NCBI RefSeq assembly: GCF_005217605.1
Contig: NZ_SZPX01000001.1
Coordinates: forward strand, 248,001 to 312,000
DNA length: 64,000 nt
DNA from: Sulfurimonas crateris
GTDB lineage: Bacteria > Campylobacterota > Campylobacteria > Campylobacterales > Sulfurimonadaceae
Direction: 5' to 3'
This document shows, one piece after another, positions 1-64,000 of this stretch. How positions within the stretch are numbered: the first letter of the stretch is position 1; each line of letters starts with the position of its first letter. The notes under the pieces were generated by a model. It had not been told where the DNA came from. It ran no database searches and was given only the letters and a program-made list of their open reading frames with translations. Made by a program: the position numbers and the translations under genes.

Positions 1-608
1 TCAAGAGCATCGGCAATATCTGATGAGAGAAGCTTCTCATCTTCATGATGGCTTGTCTCAAATCTAAGAGCGTTGTAAAAGTTGCTATGCGTCATATCCG
101 GATTTATGTTCGTAACGCTCAGAGAACTCTTTCTGGTCTCCTCAAAAAGAGAGTCTCCAAAGGCTTTAAGCCCCGCTTTTGTAGCACCGTAAACTCCTGC
201 AAATTTACTTGACCTAAGCGCTTCTATGGAGTTTATGTTTATAAGATAGCCGCTGTTTTTTTTCAAGTTGCGAAGCAGGGCATTCGCAAGAAGCATCGGA
301 GCGGTAAGATTTAAAAACACCATGTCGGTGATAGTTTTGTTGTCTAGCTCTTCATGAGGTTCAAACCTGCCGAACCCGGCGCAGTTTACAAGCATATATA
401 TATCTTCGTTTGATAGTTTTTTGCAAGTTGCAAGGGTTGACTTCTCATCTGAGAGGTCTGCTTGAAGCGGCGTGAAATTTTGGGAGTCAAAATCCTCTTT
501 TTTAACGCCTCTGCTGACTCCTATAACCTTATAATCAAGCAGTAGCAATCTTCTTGCGATCTCTTTTCCTATACCGCTGCTTGCTCCTGTGACCACGACT
601 TTTCTCAT
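1..608 (-). CDS. Short-chain dehydrogenase/reductase (C-terminus cut by window edge)
   Basis: Translating the minus strand from the ATG at 608-606 gives an uninterrupted frame to base 1. It begins MRKVVVTGASSGIGKEIA, the glycine-rich Rossmann motif (TGxxxGIG) of classical SDR enzymes. An NCAG motif follows near residue 80 and the catalytic YxxxK (YGATK) near residue 150, so the NAD(P)-binding and catalytic parts are complete. Only the substrate-binding C-terminus is missing. The ATG overlaps the TGA of the upstream nucleosidase-like gene (ATGA), which implies co-translation. Family membership is clear; substrate and direction of the redox reaction cannot be read from the sequence. Confidence 0.9.
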   Translation of the reverse strand, partial: MRKVVVTGASSGIGKEIARRLLLLDYKVIGVSRGVKKEDFDSQNFTPLQADLSDEKSTLATCKKLSNEDIYMLVNCAGFGRFEPHEELDNKTITDMVFLNLTAPMLLANALLRNLKKNSGYLININSIEALRSSKFAGVYGATKAGLKAFGDSLFEETRKSSLSVTNINPDMTHSNFYNALRFETSHHEDEKLLSSDIADAL

Positions 609-1138
609 CTTGCAACCTCTTTAATAATCTCATCAACTACATTTAAGATCAATTTTTTAGTACCATCTTTCGTAACTCTATTTGGCTCAAAATGATCGCT
701 TACAACCTTGAAGATGAAGCAGTTTTGCTTCTCTTTTAGGGCTTCATAAAAGCCAAACGACTCCATATCCACTATCTCGTATTGATCTTTGGATATCTCT
801 TCATTAGTGCATGTTATAGAGTGCAGGGAGCTTTTGTTGAGAGTATGGCTTGCCCCTCTGTATATAATTGAGCCGATATTGAGCAGAGTACCTATCTTAT
901 GACTCTTATTCGCTCCGCAGATACCCACATTGATAAACCTATCTTCGCTGCTGTGAGAAAACTTTTTTAAAAGAAATGTGGCGGCTTTTTTTGCAGACTT
1001 TACTCCGACCCCGCTAACAATCACTCTGAAGTTCTCATTTTCAAAAATGGTGTAGCCATCAGAACTTGTTTTAGTAAGGCTGTATTTCTCAACAAATGCC
1101 TGAGCTTCCGATTTTAGAGCTGTTACAATATATAGCAT
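605..1138 (-). CDS. Nucleoside phosphorylase / MTA-SAH nucleosidase superfamily protein
   Basis: About 177 residues. The C-terminal half has the superfamily signature VDMESFGFYEA (the MTA/SAH nucleosidase-type DMEs segment that binds the ribose) followed by FKVVSDH, where the catalytic Asp normally lies. The middle has INVGICGA, resembling the usual GxAG(A/G) phosphate or base-site strand. It is shorter than a typical 230-residue MTAN, so the substrate is uncertain. The frame is open up to a TTG at 1153, but the ATG at 1138 is preferred. A TACAAT hexamer lies 5 bases before it and there is no Shine-Dalgarno sequence, so the mRNA may be leaderless. Translationally coupled to the downstream SDR. 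Confidence 0.75.
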   Translation of the reverse strand: MLYIVTALKSEAQAFVEKYSLTKTSSDGYTIFENENFRVIVSGVGVKSAKKAATFLLKKFSHSSEDRFINVGICGANKSHKIGTLLNIGSIIYRGASHTLNKSSLHSITCTNEEISKDQYEIVDMESFGFYEALKEKQNCFIFKVVSDHFEPNRVTKDGTKKLILNVVDEIIKEVAR

Positions 1139-1221
1139 GGCGTATTGTATCAAAAATGCCGTTTTTTACGGTAGAATTATCTATGTAGGCTTTTATAATA
1201 AAAGGGTGAAAGGATTTGGTT

Positions 1222-1560
1222 ATGTTTGTTTTAAATGTTGATTATTCAAATTTGGACTATGACAATCTAGCGCTCTTAATAGGGGTGAAAAGCAGATATA
1301 TTCCTATGATAGTTGAGAGTTTTTTAAAAGAGACAGACTCGATTCTAGAGACTCTTGAGAAATCTATACAGAGCAAGGATTATGATAAGATAAGATCAAA
1401 TGCACATGCCATAAAGGGGAGTGCCGGAAATATAAAATTTAACGAGATATATGAGATGGCAATGGAGATGGAGCAAGCAGCTGCAAAACAAAACAGCGAG
1501 TTTGATTATAAACTATATTTGGGTGCCATAAAAAGTGCCGTAGGTACAATATCTCTTTGA
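1222..1560 (+). CDS. Hpt-domain phosphotransfer protein
   Basis: Encodes 112 residues that are essentially a single Hpt four-helix bundle. The phospho-accepting histidine lies in AHAIKGSAGNI near residue 68, the standard HxxKGxxxxxG motif. Such proteins relay phosphate between hybrid kinases and response-regulator receivers. The frame could begin at TTG 1216, but AAAGGA at 1209-1214 is 7 bases before ATG 1222, so ATG 1222 is chosen. It is a stand-alone Hpt. About 1.2 kb away on the other strand lies a REC-PP2C-HATPase gene of the HsbR type, whose Pseudomonas counterpart is phosphorylated by an Hpt protein (HptB). That pairing here is inference. Confidence 0.88.
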   Translation: MFVLNVDYSNLDYDNLALLIGVKSRYIPMIVESFLKETDSILETLEKSIQSKDYDKIRSNAHAIKGSAGNIKFNEIYEMAMEMEQAAAKQNSEFDYKLYLGAIKSAVGTISL

Positions 1561-1587
1561 TTCTTTGTTTAATTTAACTTTTTTGGC

Positions 1588-1593
1588 TATAAT
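1588..1593 (+). promoter_or_regulatory. -10 element for SRP RNA
   Basis: A perfect TATAAT sits 6 bases before g1600, right at the predicted 5' end of the SRP RNA. The upstream 25 bases are T-rich with no good -35 hexamer, as is common for sigma70 promoters in Campylobacterota. Confidence 0.7.
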
Positions 1594-1599
1594 TGCGTC

Positions 1600-1705
1600 G
1601 CTTCTCTTTAGACCTGTGCAATAGTGCTTTGAGGTACTGTGTCAGGGTAGGAATACAGCAGCACGCCTTAGAGTGTTATGTGCCGCAGGTATCTGGAGGG
1701 AAGTA
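1600..1705 (+). ncRNA. ffs: Signal recognition particle RNA (small bacterial 4.5S type)
   Basis: The conserved SRP domain IV is visible as GTCAGG, a GGAA tetraloop region and CAGCAGC (about 1640-1665). These form the asymmetric loop and apical loop bound by Ffh. The arms 1601-1619 (CTTCTCTTTAGACCTGTGC) and 1683-1703 (ending GGAGGGAAG) pair to give the long closing helix of a roughly 100-nt hairpin. A TATAAT box precedes it. Ends are set by the base pairing and are good to a few bases. Confidence 0.9.
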
Positions 1706-1740
1706 CTTTAAAGACAATGCTTTTGCTAAATTTCTTCGTT

Positions 1741-1799
1741 GAAATTAAGTGAATTTTCGTCATTTACCACAAGTAAACTCCTCAAATTAACTTAATTTC
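1741..1799. repeat. Imperfect palindrome downstream of ffs
   Basis: Arms of 10 bases (gaaattaagt at 1741-1750 and acttaatttc at 1790-1799) are exact reverse complements around a 39-base centre. A smaller tttac/gtaaa pair lies inside. No T-run follows, so it is not a classical terminator. It looks like a REP-type intergenic element, but no second copy was seen in this window. Confidence 0.4.
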
Positions 1800-1818
1800 G
1801 CCTCGAACTTTAACAAAA

Positions 1819-2049
1819 TCATTTGTCGTTTCTATGTTTTGAGATCCCGCACGCCTGATTCGGCTTTGGAGGATTGTTCTTTAAGTAGGTCAGATCTTCT
1901 AGCGTCTGTGCAAGAACTCTTTTTTGTTGCAGCAGGGGCAGCATTTGGTTGTCTTTTTCATTCATCGGCAGACTCATATCCATAAGTATTGTCTCTACCT
2001 CTTTATCCAGATCTTGCAGCGCGTTATTTATATGTTTGATTGAATTCAT
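1819..2049 (-). CDS. Small hypothetical protein
   Basis: 76 residues, mostly helical and charged, with a long leucine/glutamine-rich helix (MLPLLQQKRVLAQTLEDL) and a proline-rich tail ending CGISKHRNDK. No family recognised. There is no Shine-Dalgarno sequence; TATACT lies exactly 6 bases before the ATG on the minus strand, so the transcript may start at the start codon. It sits between the ffs palindrome and the divergent rpmI-rplT operon. Likely real but of unknown function. Confidence 0.55.
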   Translation of the reverse strand: MNSIKHINNALQDLDKEVETILMDMSLPMNEKDNQMLPLLQQKRVLAQTLEDLTYLKNNPPKPNQACGISKHRNDK

Positions 2050-2083
2050 AGTGTGAGTATAACAAAAATTAAAAAAATTTGGG

Positions 2084-2089
2084 TATAAT
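2084..2089 (+). promoter_or_regulatory. -10 element of rpmI-rplT
   Basis: TATAAT about 28 bases before the rpmI ATG, in an A/T-rich region, preceded by GGG and followed by TTCGCTTC. It is the only good -10 match ahead of the operon. Confidence 0.6.
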
Positions 2090-2116
2090 TTCGCTTCAAT
2101 TTACAAAGGAGTTTCG

Positions 2117-2308
2117 ATGCCAAAGATGAAATCGGTTAAAGGCGCTGTAAAGCGTTTTAAAGTTAAGAAAAACGGCACTGTTAAGCGCGGTACAGCGTTT
2201 AGAAGCCATATCTTGACAAAACAAGATTCAGATACTCGCACAAAGCAAAACAGACCAAAAGTCGTTGCAAAAGTTGATGAAAAAAACATTAAGGCTATGA
2301 TCAACTAA
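2117..2308 (+). CDS. rpmI: 50S ribosomal protein L35
   Basis: 63 residues, basic, beginning [16 protein letters not shown], as in bacterial L35 (K-rich N-terminus, then [12 protein letters not shown] and a [10 protein letters not shown] segment). Preceded by AAAGGAG at about 2105. It forms the usual rpmI-rplT pair, here separated by a 107-base spacer that can fold into several hairpins. L35 is a late-assembly protein of the large subunit. Confidence 0.97.
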
Positions 2309-2329
2309 TTTTAGTTGATTGTTAAATCT

Positions 2330-2415
2330 CCAGCAAAATAGTGCTGGGCAAGACCACCTAAGATGTGGCACCTTGAACACGAGAGAGTGTCTGGGTAAAG
2401 AAAAAAGGAAATAGA
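2330..2415 (+). promoter_or_regulatory. Structured rpmI-rplT spacer, possible L20 autoregulatory leader
   Basis: Three successive small hairpins can be drawn: ccagca/tgctgg, ccac/gtgg and acac/gtgt. The motif GGGCAAGACC lies directly after the first, then AAAAAAGGA before rplT. In E. coli and Bacillus the L20 operon is autoregulated through mRNA that mimics the 23S rRNA site. The position fits, but no match to a known L20 leader was tested. Confidence 0.4.
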
Positions 2416-2775
2416 ATGCCAAGAGTAAAAACAGGTGTTGTTCGCAGAAGAAGACACAAAAAAATATTAAAACTTGCAAAAGGTTTTTATAGCGGACGTC
2501 GTAAACACTTCCGTAAAGCAAAAGAGCAGTTAGAGCGCTCAATGTACTACTCATTCCGTGACCGCAAGCAGAAAAAACGTGATTTCCGTAAACTATGGAT
2601 CATCCGTATCAACGCTGCATGTCGTCTTAACGGTATGAACTATTCAACATTCATAAACGGTATGAAAAAAGCAGGCATCGAGCTTGACCGTAAAGTACTT
2701 GCTGATATGGCGATGAATGATGCAGCAGGCTTTAGTGCAGTTGCAACAGCATCAAAAGCAGCATTATCAAAGTAG
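2416..2775 (+). CDS. rplT: 50S ribosomal protein L20
   Basis: 119 residues starting [20 protein letters not shown], the standard basic N-terminal extension of L20 that threads into 23S rRNA. The globular domain follows ([43 protein letters not shown]). The length matches the family. L20 is needed early in 50S assembly and often represses its own operon. AAAAAGGAAATAG precedes the ATG. Confidence 0.98.
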
Positions 2776-2789
2776 AGTCAATAAGCAGG

Positions 2790-2807
2790 GTGTGACTTCG
2801 GTCGCAC
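2790..2807. terminator. UUCG-capped hairpin between rplT and the convergent signalling gene
   Basis: GTGTGAC, the loop TTCG and GTCGCAC form a 7-bp stem (one G-T pair) closed by the stable cUUCGg tetraloop, 14 bases after the rplT stop. Neither strand has a T-run next to it, so it is either a weak terminator or an mRNA 3'-end stabiliser. Confidence 0.45.
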
Positions 2808-4486
2808 TACGCTTTATGCAAAAAAAGAACGCTGGTTCCCTCTGAGTTATAATAGAGTCCAAGCGAAGATTGTCTTGAGATATAGATCCCTCTTCCGTTA
2901 AAATTATCCCTATCTTTAAAAATTTCACGTAAAATAGTGGTATTAAAACCTTGACCCTCATCTTTTATAAGTGTAGCCATATATCTACTTGAATTTGCCT
3001 CTATGATATCGATGGTCACAGTTATCTCTTTTTTGCAACTCTTTTGGAGCTCTTCAAGTGTAGTAAAATAGATATCTTCACTTAGCAGCCTATGCTTTGT
3101 TTTAGCGTCAAGACCAAGATTTCCGTGCTCGTAAGCGTTCATAAAGAGCTCAGAGAAAACTACACCGGCATTATATGCCAGCTTATAGTTTGTGGTAAAA
3201 CCGCTCCAGATATCCGTATACCAGTCATTAGCCTCTTCAACTGCATTTAAAGTGCTCTCAAAAGTTTTTGTAATACGTTTCTCTTTTTGGCTCGAAGGAA
3301 GCTGGTTTATAAATATGAAGGTCATATCATCCTCCTGAGCATCTATCTTGTATAAAAGCTTCTCTTTTAGTTCATCTTTTGTAAAAGAGCGCAGAAAATC
3401 GTTCTCAATAAAGTTCGCGTAGAGTTTACCTTTTTCTCTAACACTATTCTCTACTAAGCCGTCACTATAAAATAGGAGTTTTGTGATTTTGGAAATATCT
3501 GTTTCAGATATCGCGAATTGATCGGTAAATTTGCTCATAGGAGGATTGTTTGATCTGATTTTTATTACTTCGTTGTCAATGGACTGCGTAAGTGATGGCG
3601 GCATTGCAAATTTTGAATATATCATAGTTGAATTTTTATAGTCCATTACTATAAATTCTGTTGAGAGAGCCTCTTCATCAAGAATGATCGGTTTTATATA
3701 CTCCAGAGACGATTCTATCAATCTTTTTAATGAAAAATCTTCCCCCATTTTATCTACAGCATGGTTTACATAAGCAGTCAGAAGCATTGAACTGAGCGAT
3801 GCAGAGAGACCTTTGCCCATCCCATCGACAATAAAGTAAAATACTCTCTCTGCACATATTTTTCTTGCACTGTAAGCATCCCCGCTTAAAATATCTAATG
3901 GTTTATATAAAAAATCAACAAGTGTTGTCTGTTCTGTATCTAGCATTTTGTAATAAAAGTCGTTTCTTACGATATTTAGCTCTTTTGAGAAAGCCAGATC
4001 TTCCTGATACGAGTTATACTCCTCTTTTCTCTCAAGCTCTCTTATCTTTTTCTCTCTCTGCTCTTTGAGATAGTTGCCCGCAAAGATAAGCTTTGAAACA
4101 TTCTCTATGGCCTGCATAACTTCAGATACGATTATTGGTTTTTTTAAAAAGTTGTTGACGTTTAGCTGGAGAGCTTGAACTATAACGTCAATATCTTGTA
4201 TGGCGGAGACTAGAATGATCGGAATCTCTTTATCGCCATCTCTTATTTTTTTGATCATCTCTATGCCGTTTAGTACAGGCATATCGTAGTCAACGATAAT
4301 TAGATCGATCTTTTGATTTTGAAACTTCTCATACCCATCTTCGCCGTTATCAGCAAGGATGATATTCGCTACAAGGTCTTCAAAGATGGATTGATAAAGA
4401 AGCTGTGTGGTTTTATTGTCTTCAACACAAAGAAGTGTTAAAGACTTTAGATAGACTAAGATTGAACTATCGATAGTACCGTTCAT
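2807..4486 (-). CDS. REC-PP2C-HATPase regulator of a partner-switching module (HsbR-like)
   Basis: 559 residues, three domains. Residues about 14-130 are a receiver with the phospho-acceptor in DLIIVDYDMP (Asp66). A coiled linker leads to a SpoIIE/PP2C phosphatase (about 180-395) with LSGDAYS, FYFIVDGMGKG and FYSDGLVE metal-binding segments. Residues 430-555 are an RsbW-type HATPase (FSELFMNAYEHGN N-box, KDEGQGF G1 box, NGRGI G2 box). Phosphatase and kinase acting on a STAS antagonist are thus joined in one chain under receiver control, as in Pseudomonas HsbR. The start ATG overlaps the stop of the chemoreceptor gene (TAATG), and a STAS gene leads the same operon. Confidence 0.9.
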   Translation of the reverse strand: MNGTIDSSILVYLKSLTLLCVEDNKTTQLLYQSIFEDLVANIILADNGEDGYEKFQNQKIDLIIVDYDMPVLNGIEMIKKIRDGDKEIPIILVSAIQDIDVIVQALQLNVNNFLKKPIIVSEVMQAIENVSKLIFAGNYLKEQREKKIRELERKEEYNSYQEDLAFSKELNIVRNDFYYKMLDTEQTTLVDFLYKPLDILSGDAYSARKICAERVFYFIVDGMGKGLSASLSSMLLTAYVNHAVDKMGEDFSLKRLIESSLEYIKPIILDEEALSTEFIVMDYKNSTMIYSKFAMPPSLTQSIDNEVIKIRSNNPPMSKFTDQFAISETDISKITKLLFYSDGLVENSVREKGKLYANFIENDFLRSFTKDELKEKLLYKIDAQEDDMTFIFINQLPSSQKEKRITKTFESTLNAVEEANDWYTDIWSGFTTNYKLAYNAGVVFSELFMNAYEHGNLGLDAKTKHRLLSEDIYFTTLEELQKSCKKEITVTIDIIEANSSRYMATLIKDEGQGFNTTILREIFKDRDNFNGRGIYISRQSSLGLYYNSEGTSVLFLHKA

Positions 4487-6462
4487 TAAATTCTAAATTT
4501 ACTAAGTTCGTCTTGTAGTCTGCGTGCATCGTCTGAGAGTTTTGTAGCGGCATTGTCAACTAAGTTTCTATGCTCTGTATTTTTCTGCGATATCTCTATC
4601 ACTTCATCCATATCGCGTATAAGCTCTTTCGTCTTTGTCGCAATATATGTACTCTGGTACATTACATCACTTGACTTGTCGGTTGTGATAGAGAGGTTCT
4701 CTTTTGTTGTTTGTGCAGATGCGATAAGGTCTTGTGCAGAATCTGCAATATTACCCATACTCTCTGATGTTTTGTTTGTCTCTTCTGAGATCTCAACAAC
4801 GTTTTGAGTGATAAGATTGACATTTGCACTGATCTCACTAAGACTCTTTTGTGTTCTCTCCGCAAGTTTTCTCACCTCATCCGCAACAACCGCGAACCCT
4901 CTTCCATGTTCACCCGCACGTGCCGCTTCGATAGCCGCATTGAGTGCTAACAGATTTGTCTGGTCTGCGATATCGGAGATGATAGCCAATACGTCCTTAA
5001 TGTTTTTAGCCTGTTCCGTAAGTGAAGAGACCTTTTGAACTAGGTCTTGCTGATTCTCATTACCCACCTCGATCGCTACAACTACAGAATCTAGTTTCTC
5101 TATAAAACCGTCAAGAACGCTAAATGTCTTTTTCAAATCTTCAGTAACAGTTATAGATGCCTCTTCGATAGCGTCAAGGCGTTCGCCAACTTCGCTGACT
5201 AATACATTTATATTTGATATTTTTACATCCGCAAACTCACCATTTTTAGTAAGTTCATCAACTATATCGTTTAGGTTCTTACTCTCTTTTGATGTCGTCT
5301 CAGATACGTCTTTTGCCTGATAGACACTCTGCTTGAAAGCGACGATCATTACATGCAGAGCTTTAGATATCTGGGAGATCTCATCTTTGCCCTCTACCAC
5401 GACATCGCACGTTAGGTCTAGGTTGCTAGATACGCACTCTATCTTCTCCAAAGAGCTTCTAACACTTCTGTTGACGCCTCTGCTGACGATAAATATGATA
5501 GCAAAGATAACTATCGCAAATATTGAATAACCTGCAAGTGTTATGAGTGCGAGCATATTCTGCTCAGATTTTACTTTCTCCAAAAGCATGCTGTTTTGTT
5601 TAGCTAGTTCGTCATCAACCTCTTTTAGAAGGTTTATCTTTTTTGTTATAGTTTGAAACCACTCGACGCTGTTGACTCCGAAGTTGCCCTCAAGCGACTT
5701 TGTTCTGGCAATATCTCTCATCTTGTTTACCTGCTCTATGACAGGAGAGTTCATCTTTTGCGCATAGAGAGCTTTTGAACTCTCAGTAGCCATAGATTGG
5801 TAAGAGTCTAAATAGGCGTCCTGTTCAGCCACAAGAGTTATCCACTTTGCAAATACCCCCTCTCCAAACTTATCGGCGGCAAAAGTACCGCTAAGAACCG
5901 CTCTCTCAATTCCGGCACGCTCTTTTGACTTTAAGAAGTTTGTATAAGAGTCAAGTGCTTTTACCAGCTCTTGAGTATTTGCAAGTTTTGCGGTAAGAGA
6001 AATTATGTTGAGGATCTTTTTGTTCATACCGGTATAGTAAGCTACGACATCGCCCAAACCGATAGACAGAGAATCAACCTCGGAGCGTATCTGCGAAATT
6101 TTACTCATATCTGCGCTAAAAGCTGCTATTTCACTTTTGAGCTCTTGCGGGAAAGAGTCAAGATCAAGACCCTTTATATATGCTTCGAGTTCGCCATGCT
6201 CTTTTGTAGTATCTACTCTTTGCTTAGGCAGAATATCACCGAACTGCTTCCCTTTTGAACCGATAAAGCCTGCACTCGCACCGCGCTCTTTTTGAGTTTC
6301 ATGAATAACCAAGCTTAACTTTTGAGAGAGTATATTTAGCTCTTGCGCTTGGGCGATAATCGCATTGTTGGTGAGGGTACTTTTGAGCGTAGTTGCAATA
6401 ATAATAAGAGCGAAAGAAACAACTATTGCGGTTATAAGATTTAATTTATATTTTATTGTCAT
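4486..6462 (-). CDS. Methyl-accepting chemotaxis protein with NIT sensor domain
   Basis: 658 residues. A TM helix (about 7-28) precedes a roughly 270-residue periplasmic helical domain with the two NIT signatures [17 protein letters not shown] and [16 protein letters not shown], known from nitrate/nitrite-sensing proteins. A second TM helix (about 308-330), a HAMP-like segment and a long MA domain follow, with the canonical tip [19 protein letters not shown] and [15 protein letters not shown]. The C-terminus has no pentapeptide tether. It lies between a STAS gene (1-base gap) and the REC-PP2C-HATPase gene (TAATG overlap), so the three are surely co-expressed. Nitrate as ligand is inferred from the domain. 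Confidence 0.92.
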
Positions 6463-6463
6463 A

Positions 6464-6751
6464 CTAGCCCCTTTTTGCTTTGAATGTAGAGACTAGATTA
6501 AGATCATCTAAAAGATGATAAAGCTGCTCATTTCCGACAATAACATTGAGGTCAATGTTGTCTTTTAGGACAAGTTTGTTAAGGTACCCTATTACAGACG
6601 ATGTAATGGAGAGAGAATCTATAATCTTTAGATTGATACTCTTGTGCTCGGCAATCATATTGTCAATAGTTCTTTTAATCTCTTGAAAGTCACTTATACT
6701 TTTTATGTTGCCTGTTAAGACAAGAGTGTTTGCGGATATTTGTAGTTCCAT
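6464..6751 (-). CDS. STAS-domain anti-sigma-factor-antagonist-like protein (HsbA/RsbV-like)
   Basis: 95 residues forming one STAS domain. The phosphorylatable serine region is [16 protein letters not shown], matching the DSxGxxxL loop of RsbV/SpoIIAA antagonists. The C-terminal part ([17 protein letters not shown]) matches the family's last helix and strand. First gene of the STAS-chemoreceptor-REC-PP2C-HATPase operon, with AAGG before its ATG. Its phosphorylation state should be set by the kinase and phosphatase domains of the 2807-4486 product. No cognate sigma or anti-sigma gene is nearby, so the final target is open. Confidence 0.85.
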
Positions 6752-6810
6752 TTTAATGCCTTGTTTCTTTCTGTTTTACAGCAGTTTATTATTAATACAA
6801 TTAAAGTTAA

Positions 6811-7992
6811 CTAAAAATTAAAAAGATTGCTTAGCCACTCCTTAATCTTCCGCTCGTAGCCAATCTCTTTGAGCTGAACAAACTTCAAAGGTTTTGATAG
6901 ATATTTCTGCTTTACATACCCTCCAAAGTCGTGTGGATACAAATAGCCGCTATTGTTTTGAGTGATGTTTTTTGGAATATCCAGCATAACGCCCTCTCTT
7001 ATGGCCCTTTGAGCTTCATTGATGGCCAAATATGCGGAGTTTGATTTTGGTGACGAAGCTAGATAGATGACACATTGCGCCAATATAATTCTAGCCTCAG
7101 GATAACCGATCTTTAGCACACTTGTTAAGGTTGAGGTAGCAAGAGTAAGTGCCTGCGGGTTGGCATTCCCTACATCTTCGCTGGCTAGAACAACAAGCCT
7201 TCTTGCAATAAAATCGGCACTCTCTCCACCCTCGATAAGGCGGGCAAGGTAGTAGATAGCAGCGTCCATATCAGAGCCTCTTATCGACTTTATCATCGCA
7301 CTTGTAAGATCATAATGTACACCAGCTTCGCTGCTTCCTGCACTCAGAGCATTTGGTCTGAGGGATTTTAAGATCTCAAGAGTAATATGGGAATTTATAT
7401 TTGAGGCAAACTCAAGCAGTTTAAGCATTGCTCTTGCATCTCCGCCGCTGCTTCGTACCAGATACTCTGCAGCATCCTCGTCACATGTAGCAGAAGCAGT
7501 TGAAATCGCTTTTTGCAGAAGCTTTTTAAGAGCGTCGTTTGATATATGGTGAAGTTCAAATAGCATAGAGCGTGAACGGATTGCAGATGTAAGTGAAAAA
7601 AATGGGTTTTCAGTAGAGGCACCGATTACTAATACAGAGTTATTTTCCATAACAGGAAGCAGGACTTCCTGCTGGTTTTTAGCCAGACGATGCACCTCGT
7701 CTATGAAAATAAGTGGTTTTTCTAGAGTGTTTTTGTATTGCTCAAAAATCTTTCTTAGCTGCTCAATTTTGATACTTGTAGCATTAAACTCATAAAACGG
7801 AAGTCCCATATCTTTTGCAATGATTCTGGCAATAGATGTTTTTCCGCATCCTGATGGTCCAAAGAAGAAGCTGTGTCCAAGTGAGCCCTTTTGACACAAG
7901 ACTCTAAGCGGGGCATCTTTAGAGCTTAGATGCTCCTGTCCGATAAGTTCGTCAAAAGATTGTGGACGCAGAAGGTGGGTAAAATCATTCAA
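6811..7992 (-). CDS. rarA: Replication-associated recombination protein A (AAA+ ATPase)
   Basis: 393 residues. Starts MNDFTHLLRPQSFDELIGQEHL, then Walker A FFGPSGCGKTS, Walker B LIFIDEVHRL, sensor 1 GASTENP and arginine-finger region SRSMLFEL, as in RarA/MgsA. The C-terminal tetramerisation part includes SLRPNALSAGSSEAGVHYD, RGSDMDAAIYYLARLIEGGE and ASEDVGNANP, diagnostic for RarA over clamp loaders or RuvB. Cytoplasmic; acts at stalled forks with single-strand-binding protein. It lies downstream of the pseudouridine synthase with a 5-base gap, in a kdsD-pseudouridine synthase-rarA operon. Confidence 0.96.
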   Translation of the reverse strand: MNDFTHLLRPQSFDELIGQEHLSSKDAPLRVLCQKGSLGHSFFFGPSGCGKTSIARIIAKDMGLPFYEFNATSIKIEQLRKIFEQYKNTLEKPLIFIDEVHRLAKNQQEVLLPVMENNSVLVIGASTENPFFSLTSAIRSRSMLFELHHISNDALKKLLQKAISTASATCDEDAAEYLVRSSGGDARAMLKLLEFASNINSHITLEILKSLRPNALSAGSSEAGVHYDLTSAMIKSIRGSDMDAAIYYLARLIEGGESADFIARRLVVLASEDVGNANPQALTLATSTLTSVLKIGYPEARIILAQCVIYLASSPKSNSAYLAINEAQRAIREGVMLDIPKNITQNNSGYLYPHDFGGYVKQKYLSKPLKFVQLKEIGYERKIKEWLSNLFNF

Positions 7993-7997
7993 TTTTA

Positions 7998-8879
7998 CTA
8001 CTTCTTTTTTGTCGGCTTTTTGCTTTTAACGGCAGGCTTCTTATTATCTTTGGAAAAGTTCTTACTCTCATCTTTTTTAAAACTTCTCTTTTCGCTGCCT
8101 TTGAACTCTTTTTGCTCCGATTTCTTCTCATCTTTTAAAAATTTTGCCAGAGCGGAGTATTCACTGCGGCTTAAAAATCTCACTTTTCCCTCTGGGAGAT
8201 TATTGAGTTCGATCTCTGCAAAACTGATTCTCTTAAGGTCTACCACTTCAGCCCCGAAATGGGCAAAAAAGCGTCTTAGTTCACGGTTTTTTCCTTCGCT
8301 GAGTGCCACTTTTAAGATGGAGTAGTTAGGCTGGTTCTTCTGGATCTTATACCCTATGAAAGGTTTAAACTCCATAGCCATAACCTTAGAGTGTGAGTGC
8401 CCGCCTGCCGATGCATCATCGAGTGTCATACCTTTGAGCATCGCGTCCTCCATATCCGGAGTCACTTCGCCTTTGATCTTGATCTTGTAGATTCTCTCTA
8501 AGTCAGACTCCATAAGAGCAGATGCGACTTTTGAAGCATCGGTTAGAAGCAAAACACCCTCCGACGCGTAGTCAAGCCTACCTACCGGAATGTAATGTTT
8601 ATACTCTTTGCTTAAGCTATCATAGATGGTTTTTCTGCCCTTTGGGTCGCTTTTTGTCACAAGCTCCCCTTTTGGTTTGTTGTAGACAATTACAGTATAT
8701 TTGTCTCTTGGACTCACCTGTTTTCCACTTACGTAGATAATATTTACGCCCTCTATGACATCTGTTGCAGGGTTTGTCTGAATCTCTCCGTCAACTCTTA
8801 CATAACCGTCTTGTATCGCCTTATCAGCTTCTCTTCTTGAGTAACTGGAGTGGTGAGCAATATATTTGTTTAATCTCAC
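7998..8879 (-). CDS. 23S/16S rRNA pseudouridine synthase, RsuA/RluB family
   Basis: 293 residues. An N-terminal S4 RNA-binding domain (MRLNKYIAHHSSYSRREADK) precedes the catalytic domain, with the conserved Asp in VGRLDYASEGVLLLTDA and the later EGKNRELRRFFAHFG motif. A lysine-rich tail of about 45 residues follows, probably RNA-binding. The start is a GTG whose last bases overlap the TGA of kdsD (GTGA). Its family isomerises a specific uridine in rRNA; whether the site is that of RluB (23S) or RsuA (16S) cannot be decided from sequence alone. Confidence 0.92.
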   Translation of the reverse strand: MRLNKYIAHHSSYSRREADKAIQDGYVRVDGEIQTNPATDVIEGVNIIYVSGKQVSPRDKYTVIVYNKPKGELVTKSDPKGRKTIYDSLSKEYKHYIPVGRLDYASEGVLLLTDASKVASALMESDLERIYKIKIKGEVTPDMEDAMLKGMTLDDASAGGHSHSKVMAMEFKPFIGYKIQKNQPNYSILKVALSEGKNRELRRFFAHFGAEVVDLKRISFAEIELNNLPEGKVRFLSRSEYSALAKFLKDEKKSEQKEFKGSEKRSFKKDESKNFSKDNKKPAVKSKKPTKKK

Positions 8880-9838
8880 GATATACCTTTTTCAATAAGA
8901 GTATGGATGTGAAGCACTCCGACTACTCTCTTCTCTTTATCAGTTACAACTAAAAGCTGTATCTTCATATCTTCTATTATTACAAGTGCTTCGCTTGCAA
9001 GTATATTTTCATCATCAATTGTTTTTGGGTTAAGTGTTGCATACTTTAAGACGTTCTCTTGAAGAGAGAAATCTTCGCTCATAAGTGCTCTTCGTATGTC
9101 TCCATCACTTATAAGTGCTCTAAGTTTGCCTGACTCATCGGTGATTAAAACTGTTCCAATCCTGCCTTCGCTGATCTTTACAATGGCATCTTTGAGGTTC
9201 GTGTCTGCCGTTATGATTGGCAGATCTTCTGTTCTCATCAAATCTTTAACTTTTACAAATAGCTGCTTTCCCAAAGCTCCGCCAGGGTGAAACGAGGCAA
9301 AGTCACTTTTTTGAAAGTTTTTTGCCTTCATAAGACAGACTGCCAGAGCATCACCGAGTGCGAGTGTCAGAGTGGTTGAACTAGTAGGTGCGATGTTCAG
9401 CGGGCAAGCCTCTTTCTCAACTACTACATCTATTACAATATCGCTATATTTTCCGAGAGTAGACTCATGGTTTTTCGTCATGCCGATAAGAGGAATGTCA
9501 AATCTTTTGATATGCGGAAGTATTGAACTTAACTCTTCGCTCTCTCCACTGTAGCTGATTGCTAAAACGACATCATCCTTGCCTATCATTCCAAGATCAC
9601 CGTGCAGTGCTTCGGTTGGATGCAGAAAAAAACTTGGAGTTCCGGTAGATGCAAATGTTGCTGCCATTTTTGCACCGATAAGCCCTGATTTGCCGACACC
9701 CGTAACTATAAGCTTGCCTTTGCATGCAAGGATTATGGAGACGGCTTTATCAAATACATCGCTTATATTTTTGGCGCTCTCTAGGAGTGTTTGAGCTTCA
9801 ATTTGTAAGGTTTCTTGTGCTATTTGTTTGTAATTCAT
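8876..9838 (-). CDS. kdsD: Arabinose-5-phosphate isomerase
   Basis: 320 residues. An N-terminal SIS domain (residues about 35-170; IVTGVGKSGLIGAKMAATFASTGTP, then HGDLGMI and ISYSGESEEL) is followed by two CBS domains (about 205-320; GRIGTVLITDESGKL, LISDGDIRRAL, QLLVVTDKEKRVVGVLH). This is the KpsF/GutQ/KdsD family, which converts ribulose-5-P to arabinose-5-P for KDO and lipopolysaccharide synthesis. No Shine-Dalgarno sequence is seen. A TATAAT on the minus strand ends 6 bases before the ATG, inside a 34-base inverted repeat. Confidence 0.94.
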   Translation of the reverse strand: MNYKQIAQETLQIEAQTLLESAKNISDVFDKAVSIILACKGKLIVTGVGKSGLIGAKMAATFASTGTPSFFLHPTEALHGDLGMIGKDDVVLAISYSGESEELSSILPHIKRFDIPLIGMTKNHESTLGKYSDIVIDVVVEKEACPLNIAPTSSTTLTLALGDALAVCLMKAKNFQKSDFASFHPGGALGKQLFVKVKDLMRTEDLPIITADTNLKDAIVKISEGRIGTVLITDESGKLRALISDGDIRRALMSEDFSLQENVLKYATLNPKTIDDENILASEALVIIEDMKIQLLVVTDKEKRVVGVLHIHTLIEKGIS

Positions 9839-9839
9839 G

Positions 9840-9873
9840 ATGCAATTATACCCTTTTTGGGTATAAATTGCAT
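9840..9873. promoter_or_regulatory. Palindromic kdsD promoter
   Basis: Arms atgcaattataccc (9840-9853) and gggtataaattgcat (9859-9873) are reverse complements except for one extra T, around the loop ttttt. The minus-strand copy supplies TATAAT (9850-9845) placed 6 bases before the kdsD ATG. The other arm supplies TATAAA on the plus strand. Either a protein-binding site or a symmetric promoter; also a possible 3' hairpin for the peroxidase region. Confidence 0.5.
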
Positions 9874-9880
9874 GAGAGAT

Positions 9881-10900
9881 TTAGTTAATGTCAGGCTTTG
9901 GAGTTTTTGATGTAGAAGCAGGCAGTTGAGGAAGAACTACATCCGCTTTTCTGCCGTCAAGCGCTTTTAAGAACTCTTCGATAGAAGCAGCCTCTGCATC
10001 GTTGATGTCAGCTCCAAGCTGGATACGTCCCATCTCTTTGATCGCATCTTTGAGCTCCCAGATCTGACCGTTATGGAAGTATGGTGCAGTTTGAGTGATA
10101 TTTCTAAGAGTAGGCACTTTTACCATACCGTTCTTGTCACCCTTGAAATCACCTACATCTTGAAACTTGTATGTTCCAGTGATGTTAAACACATTCATCG
10201 CACCGCCCAAAGCAATGCCGGTATGACATGTAGCACACCCTTTGTCCATAAATGTTTTCAAGCCATCTTTTTGAGCTTTTGTCATCGCTTTTTCATTACC
10301 GTTTAAGTAGTCATCAAATGCAGACGGAGTGACAAGAGTTCTCTCAAAAGTTGCAATAGTGTCCGCAACTTTCTCAAACGTTATTTTTGTATCTTTTCCG
10401 TAAGCTTTTTTAAACTCTTCAACATATTCAGGCATAGAAGTAACTGTCGCTACTACATGTTCAGGTGTTGCAGACATCTCAGGTGCGGCTTGAATCGGAC
10501 CTTGAGCCTGAGCTTCTAAGTGAGGATCACGGCCGTCCCAGAATTGTGAGTTGAAAAAGACAGAGTTATAAACAGTCGGCGAGTTTAAGTGGTGCGGATT
10601 TGCAGTCCACTTATGACCGATCGCTGCAGGTATTCCGTCATCTCCACCCTCGCTTAGGTTGTGACAGCTGTTACAGCTTATAAAACCGCTCTTAGAGAGT
10701 CTTGGGTCGAAATAGAGCTTTTTACCAAGTTCTACCTTCTCATCTGTGATAGGGTTCTTAGGATTGTCTATAAGCTTCATAAGCTCTTTCTTATCTGTAG
10801 GAATAGGCTCTAGACCTGCTTTTTTAGCCTCTGTAGCTAAACCAGAAGCTAAAAGAGATGAAGCAGCAAATGCTATTGTTAAAACGGTTCTTTTGTACAT
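9881..10900 (-). CDS. Di-heme cytochrome c peroxidase (periplasmic)
   Basis: 339 residues from the ATG at 10900, chosen because AAGGA lies 7 bases upstream and a Sec signal peptide follows at once (MYKRTVLTIAFAASSLLASG). Two c-type heme sites are present: CNSCH near residue 75 (peroxidatic) and CATCH near residue 220 (electron-transfer). FDPRLSKSG and VPTLRNITQTAPYFHNG are standard for bacterial CCP/MauG proteins. It reduces hydrogen peroxide to water with electrons from periplasmic cytochrome c. Monocistronic by position, with a divergent gene at 11079. Confidence 0.95.
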   Translation of the reverse strand: MYKRTVLTIAFAASSLLASGLATEAKKAGLEPIPTDKKELMKLIDNPKNPITDEKVELGKKLYFDPRLSKSGFISCNSCHNLSEGGDDGIPAAIGHKWTANPHHLNSPTVYNSVFFNSQFWDGRDPHLEAQAQGPIQAAPEMSATPEHVVATVTSMPEYVEEFKKAYGKDTKITFEKVADTIATFERTLVTPSAFDDYLNGNEKAMTKAQKDGLKTFMDKGCATCHTGIALGGAMNVFNITGTYKFQDVGDFKGDKNGMVKVPTLRNITQTAPYFHNGQIWELKDAIKEMGRIQLGADINDAEAASIEEFLKALDGRKADVVLPQLPASTSKTPKPDIN

Positions 10901-11078
10901 GATGATTCCTTGTGTAAATTTGTCATAAATCTTACATTTATTCAGCTTAAGACTGTATAACAAATTTATATTATTTTCATAAATCCAAAGTATATATATT
11001 ACTGTGAATAGGTCAGGAAATAGCCTTTATTTATTAGAGATAAGATATAATAATCTAAAATTTTTTAGAGGGAAAAAA

Positions 11079-11813
11079 ATGAGAGATAAACTAGGAAAAT
11101 ATGTAAGCAGCATTAATACGCTTAAAGTCGAAGAGAGAGTGTTGTATTTTAACACGCTTATTTTAGCGGAAGAGGGTGCCGGCAAAACAAATCTGGCGTG
11201 CAGAATAAGAAACTATATAATTGACAGCAATGTGGCAACTCTCTATCTTGATTTTTCGAACTCGGAAATAGAAGACATAGAGCTTAGATACAAAGATGAA
11301 CATTTTAATTATATAAGATTTGATGAAAGCGAAGAGTTTCAAGTAGAGTTCAATAAGCTTGTAGATGAGAAAAAACATATTTATATGGCAGTTGACCCCG
11401 CTTACTTCTCAAATAAAAGAGATATAAAAAGCAAATTGACCGATACGCTTCAGATAAAAGGACTTCTAGAAAATTACTACTATTTTTTCCATGATATTGA
11501 AAATTTAAACGGTTTTTATACAAAATTTGAAGACTTTTTACTCTATATGCTTAACTTTCTAAACCTTAAAAAGTATGGTCTTACATTCTTGGCACAGCCT
11601 CACAGCACTTTTGAAAGTCCTCAGATAAAACTTCTCTTTACATTTTTATATCTTGGAAGATGTTCAAATTTTGAGTACTTCAACACTGCGAACCTAAAAA
11701 AACTCCCTAAAAACAGATTTTTCTATCAGTACAGAACAGATTACCATACGCTTTTGTTCAACGATATAAAAAGTAATATAGTTGAGATAGACGAGTATGT
11801 CATCGAAGAGTAG
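11079..11813 (+). CDS. P-loop ATPase of unknown function
   Basis: 244 residues from ATG 11079 (AGAGGG 7 bases upstream); an in-frame extension to 11004 has no ribosome site. Walker A is LAEEGAGKTNLACRIRNYII near residue 30, Walker B-like YMAVDPAYF near residue 105. The rest is rich in aromatic residues and lysine and resembles DNA-packaging or ABC-type ATPases only in the P-loop. It ends 2 bases before the NAD(P)HX repair gene, so they are likely co-transcribed. I do not recognise the family. Confidence 0.75.
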   Translation: MRDKLGKYVSSINTLKVEERVLYFNTLILAEEGAGKTNLACRIRNYIIDSNVATLYLDFSNSEIEDIELRYKDEHFNYIRFDESEEFQVEFNKLVDEKKHIYMAVDPAYFSNKRDIKSKLTDTLQIKGLLENYYYFFHDIENLNGFYTKFEDFLLYMLNFLNLKKYGLTFLAQPHSTFESPQIKLLFTFLYLGRCSNFEYFNTANLKKLPKNRFFYQYRTDYHTLLFNDIKSNIVEIDEYVIEE

Positions 11814-11815
11814 TT

Positions 11816-13180
11816 ATGCAAAAACTTTTTGATGAAGTAGCCTCTTTAGATAAAAGGTGCTATGACGAGTTTTTTTTAAGTGAAGATATTTTAATGGAGC
11901 ATGCCGCTAATGGTATAGCTGCGTATATTCGTAACAATTTTAAAAAAAATTCAAAAATCGTTATAGTTTGCGGAAGCGGCAATAACGGAGCTGACGGAAT
12001 CGCGCTCTCAAGGCTTCTTCATGCAGATTATGATGTTTATCTGTTCTATGCAAAAAAGCCTGCCTCAAAGATGGCGCTTCTGCAGCAAAAAAGGGCTCTT
12101 GCCATAGGCGTAAGAGAGTCTGCAGAGCTTGAGTCGTGCGACGTTTTGGTCGATGCAATAGTCGGTACGGGATTTAGCGGAGAGTTTAGCAAAGAGATCG
12201 CTTCTATAATTGACGAAATGAACGCTCTAAATGCTTTTAAGATCGCCTGTGACATACCTTCCGGATACAGGTTTTTAGCAGATATCACGCTTACAATGGG
12301 TGCGCTTAAAAAGAGTATGTTTCTGGATGGCTCAAAAGATGCGCTTGGAGATATCAGAGTAGTAGACCTTGGAGTAAGCAGAGATATATATGAGAGGGAT
12401 AGCAACTGCAAGCTGCTTGATCTGGATGACCTGAGACTTCCCTCAAGGGCAAAAAAAGATTCGCACAAAGGCTCTTACGGTCATCTGGCTATTGCATCTG
12501 GGCAGATGAGCGGAGCAGGCATCATGAGCGCTCTCTCGGCACTCAGATTTGGAAGCGGGCTTGTAACGCTTGTGGGATTTGAAAAAATTGAGATACCACA
12601 TACGCTAATGTACTCACATGAAGTTCCCCAAAATACAACGGCTCTTGCTTTGGGAATGGGGCTTGGCGCAGAGTTTAGTGCGCAGGAGCTGGAAAAATTT
12701 TTGGATAACGCTCTGCCTCTTGTCGCTGATGCGGATATATTTCATATGCAGGCGGTTTTGGATATTTTAAAAAGAGAAGATGTGGTTTTAACACCTCATG
12801 CAAAAGAGTTTGTCTCTCTTTTAAAAAGAGCTAATATTGCGGATATAGCGGTTGATGAGCTGCAAAAAGAGCGTTTTAAATATGTAGAGATGTTTTGCAA
12901 AAAGTATCCGCATGTCACGCTTCTTTTAAAAGGTGCTAATGTCATCATAGGCAAGGATAGTGAGTGCTTTGTAAACCCACACGGAACTCAAGCTCTTGCA
13001 AAAGGGGGAAGCGGAGACGTGCTTAGCGGTCTTATAGCATCACTTCTCTCTCAGGGCTACAGCCCTTTAGATGCTGCTATGAACGGCTCTTTGGCGCATA
13101 CGAAAGCGGCGCTTCATTACAGTGGAGCTGATTATTCGCTAACGCCGGATGATTTGATAGAGGGGATATGCAAACTATAA
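11816..13180 (+). CDS. nnr: Bifunctional NAD(P)HX epimerase/dehydratase
   Basis: 454 residues, two fused repair enzymes. The N-terminal epimerase (YjeF_N, about 1-195) has GSGNNGADGIALSRLL and DAIVGTGFSGEF. The C-terminal ADP-dependent dehydratase (about 205-454, ribokinase-like) has KGSYGHLAIASGQMSGAG, ALGMGLGAEF, LTPHAKEF and NPHGTQALAKGGSGDVLSG, with the catalytic Asp in GSGDVL. It repairs hydrated NADH and NADPH in the cytoplasm. Somewhat shorter than the roughly 500-residue E. coli protein, but all key motifs are present. Confidence 0.95.
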   Translation: MQKLFDEVASLDKRCYDEFFLSEDILMEHAANGIAAYIRNNFKKNSKIVIVCGSGNNGADGIALSRLLHADYDVYLFYAKKPASKMALLQQKRALAIGVRESAELESCDVLVDAIVGTGFSGEFSKEIASIIDEMNALNAFKIACDIPSGYRFLADITLTMGALKKSMFLDGSKDALGDIRVVDLGVSRDIYERDSNCKLLDLDDLRLPSRAKKDSHKGSYGHLAIASGQMSGAGIMSALSALRFGSGLVTLVGFEKIEIPHTLMYSHEVPQNTTALALGMGLGAEFSAQELEKFLDNALPLVADADIFHMQAVLDILKREDVVLTPHAKEFVSLLKRANIADIAVDELQKERFKYVEMFCKKYPHVTLLLKGANVIIGKDSECFVNPHGTQALAKGGSGDVLSGLIASLLSQGYSPLDAAMNGSLAHTKAALHYSGADYSLTPDDLIEGICKL

Positions 13181-13228
13181 GATTGCATATGTTATAAAAC
13201 AGCAATTTAAAAAAGAGGGAACAAAATA

Positions 13229-14008
13229 ATGGATAATATTTTAAAGATAGGGAAGTACGAACTCGGCTCTCGTCTTATTGTAGGGAGTGGAAAGTATAAA
13301 GATTTTCAAACTACAAAAGAGGCGACGTTAGCAAGCGGAAGCGAACTTATAACCGTTGCCGTGCGAAGACTAAATATAACCGATCCTGACAAAGAGAATC
13401 TTCGTGATACGTTTGCGGGAACAAATGTAAAGTTTTTGCCAAACTCTGCAGGGTGTACGACGGCAGAAGAGGCAATAACTACTTTTAGACTAACACGTGA
13501 GGCTACGGGGATCGACCTTATAAAACTGGAGGTTATCGGCGATACGCAAAAGACTCTTTATCCGGATGTATTAGAGACCATTAAAGCATGTGAAATACTC
13601 TCTAAAGAGGGCTTTACAATTATGGCATACACTTCTGATGACCCTATTATGGCAAAACGTCTTGAAGATGCAGGCGCGCATGCGATCATGCCTCTTGCCG
13701 CACCGATAGGAAGCGGTCTTGGGATCCAAAATCCGTACAATATAGTATTTATCCGTGAAGCTGTAAGCGTTCCTGTTATCGTAGATGCTGGGATAGGCTG
13801 TGCAAGCGATGCCGCATATGCGATGGAACTTGGTGCAGAGGGAGTTTTAACAAATACGGCAATAGCTCAGGCAAGTAATCCAATGATAATGGCAGAGGCT
13901 ATGAAGCACGCCGTGATGGCAGGTCGTATGAGTTATCTTGCAGGAAGAATTCCTAAAAAACCCTACGCAACTGCATCTTCTCCGATTGATGGATTGATAC
14001 AGTTTTAA
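13229..14008 (+). CDS. thiG: Thiazole synthase
   Basis: 259 residues, a TIM barrel. The Schiff-base lysine lies in [11 protein letters not shown]. Other ThiG signatures are [27 protein letters not shown] and [12 protein letters not shown]. It makes the thiazole phosphate of thiamin from deoxyxylulose phosphate, dehydroglycine and ThiS thiocarboxylate. A GAGGGAACAAAATA leader precedes the ATG. No thiS, thiH or thiF gene is next to it here, so its partners must be elsewhere. Confidence 0.97.
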
Positions 14009-14283
14009 ACTTCAATATTCTTTGAGAGATGGGTAAGCAGCAGAAGTTGTCCCATCCCCTCAAAAAATCTCTCTATCCCCATACCGTCTTTGCTATTTGT
14101 AGATTTTTCAAGTGCAGTTAAAAAAACCAATTGCGACTCCTCCGAAGCCATCATAAAAGCATCTGTAATATATCTAAAAGAGAGTGTATGAACCTCACCG
14201 TTTACATCGAAGTCGATTTCCGAGTCAAGATTTATATTATGCTCTTCTAAAAAATCTATGCACCTCTGTTTTGTTTCACTCAT
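14005..14283 (-). CDS. Small hypothetical protein coupled to AGCS symporter
   Basis: 92 acidic residues ([20 protein letters not shown]...), no signal peptide or TM helix. The C-terminal half, ending [16 protein letters not shown], is helical. Its ATG overlaps the TGA of the symporter (ATGA), so it is translated with it. It converges on thiG with 4 bases shared. No family recognised. Confidence 0.65.
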
Positions 14284-15725
14284 CTAATAGCCTCATCGTC
14301 AAGTTCACCGCTTTTAAGCTTTTTAAGATAAATATCAAGCAGTTTTTTTACTTCGCCGCCGAGGATAAAAAGCCCAAGTATATTAGGCAGTGCCATAGCC
14401 AAAAGAAGCATAAAGCTAAAATCTACAAGCAAGCCGGTGCTTACAACCGTACCGATAATTGTAAGAGATAGAAAAAAGATCTTATAAATTATTGATAATT
14501 TAGAGCCAAAAAGATAAACCCATGCTCTCTCACCGTAGTATGACCAAGAGATCATAGTAGAAAAAGCAAAGAGGGTAATGCTTACAGATAGAATCGCAGG
14601 AAACCATTCAATTACCGTCCCGTAAGCTGCACTTGTCAGAGCGGCACCTTGTTTTGCTTCAATAAGAGCAACATAAGCTCCATCATGCGCATATACGCCT
14701 GTTATAACAATAACAAGCGCCGTCATGGTACATATAACGATGGTGTCTATAAAAGGTTCATAAAGAGCAACTAAACCCTGTCTGACAGGGTACTTTGTTC
14801 TAACTGGAGCGTGTGCAACCGGTGATGAACCTATTCCCGCTTCACTTGAGAATACCGCTCTTTGAAAACCCTGTATAAGAGAGCCGACAATCCCGCCGTA
14901 AACTGCACTCGTTGAAAAAGCTTCTGTAAATATAATGCTAAAAGCATCACCTATTTTTTCAAAATGAACTCCTAAAATCCATAGAGATGCGGTGATGTAT
15001 ATTATTGCCATAAATGGAACAAGAGTCTCGGTGATGCGGGCAATTCTTGTAACACCGCCGATGATGACGAAGCCAACCAAAGAGGCAATAATGATCCCAA
15101 AAACTATAGGGAACTCTTGAAAAAACGGTATCTCTTGTGAGATGGCGCTTAGAGCCTGCGAGACCTGAAAGGTGTTTCCCCCGCCTATCGCACCTCCGAT
15201 CATAAATACTGCAAAGATCACCGCTAAAACTTTACCGAATTTTGCATACCCTTTCTTTGCCAAGCCCTTGGAGAGGTACTCCATGGCACCGCCCATAACT
15301 GTGCCGTCTTTTAAAAATTCTCTATATTGCAGCGAAAGTGTTACTTCGGTAAACTTTAGGCTCATCCCCAAAAAACCTGCAACGATCATCCAAAATGTTG
15401 CACCAGGACCGCCGATCGCGATGGCAAGAGCAACGCCAGCAATGTTTCCGAGCCCTACAGTCGCACTCAAGGCAGTAGTAAGAGCACCAAAAGATGATAT
15501 CTGCCCGACATCGTCAATAGTGTTGTATCTGCCTCTTACAATGTCAAAAGAGTGTTTTAACATCCTTAAATTTATAAATCTTGTTAAAATAGTAAGATAG
15601 ATACCGCCGGAAATTAACCAGATAACCAAAAAGGGCAATGTTACCCCCTCTACGCTGCCAAAAAGAATATCAAAAAATAGAACCGTCTCCAAAAAATAGT
15701 TGATACTGCTAAATACTTCACCCAA
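14280..15725 (-). CDS. Sodium:alanine/glycine symporter, AGCS family
   Basis: 481 residues with about ten TM helices. Family motifs include ATVGLGNIAGVALAIAIGGPGATFWM (positions about 90-115), GGAMEYLSKGLAKKGYAK, AVFSSEAGIGSSPVAHA and FSTMISWSYYGERAW, which define AGCS carriers (DagA/AlsT). It imports alanine or glycine with sodium across the inner membrane. The length is normal. The small 92-residue gene is translationally coupled downstream. Confidence 0.95.
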   Translation of the reverse strand: MGEVFSSINYFLETVLFFDILFGSVEGVTLPFLVIWLISGGIYLTILTRFINLRMLKHSFDIVRGRYNTIDDVGQISSFGALTTALSATVGLGNIAGVALAIAIGGPGATFWMIVAGFLGMSLKFTEVTLSLQYREFLKDGTVMGGAMEYLSKGLAKKGYAKFGKVLAVIFAVFMIGGAIGGGNTFQVSQALSAISQEIPFFQEFPIVFGIIIASLVGFVIIGGVTRIARITETLVPFMAIIYITASLWILGVHFEKIGDAFSIIFTEAFSTSAVYGGIVGSLIQGFQRAVFSSEAGIGSSPVAHAPVRTKYPVRQGLVALYEPFIDTIVICTMTALVIVITGVYAHDGAYVALIEAKQGAALTSAAYGTVIEWFPAILSVSITLFAFSTMISWSYYGERAWVYLFGSKLSIIYKIFFLSLTIIGTVVSTGLLVDFSFMLLLAMALPNILGLFILGGEVKKLLDIYLKKLKSGELDDEAIR

Positions 15726-15825
15726 AACTAACCCTTTAAAACCATAATAATGTATTGTAACAAACTAATCTTAATCTCTTTTTGTGTCACTATTTTGAAA
15801 GTTTTTAAATATGCAAAAAATAGTA

Positions 15826-15854
15826 TTGACTTTTTAAAAATAATTAACTATAAT
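15826..15854 (+). promoter_or_regulatory. Sigma70-like promoter of the tRNA cluster
   Basis: TTGACT at 15826-15831 and TATAAT at 15849-15854 are separated by exactly 17 bases. The predicted start is near 15861, about 38 bases before tRNA-Pro. It is one of the few two-box consensus promoters in the window, fitting a stable-RNA operon. Confidence 0.85.
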
Positions 15855-15898
15855 TTCGCCTCATTAATCAGCTGCAGAGTTGTTTTAATGAAAAGAGT

Positions 15899-15976
15899 CG
15901 GGGTGTAGCTCAGTATGGTTAGAGTACTTGGTTTGGGACCAAGGGGCCGAAGGTTCGAGTCCTTTCACCCCGACCA
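15899..15976 (+). tRNA. tRNA-Pro(TGG)
   Basis: Acceptor arms CGGGGTG and CACCCCG pair fully. The anticodon loop in CTTGGTTTGGGACCAAG reads TGG, the T-loop is GTTCGAGTC and CCA is encoded (15974-15976). First of five tRNA genes. Confidence 0.97.
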
Positions 15977-16000
15977 CCTAATTTATATTTAAAAACGTAT

Positions 16001-16078
16001 GGTGAGATTAGCTCAGCTGGTTAGAGCACTGGTTTGTGGTGCCGGGGGTCGCGGGTTCGAATCCCGTATCTCACCCCA
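16001..16078 (+). tRNA. tRNA-His(GTG)
   Basis: The 5' end is GGTGAGAT and the 3' end ATCTCACC plus CCA. The extra G(-1) opposite C73 that marks tRNA-His is present. The anticodon loop TTTGTGG reads GTG and the T-arm is CGGGTTCGAATCCCG. Confidence 0.97.
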
Positions 16079-16120
16079 TAAATTAGATATAAAAACTTAA
16101 TAATAACAATAAATTTTGTG

Positions 16121-16197
16121 GCGTCCGTGGCTCAACTGGATAGAGTTTCGGACTTCGGATCCGACGGTTATAGGTTCGAATCCTATCGGGCGCACCA
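16121..16197 (+). tRNA. tRNA-Arg(TCG)
   Basis: Acceptor GCGTCCG pairs with CGGGCGC (one T-G pair). The anticodon stem TCGGA/TCCGA encloses CTTCGGA, anticodon TCG. CCA encoded. Confidence 0.95.
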
Positions 16198-16212
16198 TTT
16201 TTGTAAATGTAT

Positions 16213-16289
<77 letters not shown>

Positions 16290-16320
16290 CCTTGTCTGAA
16301 GAGACGTAAAACACTTATAT

Positions 16321-16405
16321 GCGGATGTGGTGAAATTGGTATACACGCCAGACTTAGGATCTGGTGCCGTAAGGTGTGGAGGTTCAAGTCCTCTCATCCG
16401 CACCA
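16321..16405 (+). tRNA. tRNA-Leu(TAG), integration target
   Basis: 85-nt class II tRNA with a long variable arm (TGCCGTAAGGTG). Acceptor GCGGATG pairs with CATCCGC, the anticodon loop CTTAGGA reads TAG, and CCA is encoded. Its 3' half from 16351 onward starts the direct repeat that recurs at 20364, so this gene is the attachment site of the element that follows. The tRNA itself stays intact. Confidence 0.97.
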
Positions 16406-16477
16406 CCCTTTAAAATAGGGCTTCACAAGACTTTTAACAGTCACTTTAAGAAAACTTCAAAATAAATTTTTTACTAC
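16351..16477 (+). repeat. Left attachment-site repeat (attL)
   Basis: 127 bases matching 20364-20490 with four mismatches (16382, 16463, 16464, 16467). The first 55 bases are the 3' part of tRNA-Leu; the other 72 are downstream DNA with small hairpins (ccct/aggg, gact/agtc). This copy belongs to the intact tRNA gene. Confidence 0.92.
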
Positions 16478-17185
16478 AAGCATTAAACTTCTATAAATAT
16501 AAATTTTACATATTAGTTCGTCATTTTAAGTATATTATTGATCATTTTGAGACAAATGAAACAAAATGAAAAATATTGACAATTAATGAAACCCCCCCCC
16601 AACACACTAGAATTATGACAATTTTCTTTATGGTCTTTTGTTTCTAATTTTAATATCATTACCCCGTTCAAATTATTCAATGGGGTACCAAGTGTTTTTC
16701 ACTCCCAAAGTGAAGGAAGTCAGCTTTGGCTTCCCGTTGAGTAATTCAACCGGAACATTTGGTACCTGTTCCTCGCTCAAACATATTTTTAGTTCAAAAA
16801 AAAATTGATAGGCGTATTATCAAGCGTCTGGTAAAGTAGATACTCTGTTTGAGAGCTATCATAGTTAATGCAATCAAAGCAGTACCCAAGTATTGAAAAA
16901 AGAGTAGAAATTGATACAGTTGCGGCTGGTTCTCACAGGGAAACTAAAAGAGGAATCGACTACACGCAGATAGTGGCGCTGTGGATGATACTATGCTCTC
17001 ATCACCTTCTCATACTAGACCTAAACCAAAAACTCTAACATATTTGGCATGGAACAGACTGTACAGCACAACCGACAGTTGATAGTATGCTCTTGCCGAG
17101 CGTGAAAAAGGCGAAGAGGCGGAACGACCGACCGATCGAAACGATGGAATTATAGCATTTTGTATTATGTTTGCAAAATATATAA
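16478..17185. other. Non-coding, hairpin-rich left part of the element
   Basis: About 700 bases with no convincing gene. It contains a run of nine C at about 16592-16600, a cluster of hairpins (16662-16766), and one short frame of 56 codons (16868-17038) with no recognised product and no good ribosome site. Base composition drifts from very AT-rich on the left to GC-richer just before the truncated membrane-protein frame. Probably degraded element DNA. Confidence 0.5.
16662..16766 (+). other. Multi-hairpin region, possible structured RNA or DNA-processing site
   Basis: Several stems can be drawn. CCCCGTT/AATGGGG is at 16662-16685. The closing stem GGTACCAA/TTGGTACC (16684-16691 with 16759-16766) encloses CACT/AGTG, GGAAG/CTTCC (16715-16734) and GTTGA/TCAAC (16736-16750). 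Together they resemble a multi-arm junction. No known RNA family is recognised. Confidence 0.4.
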
Positions 17186-17863
17186 AATCGAGAGCTGAGC
17201 GCGCTTTTAGGAATTATAGGCGGGCTCCTTGGCGGCGGTGCGGCCGCCTTAGTTCCTGGAGTAGACGCTGCGGTAGGCGTTACGTTCAGTTATCAGGCGG
17301 CTAAAATACTTTTAATGACTCTACCAATCGTTGGTATTTTGATAGTCGGGATTTTGAGATTTACTATCATATTGATAAAAATCTTTGCTTTTCATTTTTT
17401 GAGTCTTTTTATCATGCCAATTATGTTTATGCAAAAAAACGTCGAGGCGATGGCTAAGTTTACGGTTAAGATACTAGCTACCATGCTTGAGATACCTATT
17501 TTTGTGCTGGCGGTCTGGTTGGCAATCACAGCAAACTCTTTAATTCATACTACAGGTATGGTTTTTGGGAAAACAGTCATGGGCGGGATGCTTGAGACTT
17601 CTTTGTCTCAGAATGCTACAGGTGGGAATATGCAAGTTGCAGGCGTTAACCTTACGAATTTGTTTACAGAGATGAAAATTTATTTCATAGACGGCTTTTT
17701 TGAAGTTGCGATCGCGGTATTTAGTATCGTGATTATTTACAAAATAATCATAAGCCTTCATACGGAGCTATTTCAGGCGATCGATCTTGCTTCAACAAGT
17801 GCTATTGATAATTCTATCGATAGCATGAGGACCGAAGCAGGCGGATGGGGTGCTAGGATCTAA
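17186..17863 (+). pseudogene. 5'-truncated conjugation-type polytopic membrane protein (DotA/TraY- or VirB6-like)
   Basis: The frame is open from just after a TAA at 17183, but the first ATG is at 17315. The sequence before that ATG is still protein-like (GIIGGLLGGGAAALVPGVD), so the true N-terminus has been lost. The remaining 225 codons hold about five hydrophobic helices and polar stretches (QNATGGNMQVAGVNLTNLF; DNSIDSMRTEAGGWGARI). This resembles the C-terminal part of type IV secretion channel proteins such as DotA/TraY or VirB6/TrbL; assignment is by general character. A good terminator overlaps its stop codon. Confidence 0.6.
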
Positions 17864-17886
17864 TCCTACACTCCATCATTTTTTTT
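17844..17886 (+). terminator. Rho-independent terminator at the end of the membrane-protein frame
   Basis: GATGGGGTG (17844-17852) pairs with CACTCCATC (17869-17877) with one G-T pair, with an inner AGGAT/ATCCT stem. T8 follows at 17879-17886. The stop codon TAA lies in the loop region. Confidence 0.85.
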
Positions 17887-17944
17887 CTTTGCCTCATAGG
17901 TGGCTTTCGCCTTCTCTTCTCTAATCTTACACGAAACACAGCGA

Positions 17945-18289
17945 CTAAACTGCCATTAGCTCACTCTTCTTAGCATTGTACTCATCTTGCGTAATTGCGC
18001 CCTTCTGCAAAAGACCAAACCAGTAATCAAGATCTTTTTTGCCGCCATCAGCCACGGTAATCCCGTTAGCCACAAACGCCTTATGCTCTTTTGCAACTCT
18101 CTCGTTGATCTCCATCTGCTCAAGCTCTTCCCTGACGTTCTTATAAATACTCAACCCATGCTTACGACGAAATTTTCTTATGCTTCTTTCCACAAGAATT
18201 ATCAAAAATAGTTTTAAAAAGAAAAAAGGTAGTGGCTCTGCTGCTGCTAATTTATCTTTTCTATGATATAATTCTTTTGCGATTAACAC
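17945..18289 (-). CDS. SHOCT-domain membrane-associated protein with damaged start region
   Basis: About 114 residues. Hydrophobic segment FFFLKLFLIILVE near residue 25, basic helix (RSIRKFRRKHG), then a C-terminal SHOCT domain, FGLLQKGAITQDEYNAKKSEL. SHOCT domains are short helical pairs found at the ends of many membrane and phage proteins, with no fixed function. The frame can begin only at GTG 18289 and has no ribosome site. The inverted copy of the same 5' region at 18358-18402 keeps a GGGAG site and ATG that are absent here. The gene may therefore have lost 19 bases including its start. Confidence 0.55.
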   Translation of the reverse strand: MLIAKELYHRKDKLAAAEPLPFFFLKLFLIILVERSIRKFRRKHGLSIYKNVREELEQMEINERVAKEHKAFVANGITVADGGKKDLDYWFGLLQKGAITQDEYNAKKSELMAV

Positions 18290-18402
18290 TTGTTAGAATT
18301 AATGGAGTGGCAAGGCTAAGAGATTAATTACCTCTTAGCCTTTTTTTTTGCCCTCCTAAATTCTAACAAGGGAGATTTTATGAATAAGCTGTTAATCGCA
18401 TT
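18277..18402. repeat. Long inverted repeat around a terminator
   Basis: Outer arms near 18280 (gcgattaaca) and 18393-18402 (tgttaatcgc), and middle arms cttgttagaatt (18289-18300) and aattctaacaag (18359-18370), are exact reverse complements. They enclose the perfect hairpin GGCTAAGAG/CTCTTAGCC. The right arm contains 19 extra bases (ribosome site, ATG and three codons) missing from the left arm. Confidence 0.8.
18314..18349 (+). terminator. Rho-independent terminator
   Basis: A perfect 9-bp stem GGCTAAGAG (18314-18322) / CTCTTAGCC (18332-18340) with loop attaattac is followed by nine T. It sits in the centre of the long inverted repeat, upstream of the short MNKLLIALL frame. Confidence 0.85.
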
Positions 18403-18439
18403 ACTGCTTATGTGCTTTTTTGCACCTATGTTAAATTAA
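18380..18439 (+). CDS. Possible 19-residue hydrophobic peptide
   Basis: ATG 18380 follows AAGGGAG with 6-base spacing and opens MNKLLIALLLMCFFAPMLN, a single membrane helix. Its 5' end is the inverted duplicate of the SHOCT gene start. It may be a small membrane peptide or just the surviving inverted fragment of a start region. It converges on the integrase gene. Confidence 0.3.
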   Translation: MNKLLIALLLMCFFAPMLN

Positions 18440-18453
18440 CATAGTCAAGGGGT

Positions 18454-19638
18454 TTATCCCCTTGTCTCCCAAATATCACTAATATCTTCAAAATAAATCT
18501 TCAAAGCTTCATTAATGCTATCCAAACTAACTTTAGCATATCTGCTAGTTATACTATACGATTGATGTCCTAATACTTTTGCGATAATGTCTTCTGTCAC
18601 TCCTTTATTTATAAGAGTATTGCCTAAAATATGTCTCGTGTCATGTATCCTCATTTTTTCAACACCGGCTCTTTTATATACTTTAATCCAGTGTGATCTA
18701 AATGTATCATCTGTTACATGTGGCGTCTTTACCCCCTCAAATAAAAAACCTCTTTTTTTTATGCCGTACTCTTTTAAAAAAGCGACTAAAGGAGCGGATA
18801 AAGGATACTCATGTCGCTTTCTATTTTTTGATTTTTCAGCAGTAATAATATATGTGTTTAGATTATCATTTAAATTTATTTCCGTCCACTCTAGGGTAAG
18901 AGCCTCGTTTAATCTTCTACCTACGAATAAAAAGAGCATAATGCCTCTATATCTTAAATCTTCATAGTTCCATATCTCATAAAATAATCTTTTTCGCTGC
19001 TCGTCCGATAGTTCAAAATTCATAATATTTTGAACTTTTGGTATGGCTACTTTGAGGGCTGCATTTTTCATTAATATATCTAACTCTTCAATCGCATAAT
19101 TAAAAACAGGTCTTAGTATCTGCTTTATGCTTTGAGCCGTTCTAGGAGCTAACCCTTGTCTTAGCATATCGTTTACAATCATTTGAATATCTGCTACTGT
19201 AATTTTATCGATATTGATATGTCCGATATTCTCTCTAATCCATTTGTCATATGTTTTTGCTGTACTGTAGATATTCTCTTTTGAGAGAGTTCTTGATTTT
19301 AGATCCATATAAACCTTAAATATATCGTTTAATGTTTTAAAATCTTTTTTCTTTATAACTCCCGTCTCAAGCAGCTCATCTTTTAGCAGATTGCGTTTTG
19401 CGACTGCATTTTTAACAGCGTGTAAGCCTGTGATATTGTAGAAGTTGATAGTTTTTTTTATTTGCTTATTTCTAAAGTAGAATTTGAGGACTATATCTAT
19501 ATTTTCATAGTCAATTTTTTTGAGGTCGTTTTTATTAATCTCTTTTGCTTTAAAGGTGCTATTTTTATCTTTTAAATATATACCTTTGGTATCAAGGTTA
19601 TCTAAATTGATTTTTATGAGTTGATCTTGGAGTGCCAT
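18454..19638 (-). CDS. Tyrosine-type site-specific integrase
   Basis: 394 residues. An N-terminal DNA-binding part of about 90 residues and a SAM-like core-binding domain (TVADIQMIVNDMLRQGLAPRTA) lead into the catalytic domain. The expected residues are visible: Arg in LFVGRRLNEALTLEW, HxxR in RIHDTRHILGN, and the nucleophile Tyr in HQSYSITSRYAKV near the C-terminus. The length and layout are those of tRNA-targeting phage and island integrases. It lies next to the toxin-antitoxin genes near the right end, and should catalyse recombination between the 127-bp repeats. Confidence 0.95.
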   Translation of the reverse strand: MALQDQLIKINLDNLDTKGIYLKDKNSTFKAKEINKNDLKKIDYENIDIVLKFYFRNKQIKKTINFYNITGLHAVKNAVAKRNLLKDELLETGVIKKKDFKTLNDIFKVYMDLKSRTLSKENIYSTAKTYDKWIRENIGHINIDKITVADIQMIVNDMLRQGLAPRTAQSIKQILRPVFNYAIEELDILMKNAALKVAIPKVQNIMNFELSDEQRKRLFYEIWNYEDLRYRGIMLFLFVGRRLNEALTLEWTEINLNDNLNTYIITAEKSKNRKRHEYPLSAPLVAFLKEYGIKKRGFLFEGVKTPHVTDDTFRSHWIKVYKRAGVEKMRIHDTRHILGNTLINKGVTEDIIAKVLGHQSYSITSRYAKVSLDSINEALKIYFEDISDIWETRG

Positions 19639-19641
19639 TAA

Positions 19642-19929
19642 TTATGATTTTATTAAAAAAGTTTCTTTGTATTTTAAAATGCCCAAAATAACTATTTTGT
19701 CTTCATAAATAAAATATGTGATTGTATAACCTTTAAATACTAGATCTCTTGCTTGCTCATTATCAAAATGAATAGATTTTCTATGCATATAAGGCATATC
19801 AATTATTTTAGATATTTGTTTATGTATTTCTCTTTTAAAGTCAATAGCACGCTGCAAACTATCCAATGCGATGTAATCCAACATATCATCAAGTTCTTTT
19901 TGAAATTCAGGATATTTTTCTATCTTCAA
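19642..19929 (-). CDS. ParE/RelE-family toxin
   Basis: 95 residues. The pattern matches the ParE/RelE fold: YPEFQKELDDMLDYIALDS in helices 1-2, REIHKQISKIIDMPYMHRKS, then the beta strands DLVFKGYTITYFIYEDKIVILGILKYKE. Its start directly follows the stop of the antitoxin gene, the usual antitoxin-first order. Targets of the family are DNA gyrase (ParE) or ribosome-bound mRNA (RelE); which applies is not evident. It probably stabilises the element. Confidence 0.85.
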   Translation of the reverse strand: MKIEKYPEFQKELDDMLDYIALDSLQRAIDFKREIHKQISKIIDMPYMHRKSIHFDNEQARDLVFKGYTITYFIYEDKIVILGILKYKETFLIKS

Positions 19930-20190
19930 CTAAACTGCTCTTTTTTGATGTCGCTCAATCAATCTTTTTTCAGTATCTACCCAAAACTCATCCGTAAGTT
20001 CTGTAAATGATTCAGGATTGCTTTTGTACTGCTCTAGTCTATTGGAGATAGATTTTCTATACTCATTAACTTCATTATCGGTATGATCTGTTATAATAAT
20101 TTCAATATTCTTATTTTGAAACATCTCTTTTATAGAGTTTAAAAAATTAATATTGAGTTCACTGGAATTTAAACTATATGAAGCTTGCAT
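19930..20190 (-). CDS. Antitoxin partner of the ParE/RelE toxin
   Basis: 86 acidic residues directly upstream of the toxin gene. The segment NEYRKSISNRLEQYKSNP and the tail ERHQKRAV are typical of small antitoxins, whose C-terminus wraps the toxin. The N-terminal part (SYSLNSSELNINFLNSIKEM) looks like a short beta-alpha DNA-binding segment. Assigned by position and size; no specific antitoxin family was recognised. AAGGATC lies upstream of the ATG. Confidence 0.75.
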   Translation of the reverse strand: MQASYSLNSSELNINFLNSIKEMFQNKNIEIIITDHTDNEVNEYRKSISNRLEQYKSNPESFTELTDEFWVDTEKRLIERHQKRAV

Positions 20191-20237
20191 ATTAGATCCT
20201 TTTTATGAATATGTAAAATTATAGCACAAAAAGACTA

Positions 20238-20259
20238 GGGTACGGTTTGGGTACGGTTT
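20238..20259 (+). repeat. Tandem 11-bp repeats, probable integrase arm sites
   Basis: GGGTACGGTTT occurs twice head to tail with no gap, between the antitoxin gene and the right attachment repeat. A second pair, TCTGTATA at 20332-20339 and 20342-20349, lies closer to the junction. Short direct repeats beside att sites usually bind the integrase N-terminus or an excisionase. Confidence 0.6.
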
Positions 20260-20363
20260 TAGATATAAAACAGTATATTACTATATAATTAAAAAAAGAA
20301 GAAAACCCCGTAAATAGCGAATATATATAACTCTGTATAATTCTGTATATATACTAATAATCC

Positions 20364-20490
20364 GACTTAGGATCTGGTGCCGTAAGGTGTGGAGATTCAA
20401 GTCCTCTCATCCGCACCACCCTTTAAAATAGGGCTTCACAAGACTTTTAACAGTCACTTTAAGAAAACTTCAAAAACAACTTTTTACTAC
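20364..20490 (+). repeat. Right attachment-site repeat (attR) with tRNA-Leu fragment
   Basis: 127-bp copy of 16351-16477. Its first 55 bases are a 3' tRNA-Leu fragment ending CCA, without a 5' half, so it is not a functional tRNA. A G-to-A change at 20395 breaks a T-stem pair. The downstream half continues into the sequence ahead of the GNAT gene, probably the original host context. Confidence 0.9.
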
Positions 20491-20583
20491 TTTTTAATAT
20501 AATTCAAACTATATTAGAGAATTGCACTTATTTTTAGAATTGGCGTCTTTAAATATTATAACAGAGTAAAAAAAGGAATCGAC

Positions 20584-21102
20584 TTGTCATACATATTCAA
20601 AATAGCTACTCTTGAAGATAAAGAAGAGCTGGAGGCGCTTATTAATAGCTGTTATAGAGGAGAGAGCTCTAGGGCTGGATGGACGACAGAGGCAGACATT
20701 TTGGATGGAGCTCGTGTTGATAGAGCAATGTTAGAGAATCTTTTAAAAAATCGAGATGTTTGCCTTCTAACTCTTTGTAAGGGTTATGAGATCGTTGCAT
20801 CCATTTGCTTAACTAAAGAAGAGGAGAAGGTCAAACTTGGTCTTATTGTTGTGAAGGCATCTATGCAGGGTATGGGAATTGGCAAAAAGATTATAGAGTA
20901 TGCGCAAGAGTATGCAAAGCGAGAGTGGAGTGTCATCTCTGCTGAAGTGGAGGTTATCTCTATTCGTAACGAGCTCAAAGAGTATTATAAAAGAAGAGGG
21001 TTTGTTGATACAAAAAAATATACAACTCTTCCAAACTCTTCCTTATGGACGAGCAAAGTAGGTGAGATAAAACTTCTGTTGATGCAAAAAGAGCTTTGTT
21101 AA
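20584..21102 (+). CDS. GNAT-family N-acetyltransferase
   Basis: 172 residues. The acetyl-CoA-binding motif A reads LGLIVVKASMQGMGIGKKIIEYA (Q/RxxGxG/A), with motif B in NELKEYYKRRGFVDTKKY. The start is TTG 20584, supported by AAAGGA 6 bases upstream and the lack of a nearby ATG. The acceptor substrate is unknown. It is the first host gene to the right of the element. Confidence 0.88.
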   Translation: MSYIFKIATLEDKEELEALINSCYRGESSRAGWTTEADILDGARVDRAMLENLLKNRDVCLLTLCKGYEIVASICLTKEEEKVKLGLIVVKASMQGMGIGKKIIEYAQEYAKREWSVISAEVEVISIRNELKEYYKRRGFVDTKKYTTLPNSSLWTSKVGEIKLLLMQKELC

Positions 21103-21171
21103 AAGAGAGCATTGAGAGAAGTTTTCCAAGTCTAGCAGCAATTTTTGATCACTGAGCTGTTTAGGCAAAAC

Positions 21172-21840
21172 TTATCTTTTGTTATTCACACTAACCTTTT
21201 TTGCCTCTTTGTAAAATTTATCAAGCCCTTTTTTTGCTTTTTTGTCTACATTGTATGAGATATGTTTTAGGTAGTTCAAAATATCGTCGTGAGCAACATC
21301 GGTTCTTTTAGAGGCTTCATTCAAAATATATCTTGGAATTTTCACTCTTCTTTTTAAAAAGTTCTTCTCAATTTTTTTATAGAGCGTCTTGTCTTTGTGA
21401 TAGCAAAGAAGTGCAAAAACGAAAGGGAGATTATGTTTTTGATTCCATGTTTTTGCAAGATCGGTATGAGGCTTCTCTTGCAGGTAGTATCTTAGAGCTT
21501 TGTCGCCAATAAGAACTTCGCCTTGGACGTTTAAAATTTTTGCGAGCACGTTTGATGTCTCGGACTCTTTGTCTGTCACATCCTCTTTACTGGGGATCAC
21601 CAAAACGCTAAGTACCTCGCCTCTTGCAATTATTCCGAGGTTTACGTGCTTTTGTCTTTTTGCCCGTATGCTTGAGATAAATGCCGCGTCAACCTTTTTT
21701 GAGATAAATTTTTTGTTCGTCTTGGCAGGAACATCTCTGTAGTAGTGCATGCTCATGCTCTGCTGGGAGCTCTTTGTAAAACGTTTCATAAAGACATGAA
21801 AAGGCAGAAGATTTAGATACTCAATTTTTCCAAAAATCAA
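21172..21840 (-). CDS. mqnA: Chorismate dehydratase, futalosine menaquinone pathway
   Basis: About 222 residues with the MqnA/MqnD periplasmic-binding-protein-like fold: FGKIEYLNLLPFHVF at the N-terminus, VDAAFISSIRAKRQ, and ARGEVLSVLVIPS. MqnA removes water from chorismate to give 3-enolpyruvoylbenzoate, the first step of the futalosine route used by Campylobacterota. The frame opens at TTG 21852, but GGAG lies 6 bases before TTG 21840, giving the start MIFGKIEYLN. A minus-strand TATAAT (about 21880-21875) is its likely -10, divergent from moaD. Confidence 0.85.
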   Translation of the reverse strand: MIFGKIEYLNLLPFHVFMKRFTKSSQQSMSMHYYRDVPAKTNKKFISKKVDAAFISSIRAKRQKHVNLGIIARGEVLSVLVIPSKEDVTDKESETSNVLAKILNVQGEVLIGDKALRYYLQEKPHTDLAKTWNQKHNLPFVFALLCYHKDKTLYKKIEKNFLKRRVKIPRYILNEASKRTDVAHDDILNYLKHISYNVDKKAKKGLDKFYKEAKKVSVNNKR

Positions 21841-21905
21841 AACTTGCTCCAAGATAGTATGGTCAAAATTATACAGCTATTAACTTATAAAAAAGATGAG
21901 TTAGA

Positions 21906-21911
21906 TATAAT
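21906..21911 (+). promoter_or_regulatory. -10 element of moaD-moaE-moeA
   Basis: TATAAT placing the transcript start near 21918, which is after or at the in-frame ATG candidates 21859 and 21919. It supports the later TTG start of moaD. Confidence 0.55.
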
Positions 21912-21945
21912 CACAGCAATGAAAAATAGTTTTGGGAGTAGTATT

Positions 21946-22167
21946 TTGGTACGAGTAGAATTTTTGGGCCCAATACAAAAAGAGCCTCTGGAGTTAGAGA
22001 TAACAAACCTAAACGAGTTGGCAAAGATACTGCAGAAGGATCATTCTATGAAAGAGTGGCTTGAGAATTCTGCAGTTGCCGTGAACGATACCCTTGTAAA
22101 CAGCAGGGATGTAGAGCTTAAAGATGGTGACAGAGTCGTTCTTCTTCCGCCTGTTTGCGGAGGATGA
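21946..22167 (+). CDS. moaD: Molybdopterin synthase small subunit
   Basis: 73 residues from TTG 21946, chosen because GGGAG is 7 bases upstream and the protein then begins VRVEFLGPI like other MoaD proteins. Longer frames from 21844 or 21919 lack a ribosome site and overlap the divergent mqnA region. A ubiquitin-like fold ends in the GG tail (LLPPVCGG) that carries the thiocarboxylate sulfur. It pairs with MoaE, whose gene starts 3 bases later. ThiS has a similar fold, but the context favours MoaD. Confidence 0.88.
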   Translation: MVRVEFLGPIQKEPLELEITNLNELAKILQKDHSMKEWLENSAVAVNDTLVNSRDVELKDGDRVVLLPPVCGG

Positions 22168-22170
22168 GGC

Positions 22171-22608
22171 ATGCTTTACCTTTATGATGGAGCTCTTGAT
22201 GTTCCTAAGATATTAAAAGAGTGGTATGAGCAGGAAGCAAATAGTAACTACGGCGCCTATATCCCTTTTGTCGGAACGGTTAGAAGCGAAGATAACATAG
22301 AAGGGCTTAGTTTTGACATCTATGAGCCGATACTAAACTCTTGGTTCGAGGCGTGGCAGAAGAGGGCTGAGGCTAAGGGTGCGGTTATAAAAATGGCGCA
22401 CTCAAGAGGTGACGTGATGCTTCACGAATCTTCATACATAGCGGCAGTTTTCTCTCCAAAAAGACGTGTGGCACTAGAGTTTATAGATGAGTTCGTAGAG
22501 GATTTCAAAGCATCTGCTCCCATCTGGAAATATGATCTAAAGGGCGGCAAAAGAGTCTATGCACTTGATCGTTCAACAGCAATTAAAGGGAGCGGAATTT
22601 TAAAATGA
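22171..22608 (+). CDS. moaE: Molybdopterin synthase large subunit
   Basis: 145 residues. Signatures YIPFVGTVRSED, HSRGDVMLHESSYIAAVFSPKRRVAL and APIWKYDLKGGKRVY match MoaE; the active-site lysine lies in the WKYD region. With MoaD it inserts two sulfurs into cyclic pyranopterin monophosphate. Its stop codon overlaps the moeA ATG (ATGA). Confidence 0.95.
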   Translation: MLYLYDGALDVPKILKEWYEQEANSNYGAYIPFVGTVRSEDNIEGLSFDIYEPILNSWFEAWQKRAEAKGAVIKMAHSRGDVMLHESSYIAAVFSPKRRVALEFIDEFVEDFKASAPIWKYDLKGGKRVYALDRSTAIKGSGILK

Positions 22609-23816
22609 GTTTACTATCGTATGAAACAAGCCAAAATATGCTCGATTTACTACATGTTAATTCTGGGCGAACCGAGAATGTGGCACTTAGCGCATCACTT
22701 GGAAGAGTTTTGGCGCAAGATATCGTTGCAGAGTATAACGACCCACAGTTTCCTACCGCTTCAATGGATGGCTATGCGGTTATTCATAGTGATCTAGAGA
22801 GTAAAGAGATCACTATCTTAGGAGATAATCCCGCAGGAAGTGATGAGAAGAGAACCATAAATAGCGGAGAGTGTATAAAGACATTTACAGGTTCAAAGAT
22901 GCCCCATGGAGCCGATACGCTCATCCAGATAGAGAATGTAAGCGTAAATAACGGCAAAATAACCGTAGACGAAACAGTCCCGCGAGGAAATGCGGTCCGT
23001 CCGGTGGGAGAGGGGTATAGAGCAGGAGACGTGCTTATCAAAAAAGGGACAAAGATCGGTTTTGCCGAGATAGGTGTGATGGCAGCACTCAACCGTGTAA
23101 TGGTAAAAGTCGCAATTAGACCGCGTGTTGCTGTCATCTCAACTGGAAGCGAGATCTTGGATCTTGGCGTAAACAGCACAAATCCTTCGCAGATAAGAAG
23201 TTCGAACAACTATACGCTGGCGGCTCTTTTTGAACAAGCAGGAGCTGATGTCGTTCAGCTTGGAACCATCGGTGATGAGAGAGATATGATAATGGAGACT
23301 TTCCAAAATGCTCTATTGAGTGCGGATATTCTTGTCAGTACAGGCGGTGTGAGCGTAGGGGATTACGACTTTGTAAAAGATATAGTACCTCGCATAGGTG
23401 CCGAAGTGGTATACAAAGGCGTGGCAATAAAGCCGGGCAAACATATAATGGTTGCGCAAAGGGAAGATAAGTTTATCTTAGCGCTCCCTGGCTTTGCATA
23501 CTCATCAACTGTCACTGCCATACTTTATGTTCTTCCTCTGATCTCAAAAATGCTCGGACGCAAAAGTGCGTATAAAACGGTAGCGGCAAAACTCGGCGAA
23601 AAATTTAGAAAAAGAAGCAGACTAACGGAGTTTACTGCATGTAATGTCGCCGTAGAAGATGGTGAGTATTTTGTAAACTTCAAAGATAAGAAGGTCGGAA
23701 GCTCGGCAATACTTACAAATATGCTAGACTCAAGTGCATTGATGATAACAGGCGAGGATGATGGAGATCTGGAGCAGGGTACGTATGTAAATGTCATCTT
23801 GTTAGATAATTTTTAA
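22605..23816 (+). CDS. moeA: Molybdopterin molybdenumtransferase
   Basis: 403 residues, all MoeA domains: NDPQFPTASMDGYAVI, FTGSKMPHGADTLIQIE, VAVISTGSEILDLG, the substrate site STGGVSVGDYDFVKD, then KPGKHIMVAQ and LPGFAYSSTVTAILYV. It inserts molybdate into adenylylated molybdopterin. Third gene of moaD-moaE-moeA, with an ATGA overlap. Molybdoenzymes such as periplasmic nitrate reductase would be the consumers in this kind of organism. Confidence 0.97.
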   Translation: MSLLSYETSQNMLDLLHVNSGRTENVALSASLGRVLAQDIVAEYNDPQFPTASMDGYAVIHSDLESKEITILGDNPAGSDEKRTINSGECIKTFTGSKMPHGADTLIQIENVSVNNGKITVDETVPRGNAVRPVGEGYRAGDVLIKKGTKIGFAEIGVMAALNRVMVKVAIRPRVAVISTGSEILDLGVNSTNPSQIRSSNNYTLAALFEQAGADVVQLGTIGDERDMIMETFQNALLSADILVSTGGVSVGDYDFVKDIVPRIGAEVVYKGVAIKPGKHIMVAQREDKFILALPGFAYSSTVTAILYVLPLISKMLGRKSAYKTVAAKLGEKFRKRSRLTEFTACNVAVEDGEYFVNFKDKKVGSSAILTNMLDSSALMITGEDDGDLEQGTYVNVILLDNF

Positions 23817-23829
23817 ATTTGCGGTGCTG

Positions 23830-23847
23830 ATTTTATTTTTATTTTAC
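23830..23847 (+). promoter_or_regulatory. ATTTTAY direct repeats before the DsrE-like gene
   Basis: ATTTTAT at 23830 and ATTTTAC at 23841 are 11 bases apart, the same pair and spacing as upstream of soxX (27307, 27318). Eleven-base spacing is typical of OmpR/PhoB-type regulator sites. The region is very AT-rich, so chance is possible. Confidence 0.35.
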
Positions 23848-23894
23848 ATTGATATGTTATTTTGTTTTGAGAAATTTTTTAAAATGAGGTTAAA

Positions 23895-24359
23895 ATGAAA
23901 AAGTTATTGCTAGTACTTGTCCTTTTTTTAGGACTCTTAAAGGCTGATGGGGATGTTAAAAAAGCAGTTTTTGATTTAACAACATCTGATTTGAGAACAT
24001 TTGAAAACAGAATGATAAAGGCAGTTGCGTTTAACAATTCACACTACCAAACTACTTTTAAAGAGTTGGATATCATTGTTATAGTTCATGGAGGCGCATA
24101 TAAGTTTTTTGTAAAAGACATCTCAAAAACAAAATGCAAAGAGGATAAAAAACTTCAGGCAAAAGCAAAAGAGATACATGAGAGACTTGCATCGCTTGTA
24201 AAAACGTACAGCGTAAAATTTTTAATGTGCGGCGTTGGCATGAAAGCCAAAAATATAGAAAAAGAGAATGTTTTAGAGTTTGTAGAGGTCATACCAAGCG
24301 CTATGGTAGGTCTTATTGATGCTCAAAATGACGGATATGCTTTTATTCCAATAGATTAA
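23895..24359 (+). CDS. Periplasmic DsrE-family protein
   Basis: 154 residues. Sec signal peptide MKKLLLVLVLFLGLLKADG, then a DsrE/DsrF-like fold with DIIVIVHGGAYKFFV and the conserved cysteine in VKFLMCGVGMKAKNI, ending VPSAMVGLIDAQNDGYAFI-type sequence. DsrE relatives bind or transfer sulfur on that cysteine; an exported form suits periplasmic sulfur chemistry. First gene of the block leading to the sox cluster, followed 19 bases later by the sensor gene. A second such gene lies at 33473. Confidence 0.82.
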   Translation: MKKLLLVLVLFLGLLKADGDVKKAVFDLTTSDLRTFENRMIKAVAFNNSHYQTTFKELDIIVIVHGGAYKFFVKDISKTKCKEDKKLQAKAKEIHERLASLVKTYSVKFLMCGVGMKAKNIEKENVLEFVEVIPSAMVGLIDAQNDGYAFIPID

Positions 24360-24378
24360 TGCCATACTAAAATATATT

Positions 24379-25473
24379 ATGCTAAAAAAAACCCTCCCTA
24401 TATTTTTGGTAATAATAGCCATAATAGTCTATATACTTTTCTCGTTCAGGCATGCGATAGATCAGCAAAACGTCAGTTACATATTAGATAAATTTGTCCT
24501 AGCGTTAGAATCTGAGATAAAAAGTGAGAAGATGGATGCGCTCAAGATGGCAATAGCACTCTCAAAAAACAGCGCTTTAGTTGATACTTTGGAAAATGAG
24601 GATGAGGATCTTGGATATAAGATTCTCTCGGAAATCACACAAGAGATAAAAAACTTCACTGATAAAGATATTAAAACTCAGATACTCACACATGACTACC
24701 ATATCTTTGCAAGAAGCTGGGACGATATCTATACTGGTATGCCGCTTGAAGATTTTAGAAGCGACCTTCAATATTTTAGCTCTCACAATACTCCACGCAC
24801 ATCCATTGAGACAGGACGAATGTTAAGCATTAAGACTACAGTGCCTGTTTATAGAGACAAGACTCTTTTGGGTTTTGTTGAGATTATAAGTTTTTTTGAC
24901 TCTATAACAAGCTTTTTTAAAAAAATAGGTGTTGATCTTTATGTATTGATGGATGATAAGTATTACGATATAGCCGTTTTTATGCAAAACAATGAGACTG
25001 TTGATAGGTATATCATGGCAAATAGAAACTATAATCATAACAACATAGACCTTCTTAGAAAAATCGATTTTAAAGAACTTAAAGTAAACAGAGCAATCAC
25101 TCTTGATGATGATTATGTATTTTGCGAAAATATAAAAAACGGCAATTCCGAATCAATAGGACTATTTGTGTTTGTGTTAACAAAGAGGTATCTTGAGTAT
25201 TTCAAAGAGGAGAATGATGAAACCTCATTTTTTATCAACTTTACAAAAAAGGCTCTTTATGATGTTGTAAGAGATGAGCAAAATGATGTTAGGGTTAAAG
25301 AGTTTGAGGATATAAAATCACTTATGACAATAAAAGACGAGATACCCGTGAATATGCAAAACGAATATATAAAACTTGGGTATGAGAAGTTAAACGAATA
25401 TACGAAAGAGGAGCTTATAGAGCTTGTTTTAGAGCAAAAAATCATAAAAAAAGTGGATGGAAAAATAAAATGA
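24379..25473 (+). CDS. Membrane-anchored Cache-type sensor protein without output domain
   Basis: 364 residues. One N-terminal TM helix (about 5-23), then a roughly 260-residue sensor with THDYHIFARSWDD, DFRSDLQYF, VPVYRDKTLLGFVEII and VDLYVLMDDKYYD. This pattern is very close to the sensor of the chemoreceptor at 34891 and to double-Cache domains. The C-terminal 80 residues are charged and helical (KLNEYTKEELIELVLEQKI) with no kinase, HAMP or MA domain. Its stop overlaps the ATG of the response regulator, so it seems to be the third component of the sox-linked regulatory system. Confidence 0.8.
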   Translation: MLKKTLPIFLVIIAIIVYILFSFRHAIDQQNVSYILDKFVLALESEIKSEKMDALKMAIALSKNSALVDTLENEDEDLGYKILSEITQEIKNFTDKDIKTQILTHDYHIFARSWDDIYTGMPLEDFRSDLQYFSSHNTPRTSIETGRMLSIKTTVPVYRDKTLLGFVEIISFFDSITSFFKKIGVDLYVLMDDKYYDIAVFMQNNETVDRYIMANRNYNHNNIDLLRKIDFKELKVNRAITLDDDYVFCENIKNGNSESIGLFVFVLTKRYLEYFKEENDETSFFINFTKKALYDVVRDEQNDVRVKEFEDIKSLMTIKDEIPVNMQNEYIKLGYEKLNEYTKEELIELVLEQKIIKKVDGKIK

Positions 25474-26123
25474 AGATTTTGTTACTCGAAGATGAATTTT
25501 CACTCAGAATCAGTATAAAAGAGTTTTTGGAAGATATGGAGTACGAGGTGGATGATTATGCCGATGGAATGGATGCACATGATGCAATCTACTCAAAATC
25601 TTATGATTTACTCCTCTTGGATGTCAATGTTCCTTCAATGGACGGGTTTGAGCTTTTGCAAAGCATACGCAAAGATGGGATTAAAATCCCTGCCATTTTT
25701 TTAACATCCATGACCGATGTGCAAAACCTAAATGAGGGGTATAAAAAGGGATGCTGTGATTATATTCGCAAACCTTTTGATCTCTTAGAGTTGGAGCTTA
25801 GAATCAAGCAGGCGGTGAAGAGCTTTTATCTTCAAAACGATGAACTTATCGCACTTGGCGAGGATGTATTTTACGACATGTTAAAAGGCAAGCTAAGCCA
25901 TGGGAGCGAAGAGATTATTCTTAGAAAGATTGAAAAAGATATTCTTGAAGTGCTTATTAAGAACAAAAACAGTGTTGTCTCCATGCAGATGTTTCAAGAT
26001 GAGGTGTGGGGCGACTATGTAGAGCCATCAGCAATCCGAGTTCAGATAAACAACCTAAAACAAAAACTTCCAGACGCAATCATACAAAACAGAAGAGGTT
26101 TAGGATATATCATTGAGAGATAA
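25470..26123 (+). CDS. OmpR-family response regulator linked to sox genes
   Basis: 217 residues. A receiver (1-115; MKILLLEDEFSLRIS, phospho-Asp in LLLLDVNVPSMDGF, KPFDLLELELRI) is followed by a winged-helix DNA-binding domain (130-217; LRKIEKDILEVLIKNKNSVVS, EPSAIRVQINNLKQKL, IQNRRGLGYII). It overlaps the sensor gene by 4 bases and the kinase gene by 11. The operon faces soxX, so this is the likely transcription factor for the sox cluster. Confidence 0.92.
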   Translation: MKILLLEDEFSLRISIKEFLEDMEYEVDDYADGMDAHDAIYSKSYDLLLLDVNVPSMDGFELLQSIRKDGIKIPAIFLTSMTDVQNLNEGYKKGCCDYIRKPFDLLELELRIKQAVKSFYLQNDELIALGEDVFYDMLKGKLSHGSEEIILRKIEKDILEVLIKNKNSVVSMQMFQDEVWGDYVEPSAIRVQINNLKQKLPDAIIQNRRGLGYIIER

Positions 26124-27297
26124 AAGTTATGCGATAATTTACGCATACATATACACTGCCCTTGTCGCTGTAATACTGCTTGCACCGCTGTTTATCTATA
26201 CTTCATACATGAAGAAAGTACATGATATAAAAAATGAGTTTGAACTTAAAAACAGGGCACTGTTAATCATTAAACTTATGCAAGAGCATAATTCGGATGA
26301 GGAGTATTTTGAGTACCCAAGATTTAAAACATTCAAATCAGGTCTTTATGATATCAGACAAAAAGAGATTTTCTCGCTTATAAAAGAGCCTATTAAATAC
26401 TTTATAGAAGGTTATCAAGTAGAAGATAATAGAGCTTATTATGTTATGGCACTTCCTCAAGATAGATATTTTGGCGCAAAGTATCTTGTCGTGGAGAATG
26501 AGCTCTCTTATTATGAAGTTTATGAGAAAGCTTTGGTAATACTCCTCTCCATCGTAACGCTTATATTTTTACTGAGCATACTCTTTTTGGATAGATTCGC
26601 AAAACCATTCAAAGATGTAAACAAGAAGCTTGATGAGTTTATTAAAGACTCTATTCATGAGATAAATACACCCCTTGCTATCATTAATGTCAATATCGAT
26701 CTCTTTAGCAGAAAACATGGGACAAACAAGTACATGCAGAGGATTAAAGCTTCTACAAAAGTGCTCTCAAACATCTACAATGACATGGAGTATCTTATCA
26801 AATATGACAAAATAGAGTATGAGAGAGAAAATATTGATGTAAAGAAGTTTTTAGATGAGCGCATAGAGTATTTTAGTGAAGTTGCATGCATGAAAAATAT
26901 AACAATACAAAGTGAGCTTCAAGAGGGTGTAAAGATAAGTATGAACCCAAAACAGTTTCAAAGAGTAGTTGATAACAATATATCAAATGCTATAAAGTAC
27001 TCATATGAACAAAATATTATAGAAGTAAATATGAATCTAAATGAAGAGGGCGAATGTCTGCTCTCATTTAAAGACTACGGCATAGGTATAGAAGATGTTG
27101 AAAAAATATTTCAAAGGTACTACAGAGAGAGCAGACAAGCTGGTGGTTTTGGAATAGGACTCAACATAGTCGGTTCTATCATCAAAAAAGAAAATATCAC
27201 TGTAAGTGTAGACTCAGAGCTTAAAAAAGGAACGACATTTAACTACAAGTTCCCAAAAAACCTCGTTTTTATGAATAACTCATCCACATTTCAATAA
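26113..27297 (+). CDS. Sensor histidine kinase linked to sox genes
   Basis: 394 residues from TTG 26113 (overlapping the regulator). Two TM helices (about 10-30 and 138-160) flank a short periplasmic part. The H-box is IHEINTPLAIINVNIDLF, the N-box VVDNNISNAIKYSYE, and the G-boxes FKDYGIGIED and GGFGIGLNIV. It lacks a clear HAMP domain. It probably takes its signal from the separate Cache sensor encoded upstream and phosphorylates the OmpR-type regulator. No ATG lies in frame near the start. Confidence 0.9.
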   Translation: MRDKSYAIIYAYIYTALVAVILLAPLFIYTSYMKKVHDIKNEFELKNRALLIIKLMQEHNSDEEYFEYPRFKTFKSGLYDIRQKEIFSLIKEPIKYFIEGYQVEDNRAYYVMALPQDRYFGAKYLVVENELSYYEVYEKALVILLSIVTLIFLLSILFLDRFAKPFKDVNKKLDEFIKDSIHEINTPLAIINVNIDLFSRKHGTNKYMQRIKASTKVLSNIYNDMEYLIKYDKIEYERENIDVKKFLDERIEYFSEVACMKNITIQSELQEGVKISMNPKQFQRVVDNNISNAIKYSYEQNIIEVNMNLNEEGECLLSFKDYGIGIEDVEKIFQRYYRESRQAGGFGIGLNIVGSIIKKENITVSVDSELKKGTTFNYKFPKNLVFMNNSSTFQ

Positions 27298-27303
27298 TAA
27301 AAC

Positions 27304-27325
27304 TAAATTTTACATAAATTTTATA
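27304..27325 (+). promoter_or_regulatory. Tandem 11-bp repeats upstream of soxX
   Basis: TAAATTTTACA and TAAATTTTATA abut exactly, giving an 11-base period as expected for an OmpR-family dimer. They lie 45 bases before soxX and overlap a possible TATACT -10. The adjacent regulator at 25470 is the obvious candidate ligand. Confidence 0.5.
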
Positions 27326-27369
27326 CTTCACTGTTAAACTTGTCTTCGAAATTAAAAAAAGGAGCTTAA

Positions 27370-27894
27370 ATGAAGAGGAGTTTGACTTTGTCGCTGCTTT
27401 TGGGAATAACAATTTTTGCTGCTGATTATAGCAGTGTGATTGAGGTTCCTGATGCATCGAAGATAATTCAAAAAGATTTATTACCACCTCTGGGTGTTAA
27501 TAAAATGCCTAAAGAATGTGTGACGAATGATCTAAAAGCTATTGCTAGAGGTTCATACATGTTTCATAACCTTAACGGGGGAAATGCAAAAGGGAGTGCG
27601 CCTGAGGGTTTAAGTAAAAAGCTGCCTAATGGGAAAGATAAACAGTACGGAAACTGTGTTGCATGTCACAATATAGAAGGTGCGATAGGTGGTGGAAATA
27701 TAGGACCTGACCTAACGAACTATACTGAAATATTCGTAAAAACAGGTGTTAGAGATACCGAGTATGTGTATCAGAAGATTGCAGATCCAAGGATTGACAA
27801 TCCACATACAAATATGACCGTAAATCTAACAACAAAACTCTTTAATGAAAAAGAGATATGTGAGATAACTTCATATATTTTATCAACAAAATAG
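27370..27894 (+). CDS. soxX: Sulfur-oxidation cytochrome c SoxX
   Basis: 174 residues: signal peptide (MKRSLTLSLLLGITIFAAD), a heme-binding site in GNCVACHNIEGAIGGGNIGPDL, and the axial-ligand region HTNMTVNLT, as in SoxX. It pairs with SoxA to couple thiosulfate oxidatively onto SoxY and passes electrons to cytochrome c. Preceded by AAAAAAAGGAG. First gene of soxXYZAB. Confidence 0.95.
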   Translation: MKRSLTLSLLLGITIFAADYSSVIEVPDASKIIQKDLLPPLGVNKMPKECVTNDLKAIARGSYMFHNLNGGNAKGSAPEGLSKKLPNGKDKQYGNCVACHNIEGAIGGGNIGPDLTNYTEIFVKTGVRDTEYVYQKIADPRIDNPHTNMTVNLTTKLFNEKEICEITSYILSTK

Positions 27895-27911
27895 AAAAAA
27901 AGGATATAGAG

Positions 27912-28382
27912 ATGCAAAGAAGAGATTTTTTAAGAGGATTAAGTGCAGCAGCAGCGAGTGCTATTGTTGTGTCACCTTCAGTGAGTTTTGCAGCAGATGA
28001 AAAACCACAAGGTTCAAATGCGCTTTCATATAAAGAGGCTTTAGCGGCTGTAACAGGTGGGAAAACTCCCGAGGTTTCTAAAAAAGTAGCATTAAAAGTA
28101 CCGGAAATTGCAGAAAACGGTGCGGTTGTTCCCGTAACTGTTGAGGTTGATCATCCGATGAATGAAGATGATTATGTAAAATCAATACATATATTTGCTA
28201 CAAAAAATGGTAACTCACGCTGTGTTGATGCACACTTGTCTCCAGCAAATGGAAAAGCAATGCTCTCTACACGTGTAAAACTTGGTGAAACACAAGAGGT
28301 AGCTGCACTTGTAGAGTTAAGCAACGGAACTTTTCTGATAGCTTCTCAAAGTGTTAAAGTAACTATCGGTGGATGTGGTTGA
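27912..28382 (+). CDS. soxY: Sulfur carrier protein SoxY
   Basis: 156 residues. A Tat signal with twin arginine (MQRRDFLRGLSAAAASA) is followed by the immunoglobulin-like SoxY domain. The protein ends VTIGGCG; the cysteine in the GGCG tail is the covalent carrier of sulfur intermediates. Works as SoxYZ in the periplasm. Its stop is followed by a 118-base spacer before soxZ, longer than usual for this tightly packed pair. Confidence 0.97.
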   Translation: MQRRDFLRGLSAAAASAIVVSPSVSFAADEKPQGSNALSYKEALAAVTGGKTPEVSKKVALKVPEIAENGAVVPVTVEVDHPMNEDDYVKSIHIFATKNGNSRCVDAHLSPANGKAMLSTRVKLGETQEVAALVELSNGTFLIASQSVKVTIGGCG

Positions 28383-28500
28383 TTATTTTTTAAATCTGTT
28401 AGATTGTATGAAAAATAACAAGAGGTTTTTTACCGCATTGTGCGGGTAAGACCAAAGTGCCATAGTGCTTAGCGTGAAAAATAAATAAAAAGGAAATAAA
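28383..28500 (+). promoter_or_regulatory. Structured soxY-soxZ spacer
   Basis: CCGCA TTG TGCGG forms a hairpin at about 28433-28445, followed directly by GTAAGACC, an arrangement also seen in the rpmI-rplT spacer. AAAAAGGAAATAAA before soxZ is the ribosome site. May tune the SoxY:SoxZ ratio or mark an mRNA processing point. Confidence 0.4.
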
Positions 28501-28836
28501 ATGTCAAAGAGAAAAACATTAATCAAGGTAAAACCAAATAAGTTCAAAAACGGTGATATCGTAAAAGTTAGTTTTATGGTTATGCACCCGATGGAAACAG
28601 GGCTTAGAAAAGACAAGAAAACCGGTAAATATATACCTGCTGAATATATTAAAAATGTAAAATTTGAATATAACGGCAAAGTGTTTACAAATATGAATGT
28701 TTGGGAGACACTTTCTGTAAATCCTGTACTTACTACTTACATGAAGGTTGATGGTGAGGGAACTATAAAAGTTACATTTACCGACAATGAAGGCACTGTT
28801 GAAGAGAGCAGTCAAAAAATTAAACCAAAAGGATAA
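28501..28836 (+). CDS. soxZ: Sulfur compound chelating protein SoxZ
   Basis: 111 residues without signal peptide, beginning MSKRKTLIKVKPNKFKNGDI. The VSFMVMHPMETGLRKDKKTG segment is the SoxZ hallmark (MxHPMExG). It forms the SoxYZ heterodimer and is carried out of the cell by SoxY's Tat signal. Followed 3 bases later by soxA. Confidence 0.96.
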   Translation: MSKRKTLIKVKPNKFKNGDIVKVSFMVMHPMETGLRKDKKTGKYIPAEYIKNVKFEYNGKVFTNMNVWETLSVNPVLTTYMKVDGEGTIKVTFTDNEGTVEESSQKIKPKG

Positions 28837-28839
28837 GCC

Positions 28840-29610
28840 ATGAGAAAAATATTACAAATATTGCTTTGTGCTGCTCTAGCTGTATCTTTAAGTTTTGCAA
28901 GCGAGCAGTTTGCCATGAGCGATGCAGATCGTGCAATGTATGAAGAGCTTTTAGAGAACAATCCTGCGGATATGATGCTTGCTAATGGTTCGGAACTTTT
29001 AGATGCTATGGGCTCAGAGGCTGCTTTGGCTAAATATCTAGGGCTATCTGAAGATGCGTTGCCTGTTTATTTAGCAGGTTTCCCGAGATATATTGAGAAA
29101 TTTAAAATGGTTGTAAGTATTGATCAGATGCTTCAGGCATTTATGCATGATAGCGGCAAAAAGCCGTATACACTTAAGAGTTCTGATATGTTTGACATGT
29201 CCTCTTATGTGAAGTCAATTGCGAATGAGCAGCCTATTAGTATTGATATTAATGCAAATGAGCAGATGAAAAAGACTTATGCTCTTGGCAAAGAAGTTTT
29301 TAATACAAGAAGGGGCGGGAGAGGACTTTCATGTCACAGCTGTCACAATCCAAGTGTTATAGGTGGCATTCTAAGAACACAGCCGCTACCGGATATCTCT
29401 GCAAAAGGTAATGCTTCAGCGGCAACATGGCCAGCGTATAGAATGACAAAGTCAAATCTTGCAACGTTGCAAAAGAGATTTCAGGGCTGTATGCAAAATG
29501 CACTTCTTGCGGTTATTCCTCTGGGTTCACCTGAGATGACGGCGCTTGAAGTATATTTTACTCATGAGGCAAAGGGTGCTACTATCGCTCTGCCCGGTTT
29601 GAAGAGATAG
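28840..29610 (+). CDS. soxA: Sulfur-oxidation cytochrome c SoxA (one-heme type)
   Basis: 256 residues: signal peptide (to about residue 20), one heme site in RGLSCHSCHNPSVIGG, and the catalytic cysteine ligand in KRFQGCMQNALL. Only one CxxCH is present, so this is the mono-heme form. With SoxX it attaches thiosulfate to the SoxY cysteine. AAAAGGA precedes the ATG. Confidence 0.95.
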   Translation: MRKILQILLCAALAVSLSFASEQFAMSDADRAMYEELLENNPADMMLANGSELLDAMGSEAALAKYLGLSEDALPVYLAGFPRYIEKFKMVVSIDQMLQAFMHDSGKKPYTLKSSDMFDMSSYVKSIANEQPISIDINANEQMKKTYALGKEVFNTRRGGRGLSCHSCHNPSVIGGILRTQPLPDISAKGNASAATWPAYRMTKSNLATLQKRFQGCMQNALLAVIPLGSPEMTALEVYFTHEAKGATIALPGLKR

Positions 29611-29619
29611 GGAGAGAAG

Positions 29620-31383
29620 ATGGAGATTTCAAGAAGAGATTTTATGCATATATGTGCGATTTTTGGAATCGGCGCTGCAACTTCTGCAACTGCCGCACCA
29701 AGAATGGCGTCACAAATATCGCTTAAAGATATTTACGCTTTTAAAAATACGGGAAACTTTACGCTGCTTCACATGTGCGATTTACATGCACACTTAAAGC
29801 CGCTTTACTGGAGAGAGCCTTCCACGCTCATCTCTGCGCCAAATCTTACCGGAACACCCGGTTTTTTATGCGGCGAGTCGTTTGCAAAACACTACGGCTT
29901 AGAGCCAAGCTCACTAGATGCTTACTTTGATACCCATGTTGATTTTGAAACACTAGCTAAAAAGTTTGGGAAAATGGGTGGTGTGGCACATATCAAAACA
30001 TTAGTAGACCATATAAGAAAAACAAGAGGAGCCGATAATGTTCTCTTTTTGGATTCAGGTGATACATGGCAAGGTACCGGTGTGGCACTAAAGACTAGGG
30101 GCGAAGCTATTGTCAAGGCACAAAACAATATAGGCGTAGATGTTATGGTCGGACACTGGGAGTTTACATACGGTAAAGAGCGCGTTAGAGAGCTTATTGA
30201 GATGCTTGATGGAAAGTTTATCTCTCAAAATGTTGTAGGAAACGACTCTTTCGCTGATGATTTTGAAGAGTTGATTTTTGAACCCTATACTATAGAAGAG
30301 AGAGGCGGCGCAAAGATAGGCATCATCGGGCAGTCGTTTCCTTTTACGTCGACTGCGAACCCTAAAGAGTTTACACAAGGGTGGAGTTTCGGTCTTCGCT
30401 TAGAGACACTTCAAGAGTATGTTAATGAGTTAAGAGATGAGCATAATGTTGATTGTGTCGTTGTACTCTCGCATGACGGCTTTAGCGTAGATCAGGAAGT
30501 GGCACGTAAAGTACATGGCATAGACTTTATTTTAAGCGGGCACACGCATGATCCATCTCCAAAGCCTATCGTCATTAACGGAACGGTTATAGCCATTGCG
30601 GGAAGTCATGGAAAATACATAGGACGTTTAGATATCGATGCGAAAGATGGCAAGGTAAATAACTATGAGTACAAGCTTATTCCTATTGCATCTAACATAA
30701 TTCCGGCAGATACTGAATGTGAGAAGCTTGTTGATGAGCTTTATGCGCCATATGCTTCTGAGATGAATGAAGTGCTTGGGAGAACAAAAAATATTCTTTA
30801 CAAAAGAGATACATTCTTCTCAACATTTGATCAGCTTATCAATGATGCTATCATAGATGAGATGAAGTGTGATATCTCCTTTACCCCTGGTTATAGATGG
30901 GGAACAACCGTTTTGGCGGGAGAAGAGATTTTAATGGATAATGTTTATGAAATGTGCGGTATAACCTATCCGAACGTCTACACTTTTGAGTTAAAAGGCG
31001 AGAGGATAGCAAAACTCTTAGAGGACATTGCCGATAACGTATTTAATGAAAATCCGCTCTATCAGCAAGGCGGAGATATGAGTCGGCTTGGTGGAGCGAC
31101 GTATGATATTGCAGTGGGCAATTCTACGGGCAAGCGTATATCAAATCTTAAAATTGGCGGCAAGCCGATAGATTTGAAGAAAACTTACATTGTCTCTTCA
31201 TGGGGTGGGAACTTGCAAAATGCAGGAGAAAATCTTCAAAAAGATAAGATCAGAGCGGTATATGATGTTACAAGAGATTATATCAAGCGTAAAAAAGTAG
31301 TAGATGTAAGTAATGAGGGTAACGTAAGAGTTGTTGATTATGCATGCGGATGTCCTCCAAAGGGTCAGACAAGCTGCAATTAG
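29620..31383 (+). CDS. soxB: Thiosulfohydrolase SoxB
   Basis: 587 residues. Tat signal (ISRRDFMHICAIFGIGAA). The metallophosphatase domain carries the di-manganese ligands in LLHMCDLHAHLKP, FLDSGDTWQGTG, VGHWEFTYG and LSGHTHDPSP. A 5'-nucleotidase C-terminal domain follows (about 390-570). It hydrolyses the S-sulfonate group from SoxY as sulfate. The protein ends in a cysteine-containing tail (YACGCPPKGQTSCN). Confidence 0.97.
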   Translation: MEISRRDFMHICAIFGIGAATSATAAPRMASQISLKDIYAFKNTGNFTLLHMCDLHAHLKPLYWREPSTLISAPNLTGTPGFLCGESFAKHYGLEPSSLDAYFDTHVDFETLAKKFGKMGGVAHIKTLVDHIRKTRGADNVLFLDSGDTWQGTGVALKTRGEAIVKAQNNIGVDVMVGHWEFTYGKERVRELIEMLDGKFISQNVVGNDSFADDFEELIFEPYTIEERGGAKIGIIGQSFPFTSTANPKEFTQGWSFGLRLETLQEYVNELRDEHNVDCVVVLSHDGFSVDQEVARKVHGIDFILSGHTHDPSPKPIVINGTVIAIAGSHGKYIGRLDIDAKDGKVNNYEYKLIPIASNIIPADTECEKLVDELYAPYASEMNEVLGRTKNILYKRDTFFSTFDQLINDAIIDEMKCDISFTPGYRWGTTVLAGEEILMDNVYEMCGITYPNVYTFELKGERIAKLLEDIADNVFNENPLYQQGGDMSRLGGATYDIAVGNSTGKRISNLKIGGKPIDLKKTYIVSSWGGNLQNAGENLQKDKIRAVYDVTRDYIKRKKVVDVSNEGNVRVVDYACGCPPKGQTSCN

Positions 31384-31419
31384 CCTGCAACTAAAACTTA
31401 AAATCATAAGGGATTTAAC

Positions 31420-32910
31420 ATGAAGATGATAAAGATAAGTGTAGCAGCTGCTGCAGTAGTTTCACTTTTGGTAAGTAGTGCTTTTGCAGATGATACAGAG
31501 CCAAAAAGAGTTTTAAAAAATAACATGATGGAAGTGTATAAAACGCTTCCAAGCAGTGTTGATAATCTTAGTGATGCTTTTACAGAAGGTACCTTTTATG
31601 GACGCCTGCGTATGAACGCGTTTAACTGGGATTGGAAAAATGACCAAGTAAATGATGACAATAAAGCATTCGGTATCGGCGGGAGTATGATTTACAAAAC
31701 GGCTCCGCTTCATGGCGTAAGCGCAACAGCAGGTCTTTACTACGCAAATAACCCATTCTCTTCTCTTCGTGAAGATGATGCAGATGTGGGTGACGTAAAA
31801 GCGGGTAAAGATACATTTAGCCGTTACAATGTAAAAACAAGCGGTGACTGGTCGATGGCAGTTTTGGCACAGGCATATCTTCAATATGATCTTTCTAAAA
31901 CATCATTTAAAGTAGGTCGTCAGATATTTGAGTCATTTTTAACTAAATCAAATGATACAAAAATGATTCCAAATACTTTTGAAGGTTACACCGTTACAAT
32001 AAACGAGATTCCAAAAACAAGAATCCGCGGAGCCTATTTTAACTCTCAAAAACTAAGAGACCATACTACTTTCCATGATGTTTTAACTTTTAAAGACTCT
32101 TCAGGTGAGAGCTGGAACAACAATGACGATGCTGCGGTTCATAAAGGACTCAATTATACAAACCTCAGTGCACATGGTAAGGAGGAGAACGAACTTGTAG
32201 TTGTAGATTTGAAAAACAAGTCAATCGACAATCTTGTAGTAGATGTAACATACGGCTCAGTTCCGGGTCTTCTCTCTTCACTCACGGGAGAATTTAACTA
32301 CAAAATCAAATTGGGTGACAAACTCTCTTTAACTCCGGGTGTTCGCCATATGCAACAGTTTGATAATGGTGCAGGTGAAATCGGTGGAGCAAGTTTAGAC
32401 GGTAGCCTCGCAGGTTTGACAGGAGCTAAAAGTGGATATAAAGATGCATCTACTCTTGACACATCGCTTACCATGGCACGTTTAGTTTTGACAGATGGGA
32501 TCTTTAAAGCGCAAGTCGGTTATTCGGCTGTTGCTGATGAGGCGGATATAGTCGCACCATGGAGAGGTTTTCCTACAGGCGGATATACTCGTGCTATGGC
32601 GCAGTACAACTGGAGAGCAGATACAAAAACGACTTCTGCAGAGGTTTACTACGATTTTGGCAAGGCAAAAATTTTAGACGGATTTAGCGCACTTGCACGT
32701 TACGCGATTCAAGATTTTGATGAAGATAAGCAAGCAGGCGGCGTTCAAGCAGATAGCAATATCCTGCATATAGACTTTCGTCAACAGTTTACACCGACGT
32801 TTGACGCAAAGATTCGTATGGCATTTGTTGATGCAGATGAGAGAGTAGCTGATGGTATTGACAAAGACTCTTATAACGAATACCGTTTTGAGTTAAATTA
32901 CCTCTTCTAA
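31420..32910 (+). CDS. Outer-membrane porin-like beta-barrel protein
   Basis: 496 residues. Signal peptide to about residue 23 (SSAFADD), then alternating amphipathic strands rich in aromatic and Gly residues (GGSMIYKTAPLHGVSATAGL, KVGRQIFESFL), ending EYRFELNYLF with the C-terminal Phe that outer-membrane barrels need. It resembles the OprD-like porins of Campylobacterota. It follows soxB by 36 bases, so it may admit thiosulfate or other anions for the Sox system. Confidence 0.82.
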   Translation: MKMIKISVAAAAVVSLLVSSAFADDTEPKRVLKNNMMEVYKTLPSSVDNLSDAFTEGTFYGRLRMNAFNWDWKNDQVNDDNKAFGIGGSMIYKTAPLHGVSATAGLYYANNPFSSLREDDADVGDVKAGKDTFSRYNVKTSGDWSMAVLAQAYLQYDLSKTSFKVGRQIFESFLTKSNDTKMIPNTFEGYTVTINEIPKTRIRGAYFNSQKLRDHTTFHDVLTFKDSSGESWNNNDDAAVHKGLNYTNLSAHGKEENELVVVDLKNKSIDNLVVDVTYGSVPGLLSSLTGEFNYKIKLGDKLSLTPGVRHMQQFDNGAGEIGGASLDGSLAGLTGAKSGYKDASTLDTSLTMARLVLTDGIFKAQVGYSAVADEADIVAPWRGFPTGGYTRAMAQYNWRADTKTTSAEVYYDFGKAKILDGFSALARYAIQDFDEDKQAGGVQADSNILHIDFRQQFTPTFDAKIRMAFVDADERVADGIDKDSYNEYRFELNYLF

Positions 32911-32923
32911 AATAAAAAAAAGA

Positions 32924-32976
32924 GTTGTTTTGAGCCGCTTATTTTTCTCTCCTATTTTTATAAGCGCCAAAACAAC
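32924..32976. terminator. Large hairpin after the porin gene
   Basis: GTTGTTTTG (32924-32932) and GCTTAT pair with ATAAGC and CAAAACAAC (to 32976). A-rich sequence precedes it, so a T-run exists only when read on the minus strand. On the plus strand it probably protects or ends the sox-porin mRNA. Confidence 0.55.
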
Positions 32977-33000
32977 CATGATTGAGTAGGCGGATATTTT

Positions 33001-33384
33001 ATGAATAAAATTATCTTCTCTTTGCTGCTCTGCTTTGTCTCTCTTTTTGGAGTGGACTGGCAGGGTTACGAAGAGGCAAAAAAAACACAGCAAAAAAGTT
33101 CAAAAATCATCATGATATACATTGAGAGAACAGATTGCCGATACTGTGTTAATATGCATAGAGATGTTTTTGATGACAAAGAGATGTCACAATGGATTGA
33201 GGAGCGTTTTATCCCTGTAAAATTAAATTTGGACATGGATGATATACCCTTAGGTATAAGCGTTTCAATGACTCCCTCTTTCTATTTTGTTGACAAAAAT
33301 CAAAAGATTATCAAAATGATACCAGGATCTTGGAATATCGATGATTTTAAATCATTGATAAAAAATATTAAGGAGTCAAGATGA
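33001..33384 (+). CDS. Periplasmic thioredoxin-like protein (SoxW-like)
   Basis: 127 residues: signal peptide (MNKIIFSLLLCFVSLFGVDW), then a thioredoxin fold with the redox pair in ERTDCRYCVNMHRDVF and the cis-Pro segment SMTPSFYFV. SoxW-type proteins keep the SoxY cysteine reduced in Sox systems. Its position between the porin and the second DsrE gene supports that role. Its stop codon lies in a hairpin. Confidence 0.82.
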   Translation: MNKIIFSLLLCFVSLFGVDWQGYEEAKKTQQKSSKIIMIYIERTDCRYCVNMHRDVFDDKEMSQWIEERFIPVKLNLDMDDIPLGISVSMTPSFYFVDKNQKIIKMIPGSWNIDDFKSLIKNIKESR

Positions 33385-33448
33385 CTCCTTCTTGCCGGAA
33401 GGCAAGTCTTTAGTGACTGAATATAATCTGGACTTTGTTCAGATTATA
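33370..33448 (+). repeat. Three inverted repeats between the thioredoxin and DsrE-like genes
   Basis: AAGGAGTCA/TGACTCCTT (loop AGA) spans the thioredoxin stop, CTTGCC/GGCAAG (loop GGAA) follows and ends TCTTT, and TATAATCTG/CAGATTATA sits before the DsrE ribosome site. All are perfect stems. The first two could end or process the upstream mRNA; the third overlaps a TATAAT and may be an operator. Confidence 0.6.
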
Positions 33449-33472
33449 TGAGATTTATTTGTAGGAGCCCTA

Positions 33473-33907
33473 ATGGCAAAATTTATTGTAATGTTTTTGC
33501 TTATAGCTAATGTTTTGTATGCAGAGACTGTTTTTGCTGAGCCCAAACCAAATATTTTAGAGCCTAGAAAGATAGTTTTTTCTATTAAAAGTGCGGATGA
33601 TGAAGAGATAAACCATGTGCTGAGTGCTGCGAATAATGTGCTTAAATTTTATGGTCCTGAAAACGTAAAAATGCGTATTGTCGCTTATTACCACGGTATT
33701 AAATCTCTTCTTAAGAGTGAGGTAAAGACTTCAAAGCGTATCAGTGCGCTTATGCAGCTTGATGTGGAGTTTGTCGCATGCGGCAATACAATGCGGACAA
33801 AAAATATAAAAGAAGAAGCACTGGTTGATGATGTAGAGATTGTAACGGCTGGAATCGTTGAGATGACAGAGCGTATAAAAGAGGGCTGGATATACATAGC
33901 TCCCTAA
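33473..33907 (+). CDS. Second periplasmic DsrE-family protein
   Basis: 144 residues. Signal peptide (MAKFIVMFLLIANVLYAET), DsrE-like core with KMRIVAYYHGIKSLL and the conserved cysteine in VEFVACGNTMRTKNI, ending AGIVEMTERIKEGWIYIAP. A clear paralogue of the 23895 product: same cysteine context and C-terminus. The two genes bracket the sox cluster. GTAGGAG precedes the ATG. Confidence 0.8.
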   Translation: MAKFIVMFLLIANVLYAETVFAEPKPNILEPRKIVFSIKSADDEEINHVLSAANNVLKFYGPENVKMRIVAYYHGIKSLLKSEVKTSKRISALMQLDVEFVACGNTMRTKNIKEEALVDDVEIVTAGIVEMTERIKEGWIYIAP

Positions 33908-33930
33908 GTAAAGAAAATAAAGGATAATAG

Positions 33931-34833
33931 ATGAAGAAAATATATGTTTTTATAATGAGTGTTTTAATGGTAACGGCACTCAGTGCAAATGGTGATTTGC
34001 ACCTTTTTGAAGTTGAAAATAAAGATGGTGCAATAACACCGCAAAAAATTGAGCAAGGCTTTGTTGAAAACGGGTTTGGCATAGCAGTAAACAGTGATAT
34101 GATAAAACCGTTTACGATTCAGTTCAAAGAGACGAAATTCAAGATATTTACGCTTATGACTATCTACCATGAGAAGATATCTTTTGATCTTGTAAAAAAG
34201 TATCCTGCTGCAGGAATCTTTACTCCACTAGGCGTCGGAATATATCAAGACAAAGAAGAGGATACTTTACATGTAAGTGTCCTAACATCGGATTCGCTGA
34301 AAAAAATAATGGGATTTGATGATGAGCTCATAAAAAAACTTGAGGGTGAAGTTCTCTCAACGCTTAAAAAGATTTTGCCAAATGCAAAACATAAACTTAG
34401 TCCAAATGCGCTGCAAGAGGATAGAGAGCTTATAACAAAGTATGAGCTGGAGACTGATGAGGATGTGGTGACTGCTAAAGAGAATCTTTTCTTAACTCTT
34501 GATAATGGGCTGAGTCTTTATGGTTTTGTTGTAGCAGGCAAGTTGGATCTAAATGAACATATGGATAATTCACCGTATGATTTTTATGAAGGCTACTCCA
34601 TCTGCAAACTGCCGGTTATTTATACTGTTGCATTAACAAACCCAGAAGCTGCAGCTTTTGCACCATGTACATTGGCAATATATAAGAAAAAAGATGAAGA
34701 TAAAATTGTTTTAGAGTTCCCTTCTGTGTATAACTGGATAAGCAGTGCGCTCATCAGCAATAACGAGGGCGTAGATGTGCTTCTTAAGGCGCAAGAGCAG
34801 TTTGAAGCCATACTTGAAGAGACGGTGGAGTAG
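33931..34833 (+). CDS. Exported protein with two DUF302 domains
   Basis: 300 residues. Signal peptide (to about residue 20), then two similar halves with DUF302 features: YPAAGIFTPLGVGIYQDKEED (about 90-110) and NPEAAAFAPCTLAIYKKKDED (about 230-250), each followed by a final helix. DUF302 has no established enzymatic role and often sits near sulfur-oxidation or redox genes. Follows the DsrE gene by 23 bases, AAAGGA upstream. Confidence 0.75.
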   Translation: MKKIYVFIMSVLMVTALSANGDLHLFEVENKDGAITPQKIEQGFVENGFGIAVNSDMIKPFTIQFKETKFKIFTLMTIYHEKISFDLVKKYPAAGIFTPLGVGIYQDKEEDTLHVSVLTSDSLKKIMGFDDELIKKLEGEVLSTLKKILPNAKHKLSPNALQEDRELITKYELETDEDVVTAKENLFLTLDNGLSLYGFVVAGKLDLNEHMDNSPYDFYEGYSICKLPVIYTVALTNPEAAAFAPCTLAIYKKKDEDKIVLEFPSVYNWISSALISNNEGVDVLLKAQEQFEAILEETVE

Positions 34834-34890
34834 CTTTTTTTTAAGAAAAAAAATAATATCATAGCACGAAATAAGAAGAAGGGGTGGGAA

Positions 34891-36882
34891 ATGACAGTTG
34901 GAAAAAAAATAACGATTCTTATCGTCGCGCTATCTTTGATTCTTCTTTTGGGCGGTTTTTTTGTTTTAAACTACTTTAAATCGCAGATTGTGGATGAAAC
35001 TTATGTAACAATACAAAAGAGCCTTGCTTCAAAGATAGAAGATAGAATGGGGGCAAAGTTTGATGTTGGCGTTACAAATGCACTTGCTATCGCAAATGAC
35101 TTAAATGTGGCAGATGCACTTATAAAAAACGACAGGCAAAGTGCGATTGTCTCGGTAAATGCCATTGCTCAGAAATATAAAAATGAGACTAATTTTAAAA
35201 ATATCAAAATTCACATTCATGATAGAGATATAAAATCATTTCTTCGTGCCTGGAAACCAGAGAAATATGGAGATGATCTTAAGAGTTTTCGTCATACTAT
35301 CAGTAAAGTAAAAGCGGATAAAAAGGCGCTCTATGCGATAGAAGTAGGGCAAGCTGGGCTTACCATCAGAGGCGTTGCGCCTGTACTAAAAGATGGCGAA
35401 TACGTGGGTTCACTGGAGTTTATGCAGGGATTTGAATCAGTTGTAAAACAGTTTCACAAAGAGAGTCAAAATCTTTTGGTGTTGATGGATAAAAAACTGG
35501 TGCATCTTGCAAAATTGGCAAATACGAGTAAGAGTGTTGCTGATTATATTTTAAGCCAAAAAACCGTAGATGAACAATTCTTTGAAGGCGCAAAAAAGAT
35601 AGATATGCAAGCGTTTTTAAGAAAAGGGTATGCGTTAGATGAGAACTATTTTTATACATTTAACAAAATAGAGGATTTCCAAGGCAATTCGATAGGACTC
35701 TACCTTTTGGGTGCCAACAGAAGCAATGTGGATGCAACCATTAATCAAGCAAGCAGTATGATCAATACCGCGCTGGCTCTTATAGTCCTTTTGATAGTCG
35801 TTCTTAATGTCGCTATTTTAACGGCAATTAAAAAAGTGATCCTCTCTCCTCTTGAGCAGTTTGAAAAGGGACTTTTAGAATTTTTCAAATATCTCAACAA
35901 AGAGAGTTCTCATGCGAAACCTATTGATATCACAGGTGACGATGAGATTGCAAAAATGGCAAAAGTTGTCGATGAAAATATTCTTAAAACCCAGCAGAAT
36001 ATTGAGAGTGATAAGATAATGATCAATGGAGTTAAGCGAGTTGTCGTCGCCATAGACAAAGGGGAGCTGAACCAAAATGTTGCGTGCAATACAAATAATG
36101 AAGCGCTTGAAGAGCTAAAGGCAAACATAAACAGAATGCTTCTCTCACTTCAGCAAAATATTTGTAGAGATTTAAATGAGCTTGTTGCTACTATGAGCAT
36201 GTATGAGAAATCCGATTTTACCGCAAGATTACTAGGTGATAGTGGAAAAGTGGCACAAGCGCTCAATAGCGTTGGCGATACCATTACGCATATGCTGCGT
36301 GAATCAAGCGCAAATGCAAACGAACTCTCTGAGAAGTCATTGGTGCTTAAAGATAAAATGCAGTTTTTAAACAGTGAATCTGAAAAACAGGCAAAAAGAC
36401 TTCAAGAGTTAACAAATGTGATGGAGACAACAAACGGTGCCATTATTGTGGTCTCAGAGAAGACAAAGCAGGTTGCAGCGCAATCTTCTGATATTAAGCA
36501 CGTTGTAAGCGTCATATCCGATATCGCAGATCAGACTAATCTCCTTGCTCTTAATGCTGCCATAGAAGCGGCGCGCGCAGGTGAGCATGGAAGAGGTTTT
36601 GCCGTTGTTGCCGACGAGGTGAGAAAACTTGCTGAAAACACTCAAAAAAGTCTTCATGAGATCAATGTCAGCATAGAGACGCTCTCTCAATCAGTTCTTG
36701 AGATTGGTGAAGATATGCAAGCAAGAGTGAGTGATATTAATGATGCAACTGATGCAATTGTCGAGATAGATAAGACCACCTCAAGCAATGCGCGTTATGT
36801 AAATGAGATAGAGGCGATTGCTATAGAACTTGATGAGATGTCGCAAAAAACACTCAAAGAGGTCAACTCTAAAAAGTTTTAA
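34891..36882 (+). CDS. Methyl-accepting chemotaxis protein with double-Cache-like sensor
   Basis: 663 residues. TM helices at about 8-28 and 290-312 enclose a sensor with [39 protein letters not shown] and [13 protein letters not shown], the same arrangement as the sox-linked sensor at 24379. HAMP region, then an MA domain with [19 protein letters not shown] near the C-terminus, which ends soon after. GAAGGGGGTGGGAA precedes the ATG. It likely steers the cell toward a sulfur-metabolism substrate; the ligand is inferred only from the neighbourhood and shared sensor. Confidence 0.9.
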
Positions 36883-36886
36883 GTCT

Positions 36887-37435
36887 TTAGTCAAAAAGCG
36901 TTTTTTCAAGCGCTTTTAGTCTGTAGCTTCTTCTGTGAATCTCGCAGTAGCCATATTTTTTTATCAGCTCTACGTGCCTTGCGGTTCCATACCCTTTATG
37001 TTTTTCAAACTCATATTGCGGGTATTTTTTTGCATCTTGAATTATATTTCTGTCATGCGTCACTTTTGCCAGAATTGAAGCGGCACTAACTTCGGGCACT
37101 TTTCCATCCGCTTTTACCATGGTTTGAAGTCCGCCTACACCAAAAGTGGAGTTTCCGTCAAAAAGATACTCGCTGCATTTAATACTATTCATAATTTCTA
37201 AAAGAGCTCTTTTCATGCATACTGAGATGCCGTGATCGTCAATCTCTTTGGCAGAAAATAGAACTATATGATAGAGTGAGTTTTGGGTTATGGTCTCATA
37301 AAGAGACTCTCTCTTTTTCTCACTCAGTTTTTTTGAGTCGTGCAGCCCCTCTATCGGTGATTTTAGGACACACCCCGCAACAACCAGATCTCCCGCGATA
37401 GGACCGCGACCCGCCTCATCTATTCCGCACAACAT
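36887..37435 (-). CDS. rnhB: Ribonuclease HII
   Basis: 182 residues from ATG 37435, chosen because AAGGA lies 7 bases upstream and the protein then begins MLCGIDEAGRGPIAG, the catalytic DEAGRG motif. Other RNase HII features are LHDSKKLSEKKRE, KADGKVPEVSAASILAKVTHDR (third and fourth acidic residues) and the HKGYGT segment. Longer in-frame starts (37453, 37501) have poorer ribosome sites. It removes RNA primers and single ribonucleotides from DNA. Convergent with the chemoreceptor gene. Confidence 0.96.
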   Translation of the reverse strand: MLCGIDEAGRGPIAGDLVVAGCVLKSPIEGLHDSKKLSEKKRESLYETITQNSLYHIVLFSAKEIDDHGISVCMKRALLEIMNSIKCSEYLFDGNSTFGVGGLQTMVKADGKVPEVSAASILAKVTHDRNIIQDAKKYPQYEFEKHKGYGTARHVELIKKYGYCEIHRRSYRLKALEKTLFD

Positions 37436-37475
37436 ATAACCTTCCTTATTCATACTTTTTTCAAACCACTGCAAC

Positions 37476-38540
37476 CTAATCACCCAATGCCCATATATCA
37501 AACGGAACCATCTCTATCCGAGAGAATGGGTGATTGACACTTCCCTCTTTGCTCATTGTAACGGCGGTTATCTTTTTAACTTGATATCTTATAATAAATG
37601 ACTCAATAGCCTCTATTTTTTTAAAAAGAGCTCTCTCATCCGTAAACGGTGTCGCCAAGATGACCTCACCTTCGCTTGGAATATAAAAATCTATACCGTC
37701 ATCGTAGAAGCACTCTCTTTGTGATTTTAGTAACTCTAAATATATCATATTTTCAAAAAGTCTGCCGAAATGTTTGTCTATTGTGAGCGCAGACTTTAAA
37801 GAGATGTCACAGAGGTATATTTTTCTGATCGCTTTTGGATGATCCACTTTTTGCATCTGGTGAATGTAGCCTTTTTGACTTAGCTTATCAAACGAGTCGT
37901 ATAGTTTGTCTTTTGAGATCTTTTGTGTCTGCTTAAGCCTCTCATATACCGAGTAGGGAGAGATCTTCTGTGTCATCATCTTTGCACAGAAGATGAGAAT
38001 CTCTAGCTCTTTTTCATCTAGGCTGCTCTTTAGCGCCTTTTGTAAGTAGTAGATTTTCTCGTCAGAGTTTACTTTATGCATAAAAGGAAAACCGCCAAGC
38101 TGGAAAAAATGGTTCAGCGCGGTTGAGTCGTACTTATGTTCATACGCCAAAAACTCCTCATAATCAAGCGGATAGACTCTTATGCTCTTTAGGTACTCTA
38201 TATCATGGTGCACTTCACTGCAGATTATGAGTTGAGGAACATTTACTATCTTTATATCTTGCGAATAGTTGTCAAGAACAAGTGTGTTTATTGCATTATC
38301 GGTGCAAAAACTTTGAAGGCTCTTGTTCAACTCCTCTTTATCTATACGCAGATCTCTGCAGTCTATATATAGATAGCTGTTTTTTTTAAGACCCAAAAGG
38401 TAGTTTTTTATAAGCTTTGTCTTTCCGCTCTGCGTTATTCCGCTTATCTGATAACTGGAATTGTCCAAAAATAGCTTTCGAAAGTGAAATTTATCAACAA
38501 TAAGGTCGGTTTTATACAGCTCTTCTAGTAAAATTTCCAT
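37476..38540 (-). CDS. AAA_14/DUF4143-type ATP-binding protein
   Basis: 354 residues. Walker A SGITQSGKTKLIKNYLL near residue 35, a Walker B-like NTLVLDNYSQD, LDYEEFLAY, and a winged-helix plus nuclease-like C-terminal part (HFGRLFENMIYLELLK), as in the AAA_14-DUF4143 ATPases often paired with mobile or defence functions but of unknown role. Start ATG 38540; it ends where rnhB begins. Between it and the divergent rpsJ lies the ribosomal promoter. Confidence 0.72.
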   Translation of the reverse strand: MEILLEELYKTDLIVDKFHFRKLFLDNSSYQISGITQSGKTKLIKNYLLGLKKNSYLYIDCRDLRIDKEELNKSLQSFCTDNAINTLVLDNYSQDIKIVNVPQLIICSEVHHDIEYLKSIRVYPLDYEEFLAYEHKYDSTALNHFFQLGGFPFMHKVNSDEKIYYLQKALKSSLDEKELEILIFCAKMMTQKISPYSVYERLKQTQKISKDKLYDSFDKLSQKGYIHQMQKVDHPKAIRKIYLCDISLKSALTIDKHFGRLFENMIYLELLKSQRECFYDDGIDFYIPSEGEVILATPFTDERALFKKIEAIESFIIRYQVKKITAVTMSKEGSVNHPFSRIEMVPFDIWALGD

Positions 38541-38612
38541 GTTGCAATTTTACCACTTCCTTATTAAAAGGAAATAAATTTATACAAATTTCAATTTTTG
38601 CCCCCTATTTCC

Positions 38613-38641
38613 TTGAATTATAGAGATAGTTTGGATACAAT
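38613..38641 (+). promoter_or_regulatory. Promoter of the S10 ribosomal operon
   Basis: TTGAAT (38613-38618) and TACAAT (38636-38641) are 17 bases apart, with a start near 38648. The leader then holds GGCAAGACC (38663-38671) and AGAAGGA before rpsJ. Confidence 0.75.
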
Positions 38642-38695
38642 TCCGCTCCCTTAAATAGTTAGGCAAGACCTGACGAGTTCTTTAGAAGGAAAAAC

Positions 38696-39007
38696 ATGGA
38701 AAAAATTCGTTTAAAATTGAAAGCTTATGATCATCGTGTACTTGATAGATCTGTAGCGTCAATCGTAGAGGCTGTTAAGCGTACAGGCGCGGTAATTCGT
38801 GGTCCGATACCTTTACCAACAAAGATTCGTAAATACACTGTATTGAAATCTCCACACGTCAATAAAAGCTCACGTGAGCAGTTCGAAATTCGTACTCACG
38901 CTAGAGTTATTGATATTGTATCCGCAACGCCGGAAACTGTAGATTCATTAATGAAACTAGATCTTGCACCGGAAGTGGACGTTGAAGTTCGCTCTATGGA
39001 TAAGTAG
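38696..39007 (+). CDS. rpsJ: 30S ribosomal protein S10
   Basis: 103 residues beginning [19 protein letters not shown], the standard S10/NusE start; [21 protein letters not shown] is the rRNA-binding loop. Also serves as NusE in antitermination. First gene of the operon, with AGAAGGA upstream. Confidence 0.98.
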
Positions 39008-39016
39008 GAGGTCATC

Positions 39017-39592
39017 ATGGAATATATTGTTGAAAAAATCGGTATGAGCCGTACTATCTCAGTTCCTAGTAAGCCTGTTACTCTTTTAAGAGTTTTAGAC
39101 GCTAAGGTCTGTGAAGTTAACGAAAATGGCGCAATTGTAGCTTACAATAGCGGTAAAAAAATGAATAAGTCAATTGAAGGTCAGCAAAAGAAATACAGCC
39201 TTTCATCTGAGTTTAACCGTTTTGTTACTATAGAAGTAGCAAACACTGAAGCAGGAGATTTAGATTTAACTCCTTTAGCAGAAGCTAAAGTTGTAAAGTC
39301 TTCTTTTACTACAAAAGGTCGCGGTTTTTCAGGTGCAATGAAGCGTTGGAATTTTGGCGGCGGTCCTGCATCTCACGGTCATAGATTTGGTCGTAGAACA
39401 GGTTCGATCGGTAATGCAGAGTGGCCAGGTCGTGTAATGAAAGGGCGTAAAATGCCTGGACAATACGGAAATACACAAAATAGTGTTAAGAATGAGATTA
39501 TCTCTTTTGATGCTGAAAACAAGATCCTAGCGGTTGTTGGTTCAGTTTCTGGAGCTAACGGTTCTTTAGGTCGTGTAAAGGTAGCTAAATAA
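39017..39592 (+). CDS. rplC: 50S ribosomal protein L3
   Basis: 191 residues, slightly short for L3. The long loop reaching the peptidyl transferase centre is present ([20 protein letters not shown], then [20 protein letters not shown] with the modified-Gln region). GTAGGAGG upstream. Its stop overlaps the rplD ATG (TAATG). Confidence 0.98.
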
Positions 39593-40206
39593 TGAGCGCA
39601 ATAGTTCTAAATGAAAAAATGGAAAAAGCTTCAGAGTTAGCTTTACCGGAGAGTTTTTCCGGTATCAATCCTCATAACTTATACCTGTACGTAAAGTCTG
39701 CGCAAGCTGCTCAAAGAGCAAACAGCGCGTCAGCTTTAACACGTTCACAAGTTAGAGGCGGCGGTAAAAAGCCATGGGCTCAAAAAGGCGGCGGGCGTGC
39801 TCGCGCAGGTTCACGTCGTTCACCGATATTTGTTGGCGGTGGTAAAGCATTCGGTCCTAGTAACAATCGTAACTATGATCTTAAAGTTAATAAGAAGCAG
39901 AAAAAACTTGCTCTTAACTTTGCTTTAGCAGAACATGCACAAAACGGTAGTCTATTCATCGTAGATAGCATTGAGATAGCATCAGGTAAAACAAAAGATG
40001 CTGCAGCAATGTTTAAAGCGTTAAACCAAAGAGATACTCTTTTTGTAAAGACGATCTTAGATGAAAAAACTTATTTGGCATTTGAAAACATTGCAAGCAC
40101 GTACGTGATTGAAGAAAATGAATTAAATGCTTATTTAGCTGCAAATTATCGTTCATTAGTGATCGAGAAAGCGGTATGGGAAAATCTTGTAGGTGAGGCT
40201 AAATAA
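39592..40206 (+). CDS. rplD: 50S ribosomal protein L4
   Basis: 204 residues with the exit-tunnel loop [18 protein letters not shown] and the following [14 protein letters not shown]4 represses the S10 operon in E. coli; no equivalent leader was proven here. Shares one base with both rplC and rplW (TAATG junctions). Confidence 0.98.
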
Positions 40207-40487
40207 TGGCAGATATTACAGATATTAAATCTATACTATACACAGAGAAGACTTTAGGTATGCAAGAAGATGGAATGATCGTTGTTCAAACATCTCCGCG
40301 TATGACTAAGACAGGTCTTAAAGAGGTTTTTCGTGAGTACTTTGGGATCGTTCCTGCAAGAGTTAACTCACTTAATCAAAGCGGAAAAACAAAAAGATTC
40401 CGTGGCATGTCAGGTAAGCAAAATGACTTTAAAAAGTTTTATGTGAAGTTACCTGAGGGTGCACAAATAGAAAGTTTGGCGGTGTAA
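40206..40487 (+). CDS. rplW: 50S ribosomal protein L23
   Basis: 93 residues. [12 protein letters not shown] and the [20 protein letters not shown] extension match L23, which forms the docking site for SRP and trigger factor at the tunnel exit. Overlaps rplD by one base. Confidence 0.97.
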
Positions 40488-40488
40488 C

Positions 40489-41328
40489 ATGGCAATTAAA
40501 ACTTATAGACCGATAACTCCGTCTCGTCGTTTTTATACAAATGTTGACAGTGGCGATATAACTTCAAAGGCTAGTGTTCGTTCACTGCTTGTAAAACTTC
40601 CTGCTCACGCTGGTCGTAACAACAATGGACGTATTACATCTCGCCATAAGCAAGCGGGTGCTAAAAAACTTTACCGTATTATTGATTTCAAAAGAAATAA
40701 ATTCGGTATCCCTGGTACTATTAGCACAGTTGAGTACGATCCGTACCGTAACTGCCGTATAGCATTAGTTACTTATGCAGACGGTGAAAAGAGATACATC
40801 CTTTTACCAAAAGGTTTAAATGTAGGCGATACTGTAACTGCAGCAGAGTCTGGATTAGACGTAAAACCTGGTAATGCGATGAAGCTTATGAATATACCTG
40901 TAGGTACATTGGTTCATAACGTTGAGTTAAAAGTAGGCAAAGGCGGACAGATGGTTCGTTCAGCTGGAACTTCTGCTCAAATTATGGGTCGTGACGGCAA
41001 GTATGTTTCACTTCGTATGCCTTCTTCTGAGATGCGTTTAGTTCTTGGTGAGTGTATGGCTACTGTTGGTGTTGTTGGAAATGAAGAGTATATCAACATT
41101 GTAATAGCAAAAGCAGGTCGTTCTCGCCATATGGGTATTCGTCCTCAAACTCGTGGTTCTGCGATGAACCCAATCGATCACCCGCACGGTGGTGGTGAAG
41201 GTAAAACGAATTCAGGTCGTCATCCAGTTACTCCATGGGGTAAACCAACGAAGGGTTCAAAAACTCGTCGTAAAAAAGCAAGTGATAAACTTATTATTAC
41301 TCGCCGTAAATCTAATCCGAAGAGGTAG
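40489..41328 (+). CDS. rplB: 50S ribosomal protein L2
   Basis: 279 residues. It has the diagnostic C-terminal segment [20 protein letters not shown], which contacts the peptidyl transferase centre, and [21 protein letters not shown] near the N-terminus. Starts one base after the rplW stop. Confidence 0.98.
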
Positions 41329-41332
41329 TTAA

Positions 41333-41608
41333 ATGGCAAGAAGTGTAAAAAAAGGTCCATTTGTTGATGATCATTTAATGAAAAAAGTAGCTGCAGCCAA
41401 AGCTGAAGGCAATAAAAAGCCTATCAAGACTTGGTCTCGCAGAAGTATGGTTCTTCCTGATATGGTTGGACTTACTCTTAACGTTCATGATGGTCGCAAA
41501 TTTGTTCCGGTATTTGTTTCAGAAAACCATATTGGTTATAAATTAGGTGAATTCGCACCGACTCGTACATTCAAGGGCCACAAGGGCTCTGTACAGAAGA
41601 AAGGTTAA
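41333..41608 (+). CDS. rpsS: 30S ribosomal protein S19
   Basis: 91 residues beginning [36 protein letters not shown] and [14 protein letters not shown] are standard S19. It binds 16S rRNA in the head of the 30S subunit, with S13. Confidence 0.98.
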
Positions 41609-41610
41609 TC

Positions 41611-41928
41611 ATGGCTAGAGCATTATTAAAATTCATCCGTGTTTCACCGATCAAATCTCGCCTTATCGCAAGAGAGATTCAAGGTATGAACGCTGAAGAG
41701 GCACTAGCAGCTTTAGAGTTCACACCAAACAAAGCAGCAAAAATTATCTACAAAGTACTTGCGTCAGCAGTTGCAAACAGTGGTAATGAAGCTAGCGATT
41801 GTGTAGTTACGTCGTGCCGTATAGATAACGGACCTGTACTTAAAAGATTCCGCCCACGTGCTCGTGGTATGGCATCTGGTATTAGAAAACCGACAGCACA
41901 TATCTTAGTAGAAGTAGAGGGTAAATAA
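41611..41928 (+). CDS. rplV: 50S ribosomal protein L22
   Basis: 105 residues. [20 protein letters not shown] at the start and the tunnel-lining hairpin [17 protein letters not shown] are canonical. Two bases separate it from rpsS and one from rpsC. Confidence 0.98.
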
Positions 41929-41929
41929 T

Positions 41930-42655
41930 ATGGGTCAAAAAGTTAATCCTATTGGTTTACGTCTTGGTATCAACCGTAACTGGGAGAGCCGCTGGTTCCC
42001 TAATTTTAAGACTGCAGCAGCATCTTTGGGTGAAGATCACAAGATTCGTACATATTTGAAAAAAGAGCTTTACTATGCTGGTGTTTCTAACATTATCATA
42101 GAGAGAACGGTTAAGAGACTTCGTGTTACTATCGTTGCTGCTCGTCCCGGTATCATTATCGGTAAAAAAGGTTCAGATATCGAGAAGCTTAAAGAGACTC
42201 TTCAAAATCTTGTTGGTAAGCCAATTTCTGTAAACATCAAAGAGGAGAAGAAAGCACAAATCTCTTCTCAGCTTGTTGCAGAAAACGTTGCTACTCAACT
42301 TGAGCGCCGTGTTGCATTTAGACGTGCTATGAAAAAAGTTATGCAAAATGCACAAAGAGGCGGAGCTAAAGGTATTAAGATATCTGTAAGCGGTCGTCTT
42401 GGCGGAGCTGAGATGGCTCGTACTGAGTGGTATTTAGAGGGACGTGTTCCACTTCATACTCTCCGTGCAAAGATAGATTACGGTTTTGCTGAAGCTCACA
42501 CTACATACGGTTGTATCGGTGTTAAAGTTTGGATATTCAAAGGTGAGGTTCTCACAAAAGGTATCCCGGCAGAAGTAAAAGAAGAGCAGCAAAAAGAGGG
42601 CGCGCGTCGTCCTAAGCGTGCTCCAAGACGCGAAAATAGCGGAAAGGCGGAATAA
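41930..42655 (+). CDS. rpsC: 30S ribosomal protein S3
   Basis: 241 residues. [20 protein letters not shown] start, KH domain with [18 protein letters not shown], and C-terminal domain [21 protein letters not shown] basic tail of about 25 residues ends the protein. S3 helps form the mRNA entry site. Confidence 0.98.
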
Positions 42656-42657
42656 TC

Positions 42658-43083
42658 ATGTTGATGCCTAAGAGAACTAAATATCGTAAGGTAATGAAGG
42701 GTCGTAACCGTGGTTACGCTCGTTCGGGTTATACGTTAGCATTTGGTGATATAGCTATCAAAGCTGTAGAAGCAGGTCGTATTAACTCTCGTCAGATTGA
42801 GTCAGCTCGTATTTCAGCTACTCGTCATATTAAAAGAAATGGTAAGATTTGGATCCGTGTGTTTCCAGCTAAGCCACTGACTGCTAAACCTCTTGAAACT
42901 CGTATGGGTAAAGGTAAAGGTTCAGTTGATCAATGGGTTATGAATATTAAGCCAGGTCGTATAATTTTTGAAATGGCTGGTGTTCCTGAAGAGCTTGCTC
43001 GTGAAGCATTGACTCTAGCACAGCACAAATTGCCTTTCAAAACAAAAATAATTACTGCGGAGATGAGCAATGAAATATTCTGA
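42658..43083 (+). CDS. rplP: 50S ribosomal protein L16
   Basis: 141 residues. [20 protein letters not shown] start, then [20 protein letters not shown] and the [11 protein letters not shown] segment near the tRNA A site. Its last 14 bases overlap rpmC. Confidence 0.98.
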
Positions 43084-43255
43084 TTTAGCAGATAAGAGCG
43101 CAGCAGAACTTCAAGCAATGCTTAAAGAGAGAAAGACTGAGCTTTTTACTTTAAAAATAAAAAAACAGATGATGCAACTACAAAACACTAGCGAACTTCG
43201 TATCGCTAAAAAAGATGTTGCTAGAATCAACACTGCACTTCGTGCAGCGAAATAG
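43070..43255 (+). CDS. rpmC: 50S ribosomal protein L29
   Basis: 61 residues: [20 protein letters not shown] and the [16 protein letters not shown] helix are typical L29. The ATG lies inside the end of rplP, which implies translational coupling. Confidence 0.96.
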
Positions 43256-43264
43256 GGGCTGGCA

Positions 43265-43513
43265 ATGACACATAAACGTGAAATTCAAGGTAATGTAGTT
43301 AAAATTGCAGGCGAAAAAACAGCAACAATCGTTGTTGAGCGTCGTGTAATGCACCCTCGTTACCACAAAGTTGTGAAGCGTTTCAAAAAGTACTTGGTAC
43401 ATGATGAGCGCAATGAGTTAAAAGTAGGCGATGAGATTATTGCAATCGAGTGTCGTCCACTTTCTAAGACTAAATCTTTTAGACTTAAAACAGTAGTATC
43501 AGGAGCTGAGTAA
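43265..43513 (+). CDS. rpsQ: 30S ribosomal protein S17
   Basis: 82 residues with an OB fold; [39 protein letters not shown] and [13 protein letters not shown] are canonical. The stop overlaps the rplN ATG (TAATG). Confidence 0.97.
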
Positions 43514-43881
43514 TGATTCAAGCTTTTACACGTTTAAATGTAGCTGATAATACAGGTGCAAAAGAGGTTATGTGTATTAAGGTACTTGGTGGTTCTAAGC
43601 GTCGTTATGCAAGAGTTGGCGATGTTATCGTCGCTTCTGTAAAAAAAGCGACTCCTACTGCTAAAGTTAAAAAAGGTAAAGTTGTAAAGGCTGTTGTTGT
43701 TAGAACAAGCAAAGAGATCCACCGTGAAAACGGTTCTCTTATCCGTTTTGACGATAATGCAGCTGTTATACTTGATGACAAGAGAGAGCCAATCGGCACT
43801 CGTATTTTCGGCCCAATAGCTCGTGAAGTACGTTACGGCGGTTTTATGAAGATCGTATCTCTTGCACCGGAGGTTGTTTAA
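43513..43881 (+). CDS. rplN: 50S ribosomal protein L14
   Basis: 122 residues: [20 protein letters not shown] start, [20 protein letters not shown] and [13 protein letters not shown]. It forms an intersubunit bridge and is the binding site of the silencing factor RsfS. Shares one base with rpsQ and rplX. Confidence 0.98.
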
Positions 43882-44111
43882 TGGCAAAGTTTAAATTCAA
43901 AAAAGGCGATACTGTAGAGATCATCGCCGGTGACGATCGCGGAACAAAAGCTACTGTACTTGAAGTATTACCAAAGAGAAACAAGGTAATAGTTGAGGGT
44001 TGTAAGATAGCTAAAAAAGCAATCAAACCAACAGAAGATAACACTAAAGGCGGACATATCAATAAAGAGATGCCTATAGATGTTTCAAATGTTCGTAAAG
44101 TGGAGGCATAA
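43881..44111 (+). CDS. rplX: 50S ribosomal protein L24
   Basis: 76 residues with a KOW motif ([20 protein letters not shown]) and [18 protein letters not shown]. Shorter at the C-terminus than E. coli L24 but normal for Campylobacterota. An assembly initiator of the 50S subunit. Confidence 0.96.
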
Positions 44112-44114
44112 TCA

Positions 44115-44660
44115 ATGGCTCGTATGAAAGAAAAATATTTAGGTTTAAAATCTGAACTTCAAGCTGACCTTGGAATAAAAAATCCGATGCAGACTCCTGC
44201 ATTAGAGAAGATAGTTATTTCAGTAGGTGCCGGTTTTGCAATGAAGGATAATAAGCTTATCCAAAATATTGAAGACACAATTACTACTATTGCAGGACAA
44301 AAAGCAAGTACTGTAATAGCAAAGAAATCAGTTGCTGGTTTTAAAGTACGTGAAGGTATGCCTGTAGGTGTTCGTGTAACACTACGCGGTGAGAAAATGT
44401 TCAACTTCTTTGATCGTTTAGTTTCTCTTGCTCTTCCACGTGTGAAAGACTTCCGTGGTGTTCCAAGAAACGGTTTTGACGGTCGCGGAAACTACAACTT
44501 TGGACTTCAGGAGCAATTGATTTTCCCGGAGATCAATTACGATTCAATTATGCAAATACATGGTATGAATATCACAGTTGTTACAACTGCTGATTCTGAC
44601 AAGGCAGGGTTTGCTCTTTTAGAGAAAATGGGTATGCCTTTTACTAAAGGGAGCAACTAA
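44115..44660 (+). CDS. rplE: 50S ribosomal protein L5
   Basis: 181 residues. [20 protein letters not shown] start, [28 protein letters not shown] and the [18 protein letters not shown] segment. L5 binds 5S rRNA and contacts the P-site tRNA. Stop overlaps rpsN (TAATG). Confidence 0.98.
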
Positions 44661-44845
44661 TGGCTAAAAAGTCAATGATAAATAAAGCGAACAAAACTCC
44701 AAAGTTTAAAGTTCGCGGTTATACAAGATGTCAGATCTGTGGTCGTCCACACTCTGTTATTCGTGACTTCGGTATCTGTCGTATATGTTTTAGAAAAATG
44801 GCAAATGAGGGATTAATCCCAGGCGTTAGAAAGTCTTCTTGGTAG
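44660..44845 (+). CDS. rpsN: 30S ribosomal protein S14, zinc-binding type
   Basis: 61 residues, the short S14 form with four zinc ligands C24, C27, C40 and C43 (RCQICGRP and GICRICF). The longer zinc-free form is absent from this window. Followed by a 127-base structured gap before rpsH. Confidence 0.97.
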
Positions 44846-44972
44846 GTCAAAATGCACTAGTGCATGAGCTTCCCGCTGAGGGAAACTTAGCGTTAGCGTA
44901 GCAAAAAAGAATTACTTCTTTTTGCGTACCTATAATAGAAGAAACTTCTGATGATTAGCAAAGGAAAAATAG
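44846..44972 (+). promoter_or_regulatory. Structured rpsN-rpsH spacer with internal promoter
   Basis: The only long gap inside the operon. It contains the palindrome TGCACTAGTGCA, a strong stem GTAGCAAAAAAGAA/TTCTTTTTGCGTAC, and TATAAT at 44931-44936, about 30 bases before the AAAGGAAA ribosome site of rpsH. Probably an internal promoter combined with an mRNA structure; an autoregulatory site, as S8 has in E. coli, is possible. Confidence 0.55.
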
Positions 44973-45368
44973 ATGATAAATGATTTAGTATCGGATGCGT
45001 TGACTCGTATTCGTAATGCTGGTATGAGAAGATTAGATGTTACTAAGCTTGTTCACTCTAAGAGTGTTGAAGCAATGGCAAACATTTTGGTTGAAAAAGG
45101 TTATATTGAGAGTTCAAACGTTGTTGAAGACGGCGTTAAAAAAACTATCAATGTTGTATTAAAGTATGGTGAAGACGGTAAATCTGTTATCAATGAAATG
45201 AAAAGAGTATCTAAGCCTGGACGTCGTGTCTATAAAGGTAAAGATGAGATAAAGCGTTTCAAAAATGGTTACGGAACTATTATTGTTAGTACATCACGCG
45301 GTATTTTACCAAACGATAAAGCTTACGAGCTTGGTATCGGCGGTGAAGTTATGTGTACGGTTTGGTAG
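44973..45368 (+). CDS. rpsH: 30S ribosomal protein S8
   Basis: 131 residues: [20 protein letters not shown] start, [16 protein letters not shown] and the C-terminal [20 protein letters not shown], which binds 16S helix 21. In E. coli S8 represses the spc operon by binding its mRNA. Confidence 0.98.
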
Positions 45369-45377
45369 GGAGATAGC

Positions 45378-45914
45378 ATGTCAAGAATTGGTAAATTACC
45401 TGTAGAGTTTGCATCTGATATCAAAGTTAGTGCAAACGGAAATGTTATAACTTTTGCTAAAGGCAAAAATAGTGTTGATTTAGATACAAAAGGAAATGTT
45501 GCTTTCACTTTAGACGGTAATGTTTTAACTTTTGCTACTTTATCAGATTCTCGTGTTCACAGAGCATTCTGGGGAACATATCGTGCATTGGCTCAAAATA
45601 TTGTTACTGGTCTAACAACCGGTTACACTAAGCAGCTAGAGATCAACGGTGTTGGTTACCGTGCAGCCGTTAACGGTAAAGTACTTAACCTACAGCTTGG
45701 TTTTTCTCACGATATTAACTATGAATTGCCAGAAGCAATCGAAGCTAGTGTTGAGAAAAATGTTATTACACTAAAGAGCCATGACAAGCAAGCGCTTGGT
45801 CAAGTTGCTGCTGAAGTTAGAGGATTCCGTCCGCCAGAGCCTTACAAAGGTAAAGGTGTTAAATACGTTGAAGAGCATATCGTGCGTAAAGCCGGTAAAA
45901 CTTCTAAGAAATAA
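45378..45914 (+). CDS. rplF: 50S ribosomal protein L6
   Basis: 178 residues: MSRIGKLPVEFASDIKV start, INGVGYRAAVNGKVLNLQLG and the C-terminal FRPPEPYKGKGVKYVEEHI. L6 lies near the factor-binding site of the 50S subunit. Confidence 0.98.
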   Translation: MSRIGKLPVEFASDIKVSANGNVITFAKGKNSVDLDTKGNVAFTLDGNVLTFATLSDSRVHRAFWGTYRALAQNIVTGLTTGYTKQLEINGVGYRAAVNGKVLNLQLGFSHDINYELPEAIEASVEKNVITLKSHDKQALGQVAAEVRGFRPPEPYKGKGVKYVEEHIVRKAGKTSKK

Positions 45915-45927
45915 GGGAGGAGTATAG

Positions 45928-46284
45928 ATGAAAGCAAAAGTACTAAAAAGCAAAATTGCTAATCGCTTAAAAAGAAAGCGTCGTATTCGTGCAAAAATAT
46001 CTGGATGTGCTTCACTTCCTCGTGTTTCTGTGTTTCGTTCAAATCGTTATTTGAGTGTTCAAGCTATTGATGATGCAACCGCTACAACATTGTGCGCGCT
46101 AAATTCAAAAGCAATAGCTCAAAAAGCAAACAAAGAGGGTGCTGCTGCACTTGGCGCGGCATTTGCTGCTACACTAAAAACAGCTAACATCTCTGAGATT
46201 GTATTTGATCGTAATGGTTACCAATACCACGGTGTTATAGCTGCATTTGGTGACGCACTTCGTGCAAACGAAATTAAGTTCTAG
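45928..46284 (+). CDS. rplR: 50S ribosomal protein L18
   Basis: 118 residues. Basic N-terminus ([12 protein letters not shown]), [19 protein letters not shown] and [21 protein letters not shown]18 brings 5S rRNA into the large subunit. GGGAGGAG precedes the ATG. Confidence 0.97.
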
Positions 46285-46292
46285 GGGTTAAG

Positions 46293-46733
46293 ATGGAAAT
46301 CAATAGAGAAGATTTTGAAGAATCAATTGTTAATATAGGCCGTGTTACAAAAGTTGTAAAAGGTGGACGTCGTTTTCGTTTTACAGCACTTGTAGTTGTT
46401 GGTGATAAAAAAGGTACTATCGGTTTTGGTGCCGGAAAAGCGAAAGAAGTTCCGGACGCTATTAAAAAAGCGGTAGATAATGCGTTTAAAAACCTAAGTA
46501 AAGTTAGTATCAAAGGTACTACAATTGCACATGACATTGAACATAAGTACAATGCAAGTCGTGTTCTTTTAAAGCCGGCATCAGAAGGTACAGGTGTAAT
46601 CGCGGGTGGTGCTACTCGTCCTGTTCTTGAGCTTGCAGGTATTCAAGACATACTTACAAAGTCAATAGGTTCAAACAATCCAGGTACACTAGTGCGCGCT
46701 ACAGTCGAAGCACTAGGTCGCTTAAAAGGATAG
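46293..46733 (+). CDS. rpsE: 30S ribosomal protein S5
   Basis: 146 residues: [20 protein letters not shown], the N-terminal dsRBD-like domain, and [20 protein letters not shown]. It works in decoding accuracy with S4 and S12. Next in the operon is rplO; the usual rpmD (L30) between them is absent. Confidence 0.98.
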
Positions 46734-47135
46734 ATGATGGGTATTGAAAATTTAACACCGGCAGAGGGTTCTGTAAAGAATCGTAAAAGAGTCGGTCGTG
46801 GACAAGCTTCGGGAACAGGTAAAACTGCTGCTCGCGGCTCTAAAGGTCAAAAATCTCGTACTGGTTACAAGAGAAAAAGAAACTTTGAGGGTGGACAACA
46901 GCCACTTGCAAGAAGACTTCCTAAGATCGGATTTACTTCTCGTGTAATTAAGCCGTACGTAATCAACGTTGAGAAAATAAAAGCAGTTGCTGAGCTTTCT
47001 GAAATTACTATGGAGAGTATCCGTGGTGTTCATAAAATAGCTGCTTGTGTTACTAAAGTTAAGTTGGTTGGTGCTGCTGCTAAAGATCTAGCATCAAAAA
47101 TTAAAGACGACAACGTTACTACTACAGGTAAATAG
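46734..47135 (+). CDS. rplO: 50S ribosomal protein L15
   Basis: 133 residues. [20 protein letters not shown] and the glycine-rich [20 protein letters not shown] segment that threads through 23S rRNA. ATG 46734 or 46737 could start it. No rpmD precedes it. Confidence 0.97.
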
Positions 47136-47137
47136 TC

Positions 47138-48400
47138 GTGAATAAAAATCTAGTAAATAAGATACTTATTACTATCGGGTTTTTATTTATTTATCGCCTA
47201 CTGGCATACGTGCCGGTTCCAGGCGTAGACGCTTCTGTTATCGCTTCATTCTTCGACTCACATCAATCAGATGCCCTAGGCTTATTCAATATGTTTAGCG
47301 GTAACGCTGTTGAGAGAATGTCAATCATAGCTCTTGGAATCATGCCATATATTACCGCTTCCATTATTATGGAACTTTTAGCGGCTACATTTGCACCTCT
47401 TGGTCAGATGAAAAAAGAGCGTGACGGAATGGTTAAGTATATGCAGATTATCCGCTATGCGACAATCGTAATTACAATCATTCAAGCAATAGGTATTAGT
47501 GTCGGACTTCAGAGTCTTACAGGACCTAACGGTAACAGCGCAATATTAATCGATCACAACACATTTATACTTGTATCTGCCGTATCAATGGTGGCAGGAA
47601 CTATGCTTCTTATGTGGATTGGTGAACAGATTACACAAAGCGGTATCGGTAACGGTATATCATTGATCATTTTCGCGGGAATCGTCTCAGCAATTCCAAG
47701 CGCAATCGGTCAGACGATCACTATGGTAAATACTGGAGCTATGAGTTTCTTAACGGTAATTGCAATCCTTGCTCTAATACTGGCGACAGTAGGCATAATT
47801 ATCTATGTCGAACTAGGTGAACGTCGTGTACCTGTTACATACGCAAAAAAAGTTATGATGCAAAATCAAAATAAGAGAGTTATGAACTATATTCCTATCA
47901 AAGTGAACTTATCGGGTGTAATTCCGGTTATCTTTGCTAGTGCAATACTAATGTTCCCAATGACTGTTTTATCAAGCAGCAGCAATCCTACTGTACTTGC
48001 ATTTGCAGATTACTTAAACCCAAATAGTTATTTCTTTAACTTTTTGACATTTCTTTTTGTTGTTTTCTTTGCATTCTTCTATGCATCGATCACTTTCAAC
48101 TCAAAAGATATATCTGAAAACTTGAAAAAACAGGGTGGTTTTATTCCCGGTATTCGTACAGGAAATGCGACAGCAGAGTTCTTAAACACTACTGCAAGTA
48201 ATCTTACATTTACAGGTGCACTATATCTAGGTCTTGTTGCAACTTTGCCGTTTATGATCATAAAAGGGATGGGTGTTCCATTCTTCTTCGGCGGTACTGC
48301 GGTTCTGATCGTTGTACAAGTTGCACTTGATACTATGAGAAAGATCGAGGCTCAGGTTTATATGAGTAAGTATCAAACATTAAGCGCGGTTGGTCTTTAA
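47138..48400 (+). CDS. secY: Protein translocase channel subunit SecY
   Basis: 420 residues, ten TM helices. PGVDASVIASFF near the start, IMPYITASIIMELLA, the cytoplasmic loop GERRVPVTYAKKVMMQNQNK that contacts SecA and the ribosome, and FIPGIRTGNATAEFL. The start codon is GTG 47138. Placed after rplO as in most bacteria. Confidence 0.98.
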   Translation: MNKNLVNKILITIGFLFIYRLLAYVPVPGVDASVIASFFDSHQSDALGLFNMFSGNAVERMSIIALGIMPYITASIIMELLAATFAPLGQMKKERDGMVKYMQIIRYATIVITIIQAIGISVGLQSLTGPNGNSAILIDHNTFILVSAVSMVAGTMLLMWIGEQITQSGIGNGISLIIFAGIVSAIPSAIGQTITMVNTGAMSFLTVIAILALILATVGIIIYVELGERRVPVTYAKKVMMQNQNKRVMNYIPIKVNLSGVIPVIFASAILMFPMTVLSSSSNPTVLAFADYLNPNSYFFNFLTFLFVVFFAFFYASITFNSKDISENLKKQGGFIPGIRTGNATAEFLNTTASNLTFTGALYLGLVATLPFMIIKGMGVPFFFGGTAVLIVVQVALDTMRKIEAQVYMSKYQTLSAVGL

Positions 48401-48403
48401 AAA

Positions 48404-49162
48404 ATGGCCATTGCGCTTAGAAAACCTCTAGAGATAGAGAAACTTCGCGCTGCTAACAAGATTGTCGGCGGTGCGTTAGAACTACTTCGTCAAAACACAA
48501 AACCCGGGGCCTCTTTAAAAGAGCTTGATGCCATGGCTGAGGAGTATATCCGCTCTCATGGTGCAAAGCCATCTTTTAAAGGTCTCTACGGCTTTCCAAA
48601 CTCTGTTTGTACCTCGCTAAATCAAGTTATAATTCACGGTATTCCGACTGACTATAAGCTCCAAGAGGGTGATATTATCGGTTATGATATCGGGACAGAA
48701 CTTGAGTGTTGGTTCGGTGATGCGGCAATAACGGTAGCCGTAGGTAAAGTAAGTGTCCAAGATGAGGCGCTTATTGCTTGTGCTAGAGACTCTCTTTATG
48801 AGGCTATTGAGTCTATAAAAGTAGGTATGAGATTTAAAGAGCTCTCTGCAGTGTTGGAGAACTCCATCCGCTCAAGAGGCTTTGTGCCGCTGCATAGTTT
48901 CTGCGGTCACGGTATCGGCAAAAAACCTCATGAAGAGCCTGAGATCCCTAACTACTTGGAAGCAAAAGATGCAAAGGGCGGTCCTAAGATTAAAAACGGG
49001 ATGGTTTTTTGCTTGGAGCCTATGGTTTGTCAAAAGGATTCAAAACCTCTTATCTTAGAAAATAAGTGGGATGTTGTTAGTGCCGATGGTTTACGCGGTT
49101 CACACTACGAGCATACTGTTGCAGTTGTCAATGGTAAAGCTGAAATTTTATCTCTGGCTTGA
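48404..49162 (+). CDS. map: Methionine aminopeptidase, type I
   Basis: 252 residues. Metal ligands: two Asp in [19 protein letters not shown], His in [18 protein letters not shown], and Glu in FCLEPMV and the HTVAV region. It removes the initiator Met from new proteins in the cytoplasm. Between secY and infA, the standard order. Confidence 0.97.
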
Positions 49163-49178
49163 GAAAAAAAGGATTAAA

Positions 49179-49397
49179 ATGGCTAAATCAGATGTTATCG
49201 AAGTTGATGGCAAGATTATAGAGGCTTTGCCAAATGCAACATTTCGTGTTGAGTTAGAAAACGGGCATATCATTTTATGTCATATTGCAGGAAAGATGCG
49301 TATGCACTATATTAAAATACTGCCTGGTGACAAAGTTAAACTGGAATTGACACCATACTCACTTGATAAGGGTCGTATCACTTATAGATACAAATAA
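49179..49397 (+). CDS. infA: Translation initiation factor IF-1
   Basis: 72 residues from ATG 49179 (AAAAAAAGGA 5 bases upstream): [37 protein letters not shown], ending GRITYRYK. A frame open back to 49071 overlaps map and lacks a ribosome site. IF-1 blocks the A site during initiation. Last gene of the operon. Confidence 0.98.
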
Positions 49398-49398
49398 G

Positions 49399-49418
49399 AA
49401 GAGGTTTTACCTCTTTTT
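49399..49418 (+). terminator. Terminator of the S10/spc operon
   Basis: AAGAGG TTTTA CCTCTT followed by TTT, right after the infA stop codon. A short but well-placed Rho-independent terminator. rpmJ, rpsM and later genes of the alpha operon do not follow here. Confidence 0.75.
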
Positions 49419-49462
49419 ATCACAAATTCCTCTTACAATTAATTAAATTAAGCTCCATCTTG

Positions 49463-49489
49463 TATAATTCTCTTATATAGTTATATAAG
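49463..49489 (+). promoter_or_regulatory. -10 element and palindrome before the chemoreceptor gene
   Basis: TATAAT at 49463-49468 is followed at once by the perfect palindrome CTTATATAGTTATATAAG (49472-49489), which covers the predicted +1 and the leader up to AAGGA. Either an operator or an mRNA 5' hairpin. Confidence 0.5.
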
Positions 49490-49497
49490 GATTAGTA

Positions 49498-50604
49498 ATG
49501 TTATACTCCCTCTTTTTCCGTATGCGTTTTGTTCACTATGTCGGCATAATTCTGCTTATACTCAACGCAACATTTTTTACTGACAATATTATAGGACAGA
49601 TCATTCAGTATGTAGTAGCGGCAGTCATTGTCGTTCACGATTTAGATGAGAAATATAACGGTGTCGATATGACAAAATCTTTGATACAGCAGCTTGAAAA
49701 TCTTGAACATGGAGAGAAGATCGTTTTAAAGAACAGTTATAACTCGGAGCTATGCAAAGCGGCTGAAAATATGAACAGGTTTCAGGAGATATTTCTGCAG
49801 GCGCAAGATACAAACGAAAAATCACATACCATTGAGAAGATAGTAGCAAAGATAAACAGCGACTATGAAAATACAAATATGAGTATGATAAACGAGAGAG
49901 AACTCCTTGCAAAAGTGGTATCGATCGGCGAAAAACTAAAGACGGTACTGGGAGATGATCTGGTAGATGCTTCAAGTTCAAAAGAGAACATAACCCAAGT
50001 GAGCGAGAATCTAAAGAGCATAAAAGATGAGATAACCGGCATCGTAAATCAGCTTCAAGATGCTTCAAGTACTCAAAATGCTTTGGCAAACGATCTAAGC
50101 AAGGTCTCAGAAGATGCAAATCAGGTTAAAGAGGTTATTTCAGTTATTGCGGATATTGCAGACCAGACAAATCTTCTAGCACTTAATGCCGCTATTGAAG
50201 CTGCACGTGCAGGTGAGCACGGACGTGGTTTTGCGGTCGTAGCAGATGAAGTAAGAAAGCTTGCAGAGAGAACGCAGAAGTCTCTTACAGAGATAAATGC
50301 CACCATCAATGTAGTAAGCCAATCCATAAACGATACAAGCGAGCAGATGAACAGAAGCTCTCAATCAATTGAGTCTTTGGCAGAACTCTCTACAGATGCA
50401 TCAAAACGTATGGAGAGTATCTCTCAGGCGATTTGCAATGGAGTTGTTTTAGCCGAGAGGACAGTCGAGAGCTATACCCAAAACGCTAAAACGACAGAAG
50501 ATATAATAGGCAATATCGTAAAGATAGACGAACTCTCAAAAAGAAGTAACGAGAGCATTAAGGTTATAAAAAACAGTGTCGAAGAGCTTAGCAGGGTAGT
50601 TTAA
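49498..50604 (+). CDS. Small methyl-accepting chemotaxis protein without periplasmic sensor
   Basis: 368 residues. Two closely spaced N-terminal TM helices (about 8-27 and 30-46) leave almost no periplasmic loop. The rest is coiled coil and an MA domain with [19 protein letters not shown] and [16 protein letters not shown]. Such receptors sense membrane or cytoplasmic signals, for example energy state. No PAS or other sensor domain is seen, so the input is unknown. Monocistronic. Confidence 0.9.
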
Positions 50605-50614
50605 AATGAAGGGG

Positions 50615-51343
50615 TTAAAATTGTAATATCTTTACATTTTTAAAGCCCAGTTCTTTATATAGAATATACCAGTTGACTGAGGCTTTAAATATAGTCTCGT
50701 CATGCACCGCTATCTCTTTATCTTTTATCAAACTCAACTCAGATGCAAACTCGTTTAACTCATCCTCGCCTCTAAGTGTGAGATCATCAAAAAAATTATC
50801 TCGATAATCCTTCTCCACCACTACTATATTTCGGCTGTTTCTATCTATATAATCGGGCTCTATTAATAGGTTTGGATTGTGTTTTATCTCATAAGTGCCG
50901 TCATCTTTTGCAGAGCTTTTTTTGGAGGAGATGAGAGTGTGGTACTCAAACACCCACGCCATATAGCCGCCATCAAGTATGGAGACGTTCTCAAATCCGT
51001 GCTCTATGAGAACAAATGCCAGATAGGTTGCATTTTGAAACTCATCATAACTGTTTCTTGAGTATATAACTACATGTGAGTCTGGGTCTATCCCAAGATC
51101 AATGATCTCTTTTTGTACGTTTTTGCTGTAAGCAGAAGCGAGTCTCTCATATTTGCTTTTGGTAAACTTGGAGATGTCAGCATAAAGAGCCCCCATAATA
51201 TGGCTTGTATCATACATACTACTGACATCTAAAAGGATTAGCTTCTTATCTTTTAATAGCTCTTTTAGTCTCTCAGGCGTTATAAACGCATCTGAGGCAT
51301 AAGTGTAAAATGTAAGCAGGAGCAGGGTAAGAAGATATTTCAT
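50615..51343 (-). CDS. Periplasmic tandem rhodanese-like protein lacking catalytic cysteine
   Basis: 242 residues. Signal peptide (MKYLLTLLLLTFYTYASDA), then a rhodanese domain with LILLDVSSMYDTSHIMGALYADI and VVIYSRNSYDEFQNATYLAF, where the usual catalytic Cys is replaced by Ser (YSRNS). The second half (IVVVEKDYRDNFF, EIAVHDETIFKASVNWYILY) is a degenerate repeat, also without Cys. Sulfur transfer is therefore unlikely by the normal mechanism; a binding role is more probable. Eight bases after the chorismate mutase gene. Confidence 0.8.
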   Translation of the reverse strand: MKYLLTLLLLTFYTYASDAFITPERLKELLKDKKLILLDVSSMYDTSHIMGALYADISKFTKSKYERLASAYSKNVQKEIIDLGIDPDSHVVIYSRNSYDEFQNATYLAFVLIEHGFENVSILDGGYMAWVFEYHTLISSKKSSAKDDGTYEIKHNPNLLIEPDYIDRNSRNIVVVEKDYRDNFFDDLTLRGEDELNEFASELSLIKDKEIAVHDETIFKASVNWYILYKELGFKNVKILQF

Positions 51344-51351
51344 CAGATGGC

Positions 51352-51654
51352 TTAAAAGGTTTGCGTATTTCTAAATTCAGAGATCTCTGTCTCGACCATC
51401 TCGTTTATCATTATCTTGAAAAGGTCAGAGATCATATTTGGAGATACATCTGCTTGAATCGCGGAGTGACGAACTTTTTGCAGGATATAATCAACTCTAT
51501 CATCTGCCTTGACCTCTTCAATACTGTTTTTAAATGAAGCTGCCTGACGTACAAGATGGCTTCTTTTTGAGATGAGATTTACTATCTCGTCATCTATCTT
51601 ATCTATCTCTGTTCTGACCTCTTCGAGGGAGTTGCATTTTTTTACTTTTGACAT
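51352..51654 (-). CDS. Chorismate mutase type II (AroQ class) domain protein
   Basis: 100 residues, an all-helical AroQ fold: LEEVRTEIDKIDDEIVNLIS with the active-site Arg, KRSHLVRQAASFK, and ADDRVDYILQKVRHSAIQAD. It converts chorismate to prephenate. A stand-alone monofunctional form, unlike the P-protein fusion. Isochorismate-pyruvate lyase is a close alternative, but no siderophore genes are near. Confidence 0.82.
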   Translation of the reverse strand: MSKVKKCNSLEEVRTEIDKIDDEIVNLISKRSHLVRQAASFKNSIEEVKADDRVDYILQKVRHSAIQADVSPNMISDLFKIMINEMVETEISEFRNTQTF

Positions 51655-51706
51655 GTAGATTCTCCGTTTTTAATAGGACATATTACCCAAAAAGAGATAA
51701 TAAATT

Positions 51707-51907
51707 CTAGTTGGGTTTTATGATTTTTTTTATCTCTTTTGGCAGATGTGCAAAGGGGATGTTTTTAACTCCCGCCTTAACCCCATCTTCATAAACCATA
51801 ACATCAACGCTCATTTTTATGGGGAAAAAACGCAAAAGAGTGTATGAGTCTCTCCCTTGCGAAAAGGATATGTTTTCAAGCTCTATGCTCTTTTTTTGTT
51901 TTGCCAT
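51707..51907 (-). CDS. Small hypothetical protein
   Basis: 66 residues, basic, beginning MAKQKKSIELENISFSQGRD and ending HLPKEIKKIIKPN. No signal peptide or TM helix. It directly follows the CvfB-like gene (1 base gap), so likely co-expressed. Family not recognised. Confidence 0.65.
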   Translation of the reverse strand: MAKQKKSIELENISFSQGRDSYTLLRFFPIKMSVDVMVYEDGVKAGVKNIPFAHLPKEIKKIIKPN

Positions 51908-51908
51908 C

Positions 51909-52757
51909 TTAGCTCTTTAGATATATTCCCGTATCTTTGACTTCTATATCTTGGCTCTCCTGAAGAGCGGTAAGCGAGCGTTTGAACTCTTTTTTACTAA
52001 GGGCGAATACATCTTTTATAAGCTCTGCGTCACTCTTGTAGTTGTAAGGCATCACCCCGCCGCTCTTTTTTAGAAGAGAGAGCACTTTTTCACATGAGAT
52101 GTCCTTCTGTTTTGCTCCGCCTGCTTGAAGTTTCAGGTCAATAGAGCCATCTTTTCTTACGGTCTTGATATAGGCTTTTCTTCTGCTTCCTATCTCTATC
52201 GTCTCAAAGATCTCGTTATGGTAGATAAGCCCCTCATATCTCTCTTCTACAACACACTTAAAGCCAAGAGGAGTTCTTGCGATGATGAGTATATCGACCT
52301 CTTTGTTTGGGGCTAACCCTTTTACTCTTCTATCAAAAAAGTCGCCCAGCTTCTCGGTTCCGACAAGCCTGTGTGTCTTTTCGTCATATACGACTTTTAG
52401 AAATCTCTTATCTCCGATCTTGAACTTCTCTTTTTGAAACATATTGGGGACAAAGAGATCTTTTGCAAGTCCCCAATCAACAAATGCTCCAAAAGGGGCA
52501 ACATCCACAACCTCGAACAGAGCATACTCATCAAGCATCGCTTTTGGTTTAAGAGTCGTTGCAATTAGTCTGTCCTCTGAGTCGGTATATAAAAATACCT
52601 CCAAAAGAGTCTCCTCTTGCATCTCATCGGTTACGTAAGCTTGCGGCAGGAGCACATCTTTTTCATCGAGTGCCGTTAAAAATATACCGTGGGGAGTGTG
52701 TCTGTCAACTTTGAGGCAGTTTATGCGTCCAAGTTCTAAATTTTGGTTCTGTTGCAA
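51909..52757 (-). CDS. CvfB-like S1-domain RNA-binding protein
   Basis: 282 residues. S1-type OB folds: ELGRINCLKVDRHTPHGIFL, AMLDEYALFEVVDVAPFGAF (S1-like VxxVxxFGAFVDWGL) and RYEGLIYHNEIFETIEIG, then a C-terminal winged helix (SLLKKSGGVMPYNYKSDAEL). This is the CvfB/YitL family, which binds RNA. The start is TTG 52757 with AAGGA 6 bases upstream; no ATG lies in frame nearby. Confidence 0.87.
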   Translation of the reverse strand: MQQNQNLELGRINCLKVDRHTPHGIFLTALDEKDVLLPQAYVTDEMQEETLLEVFLYTDSEDRLIATTLKPKAMLDEYALFEVVDVAPFGAFVDWGLAKDLFVPNMFQKEKFKIGDKRFLKVVYDEKTHRLVGTEKLGDFFDRRVKGLAPNKEVDILIIARTPLGFKCVVEERYEGLIYHNEIFETIEIGSRRKAYIKTVRKDGSIDLKLQAGGAKQKDISCEKVLSLLKKSGGVMPYNYKSDAELIKDVFALSKKEFKRSLTALQESQDIEVKDTGIYLKS

Positions 52758-52966
52758 TTTGTTTCCTTGTTATTCCGTCTGTCTCAAACATCTGTTTGAG
52801 AACTTTTTTGACATTATATCCTCTTTAGTATATCAAACGCTATGGGCATACAAATATTGTCATAATTATGGCAATCTTAAAAATATTCAGATCTCAAAAG
52901 TGCTAAGAATATAAACAGAGGAATTTGATATTATTTGAAAAATTTAGATAAAACAAGGAAAAAAAT

Positions 52967-53209
52967 ATGTTCAAGATCATTGTAGAAAAAGAGTGCAGCT
53001 GTTTTAAAAAAAGTGATATGGTAAACGGTTTGGAGATCGCTTCAAAAGATGGCGCTCTTTTAAAATCTATTGAGATGAGAGACACTATGAACGATGAGTT
53101 TTGCGGCAAGCACAGCTTTAAAGTTCAAGAAGTAGGAGATAGTTTTGTTATCGCTATGAGCGACTCAACTAGCAACGGATGCTGCGGCGGCGGATGCGGA
53201 AGTCACTAA
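52967..53209 (+). CDS. Small cysteine-rich hypothetical protein
   Basis: 80 residues beginning MFKIIVEKECSCFKKSDM and ending SNGCCGGGCGSH, a likely metal-binding tail (three Cys plus His). CxC near residue 10 and another Cys in EFCGKHSF. Preceded by AAGGA. Convergent with the arsenic operon, so a role in metal handling is possible but not shown. Family not recognised. Confidence 0.6.
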   Translation: MFKIIVEKECSCFKKSDMVNGLEIASKDGALLKSIEMRDTMNDEFCGKHSFKVQEVGDSFVIAMSDSTSNGCCGGGCGSH

Positions 53210-53222
53210 GACTTCCCTCTAG

Positions 53223-53462
53223 CTACAATCTCTCGTTTATTAGCGAGAGGACCTCTTCTACGCTCAGAACTCTTCGGGTACTTACAACTTTGTTATCTAT
53301 CACAAGTCCGGGAGTGCTAACTACCTGATACTTCATGATCTCCATGAGATCATCGACCTTTTCTATCTGAACGAACTTTCCGCTCTTTGCCACCGCCTCT
53401 TTTACAACCGCTTCTAGTGTTTTGCACTTTGCACAGCCTGTTCCTAAAATCTCAATTTTCAT
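53223..53462 (-). CDS. Thioredoxin-like small redox protein (TM0996/MTH895 type)
   Basis: 79 residues. MKIEILGTGCAKCKTLEAVV has the redox CAKC, with the cis-Pro segment VVSTPGLVIDNKVVS. Such redox-active disulfide protein 2 family members often sit beside DUF318/ArsP permeases and ars genes. Last gene of the arsR-arsC-permease set, probably supplying reducing power. Confidence 0.88.
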   Translation of the reverse strand: MKIEILGTGCAKCKTLEAVVKEAVAKSGKFVQIEKVDDLMEIMKYQVVSTPGLVIDNKVVSTRRVLSVEEVLSLINERL

Positions 53463-53473
53463 CTGCTATCCTT

Positions 53474-54430
53474 TTATAAAATTATGTTAAATAGATACCC
53501 GACAAGGAGTATCCCAAAGCCGACCACGCCAAAAAATATCGCAATGAGTTTAAGAGAGAGGACTCTTTTTAGTATCATTGCTTCTGGCAGACTAAGTGCC
53601 ACAACCGCCATCATAAAGCTAAGAGCCGTTCCAAGAAGCATCCCTTTTTGCGTAAGTACTTCTACAAGCGGCAATATCCCCGCAGCGCTGCTGTACATCG
53701 GTATGCCCATGGCAACTCCTATTATAGGTGCGTACCAGGCATCACCGCCTGCATATTTGCTTATAAAGTCGGCTGGAACATAGCCGTGGATAAATGCGCC
53801 GATACCGACACCTACGATAACATAAAGATATATCTTTTTAAATATATCCTCCGTGTACTCCCACGCCTCTTTTGCTCTGTTTGAAAAGGTTATCTTCTCT
53901 TCATTAAAAGAGACTACATCTACGGGTTTTACTTCGATTAGAATCTCTTTTTCTAAGTTCATTGTGCCAATAATGAGTCCCGCGACAATAGCTATCAAAA
54001 GACCGACACCTACATAAAGCAGTGCGATCTTCCACCCAAAAAGCGAGAGAAGCAGAGCTATAACTACCGCATCGCTTAGGGGTGCAGAGATAAGGTAGCT
54101 AAATGTTACGCCAAGAGGGATCCTTGCCTGCAAAAATCCTAAAAACAGAGGAATGGCACTGCATGAACAAAATGGGGTAATGACGCCAAAAAGGGCTGCA
54201 AGAATATGCCCGGTTATCTTATGTTTGCCGCTTATATATGCTCTTGCCCTCTCTACGGGAAAGTAGCTTCTCAAAATTGTCACAAGGTAGATGATGAGTA
54301 TGAGAAGTATAAATATCTTTATGGTATCGTAGATGAAAAAATGAACTGCCTCGCCCAGATGACTCTCTTTTGCAAGTCCAAAAATATCAAAGAGAGCCCA
54401 TGAGCTTAGATCGTGTAACCACTCAAACAT
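53474..54430 (-). CDS. Permease of the DUF318/ArsP family
   Basis: 318 residues with about eight TM helices. The signature FGVITPFCSCSAIPLFLGFL (CSCS) and LISAPLSDAVVIALL identify the DUF318 permeases, which include the organoarsenical exporter ArsP. A second CSC-less half carries AMGIPMYSSAAGILPLVE. It is followed by the thioredoxin-like gene and preceded by arsC, so arsenic export is the likely role. Confidence 0.88.
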   Translation of the reverse strand: MFEWLHDLSSWALFDIFGLAKESHLGEAVHFFIYDTIKIFILLILIIYLVTILRSYFPVERARAYISGKHKITGHILAALFGVITPFCSCSAIPLFLGFLQARIPLGVTFSYLISAPLSDAVVIALLLSLFGWKIALLYVGVGLLIAIVAGLIIGTMNLEKEILIEVKPVDVVSFNEEKITFSNRAKEAWEYTEDIFKKIYLYVIVGVGIGAFIHGYVPADFISKYAGGDAWYAPIIGVAMGIPMYSSAAGILPLVEVLTQKGMLLGTALSFMMAVVALSLPEAMILKRVLSLKLIAIFFGVVGFGILLVGYLFNIIL

Positions 54431-54432
54431 GC

Positions 54433-54843
54433 TTAGTTACACAACTCTTTTTTGACAACGCTAAGAAGCTCTTTTTCTATAAGAAGAAGTGTCTTTTCAT
54501 ACTCCTCTTCCGCTTTTCCGCTTGGGTCGTCAAACCCTACATGGATGGTTTTAACCGCTTTTGGAAACATAGGGCAGGTCTCTTTTGCGTGATCGCAGAC
54601 CGTAACTACCAGATCAAACGCAGTATCTAAGACCGTCTCTATGACTTTTGAGTGATACTCATCCCTCCAGTAGCCGTAAGACTCCAAAAGCGCTTTTGCA
54701 TGTGGATTTACAGCACCGCTTGCTTTTACGCCCGAGCTCTGTGCGATTAGACAATCACCAAGTTTTGCGTTTAGAAGCGCCTCCGCCATAATTGAGCGGC
54801 AGCTGTTTCCCGTACATAGGATCAATACATTTTTTTTACTCAT
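54433..54843 (-). CDS. arsC: Arsenate reductase, low-molecular-weight phosphatase type
   Basis: 136 residues. NVLILCTGNSCRSIMAEALL is the CX5R P-loop of thioredoxin-coupled ArsC/LMW-PTP proteins; VVTVCDHAKETCPMFP carries the second cysteine pair used for the disulfide relay. Reduces arsenate to arsenite in the cytoplasm. Its ATG overlaps the arsR stop region by 4 bases. Confidence 0.94.
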   Translation of the reverse strand: MSKKNVLILCTGNSCRSIMAEALLNAKLGDCLIAQSSGVKASGAVNPHAKALLESYGYWRDEYHSKVIETVLDTAFDLVVTVCDHAKETCPMFPKAVKTIHVGFDDPSGKAEEEYEKTLLLIEKELLSVVKKELCN

Positions 54844-55163
54844 AGTTTACACTCTCCTGTTTGTGATGATTTTTTTAACTTTGGAATTTCGATATCAAGA
54901 TGTCTTATCTCTTGGAGTGCTTCGGTTCTAAAACGGTCAAGCGGAGAACGCACAGAGTAGTATGCCCAAGTGCCTTCTCTATCAACTCGCAGAAATCCTG
55001 CCTCTTTTAATATTTTGAGATGGCGAGATAGACGGGATTGGATCATATCCAGAGAATTTTGCAGATCGCAAACGCAAGTACGGCCATGCTCGTCCAAAAA
55101 GCGAAGTATGAGAACTCTTGTTTCGTCGTTTAACGCCGCGACACTTTTTAAAAATATATCCAT
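54840..55163 (-). CDS. arsR: ArsR-family metalloregulator
   Basis: 107 residues from ATG 55163, chosen because GAGGAG precedes it by 6 bases; the frame reaches TTG 55190. Winged helix with ALNDETRVLILRFLDEHG, CVCDLQNSLDMIQSRLSRHL (As(III)-binding CxC on the recognition helix) and LRVDREGTWAYYSV. It represses the ars genes until arsenite binds. The divergent arsB and the palindrome at 55216 fit autoregulation. Confidence 0.94.
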   Translation of the reverse strand: MDIFLKSVAALNDETRVLILRFLDEHGRTCVCDLQNSLDMIQSRLSRHLKILKEAGFLRVDREGTWAYYSVRSPLDRFRTEALQEIRHLDIEIPKLKKSSQTGECKL

Positions 55164-55215
55164 ACCGAACTCCTCATTGTTGAATTGCAAAATTGTAGCG
55201 AAATAATATCATTAA

Positions 55216-55231
55216 ATCAATATATGTTGAT
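55216..55231. promoter_or_regulatory. Probable ArsR operator
   Basis: ATCAA-TATATG-TTGAT, an inverted repeat like known ArsR sites, lies midway between divergent arsR and arsB and could control both. Confidence 0.75.
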
Positions 55232-55285
55232 ATTTAGATTTAATTCTGCTATAGTTTTCTCTTTTAAAATATATAGGAGTCATAT

Positions 55286-56548
55286 ATGGCATTGGCGATG
55301 TTCGTTTTTTTGGTTACTCTGCTTTTCATCATCTGGCAGCCGCGCGGTTTGCAGATAGGCACGACGGCAGTTGTGGGAGCGGTTGTGGCTCTTGTTGTCG
55401 GGGTTGTAAGTTTTACGGATGTTATAAGTGTTGTAGATATTGTCTGGGATGCGACCTTGGCTTTTATCGGGATAATCCTTCTCTCTATGATACTAGATGA
55501 GATAGGTTTTTTCGAGTGGGCAGCTATAAAGATGGCAAAGCTCAGCGGCGGGAACGGGCACAAGATGTTTGTCTATATACTACTGCTTGGTGCAATAGTC
55601 GCGGCATTTTTTGCAAATGACGGCGCGGCGCTTATCTTGACTCCGATACTGTTAGCAAAGATGAAGTACCTAAAGATGAAGCCTTTGGCGATATTTGCCT
55701 TTTTGATGGCGGGCGGTTTTATCGGAGACAGCGCATCCAATCCGCTTGTTATCTCAAACCTTACAAACATTGTAACGGTAGGCTATTTTGATATCGGCTT
55801 TGTTGAGTATGCTAAAAATATGTTCTTGCCAAACCTGCTGAGTATTATCGCTTCCATCGCGGTCTTGTGGATATATTTTCGCAAAGATATACCTTTTACT
55901 ATTGATGTCTCCACGCTCCCTGAGGCTTCATCGGTTATAAAGAACAAAACTATGTTCAAGATAAGCTGGTTTTTTCTAGCATTTTTGATGGCTGGCTACT
56001 TTATCGGTGACTATTACCATCTGCCTATCTCTCTTTTCGCACTAGGCGGCGCTCTTACTCTTTTGGTTATCGCAAACCACTACAAAGCTGTAAAACCTAT
56101 TATGACTATAAAAGCCGCTCCTTGGCAGGTCGTGTGGTTTAGCATCGGTCTATATGTTGTCGTTTACGGCTTGAAAAATGAGGGTATGACCGATGTTATC
56201 GCCTCTTGGATAAGAGAGTTAAATACACATGGAGAGTTTATCGCCATAATAGGAACAGGATTTCTCTCGGCAGTTGTAAGCTCGGTTATGAACAATATGC
56301 CGACAATCATGATTATGGACATAGCGATAGATCAGGTAGGCTACATCGGAAATGAAGCACTTGTCTATGCAAATATCCTAGGCTCAAACCTTGGTCCTAA
56401 AATGACGCCGATAGGCTCGCTTGCAACTCTTTTATGGCTGCATGTGCTTGCTAAAAAGGGAGTAAAAATTGGGTGGGGCGAATATATGAAAGTAGGGCTA
56501 GTTATAACTCCGCCTGTGCTTTTTGTAGCACTTTTGGGCCTTGTGTAG
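55286..56548 (+). CDS. arsB: ArsB-type arsenite efflux transporter
   Basis: 420 residues, about eleven TM helices: WQPRGLQIGTTAVVGAVVAL, the conserved FFANDGAALILTPILLAKM and SVMNNMPTIMIMDIAI, NILGSNLGPKMTPIGSLATL. These define the ArsB/NhaD ion-transporter family, and the ars setting points to arsenite export. GGAG 7 bases before the ATG. Transcribed away from arsR across a shared operator. Confidence 0.93.
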   Translation: MALAMFVFLVTLLFIIWQPRGLQIGTTAVVGAVVALVVGVVSFTDVISVVDIVWDATLAFIGIILLSMILDEIGFFEWAAIKMAKLSGGNGHKMFVYILLLGAIVAAFFANDGAALILTPILLAKMKYLKMKPLAIFAFLMAGGFIGDSASNPLVISNLTNIVTVGYFDIGFVEYAKNMFLPNLLSIIASIAVLWIYFRKDIPFTIDVSTLPEASSVIKNKTMFKISWFFLAFLMAGYFIGDYYHLPISLFALGGALTLLVIANHYKAVKPIMTIKAAPWQVVWFSIGLYVVVYGLKNEGMTDVIASWIRELNTHGEFIAIIGTGFLSAVVSSVMNNMPTIMIMDIAIDQVGYIGNEALVYANILGSNLGPKMTPIGSLATLLWLHVLAKKGVKIGWGEYMKVGLVITPPVLFVALLGLV

Positions 56549-56553
56549 AGGCT

Positions 56554-57276
56554 CTACTCGTCGTAAATATAGAGCTTGTTGTATCTGATGATCTTAGTCA
56601 GGTCTTCGCTGTACTGTTCGCCTATCTCTGAGTAGTTCTCTAGCTTCTCAACTAGCAGATAAGGGTCGTCCGTCTGCATCTTAAGCTCTCTGAAATCTTT
56701 GTAGGCTTTGGAGCGGGCAAGTGTTTTGTAGTAGTCTCTGATAGAGTCCTCTATGCTTGAGTACTTTTTCAGCCAGATCACTCTCTTGCCTCTCTGCTCG
56801 GAAGCCGCAATTCTCGGACCTTTTTTATTTACAGCCCACATGCCGTAGAGGTTGTTCGCCTCTTTAAAAAAGCGTGACTCCGCCCATGCGCTCTCCATTG
56901 CCGCCTGAGCTATGGCAATGCTTTTTGGATGAGGTTTAAGAGCCATCAGAAGAGCTTCGTCACTCTCTACTTTATATGTCTCTTTTAACTGAGAGATCTT
57001 ATCTTTATATGCCGGGTTTGTAATGTTTTTGGAGATCTCGTTGTACTGCTCTTCAAGCTCTGCGTAAACTCTGTCTATGGCAGGAATGACAAGGTTGCCG
57101 AACTCTCTCTTTTTCTCACTTACCGAGAGCATGCTCTGTTGCGGCGCCTCTTCAACCTTATGCAGAACCATTGTGTTTGGTTCAGGCTCTTTTTTTATAA
57201 ACATCGTATCGTAGAGAGCGAACAATATAAGAGATGCTATATAGATAAATAGCAGATTGTCGGATAAAAACTTCAT
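56554..57276 (-). CDS. Bax-like glucosaminidase-fold protein
   Basis: 240 residues. N-terminal TM anchor (LLFIYIASLILFALYD), then a roughly 130-residue glucosaminidase domain with PHPKSIAIAQAAMESAWAES, RFFKEANNLYGMWA and VIWLKKYSSIEDSIRDYYKT, as in E. coli Bax. The Glu in MESAWAES is the expected catalytic residue. It probably acts on peptidoglycan from the periplasmic face of the inner membrane. Coupled to the SplB-like gene by an ATGA overlap. Confidence 0.88.
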   Translation of the reverse strand: MKFLSDNLLFIYIASLILFALYDTMFIKKEPEPNTMVLHKVEEAPQQSMLSVSEKKREFGNLVIPAIDRVYAELEEQYNEISKNITNPAYKDKISQLKETYKVESDEALLMALKPHPKSIAIAQAAMESAWAESRFFKEANNLYGMWAVNKKGPRIAASEQRGKRVIWLKKYSSIEDSIRDYYKTLARSKAYKDFRELKMQTDDPYLLVEKLENYSEIGEQYSEDLTKIIRYNKLYIYDE

Positions 57277-58523
57277 ATTAAAAACTCCATCTCTAGTTTT
57301 TTTGTATAGGCTGCGAGCATCGCTCTCTCAAAGTCGTTGTTTGTCGAGTACTGGTAACCAAACGCTTCCTTCCACATCTCATGCTCTTCCATGCAGAGAT
57401 AGAAAAAGACCTCTTTGTGCCAAGGAACAAAGCTATTATAGGCGTGTCTGAACATATCCACCTTTGTTTCAAACGGGTAGGAGCTTTTGCCGCTTGCATC
57501 GACAAGAGGCATCTGGGTGATCTTGCTTCTAAAATCCCTCTCGCGAAGCTGTTTGATAACAGGCTTTATAAATGTCAGCGTGCCAAAACTCACAAGTGCC
57601 ACTTCGTGCGCCTTAAACTCTCTAAGAAGTCTTGCGTAAACTTCGCCGTACTCGCCGAGATAGTTCTCATACTCCACAATCGGGTGAAAATGAAAACCGA
57701 CCTTAACGCCTTTGTCTGCCACTCTTCTTGCGGCTCTGATCCTTTTATCCAAAGAGGCGGTAAGATGCTCCTCGTTTTGGATGATGGTAGGCGTGTTAAG
57801 CGACCATGTACAGAGTATATTTTTAGGGACATCGTTTTCTAAAAAGTATTTTATATTATCTGATTTTGTCTTAAATTCCAAAATCACATTTGGGTTCTGC
57901 GAAGCAAAATCAAAGAGCGCATCCAAGACACCCTCTCTGTTTCCCCATAAAAGCGAGTCCGAAGATTGACCGGTACCTATGTGGTAGGTTCTGTTCTTGT
58001 CAAGTTGAAGGTTTTTTAGTTTTGTCGCAAATGAGCTGTCAAAAGTTATGGTATCTTGGTTGTAAAAGGATTGTATAGAGCAGTAAGAGCAGTCAAATCC
58101 GCAGCTCTCGACCGCATCAAGAGTTAGAAGATTGCAGCATCTTGTCTTTTCGCTCGCCACAGGGCAGAGCCCAAGCCCAAACCCATCTTTTGCTTCGGTT
58201 TTGAAGGTGAACTTCTGTTCATCTCTCTGGTTTTTAAGCTCGAAACCGTTGTAGGAGTTGGGCTTATTGCGCAGCTCTTCGTACGCCTTTTTAAGCCTTG
58301 AGAAAACAACTTTTTTTTGCGAGTGCTCCGGAAAAATCTCCATAATACTCTTCTCATTCCACATCTCAAGATCTCTTGCGATGTCGATTATCTGCCTAAT
58401 CTCTTGATGAGAAAATCTGTGCAGATGGGCTTTTAAGCGTATAAACTCCTGTTCACTTTGCGAGAGTTTATGGAAAAAACTGTTTTGTATGCTCGCTTGA
58501 AATTTATCTTCATATTTATTCAT
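57273..58523 (-). CDS. SplB-like radical SAM protein (spore photoproduct lyase family)
   Basis: 416 residues. The radical SAM cluster motif is SCGFDCSYCSIQ (CxxxCxxC). FKTKSDNIKYFL and the C-terminal region FYLCMEEHEMWKEAFGYQY match spore-photoproduct-lyase-like proteins found in non-sporulating bacteria. An N-terminal extension of about 100 residues is helical. A DNA-photoproduct repair role is inferred from the family; the substrate in this organism is unknown. Confidence 0.85.
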   Translation of the reverse strand: MNKYEDKFQASIQNSFFHKLSQSEQEFIRLKAHLHRFSHQEIRQIIDIARDLEMWNEKSIMEIFPEHSQKKVVFSRLKKAYEELRNKPNSYNGFELKNQRDEQKFTFKTEAKDGFGLGLCPVASEKTRCCNLLTLDAVESCGFDCSYCSIQSFYNQDTITFDSSFATKLKNLQLDKNRTYHIGTGQSSDSLLWGNREGVLDALFDFASQNPNVILEFKTKSDNIKYFLENDVPKNILCTWSLNTPTIIQNEEHLTASLDKRIRAARRVADKGVKVGFHFHPIVEYENYLGEYGEVYARLLREFKAHEVALVSFGTLTFIKPVIKQLRERDFRSKITQMPLVDASGKSSYPFETKVDMFRHAYNSFVPWHKEVFFYLCMEEHEMWKEAFGYQYSTNNDFERAMLAAYTKKLEMEFLI

Positions 58524-58537
58524 GGGCGGAATTTTAT

Positions 58538-59929
58538 CTAATTTCTTGGAATTTTTATGTTTACTATCGTTCCTTTATTTTTAATGCTTTTTATTTCTAT
58601 AGTGTAGTTGTGAATATCTAAAATCATCTTGACGATAGAGAGACCTAGACCCGTACCGCCGTCTTTGCGGGAGCGGGCTTTATCTGCTCTGTAAAATCTC
58701 TCAAAAATAAAAGGCAAATCTTCTTTGTCTATGCCATATCCGTTATCTCTGATTGTAATTATGTACTCCTTGTTATTTTCACTTAAAGAGATATAAATAT
58801 ATGAACTTTTTGGGCTGTAAATAACAGCATTTCTAAGAAGATTGTTTATTGCTATTTTTAAGAGTATCTCATTTGCATGGATTGTTAGGGGAATAATATT
58901 TTCTACTTCTACATGAATATCTTTTACTGCGGCAAATTTTTTCATCTGCGTAACTGAATCGGTTACTAATTCATCTAGATATAGTTCATCAAAACTGTTA
59001 TGAAGTTCAGTCGTATCTTTCTTGGAAAGAAAGAGTAGTTGCTCAATCATATTTTGTATGCTGATACCCTCTTGAAGGATGCTCTTTAGAACCTCTTTAT
59101 ACTCCTGTATCTCTCTATCTTGTTTAAGCGCTACCTCGATCTCCCCGCGTATAACCGTCAAGGGTGTTTTAAGCTCATGTGAAGCATTGTTGCTAAAATC
59201 CGTTATTTTATTAAAAGAGCTTTCAAGATTGTTTAAGAGTTGATTAAAAGTTGCTACAAGATCTTTGATCTCAGTTGGAATCTTGTTTGTGCTTACTCGG
59301 CTTGAGAGATTGTTCGCCGATATTGATTTTACCGAGTAGATAACCTCTTTTACCGGTGAAAGAGTCCTGTTTATAAGCATATTTGCGATAATCAAGAATA
59401 CTATTAAAAGAATTGGCGTTGCGATTATCAAACCGAAATAGAGTTGTTTTAAGTATGGCGAATCCATATTTTTTTCAATGGCAAGTTGTATAAAAACCCT
59501 AGTTTCTTCTTTGTCAAATATCAGCATAGAACTAACACGGTAAGAGCCTTTGTCAAAATAGTATATGCTGCCTTGATGTCCTATCTCATTTAAGGGTATG
59601 TTAAAAAGCCACTTGTATTCTTTGGAAGAGGTAGTTTCATAAACTATTTTTTTGCTTTTTTTGCCGTAGTAGATGATTTTTACAAATAGCGGCTCGATTG
59701 AAAATTCATCTATAAGCTCGTCTGCTATATCTTTTGCATTTTCATAACTATCTTTTTTAAAGTCCGGGATAACATCTATAGATATCATCTTGAGCTCTGC
59801 ATCTGTTGTGTTTAAAACACCTTTTTTGGCAGTACTGTAGATGAATACACCATAAACAGAGAGGACTATTATATTTATGATGAAAAAATAAAAGAGTAGT
59901 TTTAGCTTTAGGCTCTTAAACATTTTCAT
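58538..59929 (-). CDS. Sensor histidine kinase
   Basis: About 463 residues. Two TM helices (about 10-30, 165-190) enclose a roughly 130-residue periplasmic domain, then HAMP (LINRTLSPVKEVIYSVKSI), H-box FSNNASHELKTPLTVIRGEI, N-box AINNLLRNAVIYSPK and G-boxes IRDNGYGIDKEDLPF and GGTGLGLSIVKMIL. Start could be GTG 59932, ATG 59929 or ATG 59923; no ribosome site settles it. It overlaps the regulator gene and belongs to the envelope-gene block. Confidence 0.92.
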   Translation of the reverse strand: MKMFKSLKLKLLFYFFIINIIVLSVYGVFIYSTAKKGVLNTTDAELKMISIDVIPDFKKDSYENAKDIADELIDEFSIEPLFVKIIYYGKKSKKIVYETTSSKEYKWLFNIPLNEIGHQGSIYYFDKGSYRVSSMLIFDKEETRVFIQLAIEKNMDSPYLKQLYFGLIIATPILLIVFLIIANMLINRTLSPVKEVIYSVKSISANNLSSRVSTNKIPTEIKDLVATFNQLLNNLESSFNKITDFSNNASHELKTPLTVIRGEIEVALKQDREIQEYKEVLKSILQEGISIQNMIEQLLFLSKKDTTELHNSFDELYLDELVTDSVTQMKKFAAVKDIHVEVENIIPLTIHANEILLKIAINNLLRNAVIYSPKSSYIYISLSENNKEYIITIRDNGYGIDKEDLPFIFERFYRADKARSRKDGGTGLGLSIVKMILDIHNYTIEIKSIKNKGTIVNIKIPRN

Positions 59930-60590
59930 CACTTAGTATATAACCTAAACCGCGCACAGTGTGAATAAGTTTTAAATTAAAATCTTTGTCTATTTTATTT
60001 CGCAGTCTGTAGATGTAAACATTTATTATGTTGCTCATGCTCTCTTGTGCCATATCACTTATATTCTCTTTTATAATGGTTTCAGTTAGTAGTTTTTTGC
60101 TGTTTCTTGCTAAAAACTCAAGCAACGCATACTCTTTTGCAGTAAGATTTATCTTCTTGCCGGTGCGTTTTACCTCACGTTTCGCAGTGTCTATGGTTAA
60201 ATCGGCTATGCTGATCGTGCTTGAAGTTGTTGAGGAGTTTCTTAACTTAACGCGTATTCTTGCAAGAAGCTCCTCAAACGCAAAAGGCTTTGTTATGTAG
60301 TCATTTGCACCGCTGTCAAGACCTTTGACTTTTTCTTTGAGTTCATCTCTGGCAGTAAGCATAATGATGGGAGTTGTTATGTTTTTTGCTCTTATATTTC
60401 TGCAGACATCCATTCCGCTAAGGCCATGTATCATCAAGTCAAGCAAAACGATATCGTAACTATTTGTCTCTATCATATAAATAGCTTCATATCCGTTCTC
60501 GGTAACATCTACGCTGTAAGACTCTTCTTGTAACCCCTTTTTTATAAAAGAGGCTATTTTTTCATCATCTTCTACAACTAAAATCCGCAT
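59916..60590 (-). CDS. OmpR-family response regulator
   Basis: 224 residues from ATG 60590 (MRILVVEDDEKIASFIKK); an in-frame extension to 60623 overlaps dgkA. Receiver with the phospho-Asp in IVLLDLMIHGLSGMD and KPFAFEELLARIR, then a winged helix (LTAKEYALLEFLARNSKKLL, NVYIYRLRNKID, IHTVRGLGYIL). It probably controls genes of this envelope-related cluster. Confidence 0.92.
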   Translation of the reverse strand: MRILVVEDDEKIASFIKKGLQEESYSVDVTENGYEAIYMIETNSYDIVLLDLMIHGLSGMDVCRNIRAKNITTPIIMLTARDELKEKVKGLDSGANDYITKPFAFEELLARIRVKLRNSSTTSSTISIADLTIDTAKREVKRTGKKINLTAKEYALLEFLARNSKKLLTETIIKENISDMAQESMSNIINVYIYRLRNKIDKDFNLKLIHTVRGLGYILSDENV

Positions 60591-60592
60591 AT

Positions 60593-60952
60593 TTATATAA
60601 CCCTCATCAAAATAACCGCCCATGTCACTGCAAAGACGATTATGCTTAAAAAAACTATGCTACTGCCAACATCTTTTGCACGACCTGCCATGTGGTGATG
60701 CTCAAGCGTTACCAAGTCAACAACTCTCTCAATAGCGCTGTTGATTGTTTCTGCAATCAGCATACCGCCAAGAGAGATAAACATCAATAGTTTATGCGCC
60801 AGAGGGAGTTCTAAAAAAAACAGCACGGGCAGTAAAACAGTACTTAGAAGAAGCTCGATTTTAAAGGATTTTTCTGTTTTCACTATATCTTTTAGACCCT
60901 TTAACGCATAAGTTGTATTTTTAAAAAAACTGTATTTCGGTTGGTTTCTCAA
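60593..60952 (-). CDS. dgkA: Diacylglycerol kinase (prokaryotic integral-membrane type)
   Basis: About 119 residues from TTG 60952, chosen because AGGAG lies 5 bases upstream; the frame extends to 60997 but overlaps the sulfatase gene. Three TM helices and the family motif AETINSAIERVVDLV (with the catalytic Glu) are present. It phosphorylates diacylglycerol to phosphatidate. Located just downstream of an LtaS-like gene whose product class releases diacylglycerol, so a recycling role fits. Confidence 0.92.
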   Translation of the reverse strand: MRNQPKYSFFKNTTYALKGLKDIVKTEKSFKIELLLSTVLLPVLFFLELPLAHKLLMFISLGGMLIAETINSAIERVVDLVTLEHHHMAGRAKDVGSSIVFLSIIVFAVTWAVILMRVI

Positions 60953-60962
60953 TTTCTCTCCT

Positions 60963-62882
60963 CTATCTATAGAGTTTTTTATTGTACATGTAATCAAGCG
61001 CTACTACAAAAGCTAAAGCATCTTTTTCCAACTCTTCATCACTTTTTATTGGAGTTAGATGATTTTTTTTATCCAGATATGTTTTTGGATTTTTATATAA
61101 AAATGTAAGCGGTTTTTGCCCCGGCCTTACAATCGCTACTCTGTCATCTACCCTTAGGGCATAAGATGTATGGAACTGCATCAAAGAGATATTTTGTTTC
61201 TCATCACTAAAAATTGAGTGTCCCATAATTGGGTACTTCAAATCCAAACCTATTAAATCAAGTGCAGTTGCCAGTACATCGGGCTGAGTCGTTATTTTAT
61301 CATAAATCATAGGTTCAACATCTCCTCCTAGTATAATCGCGGGAATATGAAACATGTCAACGGGAACCATATCATCTCCGTAAACTCTTACATTGTGATC
61401 AGCTACGATAACAAATACCGTATCTTTGTAATAAGGCTCTTTTTTTGCAAGTGCTATAAACCTGCCGATTGCATGATCCGCATATTTGATGGCATTTTTT
61501 ACGCTGTTTTGCGGAACATCTTTTACAAGTTCAATCTTCTCACATGGAAATTCAAAGGGAGAGTGGTTTGATTGTGAAAACATAACCGTTGCAAATTTTT
61601 GCCCTTTTGCATGTAGCTTTTTAAACTCTTCATTTGCTTTTACCACTAAATCTTCGTCGCAAACTCCCCAGGGAGCGACGAAGGTTGGATTTTCAAATTT
61701 GCTCTGATCTATTGTCTCATCAAATCCGTTACCGCTGTACCATCCTTGCATATTGTCAAATCTGCTCTCTCCGCCGTAAATAAATGAAGTGTAATATCCA
61801 AACGGTTTAAGAGCCGAAGCTATAGTAAAAAAATCTTTTTGAGATCTGTTTCTCTTTAACACGCCTACCCCCGGAACAGCAAGATTTCCTGCACTTACAC
61901 CGGCAAGCCCTCTAACGCTTCTTGTTCCGTTTGAGTATAAATCTTTAAATAAAATTGCTTCTTTGCTTAGTCTGTTAAAATTTGGCGTTATTCCATCTTC
62001 ACCGCCTACTGCATTTACAAATTGGTATCCCATACTCTCTTGAACAAAAATAACTAGATTTTTAGGTTTATCACTCTTAAAATGAGTTTTTTCGATTCTT
62101 GAGAAAACAGATTTCTTATCATCGCTCTTAATATCAAGTCTTTTTTTAACTCGTGCCAAAGCTTCTTTTATATCCATTTTTCCATACTGTTTAACTTCAC
62201 CGCCCTCATGTACGGCATTGCTGTAGATGGCATAACTTATGCTGTGAAGCGAGTTTTTTGTTATCTCGTTTACCATTCTGTTTGTCGAGAACATGGCATC
62301 TGATATATTAGCCCCTCTATGTCCAAATGATGAGCGAACACCTATGAACAGCAGTGCCAAGATAGGTAAAAATATTGCAATTCTTTTTATATAAGAAGTC
62401 TCAAATAGTTTTAAAAAATCATCTTTTACATGTTTTAGATAAAAGTATACAAACACCCCTATCATCATAAAGGCTATAAGCAGTTCTGCCTTATAGTCTG
62501 CAAATATCATCGCAAAAACTTCTTTGGGGTATATCAGATACTCAACAAAGAGATAATTCGGTCTTACATCGTACTGTGCTATAAAAGGAAATGTTGCATT
62601 CTCTATGTATATTGCAAGTGAAAATATCACTAAAAAGTAATACCTTAAAAAACTATTTGCAATATGTTTAAGTTTTACGGGAGTAAAAGATAGAACTATA
62701 AGAGGGATAACCAAAAGTATAGAAGCTGTAATAGTATCCATTCTCAAACCGTATATAAATGTCAGCCAGTAATCAACACCGCTGTTTTTAAAATTGTCGA
62801 AATATAGGATAAATAAAAACAGTCTTCCTATAAAAAATATAAATATCAAAAGTAAGTAGTACTTAAATAGTTTTTTTAACAT
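60963..62882 (-). CDS. LtaS-like sulfatase-fold phosphoglycerol transferase
   Basis: 639 residues. Five N-terminal TM helices (to about residue 190) precede a periplasmic alkaline-phosphatase-fold domain. Its nucleophile Thr lies in YSNGTRSVRGLAG, with metal-site segments NLVIFVQESMGYQF, MFSQSNHSPFEFP and VIVADHNVR. This is the LtaS/OpgB group, which moves phosphoglycerol from phosphatidylglycerol to glycans, leaving diacylglycerol. In a Gram-negative the acceptor is probably a periplasmic glycan or LPS, not teichoic acid. Confidence 0.87.
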   Translation of the reverse strand: MLKKLFKYYLLLIFIFFIGRLFLFILYFDNFKNSGVDYWLTFIYGLRMDTITASILLVIPLIVLSFTPVKLKHIANSFLRYYFLVIFSLAIYIENATFPFIAQYDVRPNYLFVEYLIYPKEVFAMIFADYKAELLIAFMMIGVFVYFYLKHVKDDFLKLFETSYIKRIAIFLPILALLFIGVRSSFGHRGANISDAMFSTNRMVNEITKNSLHSISYAIYSNAVHEGGEVKQYGKMDIKEALARVKKRLDIKSDDKKSVFSRIEKTHFKSDKPKNLVIFVQESMGYQFVNAVGGEDGITPNFNRLSKEAILFKDLYSNGTRSVRGLAGVSAGNLAVPGVGVLKRNRSQKDFFTIASALKPFGYYTSFIYGGESRFDNMQGWYSGNGFDETIDQSKFENPTFVAPWGVCDEDLVVKANEEFKKLHAKGQKFATVMFSQSNHSPFEFPCEKIELVKDVPQNSVKNAIKYADHAIGRFIALAKKEPYYKDTVFVIVADHNVRVYGDDMVPVDMFHIPAIILGGDVEPMIYDKITTQPDVLATALDLIGLDLKYPIMGHSIFSDEKQNISLMQFHTSYALRVDDRVAIVRPGQKPLTFLYKNPKTYLDKKNHLTPIKSDEELEKDALAFVVALDYMYNKKLYR

Positions 62883-63059
62883 GTGTGTTTTGCCTTTGTC
62901 TGTTTTAGAGCAGAAAGATATAGTTTTTTCATTACATCGATATGAACTTAAAATGAATTTTTGTTCATATTTAAGATGAAAAAAACTTCATCTTTTTTTC
63001 ATTCCTGCTTCATATCTTTTTTTTAATATTTCGTAAATTTTTATTAAAGGATATTGCTT
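62883..63059. promoter_or_regulatory. Divergent intergenic region between the two LtaS-like genes
   Basis: 177 AT-rich bases. The two genes read outward. AAAGGA 8 bases before ATG 63060 is the right-hand ribosome site. aaaatgaatttttgttcat and aagatgaaaaaaacttcatctt include short inverted repeats (agatgaa/ttcatct at about 62973-62993) that might bind the neighbouring OmpR-type regulator. No clear -35/-10 pair seen. Confidence 0.35.
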
Positions 63060-64000
63060 ATGAAAGAAAACAGAGCAAATAGGTATAGTTTCATAAATCT
63101 GATTTTTTGGCTTTTTTTAATTATTTCGGCTATTACAAGAACAGTGCTTTTGGTTAAATCTATCGATACAATAGAGCTCTCTTTTGTGGAGATTGCAAAA
63201 ATATATCTGATCGGGGCGTTTTATGATTTTGTAAGTGCCGGTTATCTGGTTATCCCTTTTGTGCTTTATCTCTTTTTTATGCCACAAAAGTTTTTTAGCC
63301 ATACTGCTCATCGTTACGTTACCTACGCGTTTACATATATTTTACTTTTCGGAGCCGTTTTTTTGGCATTTAGCGAATGGTTTTTCTGGGAGGAGTTTAG
63401 CGTTAGGTTTAATTTTATTGCAGTTGATTATCTGGTCTATACAAAGGAGGTAATAGGAAATATACGAGAGTCATATCCTATGGGTATACTGCTCAGTGTT
63501 ATAACAGCTATCTCGGGAGTGGTTTTTTATGTTCTTTATAAGCTTGATTATATTGAAGATATTTTAAATACCAAAAGCACTATCAAACAGCGTCTAAAGC
63601 CAACATTTATCTACCTTTTAATTCCGGCTATCTCTTTTGCTTCCGTTACTGATAATTTTTCAAAAATCTCCAAAAACCAATATAACAATGAACTTACTAA
63701 ATCCGGTTTGTACTCTCTTCTTGCGGCGTTTAGAAACAATATGCTTGATTATGATAAGTTTTATATAACTGATAAAGAGGAGAGCGTATTGGCAAACCTG
63801 AAAAAAGAGATAGACAGCAATAGCTCTGCTTTTTTAAATTCAAATGATATAACAAGAGATATAATCAAGTCGGGTGAAGAGAAGGATTATAATATCGTGA
63901 TGATAGTTGTTGAGAGTTTGAGCGGCAAATTTCTCAAAGCATTAGGCGCAGAAAAAGAGCTGACTCCAAACTTGGATTCTTTGGCAAACGAAAGTCTATT
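63060..64000 (+). CDS. Second LtaS-like sulfatase-fold protein (cut by window edge)
   Basis: The frame is open from ATG 63060 to the last base, 313 codons. Five or six TM helices (LIFWLFLIISAITRTVLL, IYLIGAFYDFVSAGYL and others) are followed by the start of the periplasmic domain, YNIVMIVVESLSGKFLKALG and ELTPNLDSLANES, the same first metal-site segment as in the divergent gene. The active-site Thr lies beyond the window. Clearly a paralogue of the 60963-62882 product, divergently transcribed. Confidence 0.85.
   Translation, partial: MKENRANRYSFINLIFWLFLIISAITRTVLLVKSIDTIELSFVEIAKIYLIGAFYDFVSAGYLVIPFVLYLFFMPQKFFSHTAHRYVTYAFTYILLFGAVFLAFSEWFFWEEFSVRFNFIAVDYLVYTKEVIGNIRESYPMGILLSVITAISGVVFYVLYKLDYIEDILNTKSTIKQRLKPTFIYLLIPAISFASVTDNFSKISKNQYNNELTKSGLYSLLAAFRNNMLDYDKFYITDKEESVLANLKKEIDSNSSAFLNSNDITRDIIKSGEEKDYNIVMIVVESLSGKFLKALGAEKELTPNLDSLANESL

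Follow-up and report, generated by a model that had tools for sequence, protein, structure and literature searches.

The island behind the tRNA-Leu(TAG) gene of Sulfurimonas crateris, lying within the 64,000-nucleotide stretch of DNA analysed here (the window), is very probably a composite in which at least two, and probably three, accreted insertions were fused by deletion, leaving a fossil of serial insertions at one tRNA-Leu. Its left end likely carries a member of a previously undescribed class of structured RNA of ~640 nt, which in Sulfurimonas and several other Campylobacterales genera is located at the tRNA-proximal ends of elements belonging to three or more integrase classes, is kept at a fixed distance from tRNA-Leu through changes of integrase, and would have a position-dependent role for the elements. 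The composite thus replaces the reading of the first-pass annotation, in which the island was a single decayed element, and the notable content of the locus is the left-end RNA.

The tRNA-Leu(TAG) gene, predicted with ARAGORN, is the last member of a Pro-His-Arg-Arg-Leu tRNA cluster, and the same cluster is found in most relatives. Upstream of it lies a sodium:alanine symporter gene, also present at the corresponding locus in genome G004. Downstream of the locus are genes which we take, from our own reading of their proteins, to be mqnA-like and molybdopterin genes; mqnA is kept beside the site in G004, G034, and G061. The features of the locus (window coordinates, strand) are as follows.

16321-16405, + strand: complete tRNA-Leu(TAG), the integration target
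16351-16405, + strand: left core, the 3' part of the tRNA
16406-16477, + strand: class-A left arm, copy 1, with one intact TTTTTACTAC site (16468-16477) and a second, degenerate site
16654-16660, + strand: conserved promoter-like TATnATT directly before the RNA (alignment columns 29-35, mapped to the window)
16662-17199, + strand: predicted large structured RNA that retains 96 of the 98 consensus pairs; its 3' tail of about 95 nt is cut off at the junction
17199-17213, no strand: apparent fusion junction, where RNA homology ends and transfer-gene homology begins with no spacer
17213-17863, + strand: C-terminal 216 aa of a ~830-aa membrane protein of conjugation-type clusters, 5' truncated
17945-18289, - strand: SHOCT-type ORF (PF09851, just below cut-off), with an equivalent gene in the same place in G087
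18255-18453, + strand: multi-copy hairpin and mini-ORF module, with a 19-aa hydrophobic peptide at 18380-18439
18454-19638, - strand: class-B tyrosine integrase, 394 aa, with catalytic-type motifs GRR, HDTRH, GHQ, and RYA
19642-19929, - strand: ParE-family toxin (PF05016, E 6.4e-10), in the same position in G087
19930-20190, - strand: putative antitoxin, 86 aa (85 aa in its G087 counterpart)
20238-20363, + strand: class-B right arm, with GGGTACGG repeats at 20238 and 20249
20364-20418, + strand: right core, a copy of the tRNA-Leu 3' part found by the repeat alignment and the genome search
20419-20490, + strand: class-A left arm, copy 2, with one intact TTTTTACTAC site (20481-20490), read as the remnant of a second class-A insertion

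The direct repeats 16351-16477 and 20364-20490, with a spacing of 4013, are 127 bp long and identical at 123 of 127 positions (97%), exactly as had been reported in the first-pass annotation, which was also right that they begin in the anticodon arm (at tRNA position 31) and reach 72 bp beyond the tRNA end. One of the four mismatches lies in the core and three in the arm. A chance repeat was rejected, since a search of the whole genome (G000, 2.2 Mb) matched just these two places (E 1.6e-61 and 4.3e-56). The core copies at the tRNA 3' part support the earlier proposal of site-specific integration at tRNA-Leu. In many congeners the tRNA-Leu 3' part (query positions 30-85) is present as a second copy, beginning at tRNA position 30/31, which points to tRNA-Leu as a common integration site. 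This comparison was made with one genome per species, and the relatives' site was occupied or different. In G036 (C46:1720-1950), two complete tRNA-Leu copies lie ~146 bp apart, possibly the trace of an insertion followed by loss.

The composition of the arms is the evidence on which the composite reading mainly depends. Sulfurimonas elements at tRNA-Leu fall into integrase classes, each with its own repeat in the left and right arms. Class A carries TTTTTACTAC-type repeats in both arms, and members of one tyrosine integrase family are found close to its right ends in G008 and G006; class B carries GGGTAC repeats in both arms and adjoins integrases 51-59% identical to that of the window; class D carries TAGTCACC repeats. 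The 13 class-A left ends compared have an arm sequence in common, mostly with one to three TTTTTACTAC-type sites, and GGGTAC in none, and two A sites were found in each of the four class-A right ends compared. Two copies of GGGTAC are present in all six class-B left ends and in each of the five class-B right ends (G002, G020, G024, G034, and G087). The order in the window is a class-A left arm, a class-B integrase with its right arm, the core, and then a second class-A left arm. Stacked insertions can produce this order, whereas one class-B element by itself cannot. The 72 bp beyond the tRNA are therefore the arm of an element, and the repeat owes its unusual length to the class-A arm behind each of the two cores. 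In G011 and G008 this sequence stands inward of the left core, within the element, and is absent past the right core; a native chromosomal origin of the 72 bp was rejected on this ground. The two class-A arms of the window are identical at 69 of 72 positions, i.e., closer than arms between species, a likeness that would also fit later copying or conversion instead of two independent insertions. Tandem stacks are found at this site elsewhere: in G015 a class-A right end is followed by a class-D left end, and in G002 a class-B right end is followed by another integrase. Beside the class-A integrase on G008 C1 (L035) there is a HipA-domain protein of 529 aa with a winged-helix N-terminus; a similar 526-aa ORF stands beside an integrase on G061 C5 (L084), and a HipA-type protein is possibly part of the class-A core. 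Directly after the second class-A arm of the window lies a GNAT acetyltransferase gene (20584-21102, + strand), perhaps leftover cargo; it had no strong relative elsewhere in 60 congeners and was therefore uninformative as a marker of an element.

The right half of the island is a class-B remnant. Its integrase matches PF00589, and one integrase scan of the genome contigs returned a single relative; in G020, G024, G034, and G002, relatives with 51-59% identity stand next to class-B right arms with this same core, and in G020 and G002 the cores enclose full-length class-B islands of ~30 kb. Contig C101 of G087, a different species, is colinear with this half, with a large membrane-protein gene, a gene in the SHOCT position, the integrase, the ParE-family toxin, the antitoxin, the class-B arm, and the core, at 71% identity over 1.9 kb. 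The membrane protein is 825-849 aa in full-length relatives and had no match in Pfam, NCBIfam, or PDB; in G115, a TrwC relaxase (E 7.5e-64) and a TrwB/TraD coupling protein (E 3.7e-19) are encoded in the same cluster as a member of this family. The description of the locus as a shrunken conjugative element therefore holds for the right half, given the colinearity with G087 and the G115 cluster, and not for the whole island, in which no relaxase, coupling protein, or transfer apparatus was found and the 216-aa fragment is the sole remnant of a transfer cluster. The earlier account of the cargo fared similarly: the integrase, the toxin (by its ParE-family match), the toxin-antitoxin pair, and remnants are present, and the structured RNA (16662-17199), the transfer-gene fragment (17213-17863), and the mini-ORF module (18255-18453) had been missed. 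The toxin and its partner form a two-gene operon as in ParDE type II systems, with a ParE_toxin Pfam match; unlike in those, the partner gene has no Pfam match, so it could not be assigned as ParD-type, and the pair sits between integrase and att, as in G087.

The module of 18255-18453 has about 60 copies in all, spread over 27 of the 135 Sulfurimonas genomes (1-6 copies each). It consists of a strongly folding leader (z -7.8), an AAGGGAG ribosome site, and a 19-aa peptide with the consensus MNKLLxxILLMCIFAPMLN, and it stands directly behind integrase genes in the window, on G036 C9, and on G062 C64. Type I toxin modules of the Ibs type likewise have a 19-aa hydrophobic peptide, many copies, and a strongly structured leader. 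With its short hydrophobic peptide, ribosome site, and multiple copies, the module looks like a type I toxin-like family.

The left half behind the class-A arm is of a different kind. The sequence 16643-17199 matched many congeners, and fourteen near-complete copies could be aligned over 751 columns, with sharp ends and length-variable hairpins; the full size is ~640 nt. The consensus fold has 98 pairs, with 96.7% of cells paired. Double-sided changes were found at 21 pairs, vs. 8.1+/-1.9 in shuffles, none of 500 of which reached this number, and vs. 1-5 in slid controls, and the covariation score was 0.210 vs. 0.148. Cells with G-U pairs greatly outnumber those with A-C (209 vs. 19), which places the RNA on the + strand. 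Zero double-sided changes were seen in the closing helix (columns 40-44/617-621), for which a local 5' hairpin is a competing fold. With a model of 166 positions, a single copy of the RNA per genome was detected in 18 of the 135 Sulfurimonas genomes, as well as in four genera of two families; BLAST added a further family (G187), making five genera outside Sulfurimonas in total, and the rest of the 397 Campylobacterota genomes in the sample gave no match under strict filters. On contigs that include the tRNA end, the distance from the first base of tRNA-Leu to the start of the RNA is 317-347 bp, whether A, B, or D arms lie in between; the RNA follows a core copy in G015, and a 10-nt tRNA remnant with a class-A arm in G263. 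The copies on G029 C110 (L081; class-D arm) and G107 C48 (L082; class-B arm) are 96.5% identical, a pair that may be taken as a direct sign of swapping of ends or integrases between elements. Near-identical RNAs behind different arm classes imply that the RNA is not tied to one integrase and outlives its change. In G024 (C102:46276-47174; L085), the same structured RNA stands behind tRNA-Leu(GAG) and not TAG, so the elements are not limited to one leucine tRNA gene.

No Rfam match of the RNA was obtained with cmscan to E 5 on the window or to E 1 on four loci carrying its relatives; HPnc0260 and mir-3926 were rejected as its families, being weak hits far below the gathering score. No relatives were found in the phage and plasmid collections searched, or in IMG/VR by exact-pattern scans, which would miss divergent copies, and, in the open-access literature, two papers on genome-wide RNA discovery do not mention Sulfurimonas or Campylobacter. 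Taken together, the alignments argue that the left-end block is a real structured RNA of the + strand, with a fixed place and kept by elements of different integrase classes.

The RNA of the left half ends where the transfer gene of the right half begins (17199/17213), and this junction appears to be a deletion fusion between two elements, which would account for the small size of the island. From the class and identity of the arms, the core copies, the junction, and the colinearity with G087, all of them directly observed, we infer the order and number of the insertion events. A class-A element would have inserted at the tRNA 3' end, its surviving part being the left arm 20419-20490. Next, a class-B element of conjugative type would have inserted at the same core, giving the order B right arm, core, A arm (20238-20490). 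Another class-A left end, consisting of arm and structured RNA (16406-17199), would then have been placed between the tRNA and the class-B element, either by a new insertion or by recombination with a resident copy. Finally, a deletion would have joined the RNA to the last third of the class-B transfer gene, with the loss of the A right end, the B left end, and most of the cargo.

The single element proposed in the first-pass annotation would be a shrunken one, with the 127-bp repeat as its own att pair, held in place by the toxin-antitoxin system. The integrase, the pair, and flanking direct repeats, one of which completes the tRNA, are indeed all present and intact-looking; however, the two arms are of different integrase classes instead of both carrying the sites of the integrase's class, and the flank past the right core is also a class-A arm. 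Class-B elements carry GGGTAC in both arms, always so at their left ends, and there is none at the left end here. The two repeats are thus not the att pair of the integrase's own element, and the single-element explanation is scarcely credible. It is also unlikely that the A-left/B-right fusion was formed elsewhere, moved as a composite unit, and integrated beside a resident class-A remnant. Composite excision and transfer of accreted elements were described (PMC5704250), and the cores on both sides are intact, but a class-B integrase would not recognise the left arm of the unit, and of class-A integrases the genome yielded no intact copy, just a 68-aa N-terminal remnant (63% identity) at G000 C5:174641-174844. 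As to the left-end block, a position at the end of an element and small ORFs through parts of it in some species would suit the decayed remains of a coding gene, or a structured site in single-stranded DNA such as a transfer or replication origin, instead of an RNA; hairpin insertions of variable length and gaps that break the frame, many G-U and few A-C pairs on the + strand, and the conserved promoter-like box immediately upstream make this very improbable.

Turning back to the composite, its persistence can be explained without the toxin-antitoxin pair. The integrase has all four motifs and could be active; the enzyme is intact, but one att site of its pair is probably missing. As the class-B left arm is lost, excision of the island by its integrase should no longer be possible, and both class-A arms keep only one of the usual two sites. 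The island would be immobile unless helped, and the missing class-B left arm is a simpler reason for its persistence than addiction.

Accretion of ICE, IME, and CIME in tandem at a tRNA gene is a known process, in which distinct elements with distantly related tyrosine integrases share one tRNA 3' end and decayed members retain att sites (PMC5704250). The present locus has the same traits, with more than one core copy at one target and arms of different elements, and differs in that a deletion fused the ends of two integrase classes and one outer arm mismatches the surviving integrase. The RNA can be compared with ROOL and GOLLD, which occur near tRNA islands in phages and prophages, form cages, and are of unknown function (PMC12286853). 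It is likewise large (~640 nt), elaborately paired with covariation, and placed in mobile DNA beside tRNA genes; unlike them, it has no match to an Rfam covariance model, belongs to integrative islands of Campylobacterales and not to the phage and viral collections tested, and stands at a fixed ~325 bp from one tRNA-Leu. It resembles ROOL and GOLLD in size and setting only, and a mobile-element RNA of their kind is the working model. Most likely it would be a stable transcript from its own promoter, serving the mobile element.

For the annotation of islands, the locus is a warning that what looks like a long "att repeat" can be a foreign element's arm present twice, so that repeat length and cargo alone misassign the ends of an element. 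Large structured RNAs of bacteria are few, and those of phages, such as ROOL and GOLLD, are without known function. A candidate RNA class with fixed spacing to a tRNA, which survives the replacement of integrases and occurs in non-pathogenic bacteria, would be a new, tractable case for studying the roles of RNA in mobile DNA.
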